From positions 1 through 64,000 of the forward strand of contig JAOZFI010000041.1 of the NCBI GenBank assembly GCA_027491395.1: 64,000 nt of DNA, given 5' to 3'. The translations under genes were made by a program, and so were the position numbers. Source of the stretch: Thermoproteota archaeon. Its GTDB lineage: Archaea > Korarchaeota > Korarchaeia > Korarchaeales > Korarchaeaceae. Of the stretch, positions 1 through 64,000 are shown one piece after another. A model generated the notes under the pieces. It was not told the DNA's origin. It searched no databases and worked only from the letters and a program-made list of their open reading frames with translations. Position 1 is the first letter of the stretch. The number at the start of each line of letters is the position of its first letter.

Positions 1-183
1 ATAGTAAGGCAGAGAAAACCTTACAGGAGGAAGAACGGTCAGTGGGTAGTCTTCGATGATAATGCAGCCGTACTAGTCAACGATGACGGTACCCCCAAAG
101 GTTCGGAGTTCAGGGGCCCAATAGCCAAGGAGGCAATCGAGAGATGGCCCTCGCTGGGAGCCGTCTCTGCTCAGGTAGTGTGA
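1..183 (+). CDS. rpl14: Ribosomal protein uL14, C-terminal part (5' truncated by window)
   Basis: Frame 1 translation [60 protein letters not shown]; position before uL24. Confidence 0.9.
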
Positions 184-184
184 G

Positions 185-775
185 GTGATCAGATTGCAAA
201 GGACCGTATCGCACAAACCAAGTAAGCAGAGGAGGTACCTGTACAACGCGCCCCTCCACCACATGGGCAAGATAATGTCCGCCCACCTCTCCCCAGAGCT
301 GCGGGAGAGGTACGGGGTCAGGTCAATGCCCATAAGGAAGGGCGACAGAGTCAAGGTAGTCCGAGGTGATTACAAGGGAACCGAGGGGGAGGTCATCTCT
401 GTAGACAGGGAGAAATACAGGATAGCGATCAAGGGACTAATAAGGAAGAAAACCGACGGGACCGAGATACCAATTCCCATCCACCCCTCCAAGGTGATAA
501 TCACGAAGCTTGACCTCAAGGACGATGCTAGGAAAAAGATACTCGAGAGAAAGGGAGTAACCGAGGAGGAGATAGAGGAAGCTATCGAGGAAGAGGAGAG
601 AACCGAGGAGAAAGAAGGGCAGGCAGAAGAGGAAACTTCGAAGGAGGTCGAGGAAGCAGGAGGAGAGCTAAGAACAGAGATGGGAACCAGAGCAGGAGCC
701 GAGACTGAAGGGATAGAGACCCAAGAGAGCCAGAGCGCACCGGATGTGAAACCTGAAGGAAAGGGAGATGAGTGA
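185..775 (+). CDS. rpl24: Ribosomal protein uL24 with long acidic C-terminal tail; true start probably TTG at 194 after SD GAGGTGATC
   Basis: KOW-type [25 protein letters not shown]; synteny. Confidence 0.93.
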
Positions 776-1500
776 TTATGGGGAAGATGGGAGGAAGCAG
801 GCATCTAAAGAGACTTGCGGCTCCTGGCTACTGGCCTATAGCCAAGAGGGAGAAGGTCTGGGTGGTCAAGCCGAGACCGGGCCCCCATCCCATGGAGCAG
901 GGGTTCCCTCTGCTCGTAGTGGTCAGGGACATCTTGGAGCTGGCCACCACGGCTAGAGAGGCCAAAAGGATCATCTTCATGAAGAAGATCTGGGTGGACG
1001 GCAAGCCTAGGTACAATTACAAGTACCAAGTGGGTCTAATGGATGTGGTCTCAATACCGGACTTGGGTAAGCATTACAGAATAGTTCCTGATCCCTTCAA
1101 GTTCTTGAAGCTTGTGGAGATACCCGAGGCAGAATCCAACCTCAAGATCGTCAAGGTGATGGGTAAGAGGACTGTGAGGGGAGGGAAGATACAGCTGACC
1201 ACCCATGACGGGAGGAACTTCCTGTTGAGGCCTGATTCGGACACGGCTAAATCGATCAGGGTAGGCCATTCTCTACTGATAGAGGTACCATCCCAGGAGA
1301 TAAAGCAGATCTTCCCGCTTGAGGTGGGAGCTGTTGCCGCCATGATCAGAGGGAGGATGGCGGGTCACATAGGCACCATAAAGGAGCTGGCGGAGTTCAT
1401 TGAGCTGCAGGACTTGGAGGATCCCAACCTGATATACAGGGGAACCTCGGAGAACGTGCTGGTCGTCGGGAGGGAGAAACCAGCTATAAGGGTGAGGTGA
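772..1500 (+). CDS. rps4e: Ribosomal protein eS4
   Basis: [34 protein letters not shown]; synteny. Confidence 0.97.
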
Positions 1501-1504
1501 TTCC

Positions 1505-2065
1505 ATGACTGTTGAGCTGGCTAACGCCATAGAGGAGAGATGGAAGAGCAACCCCATGCTCATGCCAAAGGTAATGGCAGTGACCTTGAACATAGCCGTC
1601 GGCAGGAGCGGGGAAGTACTCCTGAGAGCCGGTAAGGTGCTTGAGGAACTCACCGGACAGAAACCCGTCCATAGAAGGGCTAAGAGGACCATTAGAGAGT
1701 TCGGAATAAGAAAAAGGGAGCCCATAGCTGTCACAGTCACTGTCAGGGGTAAGAAGGCTCTGAAATTGTTGGACAGGGTGGCCGATGCTGTGGACAGGAG
1801 GATCAGAGCCAGCGCCTTTGATGAGTTCGGTAACTTCGCCTTCGGTATAAAGGAGCACATAGAGATCCCCGGGGTTAGGTACAAGGCCGACATAGGGATC
1901 TTCGGCATGGATGTCATCGTGACCATGGGGAGGGCTGGCTACAGAGTAGCTAAGAGGAGGATAAAGCGCGCGAGGATACCTAGGAGGCACAGGCTGACTA
2001 GGGAGGAGTCCATGGTCTTCGCGGAAAAGTACTTAAGGCTGAAGGTGCTGTCCGATAGCGAGTGA
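1505..2065 (+). CDS. rpl5: Ribosomal protein uL5
   Basis: uL5 motifs (LNIAVGRSGE, EHIEIPGVRYKADIGIFGMD); synteny. Confidence 0.96.
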   Translation: MTVELANAIEERWKSNPMLMPKVMAVTLNIAVGRSGEVLLRAGKVLEELTGQKPVHRRAKRTIREFGIRKREPIAVTVTVRGKKALKLLDRVADAVDRRIRASAFDEFGNFAFGIKEHIEIPGVRYKADIGIFGMDVIVTMGRAGYRVAKRRIKRARIPRRHRLTREESMVFAEKYLRLKVLSDSE

Positions 2066-2079
2066 GGTGAGGGGGTAAA

Positions 2080-2244
2080 ATGGCTAAGCCGAGGAGAAAG
2101 GTGAGGACCAAGGGAAAGGGCGCTTACGTGTGCAGGAGATGCGGGAGAGTGGGGAGGGGCATAATCCGGAAGTACGGTCTCTACCTCTGCAGGCAGTGCT
2201 TCTTGGAAGTGGCTCCCCTCATGGGATGGAAGAAGTACGAGTGA
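2080..2244 (+). CDS. rps14: Ribosomal protein uS14, zinc-binding (54 aa; absent from supplied ORF track)
   Basis: Own translation [54 protein letters not shown]; two CxxC; between uL5 and uS8. Confidence 0.95.
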
Positions 2245-2255
2245 GGTGATCGCTG

Positions 2256-2648
2256 ATGACGAGGCTGGATCCATTGGCCGACGCTATGAGCACCCTGACC
2301 AATGCCTCTAGGGTCGGGAAGAGGGAGACTGTCATAAACATAGCCTCCAAGCTCATAGGGAAGGTGCTGAGGATACTCCAAGAGGAGGGCTACGTTGAGG
2401 AGTTCGAGTACATAGACGATGGAAGGGCCGGGAAGTACAGGGTCAGGTTGAAGGGAAGGATAAACAAGGCGGGAGTCATAAAACCGAGGTTCTCGGTGAA
2501 GAAAGATGAGTTCCTGTACTGGGAGAAGATGTACCTGCCGGCAGAGAACGTGGGGGTCATAATAGTCTCCACCAACCAGGGAATCATGAGTCACAGGGAG
2601 GCGAAGAAGAGGGGAATTGGAGGGGTCCTCCTCGCTTACTGCTACTGA
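2256..2648 (+). CDS. rps8: Ribosomal protein uS8
   Basis: [18 protein letters not shown] ... [26 protein letters not shown]. Confidence 0.97.
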
Positions 2649-2664
2649 TACTGAGGTGATGGAG

Positions 2665-3216
2665 ATGGGCAGGTTTCCTAGAATGGTCACTCAAGCTCAG
2701 GAGATTGAGGTCCCTGTGGTAGAGGGTGTTGACGTCGAGGTGGATGGTTCCAAGGTGGTGGTCAAGGGCCCGAAGGGTAGGCTCGAGAAGAAGTTCCACG
2801 AGGAATTGGTGGAGATCATTAAAGAGGGAGACAAGGTCAAGGTGAGAGTCTACGGTAAGAGGAAGTTCCATTATGCTTACTTGGGGACAGTGGCGGCCCA
2901 CATCAAGAACATGATGAAGGGGGTCACCGAAGGCTTCTCCAAGGAGATGATAATAGTGTACGCCCACTTCCCGATGAAGGTCGAGGTAGACGAGAAGAGG
3001 AAACTCGTCGTGATAAATAACTTCCTCGGGGAGAAGGCTCCCAGATACGCTAAGATCGTCGGGGATACTAAGGTGAGGGTTGAAGGGGACAGGATATATA
3101 TTGAGGGCATATCAAAGGAGGATGTCGGGCAGACGGCGGCCAACATCAGGCAGGCCACTAGAATAAAGGATAAGGATCCGAGGGTGTTTATGGACGGTAT
3201 CTACGTGGTGAAGTGA
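2665..3216 (+). CDS. rpl6: Ribosomal protein uL6 (ORF-track start 2617 is 5'-extended; SD GAGGTGAT precedes ATG 2659/2665)
   Basis: VEVDGSKVVVKGPKGRLEKKF ... synteny. Confidence 0.95.
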   Translation: MGRFPRMVTQAQEIEVPVVEGVDVEVDGSKVVVKGPKGRLEKKFHEELVEIIKEGDKVKVRVYGKRKFHYAYLGTVAAHIKNMMKGVTEGFSKEMIIVYAHFPMKVEVDEKRKLVVINNFLGEKAPRYAKIVGDTKVRVEGDRIYIEGISKEDVGQTAANIRQATRIKDKDPRVFMDGIYVVK

Positions 3217-3217
3217 A

Positions 3218-3604
3218 ATGACTGAGTCGAGAGTGGAGGAAAATAGGATTCTCTTACAGAGATTGAAGAAGGGAAAACCTAGGTTCCTGAACCTAGCTAG
3301 ATACTGGAGGTTGGGCGCTGTCAAGAGCTGGAGAAAACCTCGGGGGATAGATAACAAGCAGAGGCTGAAGCTGAAGAGCAGGCCCAAGCAACCGGTGATC
3401 GGATACAAGAATCCTGATGAGATCAGGGGCCTTCATCCCTCGGGCAGGAAGCCCGTTATAGTGCACAATGTGAAAGAGCTGAGGAGCGTGGCCGAGGAGT
3501 ACGGTAACGAAGCTGTAATCTACATAGCGGGTACCGTGGGGGGAAGGAAGAGGGCCGCCATAAGGGAGGAGGCGCGGAGACTGGGACTCACCCTAGCCAA
3601 CTAG
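3218..3604 (+). CDS. rpl32e: Ribosomal protein eL32
   Basis: SWRKPRGIDNKQRLKLKSRPKQPVIGYKNP. Confidence 0.96.
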   Translation: MTESRVEENRILLQRLKKGKPRFLNLARYWRLGAVKSWRKPRGIDNKQRLKLKSRPKQPVIGYKNPDEIRGLHPSGRKPVIVHNVKELRSVAEEYGNEAVIYIAGTVGGRKRAAIREEARRLGLTLAN

Positions 3605-3608
3605 AGAG

Positions 3609-4043
3609 GTGATGCAAGTGAAACTGGATTACCAGAAGAGGCTGGCTGCCAAGGTGGCTGGTGTCGGCTTAGACAGGGTTAGGATAAACCCTGAGAAGAT
3701 AGAGCTCATACAGGAAGCGATAACTAGGAGCGATATAAGGAGACTGATAAGGTCCGGGGCCATAGAGATACTGCCCAAGAGGGGAGTGAGTAGAGCCAGG
3801 ACCAGGGCGAGGCCGAAACGCAGGGGTCCTGGTAGGAGGAAAGGCGGCAAGTACTCACGACTTCCTAGGAAGAGGAGATGGATAAACAAGATAAGAGCCC
3901 TGAGGAGGGAACTCAAATCGATGAAAGAGAGGGGGATAATAGACGCCAAGATGTACAGGGATCTCTACAGGAGACTCTCTAGGTTCGACAGCGTCGCCCA
4001 CCTCAGGTCCCACGTCATGAGGGAGGTGAAGGGGGTTGGCTAG
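3609..4043 (+). CDS. rpl19e: Ribosomal protein eL19 (likely start GTG 3618)
   Basis: LDYQKRLAAKVAGVGLDRVRINPEKIE ... RTRARPKRRGPGRRKG. Confidence 0.96.
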   Translation: MMQVKLDYQKRLAAKVAGVGLDRVRINPEKIELIQEAITRSDIRRLIRSGAIEILPKRGVSRARTRARPKRRGPGRRKGGKYSRLPRKRRWINKIRALRRELKSMKERGIIDAKMYRDLYRRLSRFDSVAHLRSHVMREVKGVG

Positions 4044-4638
4044 ATCAGCTAGGTACAAGGTCAGATTCAGACGGAGAAGGGAGGGTAAGACCGACTACAA
4101 GAAGAGGCTGGCTCTGCTGAAGAGCGGGCTCCCTAGGATGGTGGTCAGGAGGACTAACAGGTACGTAATAGTACAGTTCGTCAAGTTCAGACCCGAGGGG
4201 GATGAGGTAATAGCATACGCTTTCTCCAAGGAGCTATCGAGATATGGATGGCCGTACGGAGGGAAGAACACGCCTGCGGCCTATCTCACCGGGTACTTGG
4301 CGGCTCTGAGGGCTAAGGAGGCGGGAGTCGAGAAGGCGGTTTTAGATATAGGAAGGTTCCCATCCACCAAGGGCTCTAGGCTCTACGCGGCCCTCAAAGG
4401 TGCCTTTGACGCGGGCATAGAGATTCCCCACTCTCCAGAGGTCCTACCCGAGGAGGACAGGATAAAGGGCGAGCACATAGCCTCTTGGGCCTCTTCTTTA
4501 AAGGAGGAGAGCGAGGAGTTCTATAGGAGACAGTTTGCCATTTACTTGTCTAGGGAAGCAGATCCGGAGTCCATGCCCGAGGTCTTCGAGAGGGTGCTGT
4601 CCCAGCTGGAGCGCGGGCTCTCGGGAGGCAATGGTTAA
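4036..4638 (+). CDS. rpl18: Ribosomal protein uL18
   Basis: RYKVRFRRRREGKTDYKKRLALLKSGLPRMVVRRTN. Confidence 0.96.
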   Translation: MARSARYKVRFRRRREGKTDYKKRLALLKSGLPRMVVRRTNRYVIVQFVKFRPEGDEVIAYAFSKELSRYGWPYGGKNTPAAYLTGYLAALRAKEAGVEKAVLDIGRFPSTKGSRLYAALKGAFDAGIEIPHSPEVLPEEDRIKGEHIASWASSLKEESEEFYRRQFAIYLSREADPESMPEVFERVLSQLERGLSGGNG

Positions 4639-4671
4639 ATAAGCAGGGAGCTAAGGGAGGGTTGAGGAAAA

Positions 4672-5316
4672 ATGTCAGCCGAGGGAGAGGCTCAAAGCGA
4701 GTTGGAGAGGACTTGGACCCCCAGAACTAGGGTGGGCAAGCTCGTCGCCGAAGGTAGGATCAAGAGCATAGACGAGATACTGAGGAGGGGCATACCCATC
4801 CAAGAGCCGGAGATAGTCGATCTCTTGGTTCCAGGCCTTAAAGAGGAGATAATAGAGGTGAGGAGGGTTCAGAGACAGACCGACGCGGGCGAGCTGACCC
4901 AGCTCAGGATAGTGGCTGCTGTCGGAGATGGGATGAGCTACGTCGGTGTCGGGAAGGGCAAGGGGAGGGAGTTCAGGATAGCCTTGGCTGATGCCATAAG
5001 GAACGCCAAGCTGAACATAGTAAAGGTGAGGAAGGGCTGTGGCTCTTGGGAATGCGGCTGCGGCAGGCCCCACTCGATCCCTGCCACGGTGACCGGGTCC
5101 TCAGGCTCCGTGAGAGTCACCCTGATGCCAGCCCCTAGGAAGCTGGGTATAGTGGGTAACGAGACCGCTAAGGTGATACTGGGACTGGGTGGCCTGCAGG
5201 ATGTCAGGGTGTTCTCCAAAGGTCAGACGAAGAACAGGATGAACTACGCCTTCGCGATACACGACGCGCTTTGGAAGCTGCTTCTGATGACCCTCCCGCA
5301 GGACTGGAGGGTCTGA
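4672..5316 (+). CDS. rps5: Ribosomal protein uS5
   Basis: VGVGKGKGREFRIALADAIRNAKLNIVKVRKGCGSWECGC. Confidence 0.97.
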   Translation: MSAEGEAQSELERTWTPRTRVGKLVAEGRIKSIDEILRRGIPIQEPEIVDLLVPGLKEEIIEVRRVQRQTDAGELTQLRIVAAVGDGMSYVGVGKGKGREFRIALADAIRNAKLNIVKVRKGCGSWECGCGRPHSIPATVTGSSGSVRVTLMPAPRKLGIVGNETAKVILGLGGLQDVRVFSKGQTKNRMNYAFAIHDALWKLLLMTLPQDWRV

Positions 5317-5359
5317 TCTAAAGCTTTTTATTCCCTCGTTCTAGTCAGGTGGAGAGGCG

Positions 5360-5399
5360 CGCGCCCGTTAGGCGCGGGAGCGCACGATGTCGGGTGCGC
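5360..5399 (+). promoter_or_regulatory. Two tandem hairpins in putative uL30 mRNA leader
   Basis: CGCGCC-CGTTA-GGCGCG (5360-5376) and GCGCAC-GATGTCGG-GTGCGC (5380-5399). Confidence 0.5.
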
Positions 5400-5417
5400 C
5401 CTGAGAGGTGGTTGGGA

Positions 5418-5906
5418 TTGGAAGAGTTCCCGCTGATGGCCGTTGTGAGGATAAGAGGTAGAGTTGACATAAAGCCGGATATACGGCATACTCTGGATAT
5501 GCTCCACATGAAGAGGAAGTTCTGGGCTACCGTGGTGCCCCTGACTCCCTCGTATAAGGGAATGCTTCATAAGGTGAAGGACTACACCGCTTATGGAGAG
5601 ATCGACAGGGAGACCCTGATACAACTGCTCAAGGCTAGAGGGGAACTCACTACTGGAGGCAGGCTGACGGACGAGTGGCTGGAGAAACATAGGGAGGAGA
5701 CCGGCTTCTCAAGTGTAGAGGAGCTGGTCGATGCAGTTATGAGGGGAGAGGTGAGGCTTCACAAGTTGAAATGGCTAAAGCCCTACTTCAGACTTCATCC
5801 CCCGAAGGGAGGGTTCAAGAAGACGACGAAAAGGGCGTGGAATGACGGAGGAGAGTTGGGATATAGGGGGAAGGAGATAAATAGGCTCCTGAGGAGGATG
5901 ATATGA
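5418..5906 (+). CDS. rpl30: Ribosomal protein uL30 (ORF track starts at 5349; likely start TTG 5418 or ATG 5436)
   Basis: MAVVRIRGRVDIKPDIRHTLDMLHMKRKFWATVV. Confidence 0.93.
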   Translation: MEEFPLMAVVRIRGRVDIKPDIRHTLDMLHMKRKFWATVVPLTPSYKGMLHKVKDYTAYGEIDRETLIQLLKARGELTTGGRLTDEWLEKHREETGFSSVEELVDAVMRGEVRLHKLKWLKPYFRLHPPKGGFKKTTKRAWNDGGELGYRGKEINRLLRRMI

Positions 5907-6370
5907 TGCGGACTATACCTAGGAGGAGGAAGAAGAGTAGGAAGCTGAGAGGACACAGGCTCCACGGATATGGGCAGCAGAGGCAGCACAGGAGAAGTGG
6001 AAGACAGGGTGGATTCGGAAAGGCAGGAGTGAAGAAGCATCTCTGGACTTGGATAACAGCGTATGAGCCAGACTACTTCGGCAGGGGCAGGAGGGGATTC
6101 AAGAGACCAAGGGCCGTGGTGAGGGAGGTGAGGACTGTAAATGTGGGAGAGTTGGAGAGAATGCTCCCGGACCTGATGGCCCTAGGATACGCTAGGGAGA
6201 CTGAGAAGGGCATAGAGGTAGACCTATCTGAGGCTGGTTACGATAAGCTCTTGGGCAGGGGTAGAGTCACCAAGCCCCTGTTGGTCAAGGTCAATTTCGC
6301 CACGGAGATGGCCGTCAGGAAGCTAGAGGAGGTAGGAGGCACTGTGATAACGGAATCGAAGTTGGAGTGA
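5903..6370 (+). CDS. rpl15: Ribosomal protein uL15
   Basis: RKKSRKLRGHRLHGYGQQRQHRRSGRQGGFGKAGVKKH. Confidence 0.96.
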   Translation: MMRTIPRRRKKSRKLRGHRLHGYGQQRQHRRSGRQGGFGKAGVKKHLWTWITAYEPDYFGRGRRGFKRPRAVVREVRTVNVGELERMLPDLMALGYARETEKGIEVDLSEAGYDKLLGRGRVTKPLLVKVNFATEMAVRKLEEVGGTVITESKLE

Positions 6371-6380
6371 GGGGGTAGAT

Positions 6381-7784
6381 ATGAGCATTGTGAGGGAGAT
6401 AATTGCTAAGATAAACAAAGGAATACCAGAGGTAGAAAAGCCCAAGAGAACCCCCTCCCTCAAGGAGAAGCTCATATGGACGGCCATAACCCTCCTAATA
6501 TACTTTTTCCTGACCGAGGTCCCCCTATACGGTATCCCTAGAGGTGGACTGGATTTCCTAGCGGAACTGAGGGTGATATTCGCTGGAGCTCAGGGGAGCA
6601 TAGTAGAATTGGGAATAGGACCGGTCGTAACCGCCGGAATAGTACTGGAGCTGCTCGTGGGCAGCAAGATAGTTCAGTTGGATTTGACGGATCCAGAGGA
6701 CAGGAAGTTCTTCCAAGAGGCCCAGAGGGTAGCAGCCATATTCTTCATTCTCTTCGAGGTCTCTGCTTACACAATGGGAGGGAGATTCGGCGCCCTTACC
6801 ACCGAGCAGGCCCTGCTGGCCATAGCCCAACTCTCGCTGGGGAGCTTCCTCCTGATGATGCTGGACGACTTGGTCAGCAAGTGGGGGATAGGGAGTGGTA
6901 TAAGTCTCTTCATTCTGGCGGGAGTGGCCCAGAGGGTCATGTGGGGGGCACTGTCCCCTGCTATAGAGAAGAGGAGCGGCAGGTTCGTCGGCGTGATCCC
7001 GGCCCTCCTCACTGAAGGGGCCGGGGCCATATACAGGGGCGCCCTCCCAGATCTCTTAGGACTGATCGCGACCTTCGCCGTCTTCATAGCTGTGGTCTGG
7101 ACTTACGAGGTGAGGGTCAATGTCTCGATAGCTCACACCCTCTACGGCGGTTACAGGACCAAGTACCCGATAAGGCTCCTTTACGTCAGCAATGTACCGA
7201 TAATATTCGCAGCCGCGTTGATAGGGGATATAGACATAATGGCCAAGATAGTTTGGTCCAGAGTGGGGTCCAATCCTGGGGGCTGGTTGAAGTACTTGGT
7301 CGACTTCCTAGGAAGGTATGAGGCAGATCCCATTACCGGGAGCATGGTGCCAGTATCAGGGCTGGCCTACTACTTGGCGACCCCACATGGTCCAGACGTA
7401 CTCGTTCAAGATCCGGTCAGGGCGCTTGTGTACCTAGTGGTCTTGGTCGGGGCTAGCGTCGCCTTCGCTAAGATATGGGTGATGACCGCTGGAATGGATC
7501 CCAGATCGGTCAGCGAGCAGCTCGTCAAGCAGGGAATAGTCGTCCCTGGCAGGAGAGCATCCGTGAAGGTGGTAGCCAAGACCATAGAGAAGTACATAGA
7601 GGCGGTCACCTACCTAGGTGGGTTCATAGTAGGTCTCCTAGCGGCTCTTGCTAACTTTACAGGAGCTCTAGGAACTGGCAGCGGAATACTGCTGGCCGTT
7701 ACCATAGTGGCTGGATTCTACGAGACGCTGATGCGCGAGCGCGCCCTAGAGATGTACCCGAGATTGAAGAAGTTCATAGGATAG
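6381..7784 (+). CDS. secY: Preprotein translocase subunit SecY
   Basis: 10-TM SecY protein (PVVTAGIVLELLVGSK, GIGSGISLFI, MDPRSVSEQLVKQGIVVPG). Confidence 0.97.
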   Translation: MSIVREIIAKINKGIPEVEKPKRTPSLKEKLIWTAITLLIYFFLTEVPLYGIPRGGLDFLAELRVIFAGAQGSIVELGIGPVVTAGIVLELLVGSKIVQLDLTDPEDRKFFQEAQRVAAIFFILFEVSAYTMGGRFGALTTEQALLAIAQLSLGSFLLMMLDDLVSKWGIGSGISLFILAGVAQRVMWGALSPAIEKRSGRFVGVIPALLTEGAGAIYRGALPDLLGLIATFAVFIAVVWTYEVRVNVSIAHTLYGGYRTKYPIRLLYVSNVPIIFAAALIGDIDIMAKIVWSRVGSNPGGWLKYLVDFLGRYEADPITGSMVPVSGLAYYLATPHGPDVLVQDPVRALVYLVVLVGASVAFAKIWVMTAGMDPRSVSEQLVKQGIVVPGRRASVKVVAKTIEKYIEAVTYLGGFIVGLLAALANFTGALGTGSGILLAVTIVAGFYETLMRERALEMYPRLKKFIG

Positions 7785-8297
7785 GTGGTCCAGTTGGATC
7801 TCTCCCTTATACTATTTCCTCCCGGCTCAATCCTCTTTATCACATTCTTGGCCTTCGCCATAAGCCTCTCCATCAACCTGCTCAACAAGAGAACTATAGA
7901 CTACGATAGGCTCAGGGAACTCCAGAAGATCGTTAACGAGTATACCAAGCTCCAAAGGGAGCTGATCAGGGATCCTGAGAACAAGAAGTTGAAGAAGAAG
8001 CTCGACAGGATGAAGCCCCAGTTCGATGCCGCGCGCTCGGAGATGACCAAGATGAACATGAAACCCATGCTCTACACGACTCTACCCATACTTGTGATCT
8101 TCTGGGCCTTAGGGAACTTTTACTCCGAGATCCCAGTGGCTAGACTGCCGTTTCCCCTCCCCTTCATAATGGATTACTTCCATGGGAACAGCGCCCTCTC
8201 CAGCCAGACGATCGGGTACCTAGGCTACTACATAATAGTGTCCTTCCTGTTCTCAATGATATTCCAAAAAATACTGGGAACCTCCCCAACCGAATAA
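7785..8297 (+). CDS. EMC3/TMCO1-like DUF106 membrane insertase
   Basis: TM + coiled-coil + TM architecture; downstream of secY as in other archaea. Confidence 0.85.
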   Translation: MVQLDLSLILFPPGSILFITFLAFAISLSINLLNKRTIDYDRLRELQKIVNEYTKLQRELIRDPENKKLKKKLDRMKPQFDAARSEMTKMNMKPMLYTTLPILVIFWALGNFYSEIPVARLPFPLPFIMDYFHGNSALSSQTIGYLGYYIIVSFLFSMIFQKILGTSPTE

Positions 8298-8412
8298 TTT
8301 TCTTACATTTACCCTAAAAATTTTAACATTCCAATACTACCTCGTGGAACGCTAATAGGCAAATGTTTAAAATCCACAGGTTCGGTTAGGACTGGCCGCG
8401 GGGGTGCTGGTC

Positions 8413-8724
8413 TTGATAATAAAGGACATTAACAAGAGAGGAAGGAACAGGCGTCTTAAGAAGGCTAGGGTAGCTGTTAGAACACCAGGAGGTAGGACCG
8501 TCTACCATTACAGGTACAAGAAACACTCCCCCGCTAGATGCGCGAGGTGCGGGAAACCGCTGAACGCCACGCCTACAGGACCTAGGTCCGTCATGGGCAA
8601 GCTTCCCAAGAGCCAAAGGAGGCCCAACAGACCTTACGGTGGTTATCTCTGCCCCGAATGCCTCCGCGAGTTGATGCTCTCCAAGTACGTAGAGGAGGGC
8701 CTGTCCCTCCTAGCGTCCCTCTGA
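8413..8724 (+). CDS. rpl34e: Ribosomal protein eL34 (track start 8404; TTG 8413 fits the SD GGGGGTG)
   Basis: GGRTVYHYRYKKHSPARCARCGKPLNA; C-terminal CPEC. Confidence 0.92.
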   Translation: MIIKDINKRGRNRRLKKARVAVRTPGGRTVYHYRYKKHSPARCARCGKPLNATPTGPRSVMGKLPKSQRRPNRPYGGYLCPECLRELMLSKYVEEGLSLLASL

Positions 8725-8752
8725 GGGACGCTAACCCCACTCGCGAGAGGGG
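8712..8752 (+). promoter_or_regulatory. Tandem hairpins at eL34 stop / eL14 RBS
   Basis: AGCGTCCCT-CTG-AGGGACGCT (8712-8732) and CCCC(A)CT-CGCG-AG(A)GGGG (8735-8752). Confidence 0.5.
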
Positions 8753-8761
8753 GTGTCTCAT

Positions 8762-9082
8762 ATGGCAGTGATAGAGGTAGGAAGAGTCTGTAGAAAGATA
8801 GCCGGTAGGGAAGCCGGTAGGACCTGCGTAGTAGTCAAGATAATTGATGACAACTTTGTAGAGGTCACGGGGCCAAGGGAACTGACCGGGGTCAGGAGGA
8901 GGAGAGTCAACGTGAAGCACCTCGTACCCCTGCCGATAAAGCTCGACATATCGGAGGGGGCGAGTGACGAGGAGGTCCTAGAAGCCCTTAAGGAGACCGA
9001 TCTATATCAGAAGCTCCTAGAGGAGAAAGAGAAGAGGGAAAGGAAGAAGGGTAAGCCGGCTGAAGGGCTCGAGGAGTCCTGA
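8762..9082 (+). CDS. rpl14e: Ribosomal protein eL14
   Basis: [38 protein letters not shown] 8762 inside track ORF 8753. Confidence 0.94.
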
Positions 9083-10074
9083 TGAGATCTTTCACCTATA
9101 CCAGAGAAGAGCTGATAGTGAAGAGCATAGCTGAACCGGGACCCTACGGGTACAGGCCCCGTGAGAGACCCCTTCCTTTTTACTTGGATAATGGAATCAT
9201 AAACCTGGACAAGCCTAGGGGACCTACTTCCCATACCGTGACCAAGCTCGTCAAGAGGATCTTGGAATACCCTGGAAAGATAGGGCACTGCGGGACCCTA
9301 GATCCCAAGGTGTCAGGGGTCCTACCCATAGTTCTGGGGAACGCCACCAAGCTGAGCAGGTTGATTGCGGGCTCCGACAAGGAGTACGTCGGAGTTCTTT
9401 ACCTGCACGGAGATGTGGACGAGGGCGAGCTGAGGGAGGCTCTGGACAAGTTCATTGGGCCCATATTTCAGAGGCCCCCGGTCAAGTCAGCTGTAAAGAG
9501 GACTCTGAGGGTGAGGAGGATCTACGAGCTGGAACTACTGGAGAGCGAGGGGCGGTTCCACCTCCTCAGGACTAGAGTGGAATCCGGGACCTACATAAGG
9601 AAGCTGTTCTTCGATATCGGGGAGTACCTTGGAGTTGGAGCCAGCATGAGGGAGTTGAGGAGGACAAGATCCGGCATCTTCAACGAGAGAGAGAGCGTGA
9701 CACTTCAAGATCTCTACGAGGCTTACATCCGGTGGAAGGATCGCGGAGAGGAGGACCGTCTTCGTGAATTGGTGCTCCCTCTCGAGGTTTCCGTGGCCCA
9801 CCTACCAAAGATAGTCGTCAAGGATAGCGCAGTAGCTTCTATCACCCATGGAGCCTCTCTGAAGGTCAAAGGAGTGAGTATGCTATCCAAAGACATAAAG
9901 AAAGGTGGTTTAGTGGCGATAATGACCCTAAAGGGTGAACTCGTGGCAATAGGGAGATCAACCATGACCTCTGAAGACATAGTCTCCTCGGAATCAGGTG
10001 TGGCTGCCACTATAGAGAGAGTCATAATGCCTAGGGACCTCTATCCTCCAATGTGGAAGAGGAAGGAGGCCTGA
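9082..10074 (+). CDS. cbf5: tRNA/rRNA pseudouridine synthase Cbf5 (dyskerin/TruB)
   Basis: GIINLDKPRGPTSHTV, GHCGTLDPKVSGVLPI; C-terminal PUA. Confidence 0.96.
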   Translation: MRSFTYTREELIVKSIAEPGPYGYRPRERPLPFYLDNGIINLDKPRGPTSHTVTKLVKRILEYPGKIGHCGTLDPKVSGVLPIVLGNATKLSRLIAGSDKEYVGVLYLHGDVDEGELREALDKFIGPIFQRPPVKSAVKRTLRVRRIYELELLESEGRFHLLRTRVESGTYIRKLFFDIGEYLGVGASMRELRRTRSGIFNERESVTLQDLYEAYIRWKDRGEEDRLRELVLPLEVSVAHLPKIVVKDSAVASITHGASLKVKGVSMLSKDIKKGGLVAIMTLKGELVAIGRSTMTSEDIVSSESGVAATIERVIMPRDLYPPMWKRKEA

Positions 10075-10126
10075 CCGAGTGCGCAACTATTAAATCCCCC
10101 AATTGTAAAGTTGTTGTACGGAGGTA

Positions 10127-10214
10127 GCCGGGGTGCCCTAGCCAGGAAGGGGGCTGGCCTGGAGAGCCAGTGGCCCATTGGGCCGCGAGGGTTCAAATCC
10201 CTCCCCCGGCGCCA
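10127..10214 (+). tRNA. tRNA-Ser(GGA), class II, CCA encoded
   Basis: Acceptor GCCGGGG/CCCCGGC; anticodon stem CTGGC-CTGGAGA-GCCAG; variable arm; T-arm AGGGTTCAAATCCCT; GCCA 3' end. Confidence 0.95.
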
Positions 10215-10346
10215 CCCGTGTAATTGCCAGCTCCAACCCCCTCATTGGAATCGGAGCCGTCTCGCCACTCTCCTCACCTGAACCGTCGGAGGAGCAAAAT
10301 ATTATATTACACTCAAGACCCCAAGTTCCGAAAGAGGGGTGAGGAA

Positions 10347-10799
10347 TTGTCGGAAACTGCGGAGCTGAGGAGAATAGTAAGGCTTCTCAACACAACCCTA
10401 GACGGTACTAAGCAGGTGCTTATCTCCCTTACAAATGTCAAGGGAATAAGCTTCGTTCTAGCTAAAGTGATCCTTATGAAGGCCGGTATTCCACCGAACA
10501 AGCTTCTCGGGGAGCTTACTGACGAGGAACTGGAGAAGATAGAGGATGTGGTCAACAATCCCGATAAGTACGGCATACCTTGGTGGATGATGAACCGGCA
10601 GAAGGACCCTAAGACCAACGAGTCCAGAATCCTGATAGGAGATGACGTATCTTGGATCATGACACAGGACATCAATTTGATGAAGAAGATAAGGAGCTGG
10701 AAGGGAATAAGACATGAGCTTGGCCTCAAAGTGAGAGGACAGAGGACCAAGACCACCGGAAGGGTTGGGAGGACCGTAGGATATCAGAGGAAGAAGTGA
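10347..10799 (+). CDS. rps13: Ribosomal protein uS13 (track ORF starts 10224; likely TTG start 10347 after GGGGTGAGG)
   Basis: ELRRIVRLLNTTLDGTKQVLISLTNVKGISFVLAK ... RGQRTKTTGRVGRTVG. Confidence 0.94.
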   Translation: MSETAELRRIVRLLNTTLDGTKQVLISLTNVKGISFVLAKVILMKAGIPPNKLLGELTDEELEKIEDVVNNPDKYGIPWWMMNRQKDPKTNESRILIGDDVSWIMTQDINLMKKIRSWKGIRHELGLKVRGQRTKTTGRVGRTVGYQRKK

Positions 10800-10810
10800 G
10801 GTGATACCTG

Positions 10811-11317
10811 ATGGGGGATCCGAAGAAGCCGAGGAAGAAATATGAGAGGCCCTACAAGCCCTGGGATAGACGAGTCCTCGAGGAGACAAACAGGCTAGCT
10901 GGCTACTATGGACTGAGAAATAAGAGAGAGCTCTGGAGGATGAGCTATCTCGCCAAGAAGTACAGGAGGATTGCCAGAGAGCTACTGGCAGCTCCAGAGG
11001 AGGAGAGGGTGAAGGTCGAGCCCATAATAAGGAAGCTCCAGAAGCTCGGGATAGTCGGAGAGGACGCCACCTTGGATGACCTCCTCGATCTGACGGTCGA
11101 TCAGTTCTTGGAGAGGAGGCTCCAGACAATTGTCTGGAAGAAGGGCTTCGCGAAAACTCCCTACATGGCGAGGCAGCTGATAACTCACGGTCACATTAGG
11201 ATCAATGGAAGGAGGATAAAGCAGCCAGGTTACCTAGTAGCTCTGGAAGAGGAGGAGACCATAGAATGCACTCATCCCGCATGTTTAGAGGAGCAGCCTG
11301 AGCAGAAGGCCGAATGA
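10811..11317 (+). CDS. rps4: Ribosomal protein uS4
   Basis: S4 RNA-binding domain MARQLITHGHIRINGRRIKQPGYLV. Confidence 0.96.
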   Translation: MGDPKKPRKKYERPYKPWDRRVLEETNRLAGYYGLRNKRELWRMSYLAKKYRRIARELLAAPEEERVKVEPIIRKLQKLGIVGEDATLDDLLDLTVDQFLERRLQTIVWKKGFAKTPYMARQLITHGHIRINGRRIKQPGYLVALEEEETIECTHPACLEEQPEQKAE

Positions 11318-11332
11318 TAAGGAGGTGATCTC

Positions 11333-11731
11333 ATGTCTACGCAGAAGAAGGGCAAGATCGGTGTGGCACACATCTACTCCTCCTTCAACGATACCATAGT
11401 CCACATCACCGATATAACCGGTGCAGAGACCTTGGCTAGGTACTCCGGCGGTATGTTCGTCGACGCCGACAGGCTCGAGGGGTCGCCATACGCGGCCCTC
11501 AAGGCGGCGATGGCCGCCGCCAAGGAGGCCCAGAAGAAGGGTGTAACCCATCTCATAGTCAAGGTCAGAGCTCCTGGCGGGATAAAGAGCAGGATCCCGG
11601 GACCCGGGGCCACGGCGGCAATAAGAGGACTCTCTAGATCGGGTCTCATACTCATCAGGGTTGAGGACGTCACGCCCATACCTCATGATGGGTGCAGGAG
11701 GCCCCACGGTAGGAGAGGGAGGAGGGTCTGA
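11333..11731 (+). CDS. rps11: Ribosomal protein uS11
   Basis: [25 protein letters not shown] ... [18 protein letters not shown]. Confidence 0.97.
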
Positions 11732-11783
11732 TCCCTCTCAAACTTTTATTCCCGTGCACCCCAATTAGGATGAGGTAACCCTC

Positions 11784-12770
11784 GTGCCGGGGGATAACTT
11801 AGAGGAGATAGAGCCCCTGCTCAGCTGGTACGAGAAAGGGGCGGATTCCGTTAAGGTGGTCTCGCTTGGCCTAGATGGGCGTACTGTTCTCCTCGATATC
11901 AGGGGTAAGAAAAATATACGGCTACTAGTCGCACTGTACGATCCATCCTCGGATGGTAATTTCTCCATGTGGCTGAGGGATCTAATAGAATCTCATAAAA
12001 GGGCAGGAATAGAGTTCAATCGAGTGGAGGTCTGGACCTTATCGGAGATTGCGGAGGAGTTACTAGCGGAATCCGGAAAGCTTGATGGCATAGAAATAAC
12101 GGTAAGATATCTCTCAGAGATCGAGTCGCCTCTACCCTCTACGATCACCATTCCCTCTCCGGAGGAGCGAGCGACCATTATGAGAACGAGTAGACCCTCC
12201 TTCAGGAAGGAGAAGAGCAGAACTATTGTCATGGTCAAGGAGAAGGAAGAGCGCGGTGTTAAGTACGCGGAGCCCGATCAGAGCAGGGATGACAGCTTAA
12301 CTGCAATTCTGAACGAGATAAAGAGGACCATAGATCAGTCGATGAAGTCCATTGTGGAGGAGGTGAGGAAGGGTAACGAGATAGATCTCCTCAATAAGAT
12401 ACACGAGTTGGAGAAGAGAGTGGAACTCTTGGAGGCGATGATAAGGCTGCTAGGACAGCAGGGAACCATCAATCTACAACCAGCTGGCTGGGTGATGAGG
12501 AACAGCGTCCTGCCCAAGCTGGAACCCACCGAGATCGAGAATGAGTATAGGAGAGAGCAACCGACCGGAGCTGAGGCTGTTAGAACGAGAGAGGAGGAGA
12601 GGGCGGAATCCACCCCCGGAGACAGCCATCAAGTTAATATTCCATCCGCTCAAGAGAGCGGTGGATCCGAGGAATTCCCGACCACGGGATCCGAGGACAT
12701 ACTTGAAGAGATATTAAGCAACCCGTGGGTCGAGATCCTCAGGAGGAAGGGTGAAGGCGTTGAGGGCTAG
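11784..12770 (+). CDS. Conserved/hypothetical 328-aa protein with charged coiled-coil and disordered C-terminus, inserted between rps11 and rpo3
   Basis: Long ORF coupled to the next gene by overlap 12751-12770; promoter-like CAAACTTTTATTCC upstream; no recognised family. Confidence 0.75.
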   Translation: MPGDNLEEIEPLLSWYEKGADSVKVVSLGLDGRTVLLDIRGKKNIRLLVALYDPSSDGNFSMWLRDLIESHKRAGIEFNRVEVWTLSEIAEELLAESGKLDGIEITVRYLSEIESPLPSTITIPSPEERATIMRTSRPSFRKEKSRTIVMVKEKEERGVKYAEPDQSRDDSLTAILNEIKRTIDQSMKSIVEEVRKGNEIDLLNKIHELEKRVELLEAMIRLLGQQGTINLQPAGWVMRNSVLPKLEPTEIENEYRREQPTGAEAVRTREEERAESTPGDSHQVNIPSAQESGGSEEFPTTGSEDILEEILSNPWVEILRRKGEGVEG

Positions 12771-13524
12771 GATCGTAAAACTTACTGATGATGAGGCCGT
12801 TATAGTGGTGGAGGAGGCTAAGCCGCCCTTGGTGAATGCCCTGAGGAGGGCCATAATATCGGAGATACCCATATTCGCCGTAGACGAGGTGATATTCTTC
12901 GAGAACTCGACCCCTTTCTTCGATGAATACATTGCTCACAGGCTAGCCATGGTCCCGCTGAAGACAAATCTGGATGTAGTCAGGGCGGATCCAGAGAGGA
13001 CGGTCGTCCTCGAGCTAGTCAGGGAAGCCAAGGAAGACGTTGAAACCGTTTACTCAGGCGAACTCAAGTCATCGGATCCTCTAATCGTTCCAGCCAACGA
13101 GAGGATCCCTATAATCAAGATGAGGCAGGGTCAGAGGATAAGGCTCCAGGCGGTGGCCAGGCTGGGTAAGGGGAAGGATCACTCGAAGTGGCAGCCAGCC
13201 GTTGCTGTCGGCTACAGTTACATGCCCGTGTACGAACTGAGCAAGGACCTGCTCAAGGAGTGCGACCTCTCGAAGTGCGATGAGTGCATGAAGAAGAAGA
13301 GGAAGAAAGTCTTGGTGGATTACCCGGTTCTCTGTGAGGGATGCTTGGAAGCCTTGAAGAGATGCAGACTGGACAACCCCGATAAGGTCGTCAGGAAGTG
13401 GGATGACTCTAGGATAATTCTGAGGTACGAGACCACCGGCGCCTTGTCAGCGCAGGAGGTCTTCTTAGAGGCTATAAACCAGCTCAAGCTCAAGTTAAAC
13501 GAATTTTTAGAGAGGCTTGGATGA
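12751..13524 (+). CDS. rpo3: RNA polymerase subunit Rpo3 (RpoD) with Cys-rich Fe-S-type insert
   Basis: NALRRAIISEIPIFAVDEVIFFENSTPFFDEYIAHRLAMVPL; Cys cluster. Confidence 0.96.
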   Translation: MKALRARIVKLTDDEAVIVVEEAKPPLVNALRRAIISEIPIFAVDEVIFFENSTPFFDEYIAHRLAMVPLKTNLDVVRADPERTVVLELVREAKEDVETVYSGELKSSDPLIVPANERIPIIKMRQGQRIRLQAVARLGKGKDHSKWQPAVAVGYSYMPVYELSKDLLKECDLSKCDECMKKKRKKVLVDYPVLCEGCLEALKRCRLDNPDKVVRKWDDSRIILRYETTGALSAQEVFLEAINQLKLKLNEFLERLG

Positions 13525-13565
13525 TTAAGCTTTAATAGGAGAATACCCTTAAGGGAAGATTGGAA

Positions 13566-13655
13566 GCGGGGGTAGCCAAGCCAGGTCCAAGGCGCCCGCT
13601 TGAGGGGCGGGTGGGCGTCAGGCCCGCGTGGGTTCAAATCCCACCCCCCGCACCA
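13566..13655 (+). tRNA. tRNA-Leu(GAG), class II, CCA encoded
   Basis: GCGGGGG/CCCCCGC acceptor; anticodon loop TTGAGGG in CCCGC/GCGGG stem; TGGGTTCAAATCCCA; ACCA. Confidence 0.93.
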
Positions 13656-13706
13656 TGCATCTTTATTAAAGCCGGCAATGCCCCCCTATGTGAGAGGAGG
13701 ATAGAA

Positions 13707-14069
13707 GTGAAGCCCACGGGACCGACGAACCCAAGGTTGATAAGGATGATAAACAGGCTTGAGAAGGCCTCTAGGGTTAACAACGCCCCAATCTGGAGGG
13801 TCGTCGCGGAGAAGCTCCGGAGGCCAACTAGGGCTAGGATAGAGGTTAATCTCTGGAAGATAGACAAGTACTCGGAGGGAGCGGCGGTGATCATAGTGCC
13901 TGGAAAGGTCCTAGGTGAGGGGGAGATCACGAAACCCGTTATCGTGGCCGCAGCCAACTTCTCGTCCGTAGCAAAGAGGAAGATCGAGGAGGCCGGTGGG
14001 AAGGCCTATCTGCTCGATGAATACGTGGAGGAGAACCCCAAGGGCTCGAACACAAGGATAGTCATGTGA
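13707..14069 (+). CDS. rpl18e: Ribosomal protein eL18 (track ORF 13560 runs through the tRNA; GTG 13707 start)
   Basis: MKPTGPTNPRLIRMINRLEKASRVNNAPIWRVVAEKL. Confidence 0.94.
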   Translation: MKPTGPTNPRLIRMINRLEKASRVNNAPIWRVVAEKLRRPTRARIEVNLWKIDKYSEGAAVIIVPGKVLGEGEITKPVIVAAANFSSVAKRKIEEAGGKAYLLDEYVEENPKGSNTRIVM

Positions 14070-14078
14070 GGTGGTTGG

Positions 14079-14570
14079 ATGAAGTACGACTTGGTGGTGG
14101 ACGCTGAGGGGAAGATCCTCGGTAGGATGGCCTCCTACGTGGCTAAGGAATTGTTGAAGGGTAAGAGGGTGGCCATAGTCAATGCCGAGAAGGCAGTAAT
14201 CACGGGCAATCCCCAAACGATACTGAAAAAGTACCTGACTAGGAGGTCCATTCAGAGTACTATACACCCTAGGAAGTCGCCGGTACAGCCGAGGACTCCG
14301 GACAGAATAGTTTGGAAGACCGTCAGGGGCATGCTCCCCATGAAGAAGGCCAAGGGCAGGGAGGCCCTGAGGAGACTAAGGGTTTTCATAGGGGTCCCTG
14401 AGGAGCTGGCCGATGTGGAGAAGGACGTTGGCCTCAAGGAGGACGAGAGGACATACATTAAATATACGGTACAGTCACTCAAACCGAAGAAGACCAAGGG
14501 TTATGTGACCGTGCTCTGGCTGGCTAAACAGCTGGGTTGGAAGGGGGTAAAGTATGTCGAGCAGGAGTAA
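14079..14570 (+). CDS. rpl13: Ribosomal protein uL13
   Basis: VVDAEGKILGRMASYVAKELLKGKRVAIVNAEKAVITG. Confidence 0.96.
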   Translation: MKYDLVVDAEGKILGRMASYVAKELLKGKRVAIVNAEKAVITGNPQTILKKYLTRRSIQSTIHPRKSPVQPRTPDRIVWKTVRGMLPMKKAKGREALRRLRVFIGVPEELADVEKDVGLKEDERTYIKYTVQSLKPKKTKGYVTVLWLAKQLGWKGVKYVEQE

Positions 14571-14979
14571 GCGTAATGGCGTTCTCGCTCTCGCTTCATC
14601 TAGGAGGAAGACCGCTAGGGCGATGGCCGTCATAAGGAAGGGAAGTGGAAGGCTTTACATAAACGGATTTCCGGTCGAGGTATATGCTCCGAACGAGTTC
14701 GTCAGGATGAAGATACTGGAGCCCCTCTGGCTTGCGAAGGACTACGTCTCCGACATTGACATCTACGTGAGGGTCAAGGGAGGAGGGTTCATGGCCCAAG
14801 CGGATGCCGTCAGGATGGCCGTGGGAAGGGCTCTCGTGGAGTACACCGGCAGTGAGCATCTCAAAGAGCTGTTCAAGGAGTACGACCGGACTATACTCAA
14901 GGGAGATCCTAGACAGACGGAGCCTAAGAAGTATGGCGGCAGGAGCGCTAGGGCGAGGTTCCAGAAGTCTTATAGGTAA
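14554..14979 (+). CDS. rps9: Ribosomal protein uS9
   Basis: RKTARAMAVIRKGSGRLYING ... ARARFQKSYR. Confidence 0.96.
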   Translation: MSSRSKRNGVLALASSRRKTARAMAVIRKGSGRLYINGFPVEVYAPNEFVRMKILEPLWLAKDYVSDIDIYVRVKGGGFMAQADAVRMAVGRALVEYTGSEHLKELFKEYDRTILKGDPRQTEPKKYGGRSARARFQKSYR

Positions 14980-15011
14980 CCTTTCTCATCCCCTTTATGG
15001 AGGGATAAGCC

Positions 15012-15416
15012 TTGTCCGTTACCCGAGGTAGTGCTGGAGAGCTTAAGAAGGGCAGTTACGTCGTTCTAGATGGTGAACCTTGCGAGGTCCTCAGCGTGTC
15101 CAAGTCCAAGCCTGGGAAGCACGGAGCCGCTAAGGTGAGGATAGAGGCCAGGGGAATCTTCGACGGGACCAGAAGGTCCAAGATATTCCCAGCTGATGCC
15201 TTGGTGGAGATCCCCATAGTGGATAAGAAGACGGCGCAGGTGACTAGCGTCTACGGGAACACCGTCCAGCTGATGGATCTGAGCAGCTACGACATGTTTG
15301 AGCTTCCCATGCCCGACGATCCCGATCTGGCCTCCAAGCTGCAGCCGGGCGTAGAAGTCGAGTACTGGGAGTCCATGGGCAAGAGGAAGATCGTTAGGAT
15401 AAGGGGCGGCGGTTAG
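15012..15416 (+). CDS. eif5A: Translation factor aIF5A
   Basis: SKPGKHGAAKVRIEARGIFDG hypusination loop. Confidence 0.96.
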   Translation: MSVTRGSAGELKKGSYVVLDGEPCEVLSVSKSKPGKHGAAKVRIEARGIFDGTRRSKIFPADALVEIPIVDKKTAQVTSVYGNTVQLMDLSSYDMFELPMPDDPDLASKLQPGVEVEYWESMGKRKIVRIRGGG

Positions 15417-15421
15417 GAGGA

Positions 15422-16741
15422 TTGGTCCTAGATAAGCTCGGGACGTCCCTGAGGAAAGCTGTGAGCAGGCTGAGAGGCCGACCCGTAGTAGATGAAGCGG
15501 CGATAAACGAGCTCCTCAGGGATGTCCAGAGGGCTCTTTTAGAGGCGGATGTCAACGTTAAACTCGTCTTGGAACTCTCCAAGAGAGTTAAGGAACGTAC
15601 CCTCAAGGAGGACGTCCCTCCTGGATTCAGCAGGAGGGAACTGGCCGTCAAGATACTTTATGAGGAGCTCACCAACCTATTGGGAAGGAGACCAGCCGAG
15701 ATAGAGATCGACGGTAAGAGGACTAACGTGATCCTAGTTGTAGGTATAGAGGGATCGGGCAAGACCACCACGGTGGCGAAACTCGCCCACTGGTTCTCTA
15801 AGAGGTACGGAAAGGTGGCGATCGTGTCATCCGATGTGATAAGGCCAGCTTCGAAGCTTCAACTTGAGCAGATGGTCGGGGGCGAGATACCTATATTCTG
15901 GGAGGATCACGAGGATCCGGTCCGCATAATGAGGGACGGTCTGGAGAGGTTCATGAAGGAGAAATACAACGTTGTCATAGTGGATACCGCCGGGAGGCAT
16001 AAGGAAGAGGAGGGGCTCATGAAGGAGCTGAGAGAGTACTACGAGGCGGTTAAACCAGACATGGTAATTCTGGTGGTGGACGGCACCATAGGACAGGCTG
16101 CCTACAATCAGGCGAAGGCATTTGCAGACAGCATCCCGATAGGTGGGGTAATCGTAACCAAGCTGGATGGAGCGGCCAAGGGAGGAGGTGCTCTCTCGGC
16201 GGTGGCTGCGGCGGGCGCCCCCATATACTTCATAGGAACCGGGGAGAAGCTCGATGACTTGGAGAAGTTCGACCCCGACAGGTTCGTCTCTAGGCTCTTA
16301 GGTGGAGGAGACATTGTAGAGCTGGCTAGAAGAATGGAAGAGGCTTTCAAGGAGTCGGAGCTCTTGGACAGAATTTCAAAGGGCAAATTCGACTTGGAGG
16401 ACTTCAGGGAGTACCTTCAGCAGCTCAGGAAGGCTGGTCCCTTGGACAAGCTCTTGGAGATGATACCCGGGGTGGGTGGGAGGCTCTCCAACTTGGAGTT
16501 CGACCCGAAGGAGATGGACCGGTGGATGGCCATAATTAATTCAATGACCCCGGAGGAGAGGAGGGAACCCTCGCTCATCAGGGGAAGCAGGGTCGAGAGG
16601 ATAGCTAGGGGCTCGGGAGTAACCGCCAAGGACGTGAGGAGGCTCCTCAAATCCTACAATCAGGTGAAGAGAATGATGGAGTCCATGTCCTCTCCAGCCA
16701 AGATGAGACGTTTGATGAGGAGGATGGGCCTTGGAGCCTGA
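15422..16741 (+). CDS. srp54: Signal recognition particle SRP54
   Basis: GIEGSGKTTTVAKLA, DTAGR, TKLDGAAKGGGALS, Met-rich M domain. Confidence 0.97.
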   Translation: MVLDKLGTSLRKAVSRLRGRPVVDEAAINELLRDVQRALLEADVNVKLVLELSKRVKERTLKEDVPPGFSRRELAVKILYEELTNLLGRRPAEIEIDGKRTNVILVVGIEGSGKTTTVAKLAHWFSKRYGKVAIVSSDVIRPASKLQLEQMVGGEIPIFWEDHEDPVRIMRDGLERFMKEKYNVVIVDTAGRHKEEEGLMKELREYYEAVKPDMVILVVDGTIGQAAYNQAKAFADSIPIGGVIVTKLDGAAKGGGALSAVAAAGAPIYFIGTGEKLDDLEKFDPDRFVSRLLGGGDIVELARRMEEAFKESELLDRISKGKFDLEDFREYLQQLRKAGPLDKLLEMIPGVGGRLSNLEFDPKEMDRWMAIINSMTPEERREPSLIRGSRVERIARGSGVTAKDVRRLLKSYNQVKRMMESMSSPAKMRRLMRRMGLGA

Positions 16742-17951
16742 TTTCGAGCTGGTAAGGAAGATAGTCGGGAGAGAGGGGAGACTTTGCAGGTTCTGCCTTG
16801 GCAGCTTGGTTGGCGAGAAGCTCGGAGCGATCCCCAATGCGGTGAAAGGAGCAGCTCTTGGGAGCATACTGGAACTCACCGGGAGAAGTTCTGAGGGACC
16901 ATGTGCTGTATGCGACGATCTGATAGAGAATTCCATAGATGATCTGGTGGAGAGGGCGTTGAGGCTGCTATCCATCGTCGAATATAAAAGTGTGAAAGCA
17001 GGGGTGAAGCTGCCTCCACGGTTGATCGAGAGGGAGGATCGACTGAGAGCTAAGTACAACCCTCCCAACATGGTATCGGTGAAGTTAACCCTGATCAAGT
17101 GGCTGGACCTCGTTCTCTCCGCCGAGACGGGCGCACCCATAGAAAAAGACCCCGACGTCTTGGTGACCTTCGACCTCATGCTCAAGGACGTTGAGCTTAG
17201 GATAAGCCCTGTCTTCATATACGGCAGGTACAGGAAGCTCGAGAGGGGCATATCCCAGTCCCGTAGGAAGTGTCCCTACTGCGGCGGTAGGGGATGCGAG
17301 AAGTGCAATTGGACTGGTAAGATAGCGGAGGGGTCTGTGGAGGGGATGATAGGTGAGGTGATGAAGGAGTTCTTTGAATCAGACGATTATGTGCTCCATG
17401 GTGCCGGGAGAGAGGACGTGGATGCCCGGATGTTGGGGAGGGGGAGGCCTTTCGTGATGGAACTGATGAATCCCAAAAGGAGGAGCGCCGATCTAAAGAG
17501 GATAGAGGAGGAGATCAATGCTAAGTGGAAAGGTAAGGTGGAAGTACTTGATCTCAGGTATTCCAATAGGGAGGAGGTAAGAAGACTGAAGGAAGGATCT
17601 CCCGAGGTAAGAAAGCTCTACAGGGCCTTGGTCGAAGTAGATGGGGTTGTCACCGACAAGGACCTTGAGAAGGTTGAAAGGGAACTCACCGGGGCTGTCA
17701 TAAGGCAGAGGACCCCTAAGAGGGTCTCTTGGAGGAGAGCGGACCTAGTGAGGGTGAGAAAGGTTTACGAGGTTAAGACCAAGAAGCTGGACGAAAGGAC
17801 CTTCGAAATGACCGTTCTATGCGACGGAGGGCTTTACGTCAAGGAGTTAATATCGGGCGATGAGGGGAGGACCACCCCTAGCGTTGCCGAGGTATTGGGG
17901 AAAAAAGCTTTTTGTAGGGAACTGGATGTGTTAGAGGTACTCGGTCACTGA
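16731..17951 (+). CDS. pus10: tRNA pseudouridine54/55 synthase Pus10
   Basis: CRFCLG, CPYCGGRGCEKCNWTG, GAGREDVDARMLGRGRPFVMEL. Confidence 0.95.
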   Translation: MEPDFELVRKIVGREGRLCRFCLGSLVGEKLGAIPNAVKGAALGSILELTGRSSEGPCAVCDDLIENSIDDLVERALRLLSIVEYKSVKAGVKLPPRLIEREDRLRAKYNPPNMVSVKLTLIKWLDLVLSAETGAPIEKDPDVLVTFDLMLKDVELRISPVFIYGRYRKLERGISQSRRKCPYCGGRGCEKCNWTGKIAEGSVEGMIGEVMKEFFESDDYVLHGAGREDVDARMLGRGRPFVMELMNPKRRSADLKRIEEEINAKWKGKVEVLDLRYSNREEVRRLKEGSPEVRKLYRALVEVDGVVTDKDLEKVERELTGAVIRQRTPKRVSWRRADLVRVRKVYEVKTKKLDERTFEMTVLCDGGLYVKELISGDEGRTTPSVAEVLGKKAFCRELDVLEVLGH

Positions 17952-17969
17952 CGAATAGGGTGAGTCGAA

Positions 17970-18266
17970 ATGGGAAGGAGATCATTCGGATTTCTCTACA
18001 AGTCCAGGGACTTCCTCTCGAAGACTCCGAGGGAGAAGGGAAGGCCTTCTCCCGCGAAGTATCTGAGGGAGTTAGAGGTTGGGGATAAGGTAGTCATAGA
18101 TGTGGAACCATCTGAGAGGAGGGGTATGCCCCACAGGAGGTACCAGGGCAAGGTCGGCGTGGTTGTAGGGAAGAGGGGCCACGCCTACTTGGTGGATGTG
18201 AAGCTAGGGAACAAAGTGAAGCATCTAATAGTTCTCCCAGTGCATCTCAAGAAGCACAAGGAGTGA
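17970..18266 (+). CDS. rpl21e: Ribosomal protein eL21
   Basis: YQGKVGVVVGKRGHAYLVDVKLGNKVKHLIVLPVHLKKH. Confidence 0.95.
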   Translation: MGRRSFGFLYKSRDFLSKTPREKGRPSPAKYLRELEVGDKVVIDVEPSERRGMPHRRYQGKVGVVVGKRGHAYLVDVKLGNKVKHLIVLPVHLKKHKE

Positions 18267-18279
18267 ATGAGGGATCAAC

Positions 18280-18636
18280 TTGTCCCAGTCGGATGCAAGC
18301 GGGGAGAGGAAGCCCCTCACGCTCGCTGAGGTGAAGGCCCTAGTCTTCGAGAAGTGGACCTCCAACATGGAGAGGTTGAACCTCGATCAGAAGAGGCTCC
18401 TCACATACCTCTCCAAGTTCACCAAGGTGGGGGATGCCGCGAAGGCTAGAGAGGTAGTCGATCAGCTCGTGGTGAGGTTCAACCTCAAGGAGGAGCACGC
18501 TGTCATGCTGGTCAATGTGCTCCCTAAGAGTGTGGAGGAGTTGAAGGCCTACCTCTACAAGGACTACCCTCTTTTAGGTGAGTCGGACTACAAGGAAATG
18601 CTTAACTTATTGAAGGGGCTGAAGGAGGAAGAGTGA
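18280..18636 (+). CDS. rpo4: RNA polymerase subunit Rpo4 (RpoF)
   Basis: Size and position after eL21; helical Rpo4-like C-terminus; synteny. Confidence 0.85.
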   Translation: MSQSDASGERKPLTLAEVKALVFEKWTSNMERLNLDQKRLLTYLSKFTKVGDAAKAREVVDQLVVRFNLKEEHAVMLVNVLPKSVEELKAYLYKDYPLLGESDYKEMLNLLKGLKEEE

Positions 18637-19220
18637 AACCCGGTGTCACTAAGATGTGGAGATATGTCCCAGGCAGGAGAAAGCCCCACGATAGCTGGGC
18701 CTATGTACTGTATGTTGACGAGGCTAGGAGGAGGGCCCAGCTCATCGGAGATCGCTACTTCATCATAATGGAGTTCACACTCAAGCCCAATGCCCAAGTC
18801 TCCCCCATGAAGAAGGTCTACGTGGGTAAGGGACCGAGACAGGAGGTCAGCAAGTTCCTCAGGTACATGAGCTATGACGAGCTGGCCCCCTCAGGGAGGA
18901 TGCTCTTGGAGCCGGTGGTCGCGAAGATAATACAGGAAGGGGAGCAGTTCTTCGTGAATTTCTTCAACGAGAGCGTTCCCATAACTCCGAGGCTGCATCA
19001 ACTAGAGCTCCTGCCTGGGGTGGGCAAGAAGACCCTCATGAAGATACTGGAGGAGAGGAGCAGGAAGCCCTTCGTGAGCTACTCGGACGTGGCTGAAAGG
19101 ACTGGACTCAAGGACCCTGCCGACCTTCTGGCTAGGAGGGCCCTGGATGAGCTCACCGGGAATGAGAAGTACTACATACTGGTCGCTCCCAAGAGCATAC
19201 TGGAGGAGGACCTCATATAG
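18633..19220 (+). CDS. DUF655 predicted RNA-binding protein
   Basis: HhH-like LELLPGVGKKTLMKILEERSRKPF; synteny with rpo4. Confidence 0.88.
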   Translation: MKPGVTKMWRYVPGRRKPHDSWAYVLYVDEARRRAQLIGDRYFIIMEFTLKPNAQVSPMKKVYVGKGPRQEVSKFLRYMSYDELAPSGRMLLEPVVAKIIQEGEQFFVNFFNESVPITPRLHQLELLPGVGKKTLMKILEERSRKPFVSYSDVAERTGLKDPADLLARRALDELTGNEKYYILVAPKSILEEDLI

Positions 19221-19227
19221 CCTATGC

Positions 19228-20004
19228 TCAAACCCTAACTAGAGTACCTGATTCCCCCTTCAATACTCTTATCAGGTCTCCCCTCTCGGAGAATCCGGCA
19301 ATTCTAACCTTCACACCCAACCTAGCGAGCTGAAATGCCGCCTCCAGCTTGCCTCTCATGGCCCCGGTCACGTCGTAAGCAGATCTTCCCAGATCTGGTA
19401 TGTTCGCCTCAGTGATCTCTGAAATGACCTCTCCATCCTCATTAAGAACTCCCGGCACATCGGCCAGGAACACGGCTTCCTCCAGACCCAGGGGGACCAG
19501 GTAGATCGGTATCTCATCCGCAGACAGCACGGAAACCCCCCTCTCATCGTCGTAGATCAGGTCCCCGTGAGTTAACGGGACCAGATTGAGATCCATCCAC
19601 GCCCTCACCGCGGAGAGATCGCAGATCGTGCCCCCACCGATCCTCCTGAATGTGGACCTGGGGTGAAAGGGGAGCACCGGGAGGCCCTCCTCCCGCATCA
19701 AACTGGCTATCCTCAGACTCAGCTCCATCACCCTTATCGAAGTTTCCGAGACGCCCAACTCTCTGCCCGGTTTGAAGCCCTCATGTAGCTTGTACATTTT
19801 GACTGGCGCGTGACCGAACGGGCCGGCCCCGTGGGCTAGAAAGAGACTCCTCTCCCGCGAAATCCTTAAGAGGTCATCCGCTACCTCTCGTACGATCCTT
19901 TCTCTTACCTCGAAAGCTCCCTCCTTCTTAGGAGTTATTAGAGAGCCTCCCAGCTTTACGTAAAGCACGCGAGGATTTTTCAGTAATAATTTATAACCCT
20001 TCAT
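19228..20004 (-). CDS. ipk: Isopentenyl phosphate kinase
   Basis: VKLGGSLITPK, HGAGPFGH, DVTGAMRGKLEAA (amino-acid kinase family). Confidence 0.9.
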   Translation of the reverse strand: MKGYKLLLKNPRVLYVKLGGSLITPKKEGAFEVRERIVREVADDLLRISRERSLFLAHGAGPFGHAPVKMYKLHEGFKPGRELGVSETSIRVMELSLRIASLMREEGLPVLPFHPRSTFRRIGGGTICDLSAVRAWMDLNLVPLTHGDLIYDDERGVSVLSADEIPIYLVPLGLEEAVFLADVPGVLNEDGEVISEITEANIPDLGRSAYDVTGAMRGKLEAAFQLARLGVKVRIAGFSERGDLIRVLKGESGTLVRV

Positions 20005-20019
20005 CGTGACTAAGGAGGG

Positions 20020-21594
20020 ATGAGTGAGGAGATCCTGATACTGAGTAAGGATGTGCTGCTGAGGGCCCTCCTTAGGTACGAGCCTGGGTTATCTCTCATA
20101 AAGGGGTCCGTGCTCGTAGTCCCAGCCGAGACACTCTCCCAGATGGAGGAAGAAGCTTCCAAGGGGGACAGGTTCAGCGTGGGTGCCCTCACCGAGATGG
20201 TCTGGCTGAGGGATTTGGAGAGGGATGGGTACGTCAAGAGAGTCGTGGTGGAGGAACACAGGGGCAGGGGGCTCGATGCTTTGGCAGAGCTGTCCGAGAA
20301 GTTGAAGGCCAAAGTGATCACCGGCGATAGGGTCGTGACCCTAGCTCTAAGGGCTAGGGGAGTGGATGCCGTGTACATAGGCCCCGAGTACGGGGAGTTC
20401 AGGCTCTACAACTTCTTCGACCAGGATACGATGAGCGTCCACTTGAAGGAGGGCGCCCCACCTATGGCCAAGAAGGGAAGGCCCGGGGAGTTCAGGCTGG
20501 TGAGACTCTCCGACAAGCCGATGGAGGAGTTCGAGGTCAGGACCATAGCCTACGAGATACTTGAGAGGGCCAAGACGGATCCGAACGCATTCATAGAGGT
20601 GAAGTACGGCGACGCCTACGTGATACAGATAGAGGACCTCAGGATACTGGTGGCCTTCCCACCCTTCTCCGACGGGATAGAGATAACTGCCGTGCGCCCC
20701 CTCGTCAAGGTCACTCTAGACGATTACAAGCTGAGCGACAAGCTGAAGAAGAGGCTCAGGGAGAGGGCAGAGGGCATAATAATAGCTGGACCCCCGGGAG
20801 CTGGGAAGACCACGTTCGCCAGCGCTTTGGCTGACTTCTACAAGGACAAGGGGAGGATAGTAAAGACCCTCGAGTCCCCGAGGGACCTCCAGGTGGGTCC
20901 TGAGGTGACCCAGTACGGGAGGCTCGCTGGCTCTTTCGAGAATACAGCCGACCTCCTCCTACTGGTCAGGCCGGATTACGTGATATTCGACGAGATGAGG
21001 AAGACCCAAGACTTCAAGATATTCGTGGACATGAGGCTCGCTGGTATAGGGATGGTGGGCGTAGTCCACTGCGGCTTCCCGATAGAGGCCATACAGAGGT
21101 TCATCGGTAGGGTTGACTTGGGCGTGCTCCCCCATGTAGTGGACACGGTGATATTCATCAAGGATGGAAGGGTGGAGAAGGTCTATAGCCTGAAGATAAC
21201 GGTGAAGATGCCAGCTGGAATGAAAGATGTCACTCTGGCTAGGCCAGTCGTGCTGGTGAAGGACTTCGAGACCGACACGGTGGAGTACGAGATCTACACC
21301 TTCGGCGATGAGGTAGTGGTAATGCCCATAAGGGGCAAGGGCAAGGCGCCCGAGGGACTGGAAGCCCCCATAAGGTACAGGCTGAGGAAGAGGAAGCACA
21401 CCATAATCTTGGATCTCGGGCCGGAGATGGCTGAAACGGAGGTGACGATCTACTCGGGGGAGAGGGAGATCGCCACATTAACCACGGACTCCAAGGGGAA
21501 GATCACCTTGGCGAGGAGCAGCCCCGTCGGAAGGAGGATACTGGAGGCCGCCAAATCGGACACTCTGAGGGTGGTGCCCAGAGAGGAGGGCTGA
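20020..21594 (+). CDS. PIN-domain/PilT-type ATPase
   Basis: N-terminal PIN-like; GPPGAGKTTFASALADF, DEMRKTQDF. Confidence 0.9.
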   Translation: MSEEILILSKDVLLRALLRYEPGLSLIKGSVLVVPAETLSQMEEEASKGDRFSVGALTEMVWLRDLERDGYVKRVVVEEHRGRGLDALAELSEKLKAKVITGDRVVTLALRARGVDAVYIGPEYGEFRLYNFFDQDTMSVHLKEGAPPMAKKGRPGEFRLVRLSDKPMEEFEVRTIAYEILERAKTDPNAFIEVKYGDAYVIQIEDLRILVAFPPFSDGIEITAVRPLVKVTLDDYKLSDKLKKRLRERAEGIIIAGPPGAGKTTFASALADFYKDKGRIVKTLESPRDLQVGPEVTQYGRLAGSFENTADLLLLVRPDYVIFDEMRKTQDFKIFVDMRLAGIGMVGVVHCGFPIEAIQRFIGRVDLGVLPHVVDTVIFIKDGRVEKVYSLKITVKMPAGMKDVTLARPVVLVKDFETDTVEYEIYTFGDEVVVMPIRGKGKAPEGLEAPIRYRLRKRKHTIILDLGPEMAETEVTIYSGEREIATLTTDSKGKITLARSSPVGRRILEAAKSDTLRVVPREEG

Positions 21595-21599
21595 TCAGC

Positions 21600-22139
21600 C
21601 TAGCCCTTTTCGATCTCCCTCACCCTCTTCTCCATGTCGATCTCTAGGAGGAACTCCAGCACAGAGGGGGGCACGAGCTCCTTCCAATAGGGATCCCCTT
21701 TCAGCATGAACTCCCTTATCTTAGTTGCAGCGTACAGATCCCTCTTGAGGAAGGGAATGTTCTCCACCTCGAGACCGACCCTCTTGAGATCTCTTATCGT
21801 CTCGGGATCGTTGGAGAAGGCTATGTCCACCCTAGGCACCCTGTCTAGAACTAGGAGCCCCCAGTCCTCCTCTGGTGACTCCGTATCAGGCAAGGATGAC
21901 AGCATTATATCCGCTAGGGGGAAGCCCTCCCTCCTGAGAGCTCTCACCAGCATCTCCATCCTCTCATCCACCGATAGCGGATTTCTCGGAACGCAGCAGA
22001 ACTGGGAGCTGCCTATAGCTATCACCAGCTCGTCGGCCTTAGAAAGGGCGTACCTGAACACGTGTAGATGTCCATAGTGGAGCGGTTGAAACCTGCCCAC
22101 GACGAGAGCCCTCCTCCGCTTCCGCATCATTGAGAACAC
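21600..22139 (-). CDS. nadM: Nicotinamide-nucleotide adenylyltransferase (NadM family)
   Basis: VVGRFQPLHYGHLHVFRYAL; ATKIREFMLKGDPYWKELVPPSV. Confidence 0.85.
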   Translation of the reverse strand: MFSMMRKRRRALVVGRFQPLHYGHLHVFRYALSKADELVIAIGSSQFCCVPRNPLSVDERMEMLVRALRREGFPLADIMLSSLPDTESPEEDWGLLVLDRVPRVDIAFSNDPETIRDLKRVGLEVENIPFLKRDLYAATKIREFMLKGDPYWKELVPPSVLEFLLEIDMEKRVREIEKG

Positions 22140-22230
22140 CTTCCTGAGGGTCAGAGAGGTGCCTTTCGGTCACTTCTCCCCGGAGTAACTCCTCCTCATC
22201 CCCGGGTGGTCAACCCTCTAGTGAAAAATT

Positions 22231-22983
22231 TTAGGATTCCCGTTCGGAATTCATGCTTAGGAGCCTAGTCACTTCCTCCTCTATCTCCTCCTCAGGCACT
22301 TCCTCCTCCAGCAGCTGATATCTGTCGTATTCCTCCTTCCTACTCGCGAGCTCCCTTCCCTTGAGGAGAATAGCCCTTCTCTGAGGGTGCATCTCCACCT
22401 CGACCATCGCCCTAGCGATGTTCTCCATAGTGGCCTCCTGGAACACCATGAGTGAGCCATCAGACAGCTCGAATATCACTCTCATGTGCTTGTGACCCCT
22501 GGGAACCGCCATGAGGACCCTTGCCACATCCCTGTTCCTGATCACCATGAAGAAGCCGCGGGTCAGTTCTTCGATCAGCTTCCTAGTTGAAGATGTGAGG
22601 GGCAGATCCTTGGCCCTCTCCAGGGGAATCCACCTCACCTCCTTCGCGTCGTCTCCAGGCCTCAGAACACCACCCGTCACCCTGCAGAGGTAGTCCACCA
22701 AGACGTAATGGTACTTGATTCGTCCCTCCTCGTCCCTCTCCACCACTTCGGCTACGTGGATGGGGCGTGTCGCCTCCACCTCTAGACCGGTCTCCTCCCG
22801 GATCTCCCTCCTCACCGTCTCCTCCAACGTCTCGCCCGGCTCCACCAACCCGCCCGGCACGGACCACAGACCCTTTCCTGGCTCGTTCTTCCTCTTGGCC
22901 AGGAGTATCCTGCCGTTTCTCAGCAGGACCCCTCCAACCCCGACTAAAGGGACCTCAGGATACTCACGCCTCGTATCTCTCAC
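22231..22983 (-). CDS. NUDIX hydrolase with extra C-terminal domain
   Basis: Nudix box GLVEPGETLEETVRREIREETGLEVE. Confidence 0.9.
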   Translation of the reverse strand: MRDTRREYPEVPLVGVGGVLLRNGRILLAKRKNEPGKGLWSVPGGLVEPGETLEETVRREIREETGLEVEATRPIHVAEVVERDEEGRIKYHYVLVDYLCRVTGGVLRPGDDAKEVRWIPLERAKDLPLTSSTRKLIEELTRGFFMVIRNRDVARVLMAVPRGHKHMRVIFELSDGSLMVFQEATMENIARAMVEVEMHPQRRAILLKGRELASRKEEYDRYQLLEEEVPEEEIEEEVTRLLSMNSERES

Positions 22984-23830
22984 CTACCGGGGATGTATAC
23001 ATGGCCAAGACTTTGAGGGAAGCTCCTATCGCGGTGGCGAACTGCGGATCCCTAGGCACGATAGCGCTCCCGCCGAAGAGGTTAAAAGGCTTCATAGCCG
23101 CGTTCACCAGCAGCTCGTGGGTCATCAATCCGCCCACTAGGACAACGCTCTCCTCTAGGCCCACGGATTTGGCGGCGAAGAGCCCCACGGTACCTATCAC
23201 TTGACCTACCATGTTAACTAGGCCGGCAGCTATGTCCTCAGGTCTCACATCGTCGCCAACCTTACCGAAGTTGGATGCGGTCACATCTGGATCCAGCCTA
23301 CCGACCGGTCCCCCAACTATATCGCCGACGGTCAGATCCACGTTCTTGGGATTACCCTTGCGAGCCATCTCCATGAGCGAGGTTATGGAGGTCCGCCTGA
23401 GGAGGAGCCTTCCGAGGCCCAGCAGGGTTCCGGCGCCTACAGCTGTCCCTCCGAGGTGCCTCACCTCGCACCTGCCACCGTCTATCCTAACCTCCACCAC
23501 CGCGGTCCCGGTACCGGCGCTCACGACGACGCACTCCTTCATGCCCGCCAGGTAGGCGCCTCCCCTGCCGACCGCCTCTATCTCGTCCACCTCCCTCACC
23601 GGTAGCCCCAATATCTTATCGGGCAGGGGCTTGGTCCTCCCCCCGCTCAAGGCCACGGCCTCTACTTCGTCAAGCTGTATCCCTTTATCCGCTAGGAGCT
23701 TCCCTATGGCGCCTGCTGCAGCCGCGAGGGGATCGGACGCGACCACGACGGTTTTCGCCAGTATGCCGGACTCTGAGGCGAGCACGCCCTTAGTGGTCGT
23801 ACCTCCCATGTCGAGCCCTATTATGAGCAA
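22964..23830 (-). CDS. coaW: Type II pantothenate kinase-like (ASKHA fold)
   Basis: GLDMGGTTTKGVLA, SAGTGTAVVEV, HLGGTAVGAGTLLGLGRLLL, LTVGDIVGG, ASNFGK. Confidence 0.78.
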   Translation of the reverse strand: MLIIGLDMGGTTTKGVLASESGILAKTVVVASDPLAAAAGAIGKLLADKGIQLDEVEAVALSGGRTKPLPDKILGLPVREVDEIEAVGRGGAYLAGMKECVVVSAGTGTAVVEVRIDGGRCEVRHLGGTAVGAGTLLGLGRLLLRRTSITSLMEMARKGNPKNVDLTVGDIVGGPVGRLDPDVTASNFGKVGDDVRPEDIAAGLVNMVGQVIGTVGLFAAKSVGLEESVVLVGGLMTHELLVNAAMKPFNLFGGSAIVPRDPQFATAIGASLKVLAMYTSPVGERYEA

Positions 23831-23834
23831 GGGA

Positions 23835-24371
23835 TCACCCCGTGGTCGACTTCTTCGCGGCTGAAACCACGGGGGGCACCACCAATATGGCGAAGGGTAG
23901 CTCCCAAGCGAAGGTCACGAAAGCTATGGATAGGGCCGCGGTGAGCGATAGAGGAGTCACCTCCTCGCTAAAGGGCAGGGGAAAAGCTTGGCTCCAGGCT
24001 AGAAGCCCGAACCCTATTATCAGGTGACCCACTATCAGGCCGAGGATCGAGGCAGGCACGTACCTCTTCACCGAGTACTTATCACGACCAGCCAGCTCCC
24101 CGATTATGTAGAAGCCTAGGAAGTTGGAGGGAACCCCCACGGTGAGGCTCAGTAAGGCATTTCCGTGGGTCACCATATCAGAGACGAATATGCCTATCGC
24201 AGCTGACAGGCCGCCCACAAGGCCCCCGTACAGGCACGCGAATGTGGCCGGGACCACAACAGCTGGCCAGAACCTGACGCCGTAGAAGTTGACCCCCAAC
24301 CAACTCAAGTACCCGACGATTGCATAGAGGGCCCCTCCCATGGCAGATAGAGTGAGATCCCTCACCCCCAT
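23835..24371 (-). CDS. ECF transporter S-component-like membrane protein
   Basis: ~6 hydrophobic segments, SAMGGALYAIVGYL and GLVGGLSAAIGIFVSD S-component style. Confidence 0.7.
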   Translation of the reverse strand: MGVRDLTLSAMGGALYAIVGYLSWLGVNFYGVRFWPAVVVPATFACLYGGLVGGLSAAIGIFVSDMVTHGNALLSLTVGVPSNFLGFYIIGELAGRDKYSVKRYVPASILGLIVGHLIIGFGLLAWSQAFPLPFSEEVTPLSLTAALSIAFVTFAWELPFAILVVPPVVSAAKKSTTG

Positions 24372-24408
24372 TTCCGATCGCGGTATTACACTATCGTAAA
24401 ATAAAAAC

Positions 24409-25041
24409 TCAGTCGAGGATCTTGAGCGATGGAATCACCTCGTCGCCCCTCACCTCAATAACCGCATACCTACCACGCATCATCGGTCCAGCATTGACGA
24501 GAACTGTTCTACCTATCCTATCCACGCCAGGAGACTCGTGTATGTGACCACAAACGCAGAGGAGGGGTTGCTCCCTCTCTACGTACTCCCTCAGCGCCTT
24601 GGATCCGACGTGGGCCCCCGACCTTATCACATCCAGCTTGGTGTCGTGGGGTGGCGCGTGGGATACGAGCACATCTAACCCGCCCAGCTTGGAGAGGACC
24701 TCGCGCATCTCGTCCTCGTCCAGCTCTATCGGAGTGCTAAATGGAGATATGTTGCCCCCACCCAGACCTCCGAACCTCATCTCTATGGTCCTCACCCTGC
24801 CGTGAAGGTTGGGGCATCCCTCCACCTCCTCCACCTCAAGCAGGGGAGGCGGATCCATGTTGCCGGGGACGAATACTACGGAGCCGAACTCCTTGGCTCT
24901 CCTCAATATCCTCCTGACGTCCTTGAGGGAGCCGTTGGACAAGTCCCCAGCGAGCACTATGAGGTCGTAGGATTCCCTACCCAGCGCGGACTTTAACTTC
25001 CCCGCGGAGCCGTGTATGTCCGAAGCGAGGAACAACCTCAT
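24409..25041 (-). CDS. Calcineurin-like metallophosphoesterase (track ORF start 25227 overlaps the divergent gene; ATG 25041 more plausible)
   Basis: LFLASDIHGSAGKL, VLAGDLSNG, VPGNMD, VSHAPP, CGHIHE. Confidence 0.9.
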   Translation of the reverse strand: MRLFLASDIHGSAGKLKSALGRESYDLIVLAGDLSNGSLKDVRRILRRAKEFGSVVFVPGNMDPPPLLEVEEVEGCPNLHGRVRTIEMRFGGLGGGNISPFSTPIELDEDEMREVLSKLGGLDVLVSHAPPHDTKLDVIRSGAHVGSKALREYVEREQPLLCVCGHIHESPGVDRIGRTVLVNAGPMMRGRYAVIEVRGDEVIPSLKILD

Positions 25042-25084
25042 GCGGATTAGGCCCGAAGTGAGGATATAAGGCTGAGGGGATGCC

Positions 25085-26095
25085 ATGCGCACCGTGCTTA
25101 GGATCACCAGGGAGACGGGGATACCCCTGATGGGCTCCGTCGCTTTCGGCCTCATAGACAGGGGCACCAACCTGATACAGGTGAGGCCCATCTCCACCTG
25201 CGCCTTCTCTTGCATCTTCTGCTCCACTGATGCTGGACCTAAATCGAGGACAAGACAGGCGGAGTATGTGGTGGAGCTGGATTACCTCATGGAGTGGTTC
25301 GTGGCAGTGGTTGAGGAGAAGGGAGTGGATGACATCGAGGCTCACATAGACACGGTGGGCGACCCCTTCACCTACCCCCAGATAGTGGAGCTGGTGGAGA
25401 GGTTGAGGGAGGTACCAGAGGTAAGGGTGATATCGTCGCAGACCCATGGACCCCTCTTAACGGATGACCTGATCTCAAGGCTGGATAGGGCTGGAATGGA
25501 CAGGATAAACCTTAGCATAGATTCGCTAAATGAGGAGAAGGCCCGTTATCTATCAGGATCTCCTTGGCTGAGGCTGGAGAGAATCTTGAGGGCGGCTGAG
25601 TTGATAGCCGAGAGCTCCATAGATCTGCTGATAGCCCCGGTCTGGGTGCCCGGGATAAATGATGAGGACATGCCCCAGCTCATAGAGTTCGCCCTCAAAA
25701 TAGGGGCCGGAAAGAGATGGCCCCCCCTCGGTATACAGAAGTACGAGGCCTACAGGGGTGGGAGGAGACCTAGGGGTGTGAGGCCCATGAGCTGGTCGAG
25801 GTTCTACTCTCAATTGAGGGAGTGGGAAGAAGAGTATGGAGTCAAGCTCGTGCTTAGACCTGAGGACTTCGGGATAAGGAAGGTGAGGCCTATCAGGAGG
25901 CCCATGAGGAAGGGGGAGGTGGTCACGGTTAAGTTAGTGGGTCTTGGCTGGAGGAGGGGTGAAATCTTAGGCTCAGCTAGAGGTAGGGCAGTGACGGTAC
26001 TGGATGCTCCCTTACTTCCTGAGAGATCCGAGCTGAGGGTAAGGGTGATAAGGGACAGGGACAACATATACTACGCTAGGTTCATGGCCTCCTGA
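25085..26095 (+). CDS. Radical SAM protein (COG2100-like) with C-terminal TRAM-like domain
   Basis: CAFSCIFCSTDAG; HIDTVGDP; β-rich C-terminus. Confidence 0.88.
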   Translation: MRTVLRITRETGIPLMGSVAFGLIDRGTNLIQVRPISTCAFSCIFCSTDAGPKSRTRQAEYVVELDYLMEWFVAVVEEKGVDDIEAHIDTVGDPFTYPQIVELVERLREVPEVRVISSQTHGPLLTDDLISRLDRAGMDRINLSIDSLNEEKARYLSGSPWLRLERILRAAELIAESSIDLLIAPVWVPGINDEDMPQLIEFALKIGAGKRWPPLGIQKYEAYRGGRRPRGVRPMSWSRFYSQLREWEEEYGVKLVLRPEDFGIRKVRPIRRPMRKGEVVTVKLVGLGWRRGEILGSARGRAVTVLDAPLLPERSELRVRVIRDRDNIYYARFMAS

Positions 26096-26157
26096 CATGT
26101 GGGCTGCGCTGATCAGTCATGCTTATGATAGTGGCCAGTGGTCCAGCTGGGGATTAG

Positions 26158-27651
26158 ATGGAAATTTCCCTCTCTCGGGGAGAGATAAAGCTGCTTGAGG
26201 AACTCTACTCTAGGAGTGGTAAGGCAAGGCTGGACGATCTCAAACTGGACAAGAGCAAGGCCGCAGCTTGGGCTAACCTGCTGAAGGACAAGGGTCTGCT
26301 CACCATAAGGGAGAAGAGGAAGAGGTACTTTACACTATCAGATAGGGGGAAGAAGCATCTAGAGGAAGGATTGCCTGAAGAGAAGTTAATCAGGCTTCTG
26401 AGGGAGAGGGGTGGAAGTGCTAGCTTGGAGGAACTTCGCTCCAGCCTCACTGGCGAGGAGTTCAACGTGGCTTTGGGCGAGGGACAGAAGAAGGGCCTGA
26501 TCAGGCTGGAGAAGTCTGAAAAGGGAACCTTCGCTCTGCTAGCGGAAAAGGAAGTTCCAGAGAGATTCATCTTGGAGAGGCTCTCATCCGCACCCTTGGA
26601 GGAGTCGGAGGTGGACCACAACGTACTGGAGAGCCTCAGGAGGAGGGGCTTAGTTGAGGTGGTGGAGAAGACCGAGGTGGAAATTGAGCTCACCGACTTG
26701 GGCAGGCAGGCTGCGGAGGGTAAGATAAAGGTGGTGGAGGAGGTCGGAAAGCTAACTAGGGACCTCATACTCACCGGAGAATGGAGAAAGAAGAAGCTGA
26801 AGGCCTACGACGTGAGAGCATCCCCTCCCGTAACCTATCCGGGCAAGCCCCATCCCTACATTCACTTCCTCGAGGAGGTCAGGGAGATCCTCATAGGGAT
26901 GGGATTCGTCGAGGTCAAGAGCCCCATAGTTGAGGCCGAGTTCTGGAACTTCGACGTACTCTTCCAGGCCCAGGACCACCCGGCCAGGGAGGTCCACGAC
27001 TCCTACCAAGTGGCCTTTCCCTCTGAAGGCGCTGATCTCTCTCAATACTCCTCCCTAGTGGAGAGGGTCGGGATGACCCATGAGCACGGATGGGAGACGG
27101 GATCCAAGGGGTGGGGTTACAAGTGGAGCTTCGACATAGCGAGAAGGCTCATCCTGAGGTCCCAGACCACTGCAGCCTCGGCCCGCACCCTAGCATCGAG
27201 ATTAGAGGTGCCCAGCAAGATATTCGCCATAGATAAGGTGTTCAGACCGGAAACTCCTGACAGAACCCACGCGATAGAGTTCCACCAGTGCGAGGGCGTG
27301 GTCTTGGCTGAAGACATAAATGTGAGGCACCTCATGGGCTTCCTGGCCGAGTTTGCCAAGCAGCTAGGGTTCAGTGAGGTCAAGTTCAAGCCCGCCTACT
27401 TCCCCTTCACCGAGCCGAGCGTCGAAGCGTACGTCAGGCATGAAACACTGGGGTGGATAGAGATAGCTGGCTCGGGCCTGTTTAGGCCGGAGATGCTCAT
27501 ACCGATGGGATACGACTACCCCAAGGTACAGGCCCTGGCATGGGGAATCGGGATAGGTAGACTGGCCATGATAAGGCTGGGCTTGGACGACATCAGGGAG
27601 CTGCACTCCCAGAACTTGGATTACCTGAGGAGGGCCAAGCTGGTGTGGTGA
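26158..27651 (+). CDS. pheS: Phenylalanyl-tRNA synthetase alpha
   Basis: HPYIHFLEEVREILIGMGFVEV, FRPETPDRTHAIEFHQCEG, GWIEIAGSGLFRPEML. Confidence 0.96.
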   Translation: MEISLSRGEIKLLEELYSRSGKARLDDLKLDKSKAAAWANLLKDKGLLTIREKRKRYFTLSDRGKKHLEEGLPEEKLIRLLRERGGSASLEELRSSLTGEEFNVALGEGQKKGLIRLEKSEKGTFALLAEKEVPERFILERLSSAPLEESEVDHNVLESLRRRGLVEVVEKTEVEIELTDLGRQAAEGKIKVVEEVGKLTRDLILTGEWRKKKLKAYDVRASPPVTYPGKPHPYIHFLEEVREILIGMGFVEVKSPIVEAEFWNFDVLFQAQDHPAREVHDSYQVAFPSEGADLSQYSSLVERVGMTHEHGWETGSKGWGYKWSFDIARRLILRSQTTAASARTLASRLEVPSKIFAIDKVFRPETPDRTHAIEFHQCEGVVLAEDINVRHLMGFLAEFAKQLGFSEVKFKPAYFPFTEPSVEAYVRHETLGWIEIAGSGLFRPEMLIPMGYDYPKVQALAWGIGIGRLAMIRLGLDDIRELHSQNLDYLRRAKLVW

Positions 27652-27655
27652 TAAT

Positions 27656-29323
27656 ATGCCCGTGATAAGGGTGGACATGAGGGAATTCTTCAGGCTCCTT
27701 GGTGGGGAGCTGAACGAGGAAGAGCTGACATCCCTCCTAGAGTACACCAAGGTGAATCTCGAAGCCTACGATCCTGAGGAGGGGGAGATGGAGTTCGAGG
27801 TAACTGCCGACAGGATGGACCTAGTCGCCATGGAGGGCTTGGTCCGCCTGATCAAGGGCTTGATGGGGAGGGAGCTGGGCATCCCCAAGTACCCCATGAG
27901 GAGGAAGACCTTCCAGGTGAGGGTCACCGAGAGCGTTAGGAGGGTCAGGCCCTACGTAGTCGCAGCTCTGGTGAAGGGTGTGGACCTCACCACCGAGGAG
28001 TCCCTGATATCGCTGATAGAGGCTCAAGAAAAGATACACGACACCCTAGGGAGGAAGAGGAAGAGGGTTTCCATAGGTCTCCACGACTTCTCGAAGGTGG
28101 TCCCCCCCATAACTTACGATGCCAGGCCTGCAGACAAGGTTTCCTTCGTTCCCCTCGGTGAGTACGCGGAGATGACGGCCCAAGAGGTGCTAGAGCAGAC
28201 GGAGAAGGGAAGGGAGTACGCTCACCTCATAGAGAACCCCGAGAACTTGGTCCCCCTGATACTGGATTCGAGGGACGAGGTCCTGAGCCTTCCTCCCATA
28301 ATAAACTCGGAGCTGACCAGGCTCACCCCGGGGGTGAGGGATCTCTTTATAGATGTCACCGGAACGGATCTGAGGGCGATCTCTCATACCTTGGAGATAA
28401 TGGTGTCGGCGCTGGGTGAGAGGGGAGGAGAGATTCACACGCTCGAAGTCGTCTATCCGGACATGACGCTCGAGACACCGAAACCCGAGCCCAGCGAGAT
28501 GATCGTGAGCGAGGACTTCATCAGAAGGATGGTGGGCATCCCCATGAGCTCGGAGGAGATAATTCACCAGCTGAGGATGGCTAGGCTTGACGCCTCCTCC
28601 GATGGTAGCATCGTTAGGGTGATGATCCCGGGCTTCAGGGCCGACTTCCTTCACCCAGTGGACGTGGCCGAGGAGGTGGCCACCACTTACGGCCTCAACA
28701 ACTTGGGATACGAGCTGCCCCTCAATGTGATGACCGTGGGCAAGAGGCATCCTAGGGAGAAGGTCTCAGCCCTGGTAAGGACGCTCATGGTAGGGCTCGG
28801 ATACCAGGAGGTCCTGAACTACATAATGACCAGCAGGACCTTCCTCTTCTCCTCCGTGGGGAGGGAGGAGAGACCCGTGGTTGAGGTGGCCAATCCGGTA
28901 TCGGAGAGTTACAGCGTGCTCAGGGATAGCCTGATCCCCGGGCTGCTGCACTTCTTGGCCGCAAATACGCACGCTAAGTACCCTCAGAAGGTCTTCGAGG
29001 TGGGTGACGTCGTAGTCGTCGACGAGTCCTACGAGACTAGAGCCAGGGACGAGAGGAGGCTCGCAGCAGCCTATGCAGACTACTCGGTGGGATTCGAGGA
29101 CATCTACTCCCATCTGAAGGCCCTCGCTGGCAACTCGGGGATCGAGCTGGAGCTAGAGCCCTATAGCGAGAGGCCCTTCCTGCAGGGGAGGTGCGCCAAG
29201 GTGGTGTTGAACGGCGCCGGCGCAGGTCTCATAGGTGAAATAGACCCGGAGATCCTCCTGAAGCTGGGTATAACCGTTCCAGTTGCCCTGTTCGAGATAA
29301 GGCTCCCGATCCCCGAAAAATGA
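27656..29323 (+). CDS. pheT: Phenylalanyl-tRNA synthetase beta
   Basis: B5 and B3/4 domains; VTADRMDLVAMEGLVR; VANPVSESYSVLRDSLIPGLL. Confidence 0.96.
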   Translation: MPVIRVDMREFFRLLGGELNEEELTSLLEYTKVNLEAYDPEEGEMEFEVTADRMDLVAMEGLVRLIKGLMGRELGIPKYPMRRKTFQVRVTESVRRVRPYVVAALVKGVDLTTEESLISLIEAQEKIHDTLGRKRKRVSIGLHDFSKVVPPITYDARPADKVSFVPLGEYAEMTAQEVLEQTEKGREYAHLIENPENLVPLILDSRDEVLSLPPIINSELTRLTPGVRDLFIDVTGTDLRAISHTLEIMVSALGERGGEIHTLEVVYPDMTLETPKPEPSEMIVSEDFIRRMVGIPMSSEEIIHQLRMARLDASSDGSIVRVMIPGFRADFLHPVDVAEEVATTYGLNNLGYELPLNVMTVGKRHPREKVSALVRTLMVGLGYQEVLNYIMTSRTFLFSSVGREERPVVEVANPVSESYSVLRDSLIPGLLHFLAANTHAKYPQKVFEVGDVVVVDESYETRARDERRLAAAYADYSVGFEDIYSHLKALAGNSGIELELEPYSERPFLQGRCAKVVLNGAGAGLIGEIDPEILLKLGITVPVALFEIRLPIPEK

Positions 29324-29342
29324 TCGGGTGAGGGCAGCGCCC

Positions 29343-30824
29343 TCACCACCACCTCGTTATGACCACCTTCTTGTCGGTGAAAAAGTCTATCGCGTCCATC
29401 TGACCGTGCAGCGTGCCGAAGAATGAGAGCTTCCTCCCTCCGAACGGGAAGTATCCTAAGGGAGCTGCCACCCCTATGTTTATCCCTATGTTGCCAGCGT
29501 TGACCCTCATCGCGTACTCCCTAGCGTACTTCCCCGACTCGGTGAATATGCTGGCGGCATTTCCATACGGGGCCAAGTTGTTGGAGAGCTCCACCGCCTC
29601 GTCGAAGTTCTCCGCTCTGATCATGATGGCTACGGGACCGAATATCTCCTCTTGCGTTATGGTCATCCCCTCCCCAGCATCGACGAATACCGAGGGACCG
29701 AGGAAGAACCCATTCGGGTACTCCTCCGACTTGAAGCCCCTGCCATCGAGAACTAGCCTAGCGCCCTCCTCCAGTCCCTTCTCTATGTAGTGGAGGACCC
29801 TCTCCTTCCCCTTCATGCTGGCCATGGGGCCCATATCCACCGTCTCGTCCAGCCCGTAACCTATCTTCAGCTTCTTAGCCCCCTCGACGAAGGCGTTTAC
29901 GAACCTTTCGTAGATGTCCCCCACTAGTATGATGTTAGCAGCGGCGAGGCACCTCTGACCAGCCATGTTGTAGACGGAACCCAGCAGGTTGTTCACGGTC
30001 CTCTCGAAATTCGCATCAGGCATCACGACTTCGGGGTTCTTGGCCCCTCCCTGCGCGAGCACCCTCTTTCCTGCCTTCGAAGCCGTCTCGTATATTATCT
30101 TCGCGACGGGAGTGGAGCCCACGAAGGTGACTCCAGCCACGTCCTTGTGGGTTATGAGGGCGTGGACTGTGTCCTTGGCGCCATTGACCAGGTTAACAAC
30201 TCCTGGGGGCAAGCCCACCTCCTCGTGTATGACCTTCATCACCCAGTACATGGGCGCCGGATCCAGTTCCGAGGGTTTCAGCACGACCGTATTGCCCGAG
30301 GCTATGGCATAAGGGAGGAACCAGAACGGTATCATCACGGGGAAGTTCATGGGCGTTACTATCGCGAACACGCCCAGCGGTTCCCTTATGTACTCCTCAT
30401 CTATGTTGCTGGTGACCCTGATCATCTTCTCCCCCAAGGTGAGCGTGGGCATCCCTAGTGCAGCATCTACGTTCTCCAAGGCTCTTCTAAGCTCTCCTCT
30501 TGCCTCCCTTATGGTCTTACCCATGTTCTGGGATATTACTCTGGCTATCTCCTCCTTATGCTTCTCAATAGCAAGCTTGAGCTTGACCAAGTACTGTATC
30601 CTCTCGGTCACTGGCATCTGGCTCCATTCCTCGAAGGCCCTAGCTGCGGCCTGGACCGCCTGATCCACCCCTTCCCCCTTCGTGAGAGGGGTCTTGGCTA
30701 TCACCTCCCCCTTGGCCGGATTGTAAGAGTCTAGGTACTCGTCAGCTGGGGCTTCCACGAAATTTCCATCCACGTAGTTGGGGATGATACCGTAATCCTT
30801 CCTTACCTCCTCGAGAACGACCAT
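29343..30824 (-). CDS. mmsA: CoA-acylating methylmalonate-semialdehyde dehydrogenase family
   Basis: TPMNFPVMIPFWFLPYAIASGNTVVLKPSE, GQRCLAAANIILVGD. Confidence 0.88.
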   Translation of the reverse strand: MVVLEEVRKDYGIIPNYVDGNFVEAPADEYLDSYNPAKGEVIAKTPLTKGEGVDQAVQAAARAFEEWSQMPVTERIQYLVKLKLAIEKHKEEIARVISQNMGKTIREARGELRRALENVDAALGMPTLTLGEKMIRVTSNIDEEYIREPLGVFAIVTPMNFPVMIPFWFLPYAIASGNTVVLKPSELDPAPMYWVMKVIHEEVGLPPGVVNLVNGAKDTVHALITHKDVAGVTFVGSTPVAKIIYETASKAGKRVLAQGGAKNPEVVMPDANFERTVNNLLGSVYNMAGQRCLAAANIILVGDIYERFVNAFVEGAKKLKIGYGLDETVDMGPMASMKGKERVLHYIEKGLEEGARLVLDGRGFKSEEYPNGFFLGPSVFVDAGEGMTITQEEIFGPVAIMIRAENFDEAVELSNNLAPYGNAASIFTESGKYAREYAMRVNAGNIGINIGVAAPLGYFPFGGRKLSFFGTLHGQMDAIDFFTDKKVVITRWW

Positions 30825-32123
30825 TCAGCTCACCTCCTTGAGGCTCTCCTCGAGGGCCTCCAGAGCACCGTCTATGTGCTCGTAAGTCACGGTCAATGGG
30901 GGCTGGAGCCTGAGCACGGATCCAACAGCCCCTCCCACTCCGATGAGGTATCCTTTCTCTCTCATGAGCTGTCTGATTCTCTTGGCTTCGCTCACCGCTG
31001 GCTCTTTACTCTCCCTGTCCCTCACCAGCTCGACCCCTATCATGAGCCCCCTTCCCCTGACGTCACCGATCAGCTTGATCTCGCTCATCATGTCCCTCAA
31101 GGCCTTCATCACGTAGTTCCCCTTCTCCTCCGCCTGCTTGGGCAAGTTCTCCTCCTCCATGAACTCTATGTTCGCCAGAGCAGCTGCTGCCGATACGGGG
31201 TTGCCTCCGAAAGTTGAGAGGTGATCTCCAGGTTCGAAGGAGTCAGCTATCTCCGCCCTGGTCGTGCACGCCGCTATCGGGAACCCGTCAGCTATGCCCT
31301 TGGCCATGGTAACTATGTCGGGCTCTATGCCGAGGTGCTCCACCCCAAACATCCTTCCAGTTCTCCCGAAGCCCGTCTGCACCTCGTCATCGATGAGGAG
31401 TATGTCCCTCTCGTCAAGAATCTCTCTCACTATCTTCGCGTACTCCTTGGGTATCGGTATTATCCCACCTTCTCCTTGGAGGGGCTCCATGATCAGTGCG
31501 GCAACGTTGTTGCTGGTGGCGTAGTCGATCACGTTGTTCAGGTATCTTGCACATTCGAAGTCGCAGTCCGGGAACTGCTTCCCGAAGGGGCACCTGTAGC
31601 AGTAGGGGCTGGGGGTGAAGGAGACAGCCGGCATGTAGGGACCCATGTCGAACCTCTTCCTCTTCCACTGACCGGTTATACTGAGCGTTCCGATGGTCCT
31701 CCCGTGGAAGGAGTGGGTGAGGGCTATCAGCTCGTGCTTCTTGGTGAACTTCCTCGCCACCTTCATGGCGCACTCTATGGCCTCGGCTCCACTGTTGGAG
31801 AAGAAGGTCTTCTTCATATCCCTCCCGGGAACTATCTCAGCCAGCCTCTTGGCCAGCTTTATTGTGGGCGGCACGTGATACACGTAGGTACACGCGTGAA
31901 CGAGCTTCTTTGCCTGTTCTATTGCAGCATTCACGACCTTCTCGTTCACATGACCAGCGTTCACCACCGCTATGCCCGCGAAGAAGTCCACGTACTTCCT
32001 TCCATCCATATCTATTACCACGTCATTCTCGGCCCGATCAACGACCACGGGCTCCAACCTCTCAACGATAGAGGTGACGAGGTACTCCTCAGCCATACGA
32101 ATGAGGTCTTCCCTCTCTCCCAT
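30825..32123 (-). CDS. Class III aminotransferase (4-aminobutyrate/acetylornithine type)
   Basis: FSNSGAEAIECAMKVARKFT, LIDDEVQTGFGRTGRMF, TMAKGIADGFPIAA. Confidence 0.9.
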   Translation of the reverse strand: MGEREDLIRMAEEYLVTSIVERLEPVVVDRAENDVVIDMDGRKYVDFFAGIAVVNAGHVNEKVVNAAIEQAKKLVHACTYVYHVPPTIKLAKRLAEIVPGRDMKKTFFSNSGAEAIECAMKVARKFTKKHELIALTHSFHGRTIGTLSITGQWKRKRFDMGPYMPAVSFTPSPYCYRCPFGKQFPDCDFECARYLNNVIDYATSNNVAALIMEPLQGEGGIIPIPKEYAKIVREILDERDILLIDDEVQTGFGRTGRMFGVEHLGIEPDIVTMAKGIADGFPIAACTTRAEIADSFEPGDHLSTFGGNPVSAAAALANIEFMEEENLPKQAEEKGNYVMKALRDMMSEIKLIGDVRGRGLMIGVELVRDRESKEPAVSEAKRIRQLMREKGYLIGVGGAVGSVLRLQPPLTVTYEHIDGALEALEESLKEVS

Positions 32124-32348
32124 AGCAATACCTGATAATGGATGGGGGGTCTTCTTAATAATCGTTGGGGGTCCTCCTGACCCTTGGAGTCGAGAAAGCC
32201 CCCCTAGTAAACTATTTGACGAAATAAAAACACGTAGGTTCCCCTTGGAATATCAATATATCTCAGGGATCGGGCGATAAATGTTTACATATCAGACGGC
32301 AGTGCTCTGCAAAATGGAAAAATAATTTAAGAAGAAAGGGGAGAGAGC

Positions 32349-33395
32349 TCACAGCATCTTGATGAACTCGGAGAGGAGAGCTCCTCCCCACGCGATATCA
32401 TTCAGATTAACCACTTCTACTGGACTGTGCATGCTCCTGAGGGGTATAGAGATGAGCCCAGTCCTCACACCCCCTCTGGCAACCTGAATTGCCCATGTGT
32501 CCGTTCCATACCCTCTGAAATCGGGTTCAATCTGATAGGGTATTTCGGCCTCTTTCGCGGCTCTTTCAAGGGCCTCCACGACTTCCCAGTGGTAGATCGG
32601 ACCCTTGCTTATGGCTGGCCCCTTGCCTGTCCTGAGAACGAACTCCGCTGGCATCATGGGTTGTTTCGCGAATGTGACATCTATGGCAACTGCTATATCC
32701 GGCTTGAGCCTGTACGCCACCATTTCCGCCCCCCTGAGTCCTATCTCCTCCTGTATGGTAGCGACGAAGTGAACCTCAGCATCTATCCTATCTCGGGACT
32801 TCCAAGCGAGCTTGAGGGCCTCTATCATCGTGACAACTCCAGCGGCATCGTCCAAACCGGGGGATGAGAAGTGATGGCCGAGTAAGTCCTCTGGCTCGTA
32901 ATCCGGCACCCCGTAGACCCCGGGTTTGATTCCAGCCCTCTCCGCATCTTCTTTTCTATCGGCACCTATATCAATGGCCAGATCCCTGACCTCCAGCTTC
33001 TTCTCAGCCAGCTCCTTGTAGGTCCTGAAAATATGGGGTGGAAGTACGCTCACAACCCCCTTGACCTCCCCCTTGTCCGTGAGGAGCTTCACCCTCATTC
33101 CATACAGCACCTTGGCGTCCCAGCCCACACCCTCGAACTTGACGAATCCGTCTTCCGTGACTTCCCTGACTATTATCCCTATCTGATCCACGTGGGCCGC
33201 CAGCATCACCACCGGCTTCCCACCCGGATTTATGATGGCTTCAGAGTTCCCCCAAGCGTCCACCTTGAATGCATCTGAGAAGGGAGACATGAGCTTCCTG
33301 AGAACAGGTACAACATTCCTCTCGATGCCGGTCACTCTAGGGACCCTTGTCAGTCTGAGCAGACTGTCTCGGACGCCCTCGATCTCAGGCTCCAA
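32349..33395 (-). CDS. M42 family aminopeptidase
   Basis: LAAHVDQIGIIV, SPGLDDAAGVVTMIEA, ATIQEEIGLRGAE, SIPLRSMHSPVEVV. Confidence 0.93.
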   Translation of the reverse strand: MEPEIEGVRDSLLRLTRVPRVTGIERNVVPVLRKLMSPFSDAFKVDAWGNSEAIINPGGKPVVMLAAHVDQIGIIVREVTEDGFVKFEGVGWDAKVLYGMRVKLLTDKGEVKGVVSVLPPHIFRTYKELAEKKLEVRDLAIDIGADRKEDAERAGIKPGVYGVPDYEPEDLLGHHFSSPGLDDAAGVVTMIEALKLAWKSRDRIDAEVHFVATIQEEIGLRGAEMVAYRLKPDIAVAIDVTFAKQPMMPAEFVLRTGKGPAISKGPIYHWEVVEALERAAKEAEIPYQIEPDFRGYGTDTWAIQVARGGVRTGLISIPLRSMHSPVEVVNLNDIAWGGALLSEFIKML

Positions 33396-33454
33396 GTTAC
33401 CACCGAATTAATGGAAAGGTCCTTATAAAAGAAAAAGGGGATGATCCGATCACC

Positions 33455-34723
33455 ATGTCCCTCAGGATAAAGGATATCAGGGCTAGACAGATCTTGGACT
33501 CCAGAGGGAATCCCACGGTCGAGGTATCAGTGTTACTGGATGGAGGTGCCTCAGGTAGGTTCTCGGTACCGAGCGGCGCCTCGAAGGGAGAGAAGGAAGC
33601 TCTCGAATTGAGAGACGGTGGAAAATGGCTGCACGGGAAGGGGGTTCTCAGGGCAATCAGGAACGTCAACGAGGTGATAAGGCCCGCCCTGATAGGGGTC
33701 GAGGCCACCTCTCAGCTGTACATCGACAGGATCATGCTGGAGCTGGATGGCACTCCCAACAAGAGCAGGTTGGGGGCCAACGCCATACTGGGTGTCTCCG
33801 TGGGTGTCGCGAAGGCTGCGGCAGCAGGGCTTGGAATTCCACTGTATCGCTACTTGGGTGGAATAAGCTCTAGGACGCTTCCAATCCCCTTCATGAACGT
33901 GTTGAACGGAGGGGTACACGCTGGCAATGATCTGGCCATCCAGGAGTTTATGATAGTGCCCGTCCGATTCGAAAGCTTCAGGGATGCCCTCTTCGCAGGG
34001 GTAGAGGTTTACATGGAGCTCAAGAGGCAGCTCCTTAGGAAGTACGGGAGGATAGCTGTGAACGTCGGTGATGAGGGAGGCTTCGCACCTCCTATGTCCA
34101 AGACTGAGGAGGCTCTAGATTCACTAACTGGAGCTATAGAGGAGATGGGCTATGCGGGGAAAGTGATGCTGGCCCTAGATTGCGCGGCCAACGAGTTTTA
34201 CTCCGATGGCAAGTACAGGATAGACGGTAGGGAGCTATCCCCACCGGAACTCATGGACTTCTACATAAATCTCGTAGATAAATACCCAATAATCAGTATA
34301 GAGGATCCCTTTATGGATGAGGATTGGGAATCCCTGTCGGAACTCACCAAGAGGATAGGGGGTAGGATACAGATAGTCGGGGACGATTACTTCGCCACCA
34401 ACCCCGTGTTCCTGCGCAAGGGGATAGAGGCCGGGGCGGCCAACGCCCTCCTGCTGAAGGTCAACCAGATAGGAACCCTGAGCGAGGCGCTGGAGGCAGC
34501 TAACCACGCCTTCAGTCACGGATACTCCGTCATGGTCAGCCATCGCTCCGGGGAGACGACCGATACCTTCATAGCTGACTTGGCTGTGGCCCTGAATTCC
34601 GGTCAGATAAAAACGGGAGCTCCGGCTAGGGGGGAGAGGGTGGCTAAATACAACAGGCTTCTAGAAATAGAGGAAGAGCTAGGACCTATTGCCCTCTTTC
34701 CAGGCCCTCGGCCAGTAGCCTGA
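33455..34723 (+). CDS. eno: Enolase
   Basis: ARQILDSRGNPTVEV, GANAILGVSVG, MVSHRSGETTDTFIADLAV. Confidence 0.98.
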   Translation: MSLRIKDIRARQILDSRGNPTVEVSVLLDGGASGRFSVPSGASKGEKEALELRDGGKWLHGKGVLRAIRNVNEVIRPALIGVEATSQLYIDRIMLELDGTPNKSRLGANAILGVSVGVAKAAAAGLGIPLYRYLGGISSRTLPIPFMNVLNGGVHAGNDLAIQEFMIVPVRFESFRDALFAGVEVYMELKRQLLRKYGRIAVNVGDEGGFAPPMSKTEEALDSLTGAIEEMGYAGKVMLALDCAANEFYSDGKYRIDGRELSPPELMDFYINLVDKYPIISIEDPFMDEDWESLSELTKRIGGRIQIVGDDYFATNPVFLRKGIEAGAANALLLKVNQIGTLSEALEAANHAFSHGYSVMVSHRSGETTDTFIADLAVALNSGQIKTGAPARGERVAKYNRLLEIEEELGPIALFPGPRPVA

Positions 34724-36146
34724 CGAAAAACTCCTCCTTCTTTAGTTCCTTCCAGATCTCATTCAGGGCCCACTGACCGAGGGAAGCTAGCTCCCTCTCT
34801 GTGAGGACCCTGATCTTCGCTCTTCCCCTAAGTATGGATGGTAACCTCTGCCCCCTGAATATATCGCTCGCGAGGAGCGTGGCCTCCCTGTACTTCCTCC
34901 GCCTGAATACGTACCACCTGTCCTCCCTAATGAAGGGGCCTCCCAGCGTCACCTCGCTTCCCACGTATTTGAGCAGGAAGTTGTCCTCATCTCTCATGCC
35001 GACCGGTGGGCCCTCACGCCTCTCCAGCGTGGGGAGGAGCAGGTATGGTATTTCGGCGGCCACCACTATCGTGGAGGACTCGTCAGTCCATCCGGAGGAC
35101 CACATCGGGTCGAAACCGTGCTTCCTCAACTCGTCCCCCAGAATTCTCCCCAGCTTCTTGGCCTGAGACCAGAGTAGCTCCCTGCTCAACTGGTCCGGCT
35201 CATCTAACTTGAAGAGCTCAACTAATACCAAATGGGTCCCTCTCCTCTTCAGCTCCTCCTCTATCACGCTGCTCCTGACCCTAACCTTAAGAGGTCTGAG
35301 GGCCCTCTCGAAGAACTCGATAGACGGGTTGATCAGGAAGGCCCGGGCTGCAATCCTGAATCGATTGAACTGAGTAAGAGTGAGGGCGGCAGCCACGTTC
35401 CTCCTCGGATCCACAGGATCTATGACCACCAGCGGATCCTTCGGAAAGAGGACGGACGCGTACTCCTCACCTAGGTGATCCTCAGGGTCTATGCAGATGG
35501 GAGGCTGCCAGTCCTTGGCCGCCCTCAGCACCTCGAGGAAACTACCGTAATGGATCACTAGGACCTCGCATAGGTACCCGCTGAACCCTCCGACCTTTTC
35601 TTCAGCACCGTAAGCCTCTATCGATTTGAGAAAGGCTTTCAGAAGCCTCACTTCAGTTGGAGAGCGAAGTTTAGACTTCACGTAGGAGTTGTGCAGTGGG
35701 GTCCTGTCTACCGAGCTAGCTATTCTCTCCCCCTTCCTTATCCTGTAAGCTGGAACGAGATCTATATCGAATTCCCCCAGCTTGACCATGACGTAGGGAT
35801 GCTCAGCGTAGTTCTGAATGTAATCACCGAAGGCCTTGGCCGCGATCTCCCTTATCAGCTCACCTAGAACATCCTTCCCCCCGACCCCCATGGGAAAGAG
35901 GACGAATATATCCAACTCATAGTTGCCCGGTAGCCAAGTGTCCCTCACTGCGGACCCTACCGGCACTACATCCGCATCGAATCCCAGCTCGTCGACCGCC
36001 CTCCTTACTCTACTCAATGCCTCCTCCAAGACACTCTGGAGCTTCCTTCTCTCTTCATCCGAGGGCGTGACGAGCCTCTTAGCCTGTTCCAGCACCACCT
36101 CTAAGTCACTCGATGGTCGCGTGCCTCTTGGCAAGATCCTCCTCAC
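34686..36146 (-). CDS. cca: CCA-adding enzyme, class I (alternative GTG starts at 36098/36095 would avoid overlap with upstream gene)
   Basis: VPVGSAVRDTWLPGNYELDIFVLFP nucleotidyltransferase motif. Confidence 0.92.
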   Translation of the reverse strand: MRRILPRGTRPSSDLEVVLEQAKRLVTPSDEERRKLQSVLEEALSRVRRAVDELGFDADVVPVGSAVRDTWLPGNYELDIFVLFPMGVGGKDVLGELIREIAAKAFGDYIQNYAEHPYVMVKLGEFDIDLVPAYRIRKGERIASSVDRTPLHNSYVKSKLRSPTEVRLLKAFLKSIEAYGAEEKVGGFSGYLCEVLVIHYGSFLEVLRAAKDWQPPICIDPEDHLGEEYASVLFPKDPLVVIDPVDPRRNVAAALTLTQFNRFRIAARAFLINPSIEFFERALRPLKVRVRSSVIEEELKRRGTHLVLVELFKLDEPDQLSRELLWSQAKKLGRILGDELRKHGFDPMWSSGWTDESSTIVVAAEIPYLLLPTLERREGPPVGMRDEDNFLLKYVGSEVTLGGPFIREDRWYVFRRRKYREATLLASDIFRGQRLPSILRGRAKIRVLTERELASLGQWALNEIWKELKKEEFFVRLLAEGLERGQ

Positions 36147-36675
36147 TCTTCCCTAGGAGCTCCACGAGCTCCGCAATGAGGGCGTCAAAGTAGATCATGG
36201 TACTCAGCTCGAACAGCGTGCCTAGAGGAGTCAAGGGCTCGTGTATTCCGAGTATCTGCCTAGTGAAGTAGTCCCTGCTGTTGTTCTTAGGGAGCACCCT
36301 CCCCCCGATCCTCACGACCAGATCCGCTATCTTACCGAGGCTCGACTCAGGATAGCTGGTGACGGCCACCACGTGAGCTCCAACCTTTTTAGCCACCTGC
36401 GCTGCTGAGAGAGGATATTTGGTCTCGCCAGAACCGCTCACTACCACCACTAAGTCCCCAGGAGCTACTGAGGGAGTGACCGTCTCGCCTATGACGTAGA
36501 CTTGGAAGCCAACATGCATGAGCCTCATGGCAAATGCCTTCGCTACTAGACCGGATCTACCAGCCCCGACCACGAAGATCTTCCCCTCTCCGAGCGTCCT
36601 CAGAAGGGCCTTTATGAACTTCTGAGTGGATTCCTCGTCGACATCGGACAGGTTCTCACCTATGACATCGAGCAA
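36106..36675 (-). CDS. hxlB: 6-phospho-3-hexuloisomerase (SIS domain)
   Basis: FVVGAGRSGLVAKAFAMRLMHVGFQVYVIGETVTPSVAPGDLVVVVSGSGET. Confidence 0.92.
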   Translation of the reverse strand: MLDVIGENLSDVDEESTQKFIKALLRTLGEGKIFVVGAGRSGLVAKAFAMRLMHVGFQVYVIGETVTPSVAPGDLVVVVSGSGETKYPLSAAQVAKKVGAHVVAVTSYPESSLGKIADLVVRIGGRVLPKNNSRDYFTRQILGIHEPLTPLGTLFELSTMIYFDALIAELVELLGKSEEDLAKRHATIE

Positions 36676-36800
36676 CCTACTAATAGTTTCCCCGATGGGC
36701 GTGGCGTCATCCCCTCGGATGCGCCCTCCGCTTTATTTAACAAATTAACTGAAGCGCACATGGTTTTATTTGAGGGATCCGTGACAAGTCTGGATAACTA

Positions 36801-37460
36801 ATGGGAGCCAGTACAGAGGATAACAGCGAGAAACGTCCACCTCCAATCGTAGAGAGGATAATAGAGCAATTTGAGGAGCTAGCCGACACAGTACGAGTAA
36901 TATCTAGGATAAGCGGGATGAGCGAGGTTGCTAGGAGGTATGCGGTCACCAATTCGTTCGACAGCCTCCTTACCATGCTGGGCGTCCTGATGGGGAGCTT
37001 CATATCGGGTCTGAAGGAGCCCTCTGTTATCATCAACACGGTGCTGGGCGGCGCGGTGGCCATACTCATATCCGGTACGATGGGCACGTATCTGACAGAG
37101 AGGGCGGAGAGGGCCTCTAGGATAAAGGAGCTAGAGGTGGCAGTTCTCATGGATCTGGACGAGACCCTCGTGGGAAAGGCCGAGAGCATATCGGCGGTGA
37201 TGGTAGCGGCAGCCAGCGGCCTGGCTCCCTTCTTGGTCATGATGTCCCTGACCGTTCCCTTCTACCTGTCCATTAGCGGCATGCTCTCCGTCATGGAGGC
37301 CTATGTGGTATCCTTCATCGAGGTCCTGACAATCCTCTTCACGCTGGGGGTATTCCTCGGCTCCCTATCGGGTGAGAACAGGCTGGTCTACGGGGCTATG
37401 CTTGTGGGGATGGGCCTCCTGATAGTGATGGTGATGCTTTGGCTGGGGATAAGTGGATAG
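36801..37460 (+). CDS. VIT1/CCC1-like archaeal membrane protein
   Basis: Several TM helices; RYAVTNSFDSLLTMLGVLMGSFISG, LMDLDETLVGKAE. Confidence 0.6.
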   Translation: MGASTEDNSEKRPPPIVERIIEQFEELADTVRVISRISGMSEVARRYAVTNSFDSLLTMLGVLMGSFISGLKEPSVIINTVLGGAVAILISGTMGTYLTERAERASRIKELEVAVLMDLDETLVGKAESISAVMVAAASGLAPFLVMMSLTVPFYLSISGMLSVMEAYVVSFIEVLTILFTLGVFLGSLSGENRLVYGAMLVGMGLLIVMVMLWLGISG

Positions 37461-38197
37461 CCCTGAGGGTCGCCTACATAGGGTGGGACTACTATGGAGC
37501 GGTCAGGCAGCCAGATCTCCCCACCATAGAGGAATCACTCGCTGAGGCATTGTCCGATCAGGGAATTGAGGCCAAGTTGAAATTCACCTCTAGAACGGAT
37601 AGGGGCGTATCGGCTCTGGATAATGTAGTCACCTACAGAGGGGCGCTCCCGAACATCTCTCGACTGAATGCTGATCTCCCGAAGGACATCGCAGTCTGGG
37701 GGCTCATTGAATCGGATAGCAGGGTGAAGGCGATCGAAAAGACCTATCTATACGTGGTCCCTATGGAACTTGACATCGAAAGGTTGCTCGAGAGATTGAG
37801 AGAGACCTCGCTCTCACCGGATCTCTGCAAGGAGGGAGAGGCGCCGAGACCGAGCTGTGATGCGAGGACTTATCGAGGTTTCACGCTGGTGCTCGTAACC
37901 GGGAGGTCGTTCTGCTGGCAAATGGTCAGGAGGCTTGTGGGAGGAGCCGTTGGTCCCATGATAGGCAAGAGGATGGATGTAGCTCCAGCTGAGGGGCTCA
38001 CGCTCCTCAGGACCAAGTTGGACAGACGGTGGGATGAACGGTGGGATGAGCTTCACACCCATAAACTCCAATTCATCCTGAAAGAGCTGGAAAAGAGAAT
38101 GTGGAGGTGGGGAACGGGTCTGTTCCTGCTGGATGTGATCGGAGGGGTTATCTCTTCAGGGCGACTACCGTCTTGGTCTCGGGGACGTACCACCTGA
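37439..38197 (+). CDS. truA: tRNA pseudouridine synthase A-like
   Basis: TSRTDRGVSALDNVVTYRG; RSFCWQMVRRLVGG. Confidence 0.9.
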   Translation: MAGDKWIALRVAYIGWDYYGAVRQPDLPTIEESLAEALSDQGIEAKLKFTSRTDRGVSALDNVVTYRGALPNISRLNADLPKDIAVWGLIESDSRVKAIEKTYLYVVPMELDIERLLERLRETSLSPDLCKEGEAPRPSCDARTYRGFTLVLVTGRSFCWQMVRRLVGGAVGPMIGKRMDVAPAEGLTLLRTKLDRRWDERWDELHTHKLQFILKELEKRMWRWGTGLFLLDVIGGVISSGRLPSWSRGRTT

Positions 38198-38426
38198 CCT
38201 TATCCCTGAACCACTTCCAGAACTTGGTGAATGCATCCATGCTCTCCGTCTCAACCTGTATGACCCCGTTGTACTCCGTTCCCCAAGCGTGATCGTAAAC
38301 ACCGATCAACCTGATCTCTGGAGGCCACTCCTCCATTATATCCTCCCACTGCCTCCTCGCTTTCTCCTCCTCTTCCTCGGTTAGCTCCCTAAGTTTGTAG
38401 AAGATCAGTAGCACGTAAGTTGGCAT
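38148..38426 (-). CDS. Hypothetical 92-aa protein; antisense overlap with truA 3' end
   Basis: Compact alpha/beta-looking ORF with GTG/ATG start and SD-like AGGTGATAG upstream. Confidence 0.6.
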   Translation of the reverse strand: MPTYVLLIFYKLRELTEEEEEKARRQWEDIMEEWPPEIRLIGVYDHAWGTEYNGVIQVETESMDAFTKFWKWFRDKVRWYVPETKTVVALKR

Positions 38427-38438
38427 GAACTATCACCT

Positions 38439-40001
38439 CTAGAAGGGATTGTGGAACTTATATAAACTTCCTGACATGCCTAGCCGACGCTTCTGGGGGA
38501 GCCAGCACTTATGCATGCATCCGGTGCACGAGATATCGCATCCCGGTGTGGGTAAACCCTCCATGGCCCTCCTCAGCTCTTCAGATAGGAAGTCCCTACT
38601 CACCCCCGTGTCAACGTACTCCCACCAGGGTGCGTCCCTCTCCCCGTAGACTATGGAATCCAGATCTATTCCCATATTATTGGCTAGGGAGCGATAAGCT
38701 CCTCTATTGTAGGGAATTCTAGCCCCTCTCTTGAGGAGTTTCGCTATCTCCAAGCCTCCCACCGACATGAAAGTCTGAATGTACGCCCTGCCGTAGTGCA
38801 TGACGTTGACCTGTCCCCGGAAACTCCTCCTGAATATTGAGATCCTCCTCCTGATGTCCTCCTCGCGGGCGAGCGGGACCGTCTCGAAAGGCGTCCCGGC
38901 CTTGGGAATGAAGATGCTCACCGTGACCTTCGTGTTTACGAACTTCCCTACCCTGCTCGCCAGTCGACCCGATTCCTCCACATCCCGATCGGTCTCGGAG
39001 GGAAGGCCCACCATGAAGTAGAGCTTGAGATGTCTCATGCCTGAATCCTCGGCCTCTTCTGCCACCCTCACGAACTCCTCATTATCTATCGTCTTGTTCA
39101 CCACGGCCTTCATTCTCTCACTACCGGTCTCAGGGGCTAGTGTGAGCATGCTCTCGCCAACGCTCACCGCCAACTCTATGAGCTCTCTATCCACTTGATC
39201 AGCCCTGAGGGAGGGCAATGTGACGCGAAGTCCTTTTTCAGAGGCCCACTGAAGCAGATCCTTTATTAACTTTGAAGATGCAGCGTCACTACCTATGACG
39301 TATATTCCCTTGAATCCCAGCTCATGGGCCCTCTCGACGGCTACCTCCAAGTCCTTAGGATCCGGATCCAGCCGGGGTCTCCAGTGCCAGCCCAGCATGC
39401 AGAACCTACAACCCCACCCGCACCCCCTAGATATCTCCACCAGATAGCTGTTTACCGGTTCGTTCCCACGGAAGACTATTATCTGGTTTTCAAGGGGCTT
39501 CAAACTCCTTACTCTCTTGAATTCAGCTCTGTTCATGATACTTGGAAGGAAGAATCCATCGCCAGCCAATTCCTCAATAGAGCCCCCCGCCAACGAGTTC
39601 TCTACCAGCGAAGGGATGAGGACCTCCCCATCTCCCACACCGACCGCATCAACCAAGGAACTTATCGGCAGAGGGTTCGCTGAAACGGCTGGTCCGCCGA
39701 CCACAACTGGCTTGCGCGCTCCATCTAACATCCTGTACAGCACGGGATACTGACCCTCGAAGTGGATTGTAGCTAGTATTAGGTCGAACTCGTCGAGCGA
39801 TCTCCCGCTCTCCACCGATCCCTTCAGGTCGGTCACGAACCTCTCGGCCATGACATCATCGAAAGAGTTCAGGAGGAAGTAGAGTATCTGATGCCCCAAC
39901 GAGTTTATAGCCGCAAGGTAGGGCGCGGGGTAGACTAAAGCGATCTTCAGCCGATAATCCCGTGGATCCCTATCGTAGAATCCGCCTTCTTCCCTCAGCA
40001 A
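38439..40001 (-). CDS. Radical SAM protein with N-terminal B12-binding-like region (COG1032-type) and Cys-rich C-terminus
   Basis: ISRGCGWGCRFCMLGWHWRPR; C-terminal CDISCTGCMHKC. Confidence 0.88.
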   Translation of the reverse strand: MLREEGGFYDRDPRDYRLKIALVYPAPYLAAINSLGHQILYFLLNSFDDVMAERFVTDLKGSVESGRSLDEFDLILATIHFEGQYPVLYRMLDGARKPVVVGGPAVSANPLPISSLVDAVGVGDGEVLIPSLVENSLAGGSIEELAGDGFFLPSIMNRAEFKRVRSLKPLENQIIVFRGNEPVNSYLVEISRGCGWGCRFCMLGWHWRPRLDPDPKDLEVAVERAHELGFKGIYVIGSDAASSKLIKDLLQWASEKGLRVTLPSLRADQVDRELIELAVSVGESMLTLAPETGSERMKAVVNKTIDNEEFVRVAEEAEDSGMRHLKLYFMVGLPSETDRDVEESGRLASRVGKFVNTKVTVSIFIPKAGTPFETVPLAREEDIRRRISIFRRSFRGQVNVMHYGRAYIQTFMSVGGLEIAKLLKRGARIPYNRGAYRSLANNMGIDLDSIVYGERDAPWWEYVDTGVSRDFLSEELRRAMEGLPTPGCDISCTGCMHKCWLPQKRRLGMSGSLYKFHNPF

Positions 40002-40017
40002 ATGGGATCTCCCCTAG

Positions 40018-40090
40018 TGGGCCGGGGGGGACTCGAACCCCCGACCTCCGCCTCGTAAGGGCGGCGTCATAGCCGCTAGACCACCGGCCC
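40018..40090 (-). tRNA. tRNA-Val(TAC), no encoded CCA
   Basis: GGGCCGG/CCGGCCC acceptor; anticodon loop CTTACGA in CCGCC/GGCGG; T-loop GTTCGAGTC. Confidence 0.94.
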
Positions 40091-40098
40091 TGTGAAAG

Positions 40099-40201
40099 TG
40101 GCGCCGGGGGAGGGATTCGAACCCTCGCGGCCCAATGGGCCACTGGCTTTCCGCAGGAGGCTTTAGCAGGCCAGCCCCCTACCAGGCTAGGGCACCCCGG
40201 C
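40099..40201 (-). tRNA. tRNA-Ser(GCT), class II, with 15-nt intron at 37/38 (intron 40149-40163), CCA encoded
   Basis: GCCGGGG/CCCCGGC acceptor; CTGGC-CTGCTA[AAGCCTCCTGCGGAA]A-GCCAG; variable arm identical to Ser(GGA). Confidence 0.92.
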
Positions 40202-40226
40202 CCTCCACCGCACCTATGGCGGAGCG

Positions 40227-40240
40227 GATTTTTAAACTTC
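40227..40240 (-). promoter_or_regulatory. TATA box of tRNA-Ser(GCT)/tRNA-Val(TAC), overlapping the 3' end of the DUF2110 gene
   Basis: Minus-strand AGTTTAAAAATC about 30 bp upstream of 40201. Confidence 0.45.
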
Positions 40241-40996
40241 ACTTGAGCGAAGGAGATCCTCAACCCTCGCAGGAGAGAGGGTGGAAAGCACGGCTCCAGG
40301 GAGATGAGGGCCCAGCCTCGGGATCAGTCCCTTCGCTTGAGTCCCAAGCTTACACACGAGAGCGTGGGACAGGAAAGAGGTCCTTACAACGCTCACATCC
40401 CTCTTATGACCCGTCCTCGTGAGGGCCCTCCTGACCTGCTTCGGAGTCGCTCTAACGATGAAGAGGACATCCCGACCCCTGTTCATCCATCCCCTCACCA
40501 TCGCAACCTGTTTGGGTGACAGGGACACGTACACGCCGCTTTCATCCTTTCGGAGGACCCTCAACTCCAAGGCTAGGTCGTCAACGAAACCGTAGGCTCT
40601 GGCTATCTTCCTAGCGGGTAACCTCATTCCCTTAGCCAGCTGGTTTCTCATCTCGAAGAGCGGATAGAGAGCATCCTTTTCCTCCTTGAATGCCTTGAAA
40701 TAGACCCCGAAACCCACCTTACCGACATCTGTGAGGAAGCCCTTGAACGTGTCCCCGATCTTCACCTCGTGTATGCTGGGCAGCTTGCCGTAAGTCTTGA
40801 TTATCAGATTCTCCGCTATTCCCTCATCCGGACCTGACACAGAGACCTTCACCCACCCCCCTTCAGTGTCTAGATCCAGCTCTGGTACCTCCAAACCCTT
40901 CATGTAACCCAGCATCTCCCAACCGAGCTCCTCGAGGATGTCTTCCTTCGGAAGGCCCTTAGATATCCTCTCTTGGATGAGTAGGGTGCGCGTCAA
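40232..40996 (-). CDS. DUF2110 family protein
   Basis: Resembles archaeal DUF2110; adjacent to tfe. Confidence 0.75.
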   Translation of the reverse strand: MTRTLLIQERISKGLPKEDILEELGWEMLGYMKGLEVPELDLDTEGGWVKVSVSGPDEGIAENLIIKTYGKLPSIHEVKIGDTFKGFLTDVGKVGFGVYFKAFKEEKDALYPLFEMRNQLAKGMRLPARKIARAYGFVDDLALELRVLRKDESGVYVSLSPKQVAMVRGWMNRGRDVLFIVRATPKQVRRALTRTGHKRDVSVVRTSFLSHALVCKLGTQAKGLIPRLGPHLPGAVLSTLSPARVEDLLRSSEV

Positions 40997-41550
40997 CTTG
41001 CCTCTCCTTCCAGCGACTCCAGCGCTCTATTAAGAACATCGAGCATTCTCTCTATCTCTTCCAGTATCTTCTCCCTGTCCACCGGTTCCAACATAGCGCC
41101 GCACACCGGACAAACGAGGCCAGATTCGTCCATTCGCGATATCACCTCATCGAAGCTCAGCCTTATGTGGGTGGGGTCGGCGGCGCATACGTAGTACTCC
41201 CCGGAGGACTCCTCCTCCTTCCTCGTGATGAGCATCTCCCTCACCTCCTTGAACCTCCTCAGGAGGAAGGATTTGGCTAAGTCGCTGTTTATCCTCCAGT
41301 AAGTGAGCCTGTTCCCCACCTCGTCCTCCTTTGTACCCAACTGCACGACCAAGTTGGAGTCCTGCATCCTATAGAGGAGCTGCCGCAGCTCTGTCGGTGG
41401 CAGTTTCAGTTTCTCCTGCATCTCTCCCTCCTCCAGAACACCGTCCTTGGCAAAATTGACCATCTTCCTAGCGAGGCTCAAGTCCCTAGCGACAACGGCG
41501 AGCGCTAGAACTATCAAGTCCTCTTCACTCATGTTTTTGGTCTCCCTCAT
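40993..41550 (-). CDS. tfe: Transcription factor E (TFE)
   Basis: N-terminal winged helix, C-terminal partial zinc ribbon; likely start at MSEEDLIV. Confidence 0.88.
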   Translation of the reverse strand: MRETKNMSEEDLIVLALAVVARDLSLARKMVNFAKDGVLEEGEMQEKLKLPPTELRQLLYRMQDSNLVVQLGTKEDEVGNRLTYWRINSDLAKSFLLRRFKEVREMLITRKEEESSGEYYVCAADPTHIRLSFDEVISRMDESGLVCPVCGAMLEPVDREKILEEIERMLDVLNRALESLEGEAS

Positions 41551-41590
41551 CTAGTAAAGTTTATTACCGGCCTTATCGATCTAACCAATG

Positions 41591-41665
41591 GCCCCGGTAG
41601 CTCAGCCCGGTCAGAGCGGCCGCCTCGTAAGCGGCAGGTCGCGGGTTCGAATCCCGCCCGGGGCT
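41591..41665 (+). tRNA. tRNA-Thr(CGT)
   Basis: GCCCCGG/CCGGGGC acceptor; loop CTCGTAA in GCCGC/GCGGC; discriminator T. Confidence 0.95.
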
Positions 41666-41730
41666 CTCATTCAGAATATCCCTGAACTCTCAAATAAGTT
41701 TTACTAAATCTCATGGGGTCTCGGGGAGAA

Positions 41731-41804
41731 TGGGGCCGCCGGGATTTGAACCCGGGACCTCCGGCTCCCGAGGCCGGCATCCTACCAAGCTAGACCACGG
41801 CCCC
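41731..41804 (-). tRNA. tRNA-Pro(CGG)
   Basis: GGGGCCG/CGGCCCC; loop CTCGGGA in CCGGC/GCCGG; T-arm CCGGGTTCAAATCCCGG. Confidence 0.95.
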
Positions 41805-41843
41805 AGTTCCAAGTAATCCACACCGTACGATAAAAAGCTTTTC

Positions 41844-42362
41844 TCAGGGACCACCTAATTCCTCTAAGATCTCGGAGAGGGCTTTCTTGAGCTCAGTGTA
41901 TGTATTCCTCAGGGCATCGCTGACGACCTTCGTATTGCCTATCACCGGCATGAAGTTCGTATCCCCGTTCCAGCGGGGGACTATGTGTATGTGCACGTGT
42001 CCCTCGAAACCGGCCCCGGCGGCCTTCCCTATATTTGCCCCAACGTTGAATCCCTCTGGATTCATGGCCCTCCTCAAGGTGAGCATGGACAGGCGTATCA
42101 GTCTCCACATATCTTTAGCTTCATCCTCCGTCAGGTCCTCTATGCTGGCTACGTGCCTGTAGGGCGCCACCATTAGGTGGCCCGGGTTATAGGGATATTT
42201 GTTCAGTATGATGAAGCAGTGCTCGGATCTGTGCAGGATTAGGTTCTCCTCATCCCTGCCCTCAGCTGGTAGGGTGCAGAATATGCACTCTTTTTCCCCC
42301 TCAGTGGCGAGCAACTTGATATAGGGCATCCTCCATACTGCCCAGAGTCTTCTAAGGCTCAA
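41844..42362 (-). CDS. HIT family hydrolase
   Basis: CIFC..., HGHVHIHIVPRW type HxHxH (GHVHIHIVP). Confidence 0.92.
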   Translation of the reverse strand: MSLRRLWAVWRMPYIKLLATEGEKECIFCTLPAEGRDEENLILHRSEHCFIILNKYPYNPGHLMVAPYRHVASIEDLTEDEAKDMWRLIRLSMLTLRRAMNPEGFNVGANIGKAAGAGFEGHVHIHIVPRWNGDTNFMPVIGNTKVVSDALRNTYTELKKALSEILEELGGP

Positions 42363-42724
42363 CTAGCTCCCTCCGTGAGCCTCAAGATGGCCTCCGCTAG
42401 ATCACCACCAGCTTCTATAAGTGCCTTTCTGGCGGTCTCCCTGTCCACTCCCGCCTGTGAGGCGACCAGAGAGATATCCTCCTCAGTGGGTTCGTAGACC
42501 TCCTCACCCTTCTCCTCTATCTCAGAGACCTTCTCCACTTTCCCCATCACTTGATAGATCTCTTCCCCTCCCACTTTAGTCACCGAGACCTGAGGATCGG
42601 ATATGCGCAGGGCCGTTCCGTCCCTTAGCCTTATCAAGACCTCCTCCGCATCCAGCGTCCGGACCTTCACCCCTATGCTCCTCAGCATCTTTTCCAAGTC
42701 CTTAGGCCTGAACTTTCTCATCAT
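42359..42724 (-). CDS. nac: Nascent polypeptide-associated complex protein (NAC + UBA)
   Basis: NAC domain VLIRLRDGTALRISDPQVSVTKVGGEEIYQV; C-terminal UBA. Confidence 0.93.
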   Translation of the reverse strand: MMRKFRPKDLEKMLRSIGVKVRTLDAEEVLIRLRDGTALRISDPQVSVTKVGGEEIYQVMGKVEKVSEIEEKGEEVYEPTEEDISLVASQAGVDRETARKALIEAGGDLAEAILRLTEGAS

Positions 42725-42790
42725 ATGGGCCTTGAGTTCGAGTAAAAGTAAAGTTTACCTTAGGCGGGAGGGGTATGGGAGCGAGGGACC

Positions 42791-43345
42791 TTGTCGGAGG
42801 AAGTCTATGTCTGTGAGATATGCGGCGGTACCTTCGTCGGTAAACCTGTGATAGTTGATCTGGATGGTTACAAGGCGATGGTCTGTCCGAGCTGCGCTAG
42901 AAAACTCTTGAGGAAAAGGGAAAAGAAGGAAATGAAGGTCGCCATAAGGGAGACCAAGGCAGAAGCGCCATTGAAGAGGGAACCTCCCAGAAAGCCTCCT
43001 AAAGGAGTCCCCACTCCCAAGAGGAGGAAAGTTGAGGAAATAGAGTACGTGGAGGGTTATGGGGCTAAGATAAGGGAGGCTAGGGAATCCTTAGGCCTAA
43101 CCATAGAGCAGGTGGCTGCGGCTTTGAACATAAAGGCATCTCTCCTCCGTAATATTGAGGCGGAGAAGGTCATCCCACCTTACGAGGTGGCTCGAGCTAT
43201 AGAGAAATTGCTGGAGATCTCCATAATACAGAGGAACCCCGAGAGGAGCGCGTCTGCCCTGCCAGAAACGGCCCCTCCCACATCCATAAAATCAATTACC
43301 TTGGGTGAGATAGTAGAGGTGAAGAAGAAGAGGAGGAAGAGGTAA
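42791..43345 (+). CDS. mbf1: Multiprotein bridging factor aMBF1
   Basis: N-terminal CEICGG zinc ribbon; HTH IREARESLGLTIEQVAAALNIKASLLRNIE. Confidence 0.93.
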   Translation: MSEEVYVCEICGGTFVGKPVIVDLDGYKAMVCPSCARKLLRKREKKEMKVAIRETKAEAPLKREPPRKPPKGVPTPKRRKVEEIEYVEGYGAKIREARESLGLTIEQVAAALNIKASLLRNIEAEKVIPPYEVARAIEKLLEISIIQRNPERSASALPETAPPTSIKSITLGEIVEVKKKRRKR

Positions 43346-44512
43346 ATGCCCACAAACATACCTCCCGAGGCTCAGGCCAAATGGGAGGAATATTCAAAGG
43401 CAAAAACACCGGAAGAGAAGCTTCAGAAGTTGAAAGAGTTCTACGCCCTGATACCGAAGCACAAGGGAACCGAGAAGATGGAGAAGTTCATCAAGAGGAG
43501 GATGGCCGAGCTGAGAGAGGAAATCGAGAGGAGAAGAACGAGCAAGAAGTCCAGAGGCCCATCCCTCATGATTGAGAAGAGGGGAGCAGCTCAGATGGTT
43601 CTAATAGGTTTCACTAACTCGGGACGGAGCACTATACTGTCGACCCTGACTAACGCCAGAGTTGAGATCTCCCCGAATCCTTTCACAACAATAAGGCCGG
43701 TGGAGGGAATGATGGAATTCAAGGGAGCCCAGATACAGATAGTAGAGGCTCCTCCCATAATACCTCAGGCCCAAGGGGGTCCCACCAATCTCTCGGTGGC
43801 CCTAGCTGGGAACGCGGACATCCTAGGCTTAGTCGTCAGCTCCATCGATGATCCGATCATCCAATTGAACGAGCTGGTCTCCCTCTTGGAGTCTAGGGGG
43901 ATAGTGCTGGAAAGGCCGAGTGGGAGGGTGAGGATAAGGAGGAGCAGGGCAGCCCCCACTATAATAATCGTGAACAAGGGCAGGATCTTGGACGGTAACG
44001 AGAGGGATATCAAGGAGATCCTGAGATCCTACGGCATTGAACGGGCTTGGGTCGAGATCGAGGGTAAAGTGACCCTCGAAGACGTGGAGGAAGCCGTTTT
44101 CGGCGAGAAGAAGTATAAACCATTCATAATATTCCTCACCAAGATGGATCTGACTGGAGACGATTACCTACTGCGAGAGGTGGAAGCTAGATATGGAGAG
44201 AAGGCCTTGGCCGTGATCTCCTTCCCGACCAAGCTGCCTAATAACGATGAACTGGGCGCGATGATCCTCAAGGAACTTGGACTCATAAGGGTGTTCACGA
44301 AGGCTAGGAATGAGAGGGAACCCTCCGAGAAGGCAGTCATCTTGGAGAGGGGATCCACCGTCTTGGATCTGGCCAAGTTCATCCACCAATCTTTCAAGGA
44401 GAGGTTCAGATACGCCAAGGTCTGGTCGGACAGGCTCCCCTACTCGCCAATGAAGGTCGGAGCTGACTTTGTCTTGGAGGACGGCGACGTAGTGGAGATA
44501 GTGGTCAGGTGA
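43346..44512 (+). CDS. DRG-like GTPase with TGS domain
   Basis: GFTNSGRSTILSTLTNA, C-terminal TGS DLAKFIHQSFKERFRYAKVW. Confidence 0.92.
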   Translation: MPTNIPPEAQAKWEEYSKAKTPEEKLQKLKEFYALIPKHKGTEKMEKFIKRRMAELREEIERRRTSKKSRGPSLMIEKRGAAQMVLIGFTNSGRSTILSTLTNARVEISPNPFTTIRPVEGMMEFKGAQIQIVEAPPIIPQAQGGPTNLSVALAGNADILGLVVSSIDDPIIQLNELVSLLESRGIVLERPSGRVRIRRSRAAPTIIIVNKGRILDGNERDIKEILRSYGIERAWVEIEGKVTLEDVEEAVFGEKKYKPFIIFLTKMDLTGDDYLLREVEARYGEKALAVISFPTKLPNNDELGAMILKELGLIRVFTKARNEREPSEKAVILERGSTVLDLAKFIHQSFKERFRYAKVWSDRLPYSPMKVGADFVLEDGDVVEIVVR

Positions 44513-44521
44513 TTCTATCCC

Positions 44522-45202
44522 ATGAGCGCCGAGCACGAGAAGAGGGTGGTCGCCAGAAAGGCGCTAGAGCTACTGAAAGAGGAGAAGGTTGAGTTACTCG
44601 GCCTCGGATCCGGTACGACAGTAGCAGTGTTCGTGGAGGAGCTTGCGAAGAGCGACCTAGGAGCCAAGATAAAGGCCATACCTTCATCCAGCCAGATAGA
44701 GACCGAGGCTAGGAGACATGGATTGACGCTGGTGAGTCCTGAGTACGGAAAGCCAGATCTCACCATAGACGGGGCCGATGAGATAGATGATGAGCTCAAC
44801 CTGCTCAAGGGGGGAGGTGGTGCCCTCGTCAGGGAGAAGATCTTGGCTATGAGTAGCAGCTACTACTTGGTGATAGCGGATCATTCCAAGGTGGTGAACA
44901 GGCTGTGCACTAATAGACCTTTACCGGTGGAGGTCCTCCCTTACGGGTATCTATGGACTAAGGAGCTTATAGAAGGCGCATTGAATTCAGAAGCTCGATT
45001 ACGCTACTCTGGAGACGGAATCTTCGTGTCGGATAATGGAAACTACATATTGGATGTACACTGCCAACCCCTAGAGGAACCGGAATCGGTCGAAAAGCTC
45101 TTGAAGCTATATCCCGGAGTCGTGGAGGTAGGCATATTCACTGAACTGACAGATGAGGCCTTAATAGCCTTCGGAGATGAGGTAAGGAGCTTCACCCCGT
45201 GA
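44522..45202 (+). CDS. rpiA: Ribose-5-phosphate isomerase A
   Basis: GLGSGTTVAVFVEEL, DGADEIDDELNLLKGGGGALVREKI. Confidence 0.96.
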   Translation: MSAEHEKRVVARKALELLKEEKVELLGLGSGTTVAVFVEELAKSDLGAKIKAIPSSSQIETEARRHGLTLVSPEYGKPDLTIDGADEIDDELNLLKGGGGALVREKILAMSSSYYLVIADHSKVVNRLCTNRPLPVEVLPYGYLWTKELIEGALNSEARLRYSGDGIFVSDNGNYILDVHCQPLEEPESVEKLLKLYPGVVEVGIFTELTDEALIAFGDEVRSFTP

Positions 45203-45207
45203 AGCCA

Positions 45208-45220
45208 CCCTTTTTATTTC
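45208..45220 (+). promoter_or_regulatory. TATA-like element of SRP RNA
   Basis: CCCTTTTTATTTC about 27 bp upstream of 45240. Confidence 0.45.
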
Positions 45221-45239
45221 GATCTGGGTGACTGTTAGT

Positions 45240-45561
45240 GGGCGGTGGGGTAGGGCCGGGGGAGTAGCCGTCCCCTGAGCCGGAAGGCTAATGCCGGGGC
45301 CAGTAACTCCCGGGGGCGGTAGCGGGCAAGGAGCTCCCTCCCTCCCTCGGACCGATGATCTTTGGCGCTGGCGGGCCGCCGGTGGGGCATCCCCGTCCGG
45401 AGGGGCGGGGTGAGCCCCTTTACCACCGAAACGGGTCAGGCCCGGAAGGGAGCAGCCCTAAGGTGGACGGTCGGCGCTGCCAGTGTGCTGGGGTGAGCGT
45501 CCGGGGGAGAATGAGGGGGGGCTCCCGAACCCGCTATCCACCTCGGGGGAGCCCACCGCCC
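45240..45561 (+). ncRNA. ffs: Archaeal signal recognition particle (7S) RNA
   Basis: Terminal GGGCGGTGGG/CCCACCGCCC pairing; GGGTCAGGCCCGGAAGGGAGCAGCCCTAA helix-8 signature at 45433-45461. Confidence 0.95.
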
Positions 45562-45575
45562 AAATAAAATAGAGA

Positions 45576-45812
45576 TCAGATGAGCTGGACCTCGGTTCCG
45601 TCCTCCTTGATCTCATATATGTGTATTATGTTGACGGGACAGGCCTGAGCCGCCTCCATGTTGCAACCAAGGTCGTCAAGCTCGGTCTTTATCGGGCTAG
45701 CTAGCCCGTCGTCCTCGATCACCCAGTTGTCCGGGCAAAGAGAGGCACAAACTCCATCGGCTATGCAGGACTCCCTATCATGGACTATCTTGTACTTAGC
45801 CATACCTAACAC
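45576..45812 (-). CDS. Ferredoxin, Pyrococcus furiosus-like single cluster with CxxDxxC motif
   Basis: CIADGVCASLCPDNW ... AQACPVNII. Confidence 0.92.
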   Translation of the reverse strand: MLGMAKYKIVHDRESCIADGVCASLCPDNWVIEDDGLASPIKTELDDLGCNMEAAQACPVNIIHIYEIKEDGTEVQLI

Positions 45813-45926
45813 CCCCTAAGGGCGTGATAAGTGGGAGGAGATCCTATTTAACCTTTTTATGACAATAGGGGGAGCTGAATTACCCCACTGGGAGGATTGT
45901 TAGGCTAAAAATAGAATTCAAATTCG

Positions 45927-46376
45927 TTAACACGATCTACTCTCCAAAAATTTCTCGAATCTTTCCTTAAAATCATTTACGCATTCCTCGAGGAAGGACA
46001 TCAGCATCGAAATGCGGAGGATTGTCTCATCACCAACTCCGTGCTCCACCCAGCAGGCTTCCTCCCTAGCTTTCTTCTCTTCCATGCTTAAGATCTCCCT
46101 TAAAAACTTGTAAAACACCTCCTCCCTGTTGAGCGTGGAGGAGGCTATCCTCTCGCCCTCCGGGGTGAGGTCTATGTACCCGTACTTCTCGTAACTGATC
46201 AATCCCAGACCGGAAAGCCTCTTCGCAGCATCAGTGACGCTCGATAGCCTGACACCCATCTCCTCAGCTAATTCCTTCACTCTCACAACCTTCTTTCCCT
46301 TCCTCTTGAGTCTGTAAATAGCGGTCAGGTATTCTTGGAGCCCGGGAGTTATCTCTTCCTCCTTCCGATGGGTCAT
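45927..46376 (-). CDS. DtxR/MntR-family metal-dependent regulator
   Basis: HTH YLTAIYRLKRKGKKVVRVKELAEEMGVRLSSVTDAAKRL; CWVEHG. Confidence 0.9.
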   Translation of the reverse strand: MTHRKEEEITPGLQEYLTAIYRLKRKGKKVVRVKELAEEMGVRLSSVTDAAKRLSGLGLISYEKYGYIDLTPEGERIASSTLNREEVFYKFLREILSMEEKKAREEACWVEHGVGDETILRISMLMSFLEECVNDFKERFEKFLESRSC

Positions 46377-46436
46377 TTCTAACCGAGGTTAAACTTGGTG
46401 CAAGAATATTAAGATGGTCTCCCCCACCACACCTGT

Positions 46437-46958
46437 ATGCCCGCTTCGGTCCCGGAGGAACACAAGGCCAGAGCGCCCAGGTCGGTATCTTTCTCCCTCT
46501 ACATAGTGAGTACCTCTAGATCCTCTGGAAAGGGCAAGGAAGACCTAACTGGAGATCTCGCTGAGGGCTTAATAAGGAAAGAAGGTCACAGACTGATCAG
46601 GAGGGAAATAATACCTGACAGACCTAGTGCTATCAGGAATGCCCTCCTCAAGGCAACCCGTGATTCGGATGTCATAATATTCAGCGGAGGGACCGGGCTG
46701 CATCCAACCGATGTAACCCCAGATACGGTGGAGCCTCTCCTAGATAGGAAGATACCGGGATTCGGGGAGCTGTTCAGGTGGTTGAGCTACGAACAGGTGG
46801 GCAGCGCGGCCATGGCAAGCAGAGCTTCCGCTGGGGTCTTCAATGGGTCGCTGGTCTTCCTCCTACCTGGATCTCCGGATGGAGTGGAGCTAGCACTCAC
46901 CAAACTCATACTTCCCGAAGCCGCTCATCTAGTGTACTTGGTCAGGGGAGACCACTAA
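46437..46958 (+). CDS. moaB: Molybdenum cofactor biosynthesis protein MoaB
   Basis: IFSGGTGLHPTDVTPDTVEPLL. Confidence 0.93.
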   Translation: MPASVPEEHKARAPRSVSFSLYIVSTSRSSGKGKEDLTGDLAEGLIRKEGHRLIRREIIPDRPSAIRNALLKATRDSDVIIFSGGTGLHPTDVTPDTVEPLLDRKIPGFGELFRWLSYEQVGSAAMASRASAGVFNGSLVFLLPGSPDGVELALTKLILPEAAHLVYLVRGDH

Positions 46959-48931
46959 CTCCAGATCACCTCTCCCATATCTTCTCCAGCCACTATCCCC
47001 TCCAGTGAGTTGATCTCCTCCCTCAACCTTGGATCTCTGAGAAGTTCCAAGAACCGACTCACCGGCTTGCTCTCCAAGGAACTGCCCTTTATTAGGAAGT
47101 CGTAGTTCTCCTCAGCTAATTTGATGAAATCTAGGCCATAGAGGGATGAAGCAGTCCTTATACCGATACCTACATCTGCAATCCCGTGGTATACTGCTGC
47201 AGCGACTGCATTATGGGACTTAGCCTCGCTCCAGTAGCCCTTTATCCGCCTCCTAACCTCATCGAAATCTAGGCCCAGCGCCTCTGCTTCCCTCCTCAGG
47301 AGAGCATCCAAGAGTATTCTAGTACCCGAACCTTTATTCCTATTGATAAACATGAGATCTTGTCTCTCTATGAGATCTCTTATGGATTTTACGCCCTTTG
47401 GATTACCCTTAGGCAGAATGAGACCCTGCTCCCTTCTGTAGCCCCTTACGAGTATCGCCTTGCCCTTGAACTGGTAGCTGTCCATGAATGGAATGTTATA
47501 GGTCCAGCTATCCGGATCCAAAGCGTGAACTCCCGCTATATCAGCTTCTCTCCTGCTCACCGCTTTGAAGCCACCGGTGGATCCCACAAAAACGGCCTTG
47601 ACGTGGTAACCCTCCCTCCTCAGGTGCGATAGTATCCTTTCCAGTCCTAAGCAATGACTTCCCATGACTGAAACATCGGCTATCTTTGATCCCTTGTAAA
47701 GGTGAACCTCGACGACCTCACCCTCCTCTATTATCTCCTCGTTCTTCTCCATGATCACAAAACCATCCGCTCTGGAGAGCGTGGTTATTGCCTCGGAACC
47801 CGTGGGGACTGGGAAAGTGAGGTGGTGATCCCCTTCCTTCACTACGTGGACCGGTAGTAGATCCTTCCTTCCCTTCTCCCCGAAGATCCTCTCAGCTGCG
47901 ATTGCCTTTACGATTCCCTCGCTCTCCTCAAATCTACCACTCCACTTCCTAATGAGGGGAGAGATCAGGGATTGATAGATGGTCATCGCGCTGGTGGGGT
48001 ATCCGGGGAGTCCTATAATGAGTTTCCCTCTCGATTCCGCTATGACAGTCGGCTTACCCGGATGTATGGCGATGCCGTGAACTAGCACGCCGGGAGGTCC
48101 CAGCTCCTCGAGAATACGGTACATCACATCCCCGGCGCCCACGCTGGTGCTGCCGGAGAGTATCACCATATCGAAAATGTCCAAGGCCTCCTCCAATGCC
48201 CTCTTGATGGCGTCGTGATCATCGGGAAGTATGCCGAGCCTCTCTGGAATGCCACCATCCTCAACTATGGAGGAGAACACCGTGAAGGAATTGACATCAT
48301 ATATCTTCCCGAAGTCGAGAGGTTCGCCCGGTTGGACTATCTCATCGCCCGTCGAGAATATTCCCACCTTGGGAGGAGAAAGGACCTTCACCTTAGTCCG
48401 GCCAACCGCGGCCAGTACTCCTATCTCACGTGCGGACAGGAGCGTATCGGAGTAGATGACCGTCTCTCCCCTTCTTATATCTGAGCCAGCTCCGTGGATA
48501 TTCTCCCCCGGGGATATGGCCCTGAAAACGAGGAGCGAATTTCCGTCCCTGACTGTATGCTCCTCCATGACCACGGCGTTGGCCCCCTTAGGGATGGGGG
48601 CTCCTGTGGCTATCTCCACCGCCTCTCCCTCATCAACGATCCCTAGGAAGGGATGGCCGGCCGCAGCCTTACCGATGACTCTCAGCTTAGCTGGACGATC
48701 CTCATCGACCCAGAAGGTGTCTTCCGCCCTCAGAGCATAACCGTCAACGGCCGCACGGTCGAACCCCGGTACGTCCACATCCGATACCACGTCTTCAGCC
48801 ACCACCCTCCCTAGAGCACCTTCAATGGGAACCTCCTCGATGGTCTTGGGTCTAGAATAACTGATCAGGAGGTTTAGAACCTCTCCAAACTCCCTGAGCT
48901 CCCTGAAGACCTTCCTCATAGCTTGAGCCAC
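46955..48931 (-). CDS. moeA: MoeA fused to periplasmic-binding-like C-terminal domain
   Basis: MoeA motifs (GFDRAAVDGYALR, SGSTSVGAGDVMYRI) + C-terminal PBP-like NRNKGSGTRILLD. Confidence 0.93.
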   Translation of the reverse strand: MAQAMRKVFRELREFGEVLNLLISYSRPKTIEEVPIEGALGRVVAEDVVSDVDVPGFDRAAVDGYALRAEDTFWVDEDRPAKLRVIGKAAAGHPFLGIVDEGEAVEIATGAPIPKGANAVVMEEHTVRDGNSLLVFRAISPGENIHGAGSDIRRGETVIYSDTLLSAREIGVLAAVGRTKVKVLSPPKVGIFSTGDEIVQPGEPLDFGKIYDVNSFTVFSSIVEDGGIPERLGILPDDHDAIKRALEEALDIFDMVILSGSTSVGAGDVMYRILEELGPPGVLVHGIAIHPGKPTVIAESRGKLIIGLPGYPTSAMTIYQSLISPLIRKWSGRFEESEGIVKAIAAERIFGEKGRKDLLPVHVVKEGDHHLTFPVPTGSEAITTLSRADGFVIMEKNEEIIEEGEVVEVHLYKGSKIADVSVMGSHCLGLERILSHLRREGYHVKAVFVGSTGGFKAVSRREADIAGVHALDPDSWTYNIPFMDSYQFKGKAILVRGYRREQGLILPKGNPKGVKSIRDLIERQDLMFINRNKGSGTRILLDALLRREAEALGLDFDEVRRRIKGYWSEAKSHNAVAAAVYHGIADVGIGIRTASSLYGLDFIKLAEENYDFLIKGSSLESKPVSRFLELLRDPRLREEINSLEGIVAGEDMGEVIWS

Positions 48932-50157
48932 CTCCTGTAAACGAGCACATCCACCTCACTGCCGGCCTCGTATCCCTCCACATCTTCCGGCACCACCACG
49001 AATCCATCGGCTTGGGTAAGTGAGGAGATTATTCCTGAGCCACTGACTCTCACGGGCGTAGCTAGTAAGGCATCACTCTCCCGCCTGAGCTTAACCCTCA
49101 CGTAATGTCTGACGCCAGGTCTCGAAGCTATCCTCCTGTCAAGGCGAGCCCTAACCCTCGGCCACTGGAGAATCCCTTCCACGCCTGAAAGCCTCGCCAA
49201 TACCGGGAGGAGCACCTCCATGGCCGCGACCATAGCCGCAACAGGGCTCCCCGGAAGTCCTACCAACGGGGTTCCGTCGATCATAGCTAGGAGAGTGGGC
49301 TTTCCCGGCATTATGCTCAATCCGTGAAACACTATCTCCCCACCCAAGGACCCCACGATCTTGGGGACTAGATCCCTCTCTCCGACGCTTGTACCGGCTA
49401 TCGTGACTATTAGATCTCCATCCATCCCCCTCTCTACCATTTCCCTTAGCTCCTCTTCATCGTCCTTAGCTATACCCAAGTATTTAGGAACGGCTAGATC
49501 CGAGATCATAGACTCTAGGGCATACCTGTTGGAGTTGACTATTTTACCCTTACCGAGAGGGGATCCAAGCTCCACAAGCTCGCTTCCCGTACTGATTATA
49601 GAGACTCTGGGCTTCTGAAATACCCTAACTTCAGTAATGTTCAGAGAGGCCAAGAGGAGCATCTCGAACGGACCTATAACCGTGCCCCTCTTCAAAACGG
49701 TATCTCCCCTCGACACATCGCTGCCCCTCCTATCAACGTTCGCACCGGGAGGAACCTGCCTTATTATCTCGACGTGGTTCCCAGATCTCTTCGAGAACTC
49801 CAGCGGTACTACGGCATCAGCCCCATCAGGTAAGTACGCGCCAGTGGCTATTTCCACTGCTTCTCCCTCTCTTATCCTCACTTCCGACTCGTCTCCTGGC
49901 CTGAGCCTCCCAACCACCTTCAGCACAACCGGATTGGATGCTGTTGCGCCGAAAGTGTCGGATGATCTAACCGCGTATCCATCGAAAGCGGCCCTATGGA
50001 AGGGGGGGATGTCGATGGGAGAGATCACGTCTTCGGCTAGAACTCGATTCCTTGCCTCATTCAGGACGACCTCCTCGGGTGAGGTTGGGTGAAGGTATGT
50101 TAAATAGGTAGCAAGCGCCTGTCCTATGGGAGTTAGCCTCTTGAAGATGCGGGTCAT
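48916..50157 (-). CDS. moeA: Molybdopterin molybdenumtransferase MoeA (second copy)
   Basis: FHRAAFDGYAVRSSDT, AGTSVGERDLVP, LVGLPGSPVAAMVA. Confidence 0.94.
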   Translation of the reverse strand: MTRIFKRLTPIGQALATYLTYLHPTSPEEVVLNEARNRVLAEDVISPIDIPPFHRAAFDGYAVRSSDTFGATASNPVVLKVVGRLRPGDESEVRIREGEAVEIATGAYLPDGADAVVPLEFSKRSGNHVEIIRQVPPGANVDRRGSDVSRGDTVLKRGTVIGPFEMLLLASLNITEVRVFQKPRVSIISTGSELVELGSPLGKGKIVNSNRYALESMISDLAVPKYLGIAKDDEEELREMVERGMDGDLIVTIAGTSVGERDLVPKIVGSLGGEIVFHGLSIMPGKPTLLAMIDGTPLVGLPGSPVAAMVAAMEVLLPVLARLSGVEGILQWPRVRARLDRRIASRPGVRHYVRVKLRRESDALLATPVRVSGSGIISSLTQADGFVVVPEDVEGYEAGSEVDVLVYRRWLKL

Positions 50158-50216
50158 CGGGGGAAGGACGTGTTAATCTATAAATTAGCTTTCGCCCACA
50201 TCCGGGAGGATGTACT

Positions 50217-51032
50217 TTGGCGGAGGATAAGGAGGCGCCGCTGCAGGAGCACATCATTGAGCTGCTTGAGAGATTGAGAAGGGTGTTAATAGCCCTCATA
50301 ATAACCTCGGGCATCGTGGTCGTTATCCCCTCTCAGCTGGTGGAGTGGAGGTGGGATGGGTACACTCCCCTAGTGTTTTACGTGATGAAGAAAATGCAGG
50401 AGGATCTCACTAACGTCCACAATCCAGTAGTGGAGCCAATAGCTTCCTTTTTCGGGATAAAGGAGCTCCCTGTGGAACTTATAGCCCATAGCTGGCTGGA
50501 TTCCATAGAGGTAATTCTCCAGCTCTCCCTCCTGATGGGTTTAGTTATAGCATCTCCTTACGTGGCTAAGCAGATATATGAGTACTTGGAGCCGGCCCTC
50601 GAGGAGAGAGAAAAGAAGGTGCTCGTTCCATTTTCACTCCTCTTCTTCCTGCTGTTCGCCTTAGGTGTCGTGTACGCTTATTTCGTCATCCTTCCATTGA
50701 CGTTCTTCTTCCTCTCTTGGCTTTATCTCCTAGGCGGGGTTAAGCTCATATTCTCCGTCAAGGAATTCTACTCATTCGCCATAGTGGGGATGCTCACTAC
50801 CGGGCTATCGTTCACCTTCCCTCTAGTGGTCGCCTTGGCATCTTACTTGGACATAATAACGCCAGACACTCTGAAGAAGAACTGGAGGTACGTGGTGTTC
50901 GTGATAATGGTTGTGACCGCCGTAATAACTCCAGATCCCACTCCAGTCTCCATGATAGCGCTGGCTATCCCGTTCCTAGCGCTATACGTGCTCTCCTATC
51001 TACTAGCCAAAAAAGTGCACAGGAAAAGCTGA
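50217..51032 (+). CDS. tatC: Sec-independent translocase TatC
   Basis: EHIIELLERLRRVLIA; 6 TM; VITPDPTPVSMIALAIPFLALY. Confidence 0.95.
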   Translation: MAEDKEAPLQEHIIELLERLRRVLIALIITSGIVVVIPSQLVEWRWDGYTPLVFYVMKKMQEDLTNVHNPVVEPIASFFGIKELPVELIAHSWLDSIEVILQLSLLMGLVIASPYVAKQIYEYLEPALEEREKKVLVPFSLLFFLLFALGVVYAYFVILPLTFFFLSWLYLLGGVKLIFSVKEFYSFAIVGMLTTGLSFTFPLVVALASYLDIITPDTLKKNWRYVVFVIMVVTAVITPDPTPVSMIALAIPFLALYVLSYLLAKKVHRKS

Positions 51033-51067
51033 AAGCTTGGAAATACGGCGAAAAGTTTAATGAGGGG

Positions 51068-51511
51068 TTACTCCTCCGACCCCTTCTTCTTAGCTGCTAG
51101 GGCCTTTATCTCCTCCATGAGCTCCTCATCAGTCTTACCGGTTACGTCTATTCCCAGGCTCAAGGCAAGCTCTCTGATCTCACTGCTGCTCTTCTTGGTC
51201 TTCTCCTCCTTCTCCTCCTTGGAGGTCACTCCGCTGCTGGCCTTTCTGAATTCGTTTATGGCCTCGCCCATGGATCTAGCCAGCTCCGGGAGCCTTCTGG
51301 GCCCGAAGAGAAGTAAAGCGATCACTATTATTATCAGGAGCTCAGTCCATCCTATCGGCCCGAACTGCATTAGCTTAAGGGTCAAGCCCGCCATTCCAGA
51401 GAGCAAAGCATCACCCGAACCATATCCCACATGACACATATATCTCTTTTTCCCCAGCGGAATGGTCGCCAAGGTTTCTAACCGTCTCCATGGACAACGG
51501 CCTATATACAA
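51068..51511 (-). CDS. tatA: TatA-type twin-arginine translocase subunit (true start probably internal, near MAGLTLKLMQFGPIG)
   Basis: GWTELLIIIVIALLLFGPRRLPELARSMGEAINEFRKA. Confidence 0.92.
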   Translation of the reverse strand: MYIGRCPWRRLETLATIPLGKKRYMCHVGYGSGDALLSGMAGLTLKLMQFGPIGWTELLIIIVIALLLFGPRRLPELARSMGEAINEFRKASSGVTSKEEKEEKTKKSSSEIRELALSLGIDVTGKTDEELMEEIKALAAKKKGSEE

Positions 51512-51545
51512 TCAAACTTTTTGTATGCTCCTTCGTGTGGAGAGG

Positions 51546-52556
51546 ATGCGTATAATCCTGATGGGTATGGGAGTCGTAGGACAAGCATTCTTGGAGCTGC
51601 TTGAGCTTGAAAAGGCGGATCTATACCGGAAATACGGCCTCCATCCTGTGGTGGTGGCGGCGTCGGACTCCAACTCGATGGTATACAATCCCAGGGGATT
51701 GGATGTGCAGAGGCTCCTGAACCATAAGAGGTCTGAAGGGACTTTGCACGGCTTTCCCGATGAGGTTCAAGGTATGGACTTGGTGAGGGAGGTGGAAGCG
51801 GAGGTGGTTATCGATGTCACGCCATCCAACTTCAGGACCGGAGAACCAGGGATCTCACATCTCAGGGCAGCACTGCAGACCGGTAAACACGTTATAACAG
51901 CAAACAAGGGCCCTCTAGCCCTAGAAATGCCCGCACTAGTGGAGATGTTTCAACACAAGGGCCTCAGACTTCTCTTCAGCGGGACGGTTGGAGGAGGTAC
52001 GCCTTTCCTCAGATTCGTTGGAAAGTGCCTGTCAGGTGAGAAGATAGTATCGATAAGGGGGGTGATCAACGGAACTACTAATTACATACTCAACCGGATG
52101 GAGGACGGAATATCGTTCCGAGAGGCGCTGAGAGAGGCTCAAGAGAAGGGATACGCCGAGGCAGATCCGAGTAACGATGTGGATGGGTGGGATTCCGCTG
52201 CCAAACTAGTTATACTCTCGAACTGGGCCATGGATCTAGGCGTGACATTGAAGGATGTGTCCGTGCGTGGCATCAGGGATGTGGAGATAACTGAGGATAT
52301 GCTCTCCAGAGGAAAGACCGTTAGGTTGATAGCTACGGCCGATGAATCTGGCCTCAGGGTCCAACCGGAGGAGATCGATAGGAGGGATCCGCTGGTGGTT
52401 CCAGGCGCCCTAAATGCCGTCTCTTTCATTGCAGAGATATCTGGGAGGCACACCTTGATAGGCAAGGGAGCGGGCGGGAGGGAAACCGCCGCCGCCCTGA
52501 TGAGGGATCTGGTGGAACTGAAGATGTACTTGGGAGGTGTCGAGCCTTGCTCATAA
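51546..52556 (+). CDS. hom: Homoserine dehydrogenase
   Basis: ILMGMGVVGQAFLELL, VITANKGPLA, GTVGGGTPFLRF, GVINGTTNYILNRM. Confidence 0.94.
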   Translation: MRIILMGMGVVGQAFLELLELEKADLYRKYGLHPVVVAASDSNSMVYNPRGLDVQRLLNHKRSEGTLHGFPDEVQGMDLVREVEAEVVIDVTPSNFRTGEPGISHLRAALQTGKHVITANKGPLALEMPALVEMFQHKGLRLLFSGTVGGGTPFLRFVGKCLSGEKIVSIRGVINGTTNYILNRMEDGISFREALREAQEKGYAEADPSNDVDGWDSAAKLVILSNWAMDLGVTLKDVSVRGIRDVEITEDMLSRGKTVRLIATADESGLRVQPEEIDRRDPLVVPGALNAVSFIAEISGRHTLIGKGAGGRETAAALMRDLVELKMYLGGVEPCS

Positions 52557-53929
52557 TGAAGTTCGGAGGGTCCATACTTGAGGGGGCTGGGGATCTCCGA
52601 TCCATAGCGGATTATCTGAAGGGTTTGCTGGAGGAGGAGAGGATAGTAGCTGTAATCTCCGCCCTTAAGGGGGTCACTGACCATCTACTCAAGATCGGTG
52701 AGCTAGCTGCGTTAGGAGACGAACTTGCAGTCACGAAAGAGCTACAATCCTTGAGTGAGAAGCACCTGAGTATATGTGAAGACTTAGGACTGACTTGCCA
52801 GGCTGTCAGGAAGGAGTTGGAGAAGCTTGAGAAGATAGTGATAGGGATAACTTATATTGGGGAGATCACACCCAGACTGAGAGATCTTATAGCTTCTATG
52901 GGAGAGAACTTGTCTGGAAGCATTCTGTCCGAGCTGCTCCAGAAGGAGGGCGTTAAATCTAGGTTCCTAACGGGAGGAGAGGCCGGTATAGTCACGGATG
53001 ACTCTCATGGCGAGGCTAACCCGCTCCTCAAAGCCACTCGCGTTTACGTGAGGAGCAGGCTCCTCCCACTACTCGAAGACACACTGCCCGTTGTGGCTGG
53101 CTTCTCTGGTCTCTCCCAAGAGGGTAGAGTCACGACGTTGGGGCGGGGAGGGAGTGACCTGACTGCGGTCCTCCTCGGATCCTCTTTAGGGTCTAGGGAG
53201 GTTTGGTTATGGACCAATGTGGACGGTCTGCTTACCGCCGACCCGAGGATAGTTGAGGACGCCCGCCTGATCAAGCAAGTCTCTTACAGAGAGGCCATAG
53301 AGCTAGCGTACTTCGGTGCTAAGAGGATGCACCCCAGGTTCTTGGAGCCAGCTATGGCGACCTCCACCCCTGTGAGGATAAGGAACTTCCGTAACATGAA
53401 GTCCCCGGGCACTCTCATTTCCAGCAGGGAGGTGAGGAGCAAGGAAGTGGTTAAAGCCGTGGGTTTGAGGAGAGGAGTATCCATAATAACGGTCAGGGGC
53501 GTCGGGATGATCGGGCGTCCCGGAACGGCCGGTCGGTTGTTCTCACTCTTGGGGGATAATGGGATCAATGTGCTCATGATCTCCCAGAGCATCTCAGAGT
53601 CGGACATCTCGATAGTCTTGGAGGCAGAAGAGGCTGAGAGGGCGAGGGGTATAATGGAAGCTAGGCTCTTGGGGCCCATATTCAAAGAGGTCCTCTTGGA
53701 TAGGGGGTGCTCCGTAGTGGCCGCTATAGGATCTGGGATGAGGGGCACTCCCGGTGTCGCCTCCCGTGTCTTCGGAGCAGTCTCCGCGAGAGGCATAAAC
53801 GTGAAGATGATAGCTCAGGGATCCTCCGAGGTCAATATATCGTTCGTGGTCGATGAAACCGATGGAGAAGAGGCTGTGAGGGCATTACACGACGAATTCG
53901 AGCTGGGTAAGGAAGGAGAGGACCTCTGA
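52547..53929 (+). CDS. lysC: Aspartate kinase
   Basis: MKFGGSILEGAGDLRSIADYL; GRGGSDLTAVLLGSSL; two ACT domains. Confidence 0.93.
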   Translation: MLIMKFGGSILEGAGDLRSIADYLKGLLEEERIVAVISALKGVTDHLLKIGELAALGDELAVTKELQSLSEKHLSICEDLGLTCQAVRKELEKLEKIVIGITYIGEITPRLRDLIASMGENLSGSILSELLQKEGVKSRFLTGGEAGIVTDDSHGEANPLLKATRVYVRSRLLPLLEDTLPVVAGFSGLSQEGRVTTLGRGGSDLTAVLLGSSLGSREVWLWTNVDGLLTADPRIVEDARLIKQVSYREAIELAYFGAKRMHPRFLEPAMATSTPVRIRNFRNMKSPGTLISSREVRSKEVVKAVGLRRGVSIITVRGVGMIGRPGTAGRLFSLLGDNGINVLMISQSISESDISIVLEAEEAERARGIMEARLLGPIFKEVLLDRGCSVVAAIGSGMRGTPGVASRVFGAVSARGINVKMIAQGSSEVNISFVVDETDGEEAVRALHDEFELGKEGEDL

Positions 53930-53940
53930 GTCTCGCTCGA

Positions 53941-53952
53941 AAACTTATATTT
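53941..53952 (+). promoter_or_regulatory. TATA box of tRNA-Thr(TGT)
   Basis: AAACTTATATTT about 27 bp before tRNA 5' end. Confidence 0.5.
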
Positions 53953-53974
53953 GATGAGTCATCCCTTATGTTTG

Positions 53975-54047
53975 GCCCCGGTAGCTCAGTTGGCAGAGCG
54001 GCCGCCTTGTAAGCGGCAGGTCGGGGGTTCGAGACCCCCCCGGGGCT
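53975..54047 (+). tRNA. tRNA-Thr(TGT)
   Basis: GCCCCGG/CCGGGGC; loop CTTGTAA; discriminator T; TATA-like AAACTTATAT upstream. Confidence 0.95.
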
Positions 54048-54050
54048 CTA

Positions 54051-54815
54051 TCACAGCTCTACCATGCCCTCGATCTCTACTCTCTTGACGACCTCACGGA
54101 CCCCGGCTACGATAGAGTACTCCCTATTCAGACCCTCTATTTGGTGTTTGTTCACCAAAACGGTTCCTCCTGCCTCCTTAACCATCAGAAGGCCAGCGGC
54201 CAGATCCACTATTCTTAAATCCCCTCTGAGATCGATGAGTGCGTCTATCCTACCCTCTGCCACCAGAGCTAAGCCCAAGGCAACAGACCCCAAATCCCTC
54301 CTTGCTATATGCTTGAATCCCAATCTCTCCTTGGTTACCGAGTCGTTCCTCTGACAAGGTGCGTAGATAACTGGTGTACCCCTGAAGTCTCTTGTCCTCA
54401 CCTCGTTCCCGTTCTTGAAGGCACCTCCTCCCTTGATGGCGTGATAGAGGTCTCCCCTGAACAGGTCCAGTATAACCGCCATCTCGAGGTCCTTCAGAGA
54501 GTAGGAGGAGGAATAGGCCACGGAGACACAGGCGAAAGGAATTCCCCTGTCGGCATTGGAACTACCGTCCACGGGATCGATGAGGATGATTCCTCTCTCT
54601 TGTCCCTCGATAAGTCCGCTCTCCTCGCTGAGTATGCTCGGATATCTTTCCCTCTCCTCTAACCATGCAGAGAGAGCCTCCTGCGCGGCCTCGTCCACTG
54701 CTCTAGCGGTGTCCCCTCCAGCGCTAACGTAGGAATATTCCCTGTCAGCTCCTATGAAGGGAAGAGCCTTCTCCTTTATTTTCAGGGTGAGGTCAACTAG
54801 CTCACTTAGGTCTAT
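54051..54815 (-). CDS. Inositol monophosphatase/fructose-1,6-bisphosphatase family; no canonical start codon (ATA at 54815 proposed)
   Basis: GGDTARAVDEAAQEAL, SEESG, ILIDPVDGSSNADRGIPF; frame open 5' of track start 54698. Confidence 0.82.
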   Translation of the reverse strand: MDLSELVDLTLKIKEKALPFIGADREYSYVSAGGDTARAVDEAAQEALSAWLEERERYPSILSEESGLIEGQERGIILIDPVDGSSNADRGIPFACVSVAYSSSYSLKDLEMAVILDLFRGDLYHAIKGGGAFKNGNEVRTRDFRGTPVIYAPCQRNDSVTKERLGFKHIARRDLGSVALGLALVAEGRIDALIDLRGDLRIVDLAAGLLMVKEAGGTVLVNKHQIEGLNREYSIVAGVREVVKRVEIEGMVEL

Positions 54816-54838
54816 CCCCGAACCCCCCGAAAAAGGTG

Positions 54839-55100
54839 TTAGGAGGAGATACCCTTCACCCGACTGTCGAACCTGAGCCAGTTCTCGTAGGCGGAGGGTT
54901 CTCTCTCCTTGAGATAGTTAAGCACGAATTCCCTGATCTCTGAGCTATCCACTACATCTTTACCCTTGAATTTCTCCTGCACCGCCTTGGCAACCTCATC
55001 AGCCAACTCAACGGAAGCTCCGGCCTTAATTGCGGCCGCAACTATCTTTACGGGAAGGAACTCCTCCTCGGTCCCGGTGCTTCTCTTCCTCACCTTCATG
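54839..55100 (-). CDS. Stand-alone ATP-cone domain protein
   Basis: MKVRKRSTGTEEEFLPVKIVAAAIKAGASVELADEVAKAVQEKF...VDSSEIREFVLNYLKEREPSAYENWLRF; SD AGGTGATGGC. Confidence 0.8.
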
Positions 55101-55194
55101 CCATCACCTGGGGAGCTGCCGACCTGAATACGAAAAACTTTCACTCCCCAGGGGTACGGTTAAAAGGGGGTGCGGGAAGGCCGAGGTGATCACC

Positions 55195-55611
55195 ATGAAC
55201 ATAGCCGTGAGGGTAATGAGGGTTCAGGCCGAGAGATACGTGGAGCCAGAGGATCCGCTGCCGCCTAACCTACAGATTTCCGTTAACATGAACCTAGGGA
55301 AGATGGAGGGTTCTAAGGAGAGAGCCAAAGGTAAGTTCCTCATAGATGTGAGTTACCAACCTTCCGTGGCCAGAATAACTGTGGAGGGCAGGGTCATCAT
55401 AACCGGCAAGAAAGACGAGATAGAGAGGATGCTGAGGGATATAGGAAACGGTAAGATGCCTCAGCCTGTGGTCCAAGCCGTATACGCGGCGGGCTTCGCG
55501 GAGGCGGTTATGCTATGTAGATCGGTGGGTGTGCCTCCACCCTTGCCGCCGTTACCCCAGCCGCAGCCCGAGGTCAAAGGTAAGGCAGAGGGAATGGAAT
55601 ACTCACTGTGA
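55195..55611 (+). CDS. Hypothetical protein, beta-rich with Pro-rich tail (possibly SecB-like fold)
   Basis: SD GAGGTGATCACC immediately before ATG 55195. Confidence 0.7.
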   Translation: MNIAVRVMRVQAERYVEPEDPLPPNLQISVNMNLGKMEGSKERAKGKFLIDVSYQPSVARITVEGRVIITGKKDEIERMLRDIGNGKMPQPVVQAVYAAGFAEAVMLCRSVGVPPPLPPLPQPQPEVKGKAEGMEYSL

Positions 55612-55620
55612 GGGATCCCC

Positions 55621-56262
55621 ATGTGGGTGGACTTTCATGTGCACACCAGGCGATCCCGGGACTCGATGGCCTCTCCCGGGGATGTGGTGAAATTAGCTGT
55701 GAGGAGGGGGCTGAGCGCCATAGCAATAACCGATCACAATGAGGTGATAGGGGTCCAAGAGGTACTAGAAGAGGTCAGGAGGCTGAGTGCGGATCTGACT
55801 GTCATCCCGGGGGAGGAGGTGAAGACGGCACAGGGAGATGTCATAGGGCTCTTCATAAACGAGAGAATACCCAAAGGCATGGACGCCTCAGAAACCGTGG
55901 ATAGAATAAAGGAGCAGGGAGGCCTAGTGGTGGTGCCTCACCCTTTTGACAGGAAGATGAGAGGGGCCTTGGGAAATGCGGTCTTGGATATCTTAGAAAA
56001 GATCGACTACATAGAGGTGATGAACGGAAGAACCCCCTCTTGGAATAACAGGAAGGCCGAGGAGTTCGCTAAACGGTATGGCATACCGGGTATAGGGGGA
56101 AGTGACGCTCACTGGCCTAGAGAGATAGGAAAGGTCAGGACACTAGTTTCCAAGTTGGATGAAGGAAAAATAGAGCCAATAAAAGTGGAGGGGAACGGGT
56201 GGCCCCCCATGATCTTTGGTGTCCTGTACTCCTCCATCGCCAAGGTATCTAAGGTGTTCTAG
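55621..56262 (+). CDS. PHP domain metal-dependent phosphoesterase
   Basis: DFHVHTRRSRDSMASP, ITDHNEV, GGSDAHWPREIG. Confidence 0.94.
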   Translation: MWVDFHVHTRRSRDSMASPGDVVKLAVRRGLSAIAITDHNEVIGVQEVLEEVRRLSADLTVIPGEEVKTAQGDVIGLFINERIPKGMDASETVDRIKEQGGLVVVPHPFDRKMRGALGNAVLDILEKIDYIEVMNGRTPSWNNRKAEEFAKRYGIPGIGGSDAHWPREIGKVRTLVSKLDEGKIEPIKVEGNGWPPMIFGVLYSSIAKVSKVF

Positions 56263-56510
56263 CCCCCTCCTACCTCAGGCATTATGGTGATCTCGTCTTC
56301 AGGCCCCACCTCCGCATCCAGCCCGCCCTTTGACTCTGCGGATACCCCATTGATCAGGACTATCATCTTCAACCTCTTGCCATCAGTCACGAGCTCCCTT
56401 ACTTCCTCCGGAAGGACTTCGAGCACCTTCCTCAGCGTGGTCCTGCCTAGGTCCAGCTCTACCTCCTTGCCTAAAAGCTCCCTCGGCCTTCCCAGTAGCT
56501 TGAGCCTCAT
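56259..56510 (-). CDS. moaD: MoaD/ThiS-like ubiquitin-fold sulfur carrier, C-terminal GGG
   Basis: beta-grasp pattern; EDEITIMPEVGGG end. Confidence 0.88.
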   Translation of the reverse strand: MRLKLLGRPRELLGKEVELDLGRTTLRKVLEVLPEEVRELVTDGKRLKMIVLINGVSAESKGGLDAEVGPEDEITIMPEVGGG

Positions 56511-56521
56511 GAGGGCCCTCC

Positions 56522-58402
56522 TTACTCTGAGAGGCTCACCACTTTCTCCAGCTGAGGTATGACACTCTCCAATCCTAGGGATCTGAGCGTGCTCTTCCTC
56601 GGGATGCCGTTATTATCCCATCCCCTGAGCTCATAGTACCATGAGAGCATCTTGTCGTAAGAGTTCCTGTCGAGTTTGGCGCCGGCAAGCGGTCCTTTGG
56701 TCAGAGGCTCATCGAACCACTTCGCCGGTGGATAGTCCATGGTCCTACTCCAACCACCCTTCTCCCTTATCCAGAAAGCTCTTATCAGCGAGTATATCCT
56801 ATTGGAGATCCTGTAGATATCGTCCCAAGTGTACTCCAGTCCAGTAGCGGCCTTCAGAAACTTGGTGTACCATTCAAGATCGAAGCCGAGCTCGATCCAC
56901 GGTAATCTGCAGGTCACAGCGCTCTCAAAGAACCCTCCTCTCACGTTCTGCATCCAAATAAGCTTCTCCACTCTATCTCTGCTCGCTACACCTCTGCCTT
57001 CCCTGACTTCTATGGAGATGAACCACGCGTCTTTGTGGTGAGCTCCTATGGGGCTCGTTCCATAGGCTAGGGCCATCCCTATGTATGCGTGGCAGTCGTA
57101 TGCACTAGTCTCCAGCCCCTTAACGTGCATCGCGAACTTCTCGGCACCGTTTCCTAGCTTTGAGGCAGCGTAAGCCACTCCCTCAGCCAGCACAGCCCCG
57201 AATCCCTCCTTATTCACGATCTTCTTGGCCAGTTCCAGCATGGCAGGGGCGTTGCCCCACTCTAGGTCTACGCCAACCTCCTCTTTGCTCAGCATACCCC
57301 TCTGAACCGCCTCGGTCGCGAATGCCAAGGCCGAGCCCATGCTTATGGCGTCTAGACCGGTCTCGTCAGAGAAGAGATTCAGAGTCATTACCCAGCTCAT
57401 GTTGTCGATTCCTAAGTTAGAACCGTTCATTGCTATGTTCTCGTAGTCAACCTCAGTCCTCCTTCCCTGATACGGGCCTTCCTTTATCTCAGTTATGTTA
57501 CCGCAGGGCATGTTGCAGTTGGGGCAGCCCTTCTGGGAGACCTTGTATATCTTCTCCATGGCATTACCTCCTATCTTGTCAAACCCATCGAACACCCCCT
57601 CACTGAAGTTGTAGGTGGGGAGCGCGCTGTTCTCGTTGGCCCATTCCACGGTGAACATGGTTCCCTGCCGCACCCAGAAATCGTAGTTGTCCTTGGACTT
57701 CACATCCTTGTAGGCCTCAGCTCCCAGCTCGAGGACCTCCTTCGGATTATCCATCGGTATCTCCTTGGTTCCTCTCACTACCAAGGCCTTTAGATTCTTT
57801 GAACCCATGACTGCACCCATTCCGGGCCTTCCACCAGCCCTTCCCTTCTCCGAGGTGACCACAGATATCTTTACTAGGTTCTCCCCGGCGGGCCCTATCA
57901 CTAGAATCCCCGCATTCTTACCGTACTGGGACTCCAACTCGTCTTGGGCCTTGTAGGTGTCCAGCCCCCACAGGTCCTTGGCCGACTTTATCTCCACCTT
58001 GTCATCCTCAATTACTATCATGGACGGCTCCTCAGCCTTTCCGGAGACGATAACCGCATCATAACCAGCCTTCTTCAGCTGAACCGAGGCCCTAGTGCCT
58101 ATATTACCATCCCCGTATCCTCCTGTTAGGGGGGACTTGGCAGCTATGACCATCTTCCCGCTGCTCGGGAGCGTCAGTCCAGTGAGGGGTCCGGTAGCAA
58201 ATATGAGCAGGTTTTCTGGGGAGAGGGAATCCACGCCGGGTGGAAGCTCCTCCCAGAGTGTCTTTATGGCGAGGCCCCTTCCACCGAGGAAATCTACGGC
58301 AACTTTAGGGTCTAGATCCTGTACCACAGCCTTTCTCCGGGTGAGGTCCACCCTGAGTATCTTACCAGTCCAACCACCCTTCATTCGACCACCGGGATTC
58401 AC
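56522..58402 (-). CDS. aor: Tungsten aldehyde:ferredoxin oxidoreductase family
   Basis: GWTGKILRVDLTRRK; FATGPLTGLTLPSSGKM; C...C residues CPNCNMPCG. Confidence 0.94.
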   Translation of the reverse strand: MNPGGRMKGGWTGKILRVDLTRRKAVVQDLDPKVAVDFLGGRGLAIKTLWEELPPGVDSLSPENLLIFATGPLTGLTLPSSGKMVIAAKSPLTGGYGDGNIGTRASVQLKKAGYDAVIVSGKAEEPSMIVIEDDKVEIKSAKDLWGLDTYKAQDELESQYGKNAGILVIGPAGENLVKISVVTSEKGRAGGRPGMGAVMGSKNLKALVVRGTKEIPMDNPKEVLELGAEAYKDVKSKDNYDFWVRQGTMFTVEWANENSALPTYNFSEGVFDGFDKIGGNAMEKIYKVSQKGCPNCNMPCGNITEIKEGPYQGRRTEVDYENIAMNGSNLGIDNMSWVMTLNLFSDETGLDAISMGSALAFATEAVQRGMLSKEEVGVDLEWGNAPAMLELAKKIVNKEGFGAVLAEGVAYAASKLGNGAEKFAMHVKGLETSAYDCHAYIGMALAYGTSPIGAHHKDAWFISIEVREGRGVASRDRVEKLIWMQNVRGGFFESAVTCRLPWIELGFDLEWYTKFLKAATGLEYTWDDIYRISNRIYSLIRAFWIREKGGWSRTMDYPPAKWFDEPLTKGPLAGAKLDRNSYDKMLSWYYELRGWDNNGIPRKSTLRSLGLESVIPQLEKVVSLSE

Positions 58403-58427
58403 GACAGCTGAAAATTAAAAGGCTTTA

Positions 58428-59384
58428 ATGTATGTGAATCCTGTGTGGCTCCACACAGGTTTGGCGAGGGATTCCAGTACTGTAAGAGCTTCAGTAGGGA
58501 CTCTAGTGAGACTCGGGCTCCTTCACATGAAGATGGCTGCGGCTCCCAAGACGGCTTATCTACTTATCCCAGGTGGATGTTTGGGCAAGTGCGCCTTCTG
58601 CCCTCAATGGATCGAGGAGGCCAGATTAGCTAGGCTGAGATGGCCGCTAGTTGACGTGGATAGCGTGGTCAAGGGCCAAGGACTCTTCGAGAGGGTATGC
58701 ATCCAATCAACGCTTAGAAGGGGATTTTCATCTGAGGTAGAGAGCTTGGCATCGCTGTTTAAAGGTCCTGTTTCAATCTCCATAAATCCTGCGCACCGAG
58801 ATGTACTGCAGCGCCTGAGGAGGTACGCTGAGAGGATAGGAATTGGGCTCGATGCCATGTCCCCTAGGGTATTCCGTAGAGTGAATAAGCCTGGATCTTG
58901 GAACTCATACATCAAGTTCGTTGAAAATGCCATCGACGTATTCGGCAGGGGAAAGGTACATGTTCACCTGATAGCCGGGATGGGAGAGTCTCTCGATGAA
59001 GCTATACACATAATGTCCTCTCTATATGAGATGGGGGCCGAGGTAGCCCTCTTTTCATTTACCCCCGTGCCCGGAACACCCATGGAATCCCGCCCTAAGC
59101 CAGATATCAAGTATTACAGGCAGCTTCAAGTGATACGACACTTCCTGAGCGAGGGGATCCCAGTCGAGGAGATCAAGTCCTACGATCCCGACGAATATAG
59201 GGATGCTTTCCTAACTAGCGGATGTCCCTCCTGCAACAGGCCCTTTTACAACGAGAGCCCTAAAGGCCCGATATACAACTTCCCCAGCACGGACCTGCTG
59301 AAGAAGGACTGGGAGAAGGTCAGGGGAGAGGTGATGACTGCCGTTGAAGACCTTAGGGTTCATTCCTACTGGAAAGTTCGCTGA
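58428..59384 (+). CDS. Radical SAM, biotin-synthase-related; candidate archaeal lipoyl synthase LipS1
   Basis: GGCLGKCAFCPQW CxxxCxxC. Confidence 0.85.
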   Translation: MYVNPVWLHTGLARDSSTVRASVGTLVRLGLLHMKMAAAPKTAYLLIPGGCLGKCAFCPQWIEEARLARLRWPLVDVDSVVKGQGLFERVCIQSTLRRGFSSEVESLASLFKGPVSISINPAHRDVLQRLRRYAERIGIGLDAMSPRVFRRVNKPGSWNSYIKFVENAIDVFGRGKVHVHLIAGMGESLDEAIHIMSSLYEMGAEVALFSFTPVPGTPMESRPKPDIKYYRQLQVIRHFLSEGIPVEEIKSYDPDEYRDAFLTSGCPSCNRPFYNESPKGPIYNFPSTDLLKKDWEKVRGEVMTAVEDLRVHSYWKVR

Positions 59385-60165
59385 GGTAAGCATAACTGGA
59401 CACTATTGTCCCCTGAATTGCCCAATGTGCCGTGGAAAATGGCTCAGAGGGATGATAACAGCTACTTCCCCAGCCGAATTAGTCCAGCTGGGTCGCAGCC
59501 TGAGAAAGAAGGGAATCGAGGGTATCTTGATAAGCGGTGGTTTGGGGATTGACGGAAAACTGCCGCTAAGACCATTCGCATCGGCTATCCGAGAACTTAA
59601 GGGGATGGGATTCTTCATCAGCGTTCACACCGGAGTGGTTGGTGAGGAGGAGGCCAAGCTGCTCTCCACGGCTCGGGTGGACTTGGCCGACTACGAGTTG
59701 ATCTTGGACGAAGAGGCCATAAGAACGGCAAAGTCGCTCAAACTCACACCTGAAGACTTCGTGAGGGGCATGGAGCTTCTAGTTGAATCGTCTATAGAGG
59801 TGGTTCCCCACATCACCGTGGGACTGCCTGGCTCCCGAGAGAAATGGTTCGAGGATGCAGCTAACATAATCAGGGAGCTTGGAATAAGGAGATCCGTTGT
59901 ATTAGTTTTCATACCAACCCCAGACACCCCCTTCGAGGACCAAGAACCCCCTTCGCTGGACAAGGTGGTCGAGGTAACCCGTGTGCTCAGCAGATCCTCG
60001 AAGGTCAGTCTCGGATGCATGAGACCCCCTTGGATGAAGAAGAGGTTGGACAGTGCTTTGAAGGGCTTGGTGGATAGGATAGCAAACCCCCATCCCAGCA
60101 TAAGGCTTGATATAGTTCATGCGTGCTGTTCGATCCCAGAAGAGCTGATAGGGAGATTCCTATAG
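59344..60165 (+). CDS. Radical SAM, biotin-synthase-homolog; candidate archaeal lipoyl synthase LipS2
   Basis: GHYCPLNCPMCRGKWLRGM; overlaps upstream radical SAM. Confidence 0.85.
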   Translation: MKTLGFIPTGKFAEVSITGHYCPLNCPMCRGKWLRGMITATSPAELVQLGRSLRKKGIEGILISGGLGIDGKLPLRPFASAIRELKGMGFFISVHTGVVGEEEAKLLSTARVDLADYELILDEEAIRTAKSLKLTPEDFVRGMELLVESSIEVVPHITVGLPGSREKWFEDAANIIRELGIRRSVVLVFIPTPDTPFEDQEPPSLDKVVEVTRVLSRSSKVSLGCMRPPWMKKRLDSALKGLVDRIANPHPSIRLDIVHACCSIPEELIGRFL

Positions 60166-60168
60166 CTT

Positions 60169-61887
60169 TCAACGAGTTAGGAAGCTTACTACTCCCCTCA
60201 GCAACGGGTTCTTGATGCATTGGGCGAGGTCCCTAGTGGGGTAGAGTGAGAGGGATTTCTTCACCTCTGCGTCAAGCTTTATCGCCACTTCCTCGATGGA
60301 TTCCTTCATCTTGTCCAGCGGAAGCCCCATTTCGACGTATTTCAAGACCTCTCTGTCCAACTGGACCCTCCTCTTTGCCAATTCATACGTCCTCTCATCT
60401 ATGAGTCCCACCTCGAGCTTAGCTCTGTTCAATTCCTCATACGCGGTCAAGGATGAAGATACTACATCCTGTCGATCCATCCAAGCGGTCCGGTAATTCA
60501 GCGAGTACTTCCAGTGATAGGAGGTTAAGGCCCTACGGTAACTCTCCAGGTCCCTGAATAGGATCTCATATCCGTGCACCTCGGGGTTGACGAAGGCCCT
60601 GCTGCCTGGGTCCACGAAGGGTGCTAGAGGTGAGACGAATGCGTTCACCCTGTTCGAGATTTCCCTCAATTTGAGGAAGTAGGAGGCCACTAGGTGGGCC
60701 TGATCCGGGGTTTGCCTCGGAAGACCCATCATGAAGTACAGATCTAACCTCTCGAATCCCAGCTCCTCCACATACCTAACCATCTTTTCCAGCCGCTCAT
60801 TGCCGTAAGGTCTTCCAAACGCCCTTCTAACTTCTTCCAGAGGACTCTCAGGAGATATCTGAAGGTAAACCTTGTGGGAAGTCCTCCTCAACTGCTCTAA
60901 CACTCTCTTCGGTGGGGGAGAGAAGAACTCGAATATCAGCTCGTTTTCCAAGTCTAACTCCTTAAGGAGCTTAGATACCTCCTCGACCCTATCTCCATAC
61001 CTGAGATCCCCGACAAAGAATATTGGCATTGAGGAAAGGTTTGCTATCCCTTCTACCTCGTCGGCTATCGCCCTAGGAGACTTCAGCGCCAGCCCGTCCC
61101 TCCGAAAGAACCTAGAGTAGGTGAACTTTGAACCACCGCACGTCACGCAGTTGAATGAGCAGCCCTTGACAGTGATGATCCCCGCGATGGGCGCCTCTAT
61201 GAAGGAGCAGAAGGGGACCCCCAGCGAGAGATCCCTACACCTCATCAAATTCTTCACTAAGATCCCGTGATCTATGATGAACTCGTCCAAGTTATCAGGG
61301 ATCCAGCTGAGCTCATTTTCCCTGATCCTCCCGTTATCTCTCCATACTACGTTAGGTGTCCTTGTAGGGCCCTCCTCCAAGAACTTGAGGAAAGGTACTT
61401 CAGTGCTGTCACCGAGCAGAACGGCATCCACGGAGTTATAGCTGGTCATGATCTCTCTTCTGAAGAATGTGGAGGATAGACCCCCCAACACGACCTTGCT
61501 GTCCGGATGGTATTCCTTCAAGATCCTCGCTATCTCCAGGGCTCCATGCGCGTGGACAAGCCAGTGGAGATCTATCCCAAAGACATCAGCCTCCAAGTCC
61601 TTCAAGAATTTCTCCACATCGAACTCCCTGTCCCTCAGCATCTTGGAGGCCAGATTGAATATCCCAACCTTGTATCCCTTTCTGCTCAGGTAAGTGGCTA
61701 ATGTGAGGAAACCATAGGGCATCATGTCGAAGACGAAAAGGGAAGGTACCACCTCGCTTATGACCGTCGCGTAGAGGTAGCGATCTCTGAAGTCATAGAC
61801 GCTAGGTGCATGAATTAGCGCCACGTCCACTTTCAAGCTCGCAGCACCCGAGACCAGACTAAATGCTTTTTTACTTAATGATTCCAT
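60169..61887 (-). CDS. B12-binding-domain radical SAM protein (COG1032-type)
   Basis: VKGCSFNCVTCGGSKF; N-terminal Rossmann-like DVALIHAPSVYDF. Confidence 0.88.
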   Translation of the reverse strand: MESLSKKAFSLVSGAASLKVDVALIHAPSVYDFRDRYLYATVISEVVPSLFVFDMMPYGFLTLATYLSRKGYKVGIFNLASKMLRDREFDVEKFLKDLEADVFGIDLHWLVHAHGALEIARILKEYHPDSKVVLGGLSSTFFRREIMTSYNSVDAVLLGDSTEVPFLKFLEEGPTRTPNVVWRDNGRIRENELSWIPDNLDEFIIDHGILVKNLMRCRDLSLGVPFCSFIEAPIAGIITVKGCSFNCVTCGGSKFTYSRFFRRDGLALKSPRAIADEVEGIANLSSMPIFFVGDLRYGDRVEEVSKLLKELDLENELIFEFFSPPPKRVLEQLRRTSHKVYLQISPESPLEEVRRAFGRPYGNERLEKMVRYVEELGFERLDLYFMMGLPRQTPDQAHLVASYFLKLREISNRVNAFVSPLAPFVDPGSRAFVNPEVHGYEILFRDLESYRRALTSYHWKYSLNYRTAWMDRQDVVSSSLTAYEELNRAKLEVGLIDERTYELAKRRVQLDREVLKYVEMGLPLDKMKESIEEVAIKLDAEVKKSLSLYPTRDLAQCIKNPLLRGVVSFLTR

Positions 61888-61902
61888 ACCCCCTGATCTC
61901 CT

Positions 61903-63048
61903 ATGGAAGATCTCTCCGCTGGTTTCAGGCTGCTGAGAAACGCTCTCCTCCTATCTCTAATAGCCTCCATAATACCTTTGATCTCCTTGGGAGCTATGGG
62001 AGCCGCGGATCTGGGTTCTCTCGGATTAGAACAACTCATGGTTACTCTGTCTACTGTGACGGCGGCAGGAGCCGTAGCAGGCATCCTAAGCTTAATCTCG
62101 CTATTCTTCATGTACAAGGGATGGACGGAGATGTGCTATGGGCTTGATGAGCTGTTCTGTACAGTAAGTCGGATAATAAAGTACGGTACCATAGCCTCTC
62201 TTGCTCTCCTCCTAATCTCCGTCGGAATGATGTACTCTTCCATCCAGAATACGATGAAAAATCCCGCTGGAGCCTTCTCCACAATTTTAGCAGCCTCCCC
62301 CTTACTCATACTATCCGGTCTAGCTGGTCTTGCGGTCTTCCTATCGATTGTCTACGCCTTCTACAAATTGGGCGCGATCTTGGAAATCAATAATCTCAAG
62401 GTAGGAGCTGCGCTTCTCCTGATAGGGCCTCTCACTTCAATCTCGAATGTAATCGCCCTATCACTAGGTTTAACTGTGCTGGGACTTATCCTCCTGACTA
62501 TCACCACAAATAAGCTGATCAATACCGAGATAGAGGTGGTGGAGGAGGGAGAGATAGATGAAGAGTACGATGAAATGGTGGAGCGCGGGGAACCGAGACC
62601 TCCGATAAAGGCGAGAAGGTCGAGGCGGAAGCCGGTCTACGAGGAAATGGAAGAACCTCGCAGGTACGAACCTATGGAGGAGTGGATGGAAGCTCCCGCC
62701 CCGCCTCCTAAGCGTAAGGAGGTTGGTGCGCAACTGGTGGGACCCAACGGTTTCGTCGCTAAGCTGGGTCCGGGAATAAGGACCTTCGGAAGGAGGGATT
62801 TCGCTGGCTTTGTCCCAGATGAGGATCTTGATTACATCTCTAGGAGGCATTTCGAGATAAGGGTGACTTCACAGGGGTACTTCATAAGGGATCTTGGCAG
62901 TCTGAACGGCACTTGGGTTAACGGCAGGAAACTTGCTAGAGGAGAATCCGTCAGACTAACCAACGGTTCAGTAATAGATGTGGCCGAAGTTGTCCGGTTG
63001 AGATTCGTCTCGAGCGAGCCTGAAGACCTAGGTGTCCCATCCCTATGA
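61903..63048 (+). CDS. Multi-pass membrane protein with cytosolic C-terminal FHA domain
   Basis: Hydrophobic segments then RTFGRRDF...ISRRHFEIR...IRDLGSLNGTWVNG. Confidence 0.9.
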   Translation: MEDLSAGFRLLRNALLLSLIASIIPLISLGAMGAADLGSLGLEQLMVTLSTVTAAGAVAGILSLISLFFMYKGWTEMCYGLDELFCTVSRIIKYGTIASLALLLISVGMMYSSIQNTMKNPAGAFSTILAASPLLILSGLAGLAVFLSIVYAFYKLGAILEINNLKVGAALLLIGPLTSISNVIALSLGLTVLGLILLTITTNKLINTEIEVVEEGEIDEEYDEMVERGEPRPPIKARRSRRKPVYEEMEEPRRYEPMEEWMEAPAPPPKRKEVGAQLVGPNGFVAKLGPGIRTFGRRDFAGFVPDEDLDYISRRHFEIRVTSQGYFIRDLGSLNGTWVNGRKLARGESVRLTNGSVIDVAEVVRLRFVSSEPEDLGVPSL

Positions 63049-64000
63049 AGATCCAAGGATCCCTTGGCTCCTATCACGTGATAAAGAGGCTGGGAGGGGG
63101 AGGATTCGCCGACATCCTCCTAGCTAGAGCTGACGAGGAACTGGTCGTCATAAAACTACCTAAAGAAGATGAGATGTCTAGGATGCTCCTAAGGGAGGAG
63201 GCCTCCATCCTGAGGGAGGTATCCACTCCTTCTCCCCACGAGCACATAGTCGCATTCATCGAGTGGATTGACAGGGTGCCTGCTCTGGTGGAGGAATACA
63301 TCCCTGGACCCACTATAGGGGAGGCTTACAGGAGCAGGAGGGCTACACAGAACGATGCGATAAGGGTATCGTTGGGCGTTCTCTCAGCGCTGGAAAGGAT
63401 ACACTCACTGGGCGTGGTTCATGGGGATGTGAAACCCGATAACATAATCCTTCCACGCTCCCTGCACCCTGTTCTCATAGATCTTGGTGTAGCTAGGGCC
63501 GTGGGCAAGAGATCCGTTGCGGGAACCCCGGGATGGAGCGCTCCTGAATTTCTGAGGGGAGAGGTCTCACCAGAAGCTGATATCTACTCGGTTGGGGTTC
63601 TGATCCTCTTTCTAGTGTATGGAACTGATCCTAGAGAGCCTCTGGGACCGGAGGATCTCCCGAAGAATTTATCAGACCATCTCAGGTATGTGCTAGCCAG
63701 GGCACTGGATCCCGATCCCAAGAGGAGGTTCAGCAGCGCGAGGGATATGTCGCTCGCCCTGATGGGGATGAGGCTCCCCTCAGAGTCCGGGCCCAGAATA
63801 GTCGTTCAGGGGAAGACCATACCTCTGAAGGACAGGATAACGATAGGAAGGGTGAAGAGGCAGGGAGGCACGGGGAGAGCGGATGTTAACCTACAGGAGA
63901 TTGGATCAAGGAGATCTCTGCCTCTTGGACCACCTAATGGATGGATAGAGATAGTGAGGGTAGGGGGTGAGTACTGGATAAGCGATAGAGGGGCCCCGGG
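63045..64000 (+). CDS. Hanks-type Ser/Thr protein kinase with C-terminal FHA-like segment (3' truncated by window; absent from ORF track)
   Basis: Own translation MKIQGSLGSYHVIKRLGGGGFADILLARADEELVVIKL...HGDVKPDNIIL...IDLGVAR...GTPGWSAPE; later RIVVQGKTIPLKDRITIGR. Confidence 0.92.
   Translation, partial: MKIQGSLGSYHVIKRLGGGGFADILLARADEELVVIKLPKEDEMSRMLLREEASILREVSTPSPHEHIVAFIEWIDRVPALVEEYIPGPTIGEAYRSRRATQNDAIRVSLGVLSALERIHSLGVVHGDVKPDNIILPRSLHPVLIDLGVARAVGKRSVAGTPGWSAPEFLRGEVSPEADIYSVGVLILFLVYGTDPREPLGPEDLPKNLSDHLRYVLARALDPDPKRRFSSARDMSLALMGMRLPSESGPRIVVQGKTIPLKDRITIGRVKRQGGTGRADVNLQEIGSRRSLPLGPPNGWIEIVRVGGEYWISDRGAP

Follow-up and report, generated by a model that had tools for sequence, protein, structure and literature searches.

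The window, the whole stretch of 64,000 nucleotides analysed here, carries a ribosomal gene cluster that contains uS11 and rpo3. As the sequence-only reading had described, a 328-aa ORF is wedged between these two genes and overlaps rpo3 by 20 bp; the ORF coordinates and the Pfam matches of both neighbours agree with this. The features of the locus are listed below.

11333..11731, + strand: uS11, upstream neighbour (Pfam PF00411, E 2.7e-41)
11739..11752, + strand: BRE/TATA-like promoter element CAAACTTTTATTCC of the 328-aa gene (sequence; conservation in relatives)
11772..11776, + strand: Shine-Dalgarno GAGGT, 7 nt before the start codon, kept in L002-L008
11784..12770, + strand: 328-aa ORF, GTG start, Korarchaeia-specific gene between uS11 and rpo3 (same-junction homologues in 24 genomes; dN/dS)
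11811..12122, + strand: predicted N-terminal alpha/beta domain, residues 10-113, order a-b-b-b-a-b-a-b (AlphaFold, Foldseek, alignment)
12279..12461, + strand: predicted coiled coil, residues 166-226, with HELEKRVELLEAMIRLLG core (single long helix in AlphaFold; dN/dS 0.05-0.10)
12465..12683, + strand: predicted disordered acidic/Pro-rich linker, residues 228-300 (pLDDT < 50; dN/dS 0.42-0.88)
12690..12752, + strand: C-terminal tail, putatively for docking, residues 303-323, NPW at 12720-12728 (invariance in homologues and unrelated tails)
12751..13524, + strand: rpo3, downstream neighbour, 20-bp overlap with the ORF (Pfam PF01193 / PF01000; RNA_pol_L E 2.8e-12)

The ribosomal gene cluster also includes two tRNA genes: tRNA-Ser(gga) separates cbf5 from uS13 (10127-10214), and tRNA-Leu(gag) stands between rpo3 and eL18 (13566-13655).

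Conservation of the gene at the uS11-rpo3 junction

The promoter-like sequence that had been pointed out at about 11739 proved to be retained: CAAACTTTTATTCC was found at near-constant spacing in seven relatives (L002-L008), and an analogous A/T-rich box takes its place in four others (L009-L012). When the window gene was compared with four near relatives, dN/dS over the whole gene was 0.24-0.31. By part, the coiled coil had the lowest values (0.05-0.10), followed by the N-terminal domain (about 0.2) and the linker (0.4-0.9). The 328-aa ORF is a real gene under purifying selection. That it might be spurious or an assembly artefact, as its lack of a family match could suggest, is refuted by syntenic homologues in 24 genomes, a dN/dS well below 1 and a conserved promoter, which leave this explanation practically no probability.

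Synonymous divergence varied along the gene. In codons 301-328 (12684-12767), dS was 0-0.06 for all pairs of five relatives, whereas it was 0.2-1.5 elsewhere in the gene; this reduction goes beyond what the 20-bp rpo3 overlap explains and possibly reflects a nucleotide-level signal for rpo3 expression. In codons 1-165 (11784-12278), dS between the window and the four near relatives was mostly 0.8-1.5, the values for uS4, uS11 and rpo3 being mostly 0.2-0.6. The window copy of this N-terminal half is further from the four relatives than they are from each other, which would reflect either fast evolution or recombination.

A homologue was present at the uS11-rpo3 junction in all 24 Korarchaeia genomes in which this junction is assembled, and these represent three families. 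Fourteen belong to the genus (including the window's own genome and one partial copy, G015) and eight more to the family; of the remaining two, G024 stands for a second family in the order and G025 for a third one in the class. Two genomes, G007 and G011, were left out of the count as neither uS11 nor rpo3 was found in the assembly, and this is the only reason why they lack a homologue. Absence of the ORF from close relatives, against which the sequence-only reading had weighed its claim, is therefore not what the junction comparison it proposed revealed: the gene is syntenic throughout the class, a result in its favour. The same reading had described a normally compact archaeal gene order that is interrupted here. 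The compact order stood, uS11 and rpo3 being directly adjacent in 4 of the 5 other archaea examined and the gene being absent from the junction in the archaea sampled outside the class, but within Korarchaeia the interruption is the standard arrangement. One homologue, that of G002 (L013:1153-2022, + strand), shows no ATG, GTG or TTG before about codon 36, though homology reaches further upstream; either a non-standard start or a sequencing error would account for this.

Searching 397 genomes with the full profile gave full-length matches in one class only, and just coiled-coil noise outside the phylum, where the sample comprised about 370 genomes; a scan of 85,000 species was made with one peptide pattern only. 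The ORF lacks the presence across archaea that marks a universal protein of the ribosomal/RNAP operon. A match labelled 'Candidatus Bathyarchaeota' (L137) was rejected, as its contig carries a korarchaeal-type rpo3 beside the tail and is probably a mis-binned korarchaeal contig.

The statement that the protein belongs to no recognised family has survived database searching. When 22 homologues were scanned with Pfam and NCBIfam and the PDB was searched by sequence, only coiled-coil matches or low-score noise came back. Pfam detected no RHH domain in the ORF or in any of 21 homologues, and the 328-aa ORF gave no match to the RPB5 C-terminal assembly domain (PF01191).

Predicted fold and layout of the protein

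An AlphaFold model built with 22 homologues shows the layout that had been read from the letters, with an alpha/beta domain, a coiled coil, a disordered tail and a short terminal helix. Residues 10-113 are predicted with confidence (pLDDT mostly 83-93), residues 118-163 and 228-300 appear disordered, and two C-terminal helices cover residues 303-311 and 314-323. What that reading overlooked is that conservation within the protein is highest in the terminal helix, which is a modular motif present on other proteins.

Modelled alone, the N-terminal domain reached a pLDDT of 78.6 (about 77-88 over residues 10-113) and a pTM of 0.71. The prediction contains the core a-b-b-b-a-b topology of the PD-(D/E)XK fold (H10-19, E22-28, E34-40, E44-51, H60-73, E80-85). 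In two alignments, however, the catalytic (D/E)-x-K of strand 3 was not conserved across the 24 sequences, and the sole recurring candidate catalytic residue was an Asp before strand 2. The first Foldseek match in the PDB was RPB5 (9g1x_E, prob 0.97, E 0.0073, TM by query 0.49), and the following ones included further RPB5 chains, Cap4, Can2, EndoMS, EcoO109I and XisH. In the BFVD viral library a restriction endonuclease came first and giant-virus RPB5 homologues recurred, the best being that of Pithovirus LCDPAC02 (prob 0.99, TM by query 0.56). Over both libraries the RPB5 matches had E values of 0.007-0.1, no match in any library search had an E value below 0.001, and a sequence profile compared with RPB5 N-domains indicated no relation (hhalign prob 0.1%). 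Taken together, these predictions point to a restriction-endonuclease-like fold that has some flavour of the RPB5 jaw. This fold is generic, and the resemblance to RPB5 is a fold lead, not a case for homology, because no match passes E 0.001 and the sequence profiles indicate no relation.

The C-terminal NPW tail and its other bearers

The tail peptide of the window protein, GSEDILEEILSNPWVEILRRKGE, contains W315 and L319 and follows the motif NPW-[VA]-x-[IV]-L-x2-K at the C-terminus. In 22 sequences, whose identity to the window protein is otherwise 15-75%, N313, P314, W315 and L319 never vary, and N, P, W and L are likewise invariant across 21 tails that include those of unrelated proteins. 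These other proteins, which have the tail alone in common with the window protein, were picked up by the full-length profile, and a tail-only HMM lengthened the list. We defined NPW-tail proteins by a motif of the type NPW-x3-L-x2-K that lies no more than about 20 residues from the stop codon; the window ORF is one of them (tail HMM E 1.4e-13), and in every accepted case the motif terminates the protein. The tail HMM gave no confident match outside the phylum, and a scan of viral contigs gave eight pattern matches, none of which was confirmed. The matches in G155 and G173 were set aside as chance, for the frame looks by eye antisense to an acyl-CoA-synthetase-like gene and is without NPW. A search of the open-access full-text literature for 'NPW motif' returned nothing related, only unrelated human CD8 work. 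Altogether, these sequence comparisons suggest that the NPW tail is a tag, hitherto undescribed, by which its bearers dock to a common host factor.

Several bearers resemble DNA-binding proteins. Three carry an RHH_1 domain above the Pfam cut-off (L087, L089, L090), a fourth has a sub-threshold RHH_1 match (L088), L126 looks RHH-like by eye, and L123 has weak winged-helix matches. The RHH-NPW gene of L090 overlaps a TFIIB-type (TFB) gene just as the window gene overlaps rpo3. In two genomes a radical-SAM protein is encoded upstream of the RHH-NPW protein (L087:3009-4237, assigned by eye; L089:4600-6287, confirmed by Pfam), a recurring association. A further bearer, the 131-aa protein of L125, is encoded between macrodomain and stomatin genes as judged by eye; there, NfeD-like, stomatin-like, NPW-tailed and macrodomain genes are co-directional (G025, L125:2712-6007, - strand, by eye).

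In two further families of the phylum, which belong to other classes, a gene for a coiled-coil protein with an NPW tail lies between uS19 and eS25 (L124; also L122, where one opposite-strand gene intervenes toward uS19), and a 5'-truncated copy of such a gene stands beside eS25 in L091. Orthology of these genes to the junction gene is suggested by tail, layout and operon location; their N-domains had no detectable similarity to those of the junction family in a profile test with only two sequences on one side.

The 328-aa ORF is the only confident tail bearer in its own genome, and the host protein is therefore probably the main client of the tail's partner. The accessory and mobile-element bearers seem to exploit the docking site that this protein uses.

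A possible adaptor function and comparison with known systems

We tentatively propose, at somewhat less than even confidence, that the protein serves the gene-expression machinery of korarchaea as an oligomeric adaptor without enzymatic activity, whose NPW tail docks one host factor, the likeliest being the transcription apparatus. The restriction-endonuclease-like domain would bind nucleic acid or the surface of a protein, the adaptor would dimerise through its coiled coil, and the disordered linker would present the amphipathic C-terminal NPW helix, which would then dock into a pocket on the host factor. Because the layout of target-binding domain, coil, linker and NPW helix repeats among the bearers, the tail may dock the common factor and the N-terminal domain decide the location. 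RHH and winged-helix proteins, those of mobile elements included, would bring the same factor to the DNA sites that they bind themselves. The likeliest partner would be RNA polymerase or a basal transcription factor, because the gene is strictly paired with rpo3 and the N-domain of its product is RPB5-jaw-like.

That coupling to rpo3 suggests a transcription- or translation-associated role had been the proposal of the sequence-only reading. It remains conditional, and operon linkage with rpo3 is no proof of RNAP binding since ribosomal genes adjoin too, but it is now better supported by the strict rpo3 linkage, the uS19/eS25 neighbours in other classes, a tail common with DNA-binding proteins, and the RPB5-jaw-like fold.

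Other readings were weighed against the adaptor of gene expression. A nucleoid or segregation adaptor, in which the tail docks a factor for chromosome organisation or partition, the N-domain of the host protein binds DNA and mobile RHH-NPW proteins act as centromere-like binders tethering the element to the host chromosome, is unlikely, although several observations speak for it. One contig with a bearer has integrase-like and ATPase-like genes by eye (L089/L150/L151), the L088 tail gene lies near a DNA-primase large-subunit gene, and single-protein plasmid partition adaptors have a similar layout of RHH, coiled coil and C-terminal tag. This reading is at odds with how strictly the host gene is linked to rpo3 and ribosomal genes, with the overlap of one RHH-NPW gene with a TFB gene, and with the lack of a ParA-like gene beside the tail genes by eye. 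A ribosome- or translation-associated factor whose tail attaches to the small subunit or to a translation factor would fit the flanking genes, uS11 here and uS19 and eS25 in other classes, but ribosome docking hardly explains why RHH and possible winged-helix DNA-binding proteins have the same tail, and we regard this reading as doubtful. Finally, an active PD-(D/E)XK nuclease in repair or RNA processing is very improbable, for the predicted topology and the matches to Cap4, Can2, EndoMS and EcoO109I come without the third-strand motif. Transcription is the most economical home for the common host factor, given the rpo3 coupling, the TFB-coupled RHH bearer, the DNA-binding bearers and the RPB5-jaw resemblance. 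A more specific version, which we hold to be improbable, would make the 328-aa protein an extra RNAP-associated korarchaeal protein; its N-domain would correspond to the eukaryotic RPB5 jaw in detached form, and its NPW tail would define a general recruitment code, copied by mobile elements so as to capture host transcription.

A core-operon gene that is constant in a deep archaeal lineage and absent from family databases is a candidate lineage-specific transcription or translation subunit, a case parallel to Rpo13, the lineage-specific RNAP subunit of Sulfolobales. The common tail makes an orphan ORF a testable interaction code, with one peptide and one partner. If the partner were RNAP, this would bear on the origin of the RPB5 jaw, described as eukaryote-specific, and on the recruitment of host transcription by archaeal mobile elements.

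Four known systems invite comparison. The N-terminal jaw of RPB5 in eukaryotic and giant-virus RNAP, also a small alpha/beta domain, ranks first or nearly first among the fold matches to the N-domain, and the gene to which the 328-aa gene is coupled encodes an RNAP subunit. In contrast to RPB5, the 328-aa protein is without profile similarity or assembly domain, its Foldseek E values are above 0.001, and it adds a coiled coil and the NPW tail. PMC2675907 and PMC6690254 describe archaeal Rpo5 as having no RPB5 jaw, and the former places Rpo13 in a groove that is left open because the jaw is missing. The genome of the window encodes a separate Rpo5 with a Lys/Ser-rich N-tail before the assembly domain and no jaw; its N-terminal extension of about 70 residues is Lys/Ser/Thr-rich and looks disordered (L148:1489-1914, - strand). 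Rpo13 is a precedent for an extra archaeal RNAP subunit at the level of an order, but it is a helix-turn-helix protein for which the passages of PMC2675907 considered here describe no alpha/beta domain or NPW tail. Members of the PD-(D/E)XK superfamily (Cap4, Can2, EndoMS, XisH) share the predicted topology of the N-domain, whereas the window protein is without their conserved catalytic (D/E)-x-K. The CopG-type RHH proteins of mobile elements share both the C-terminal NPW tail and the succession of domain, coil, linker and tail, and differ in their DNA-binding domain, which has no relation to the N-domain of the 328-aa protein.
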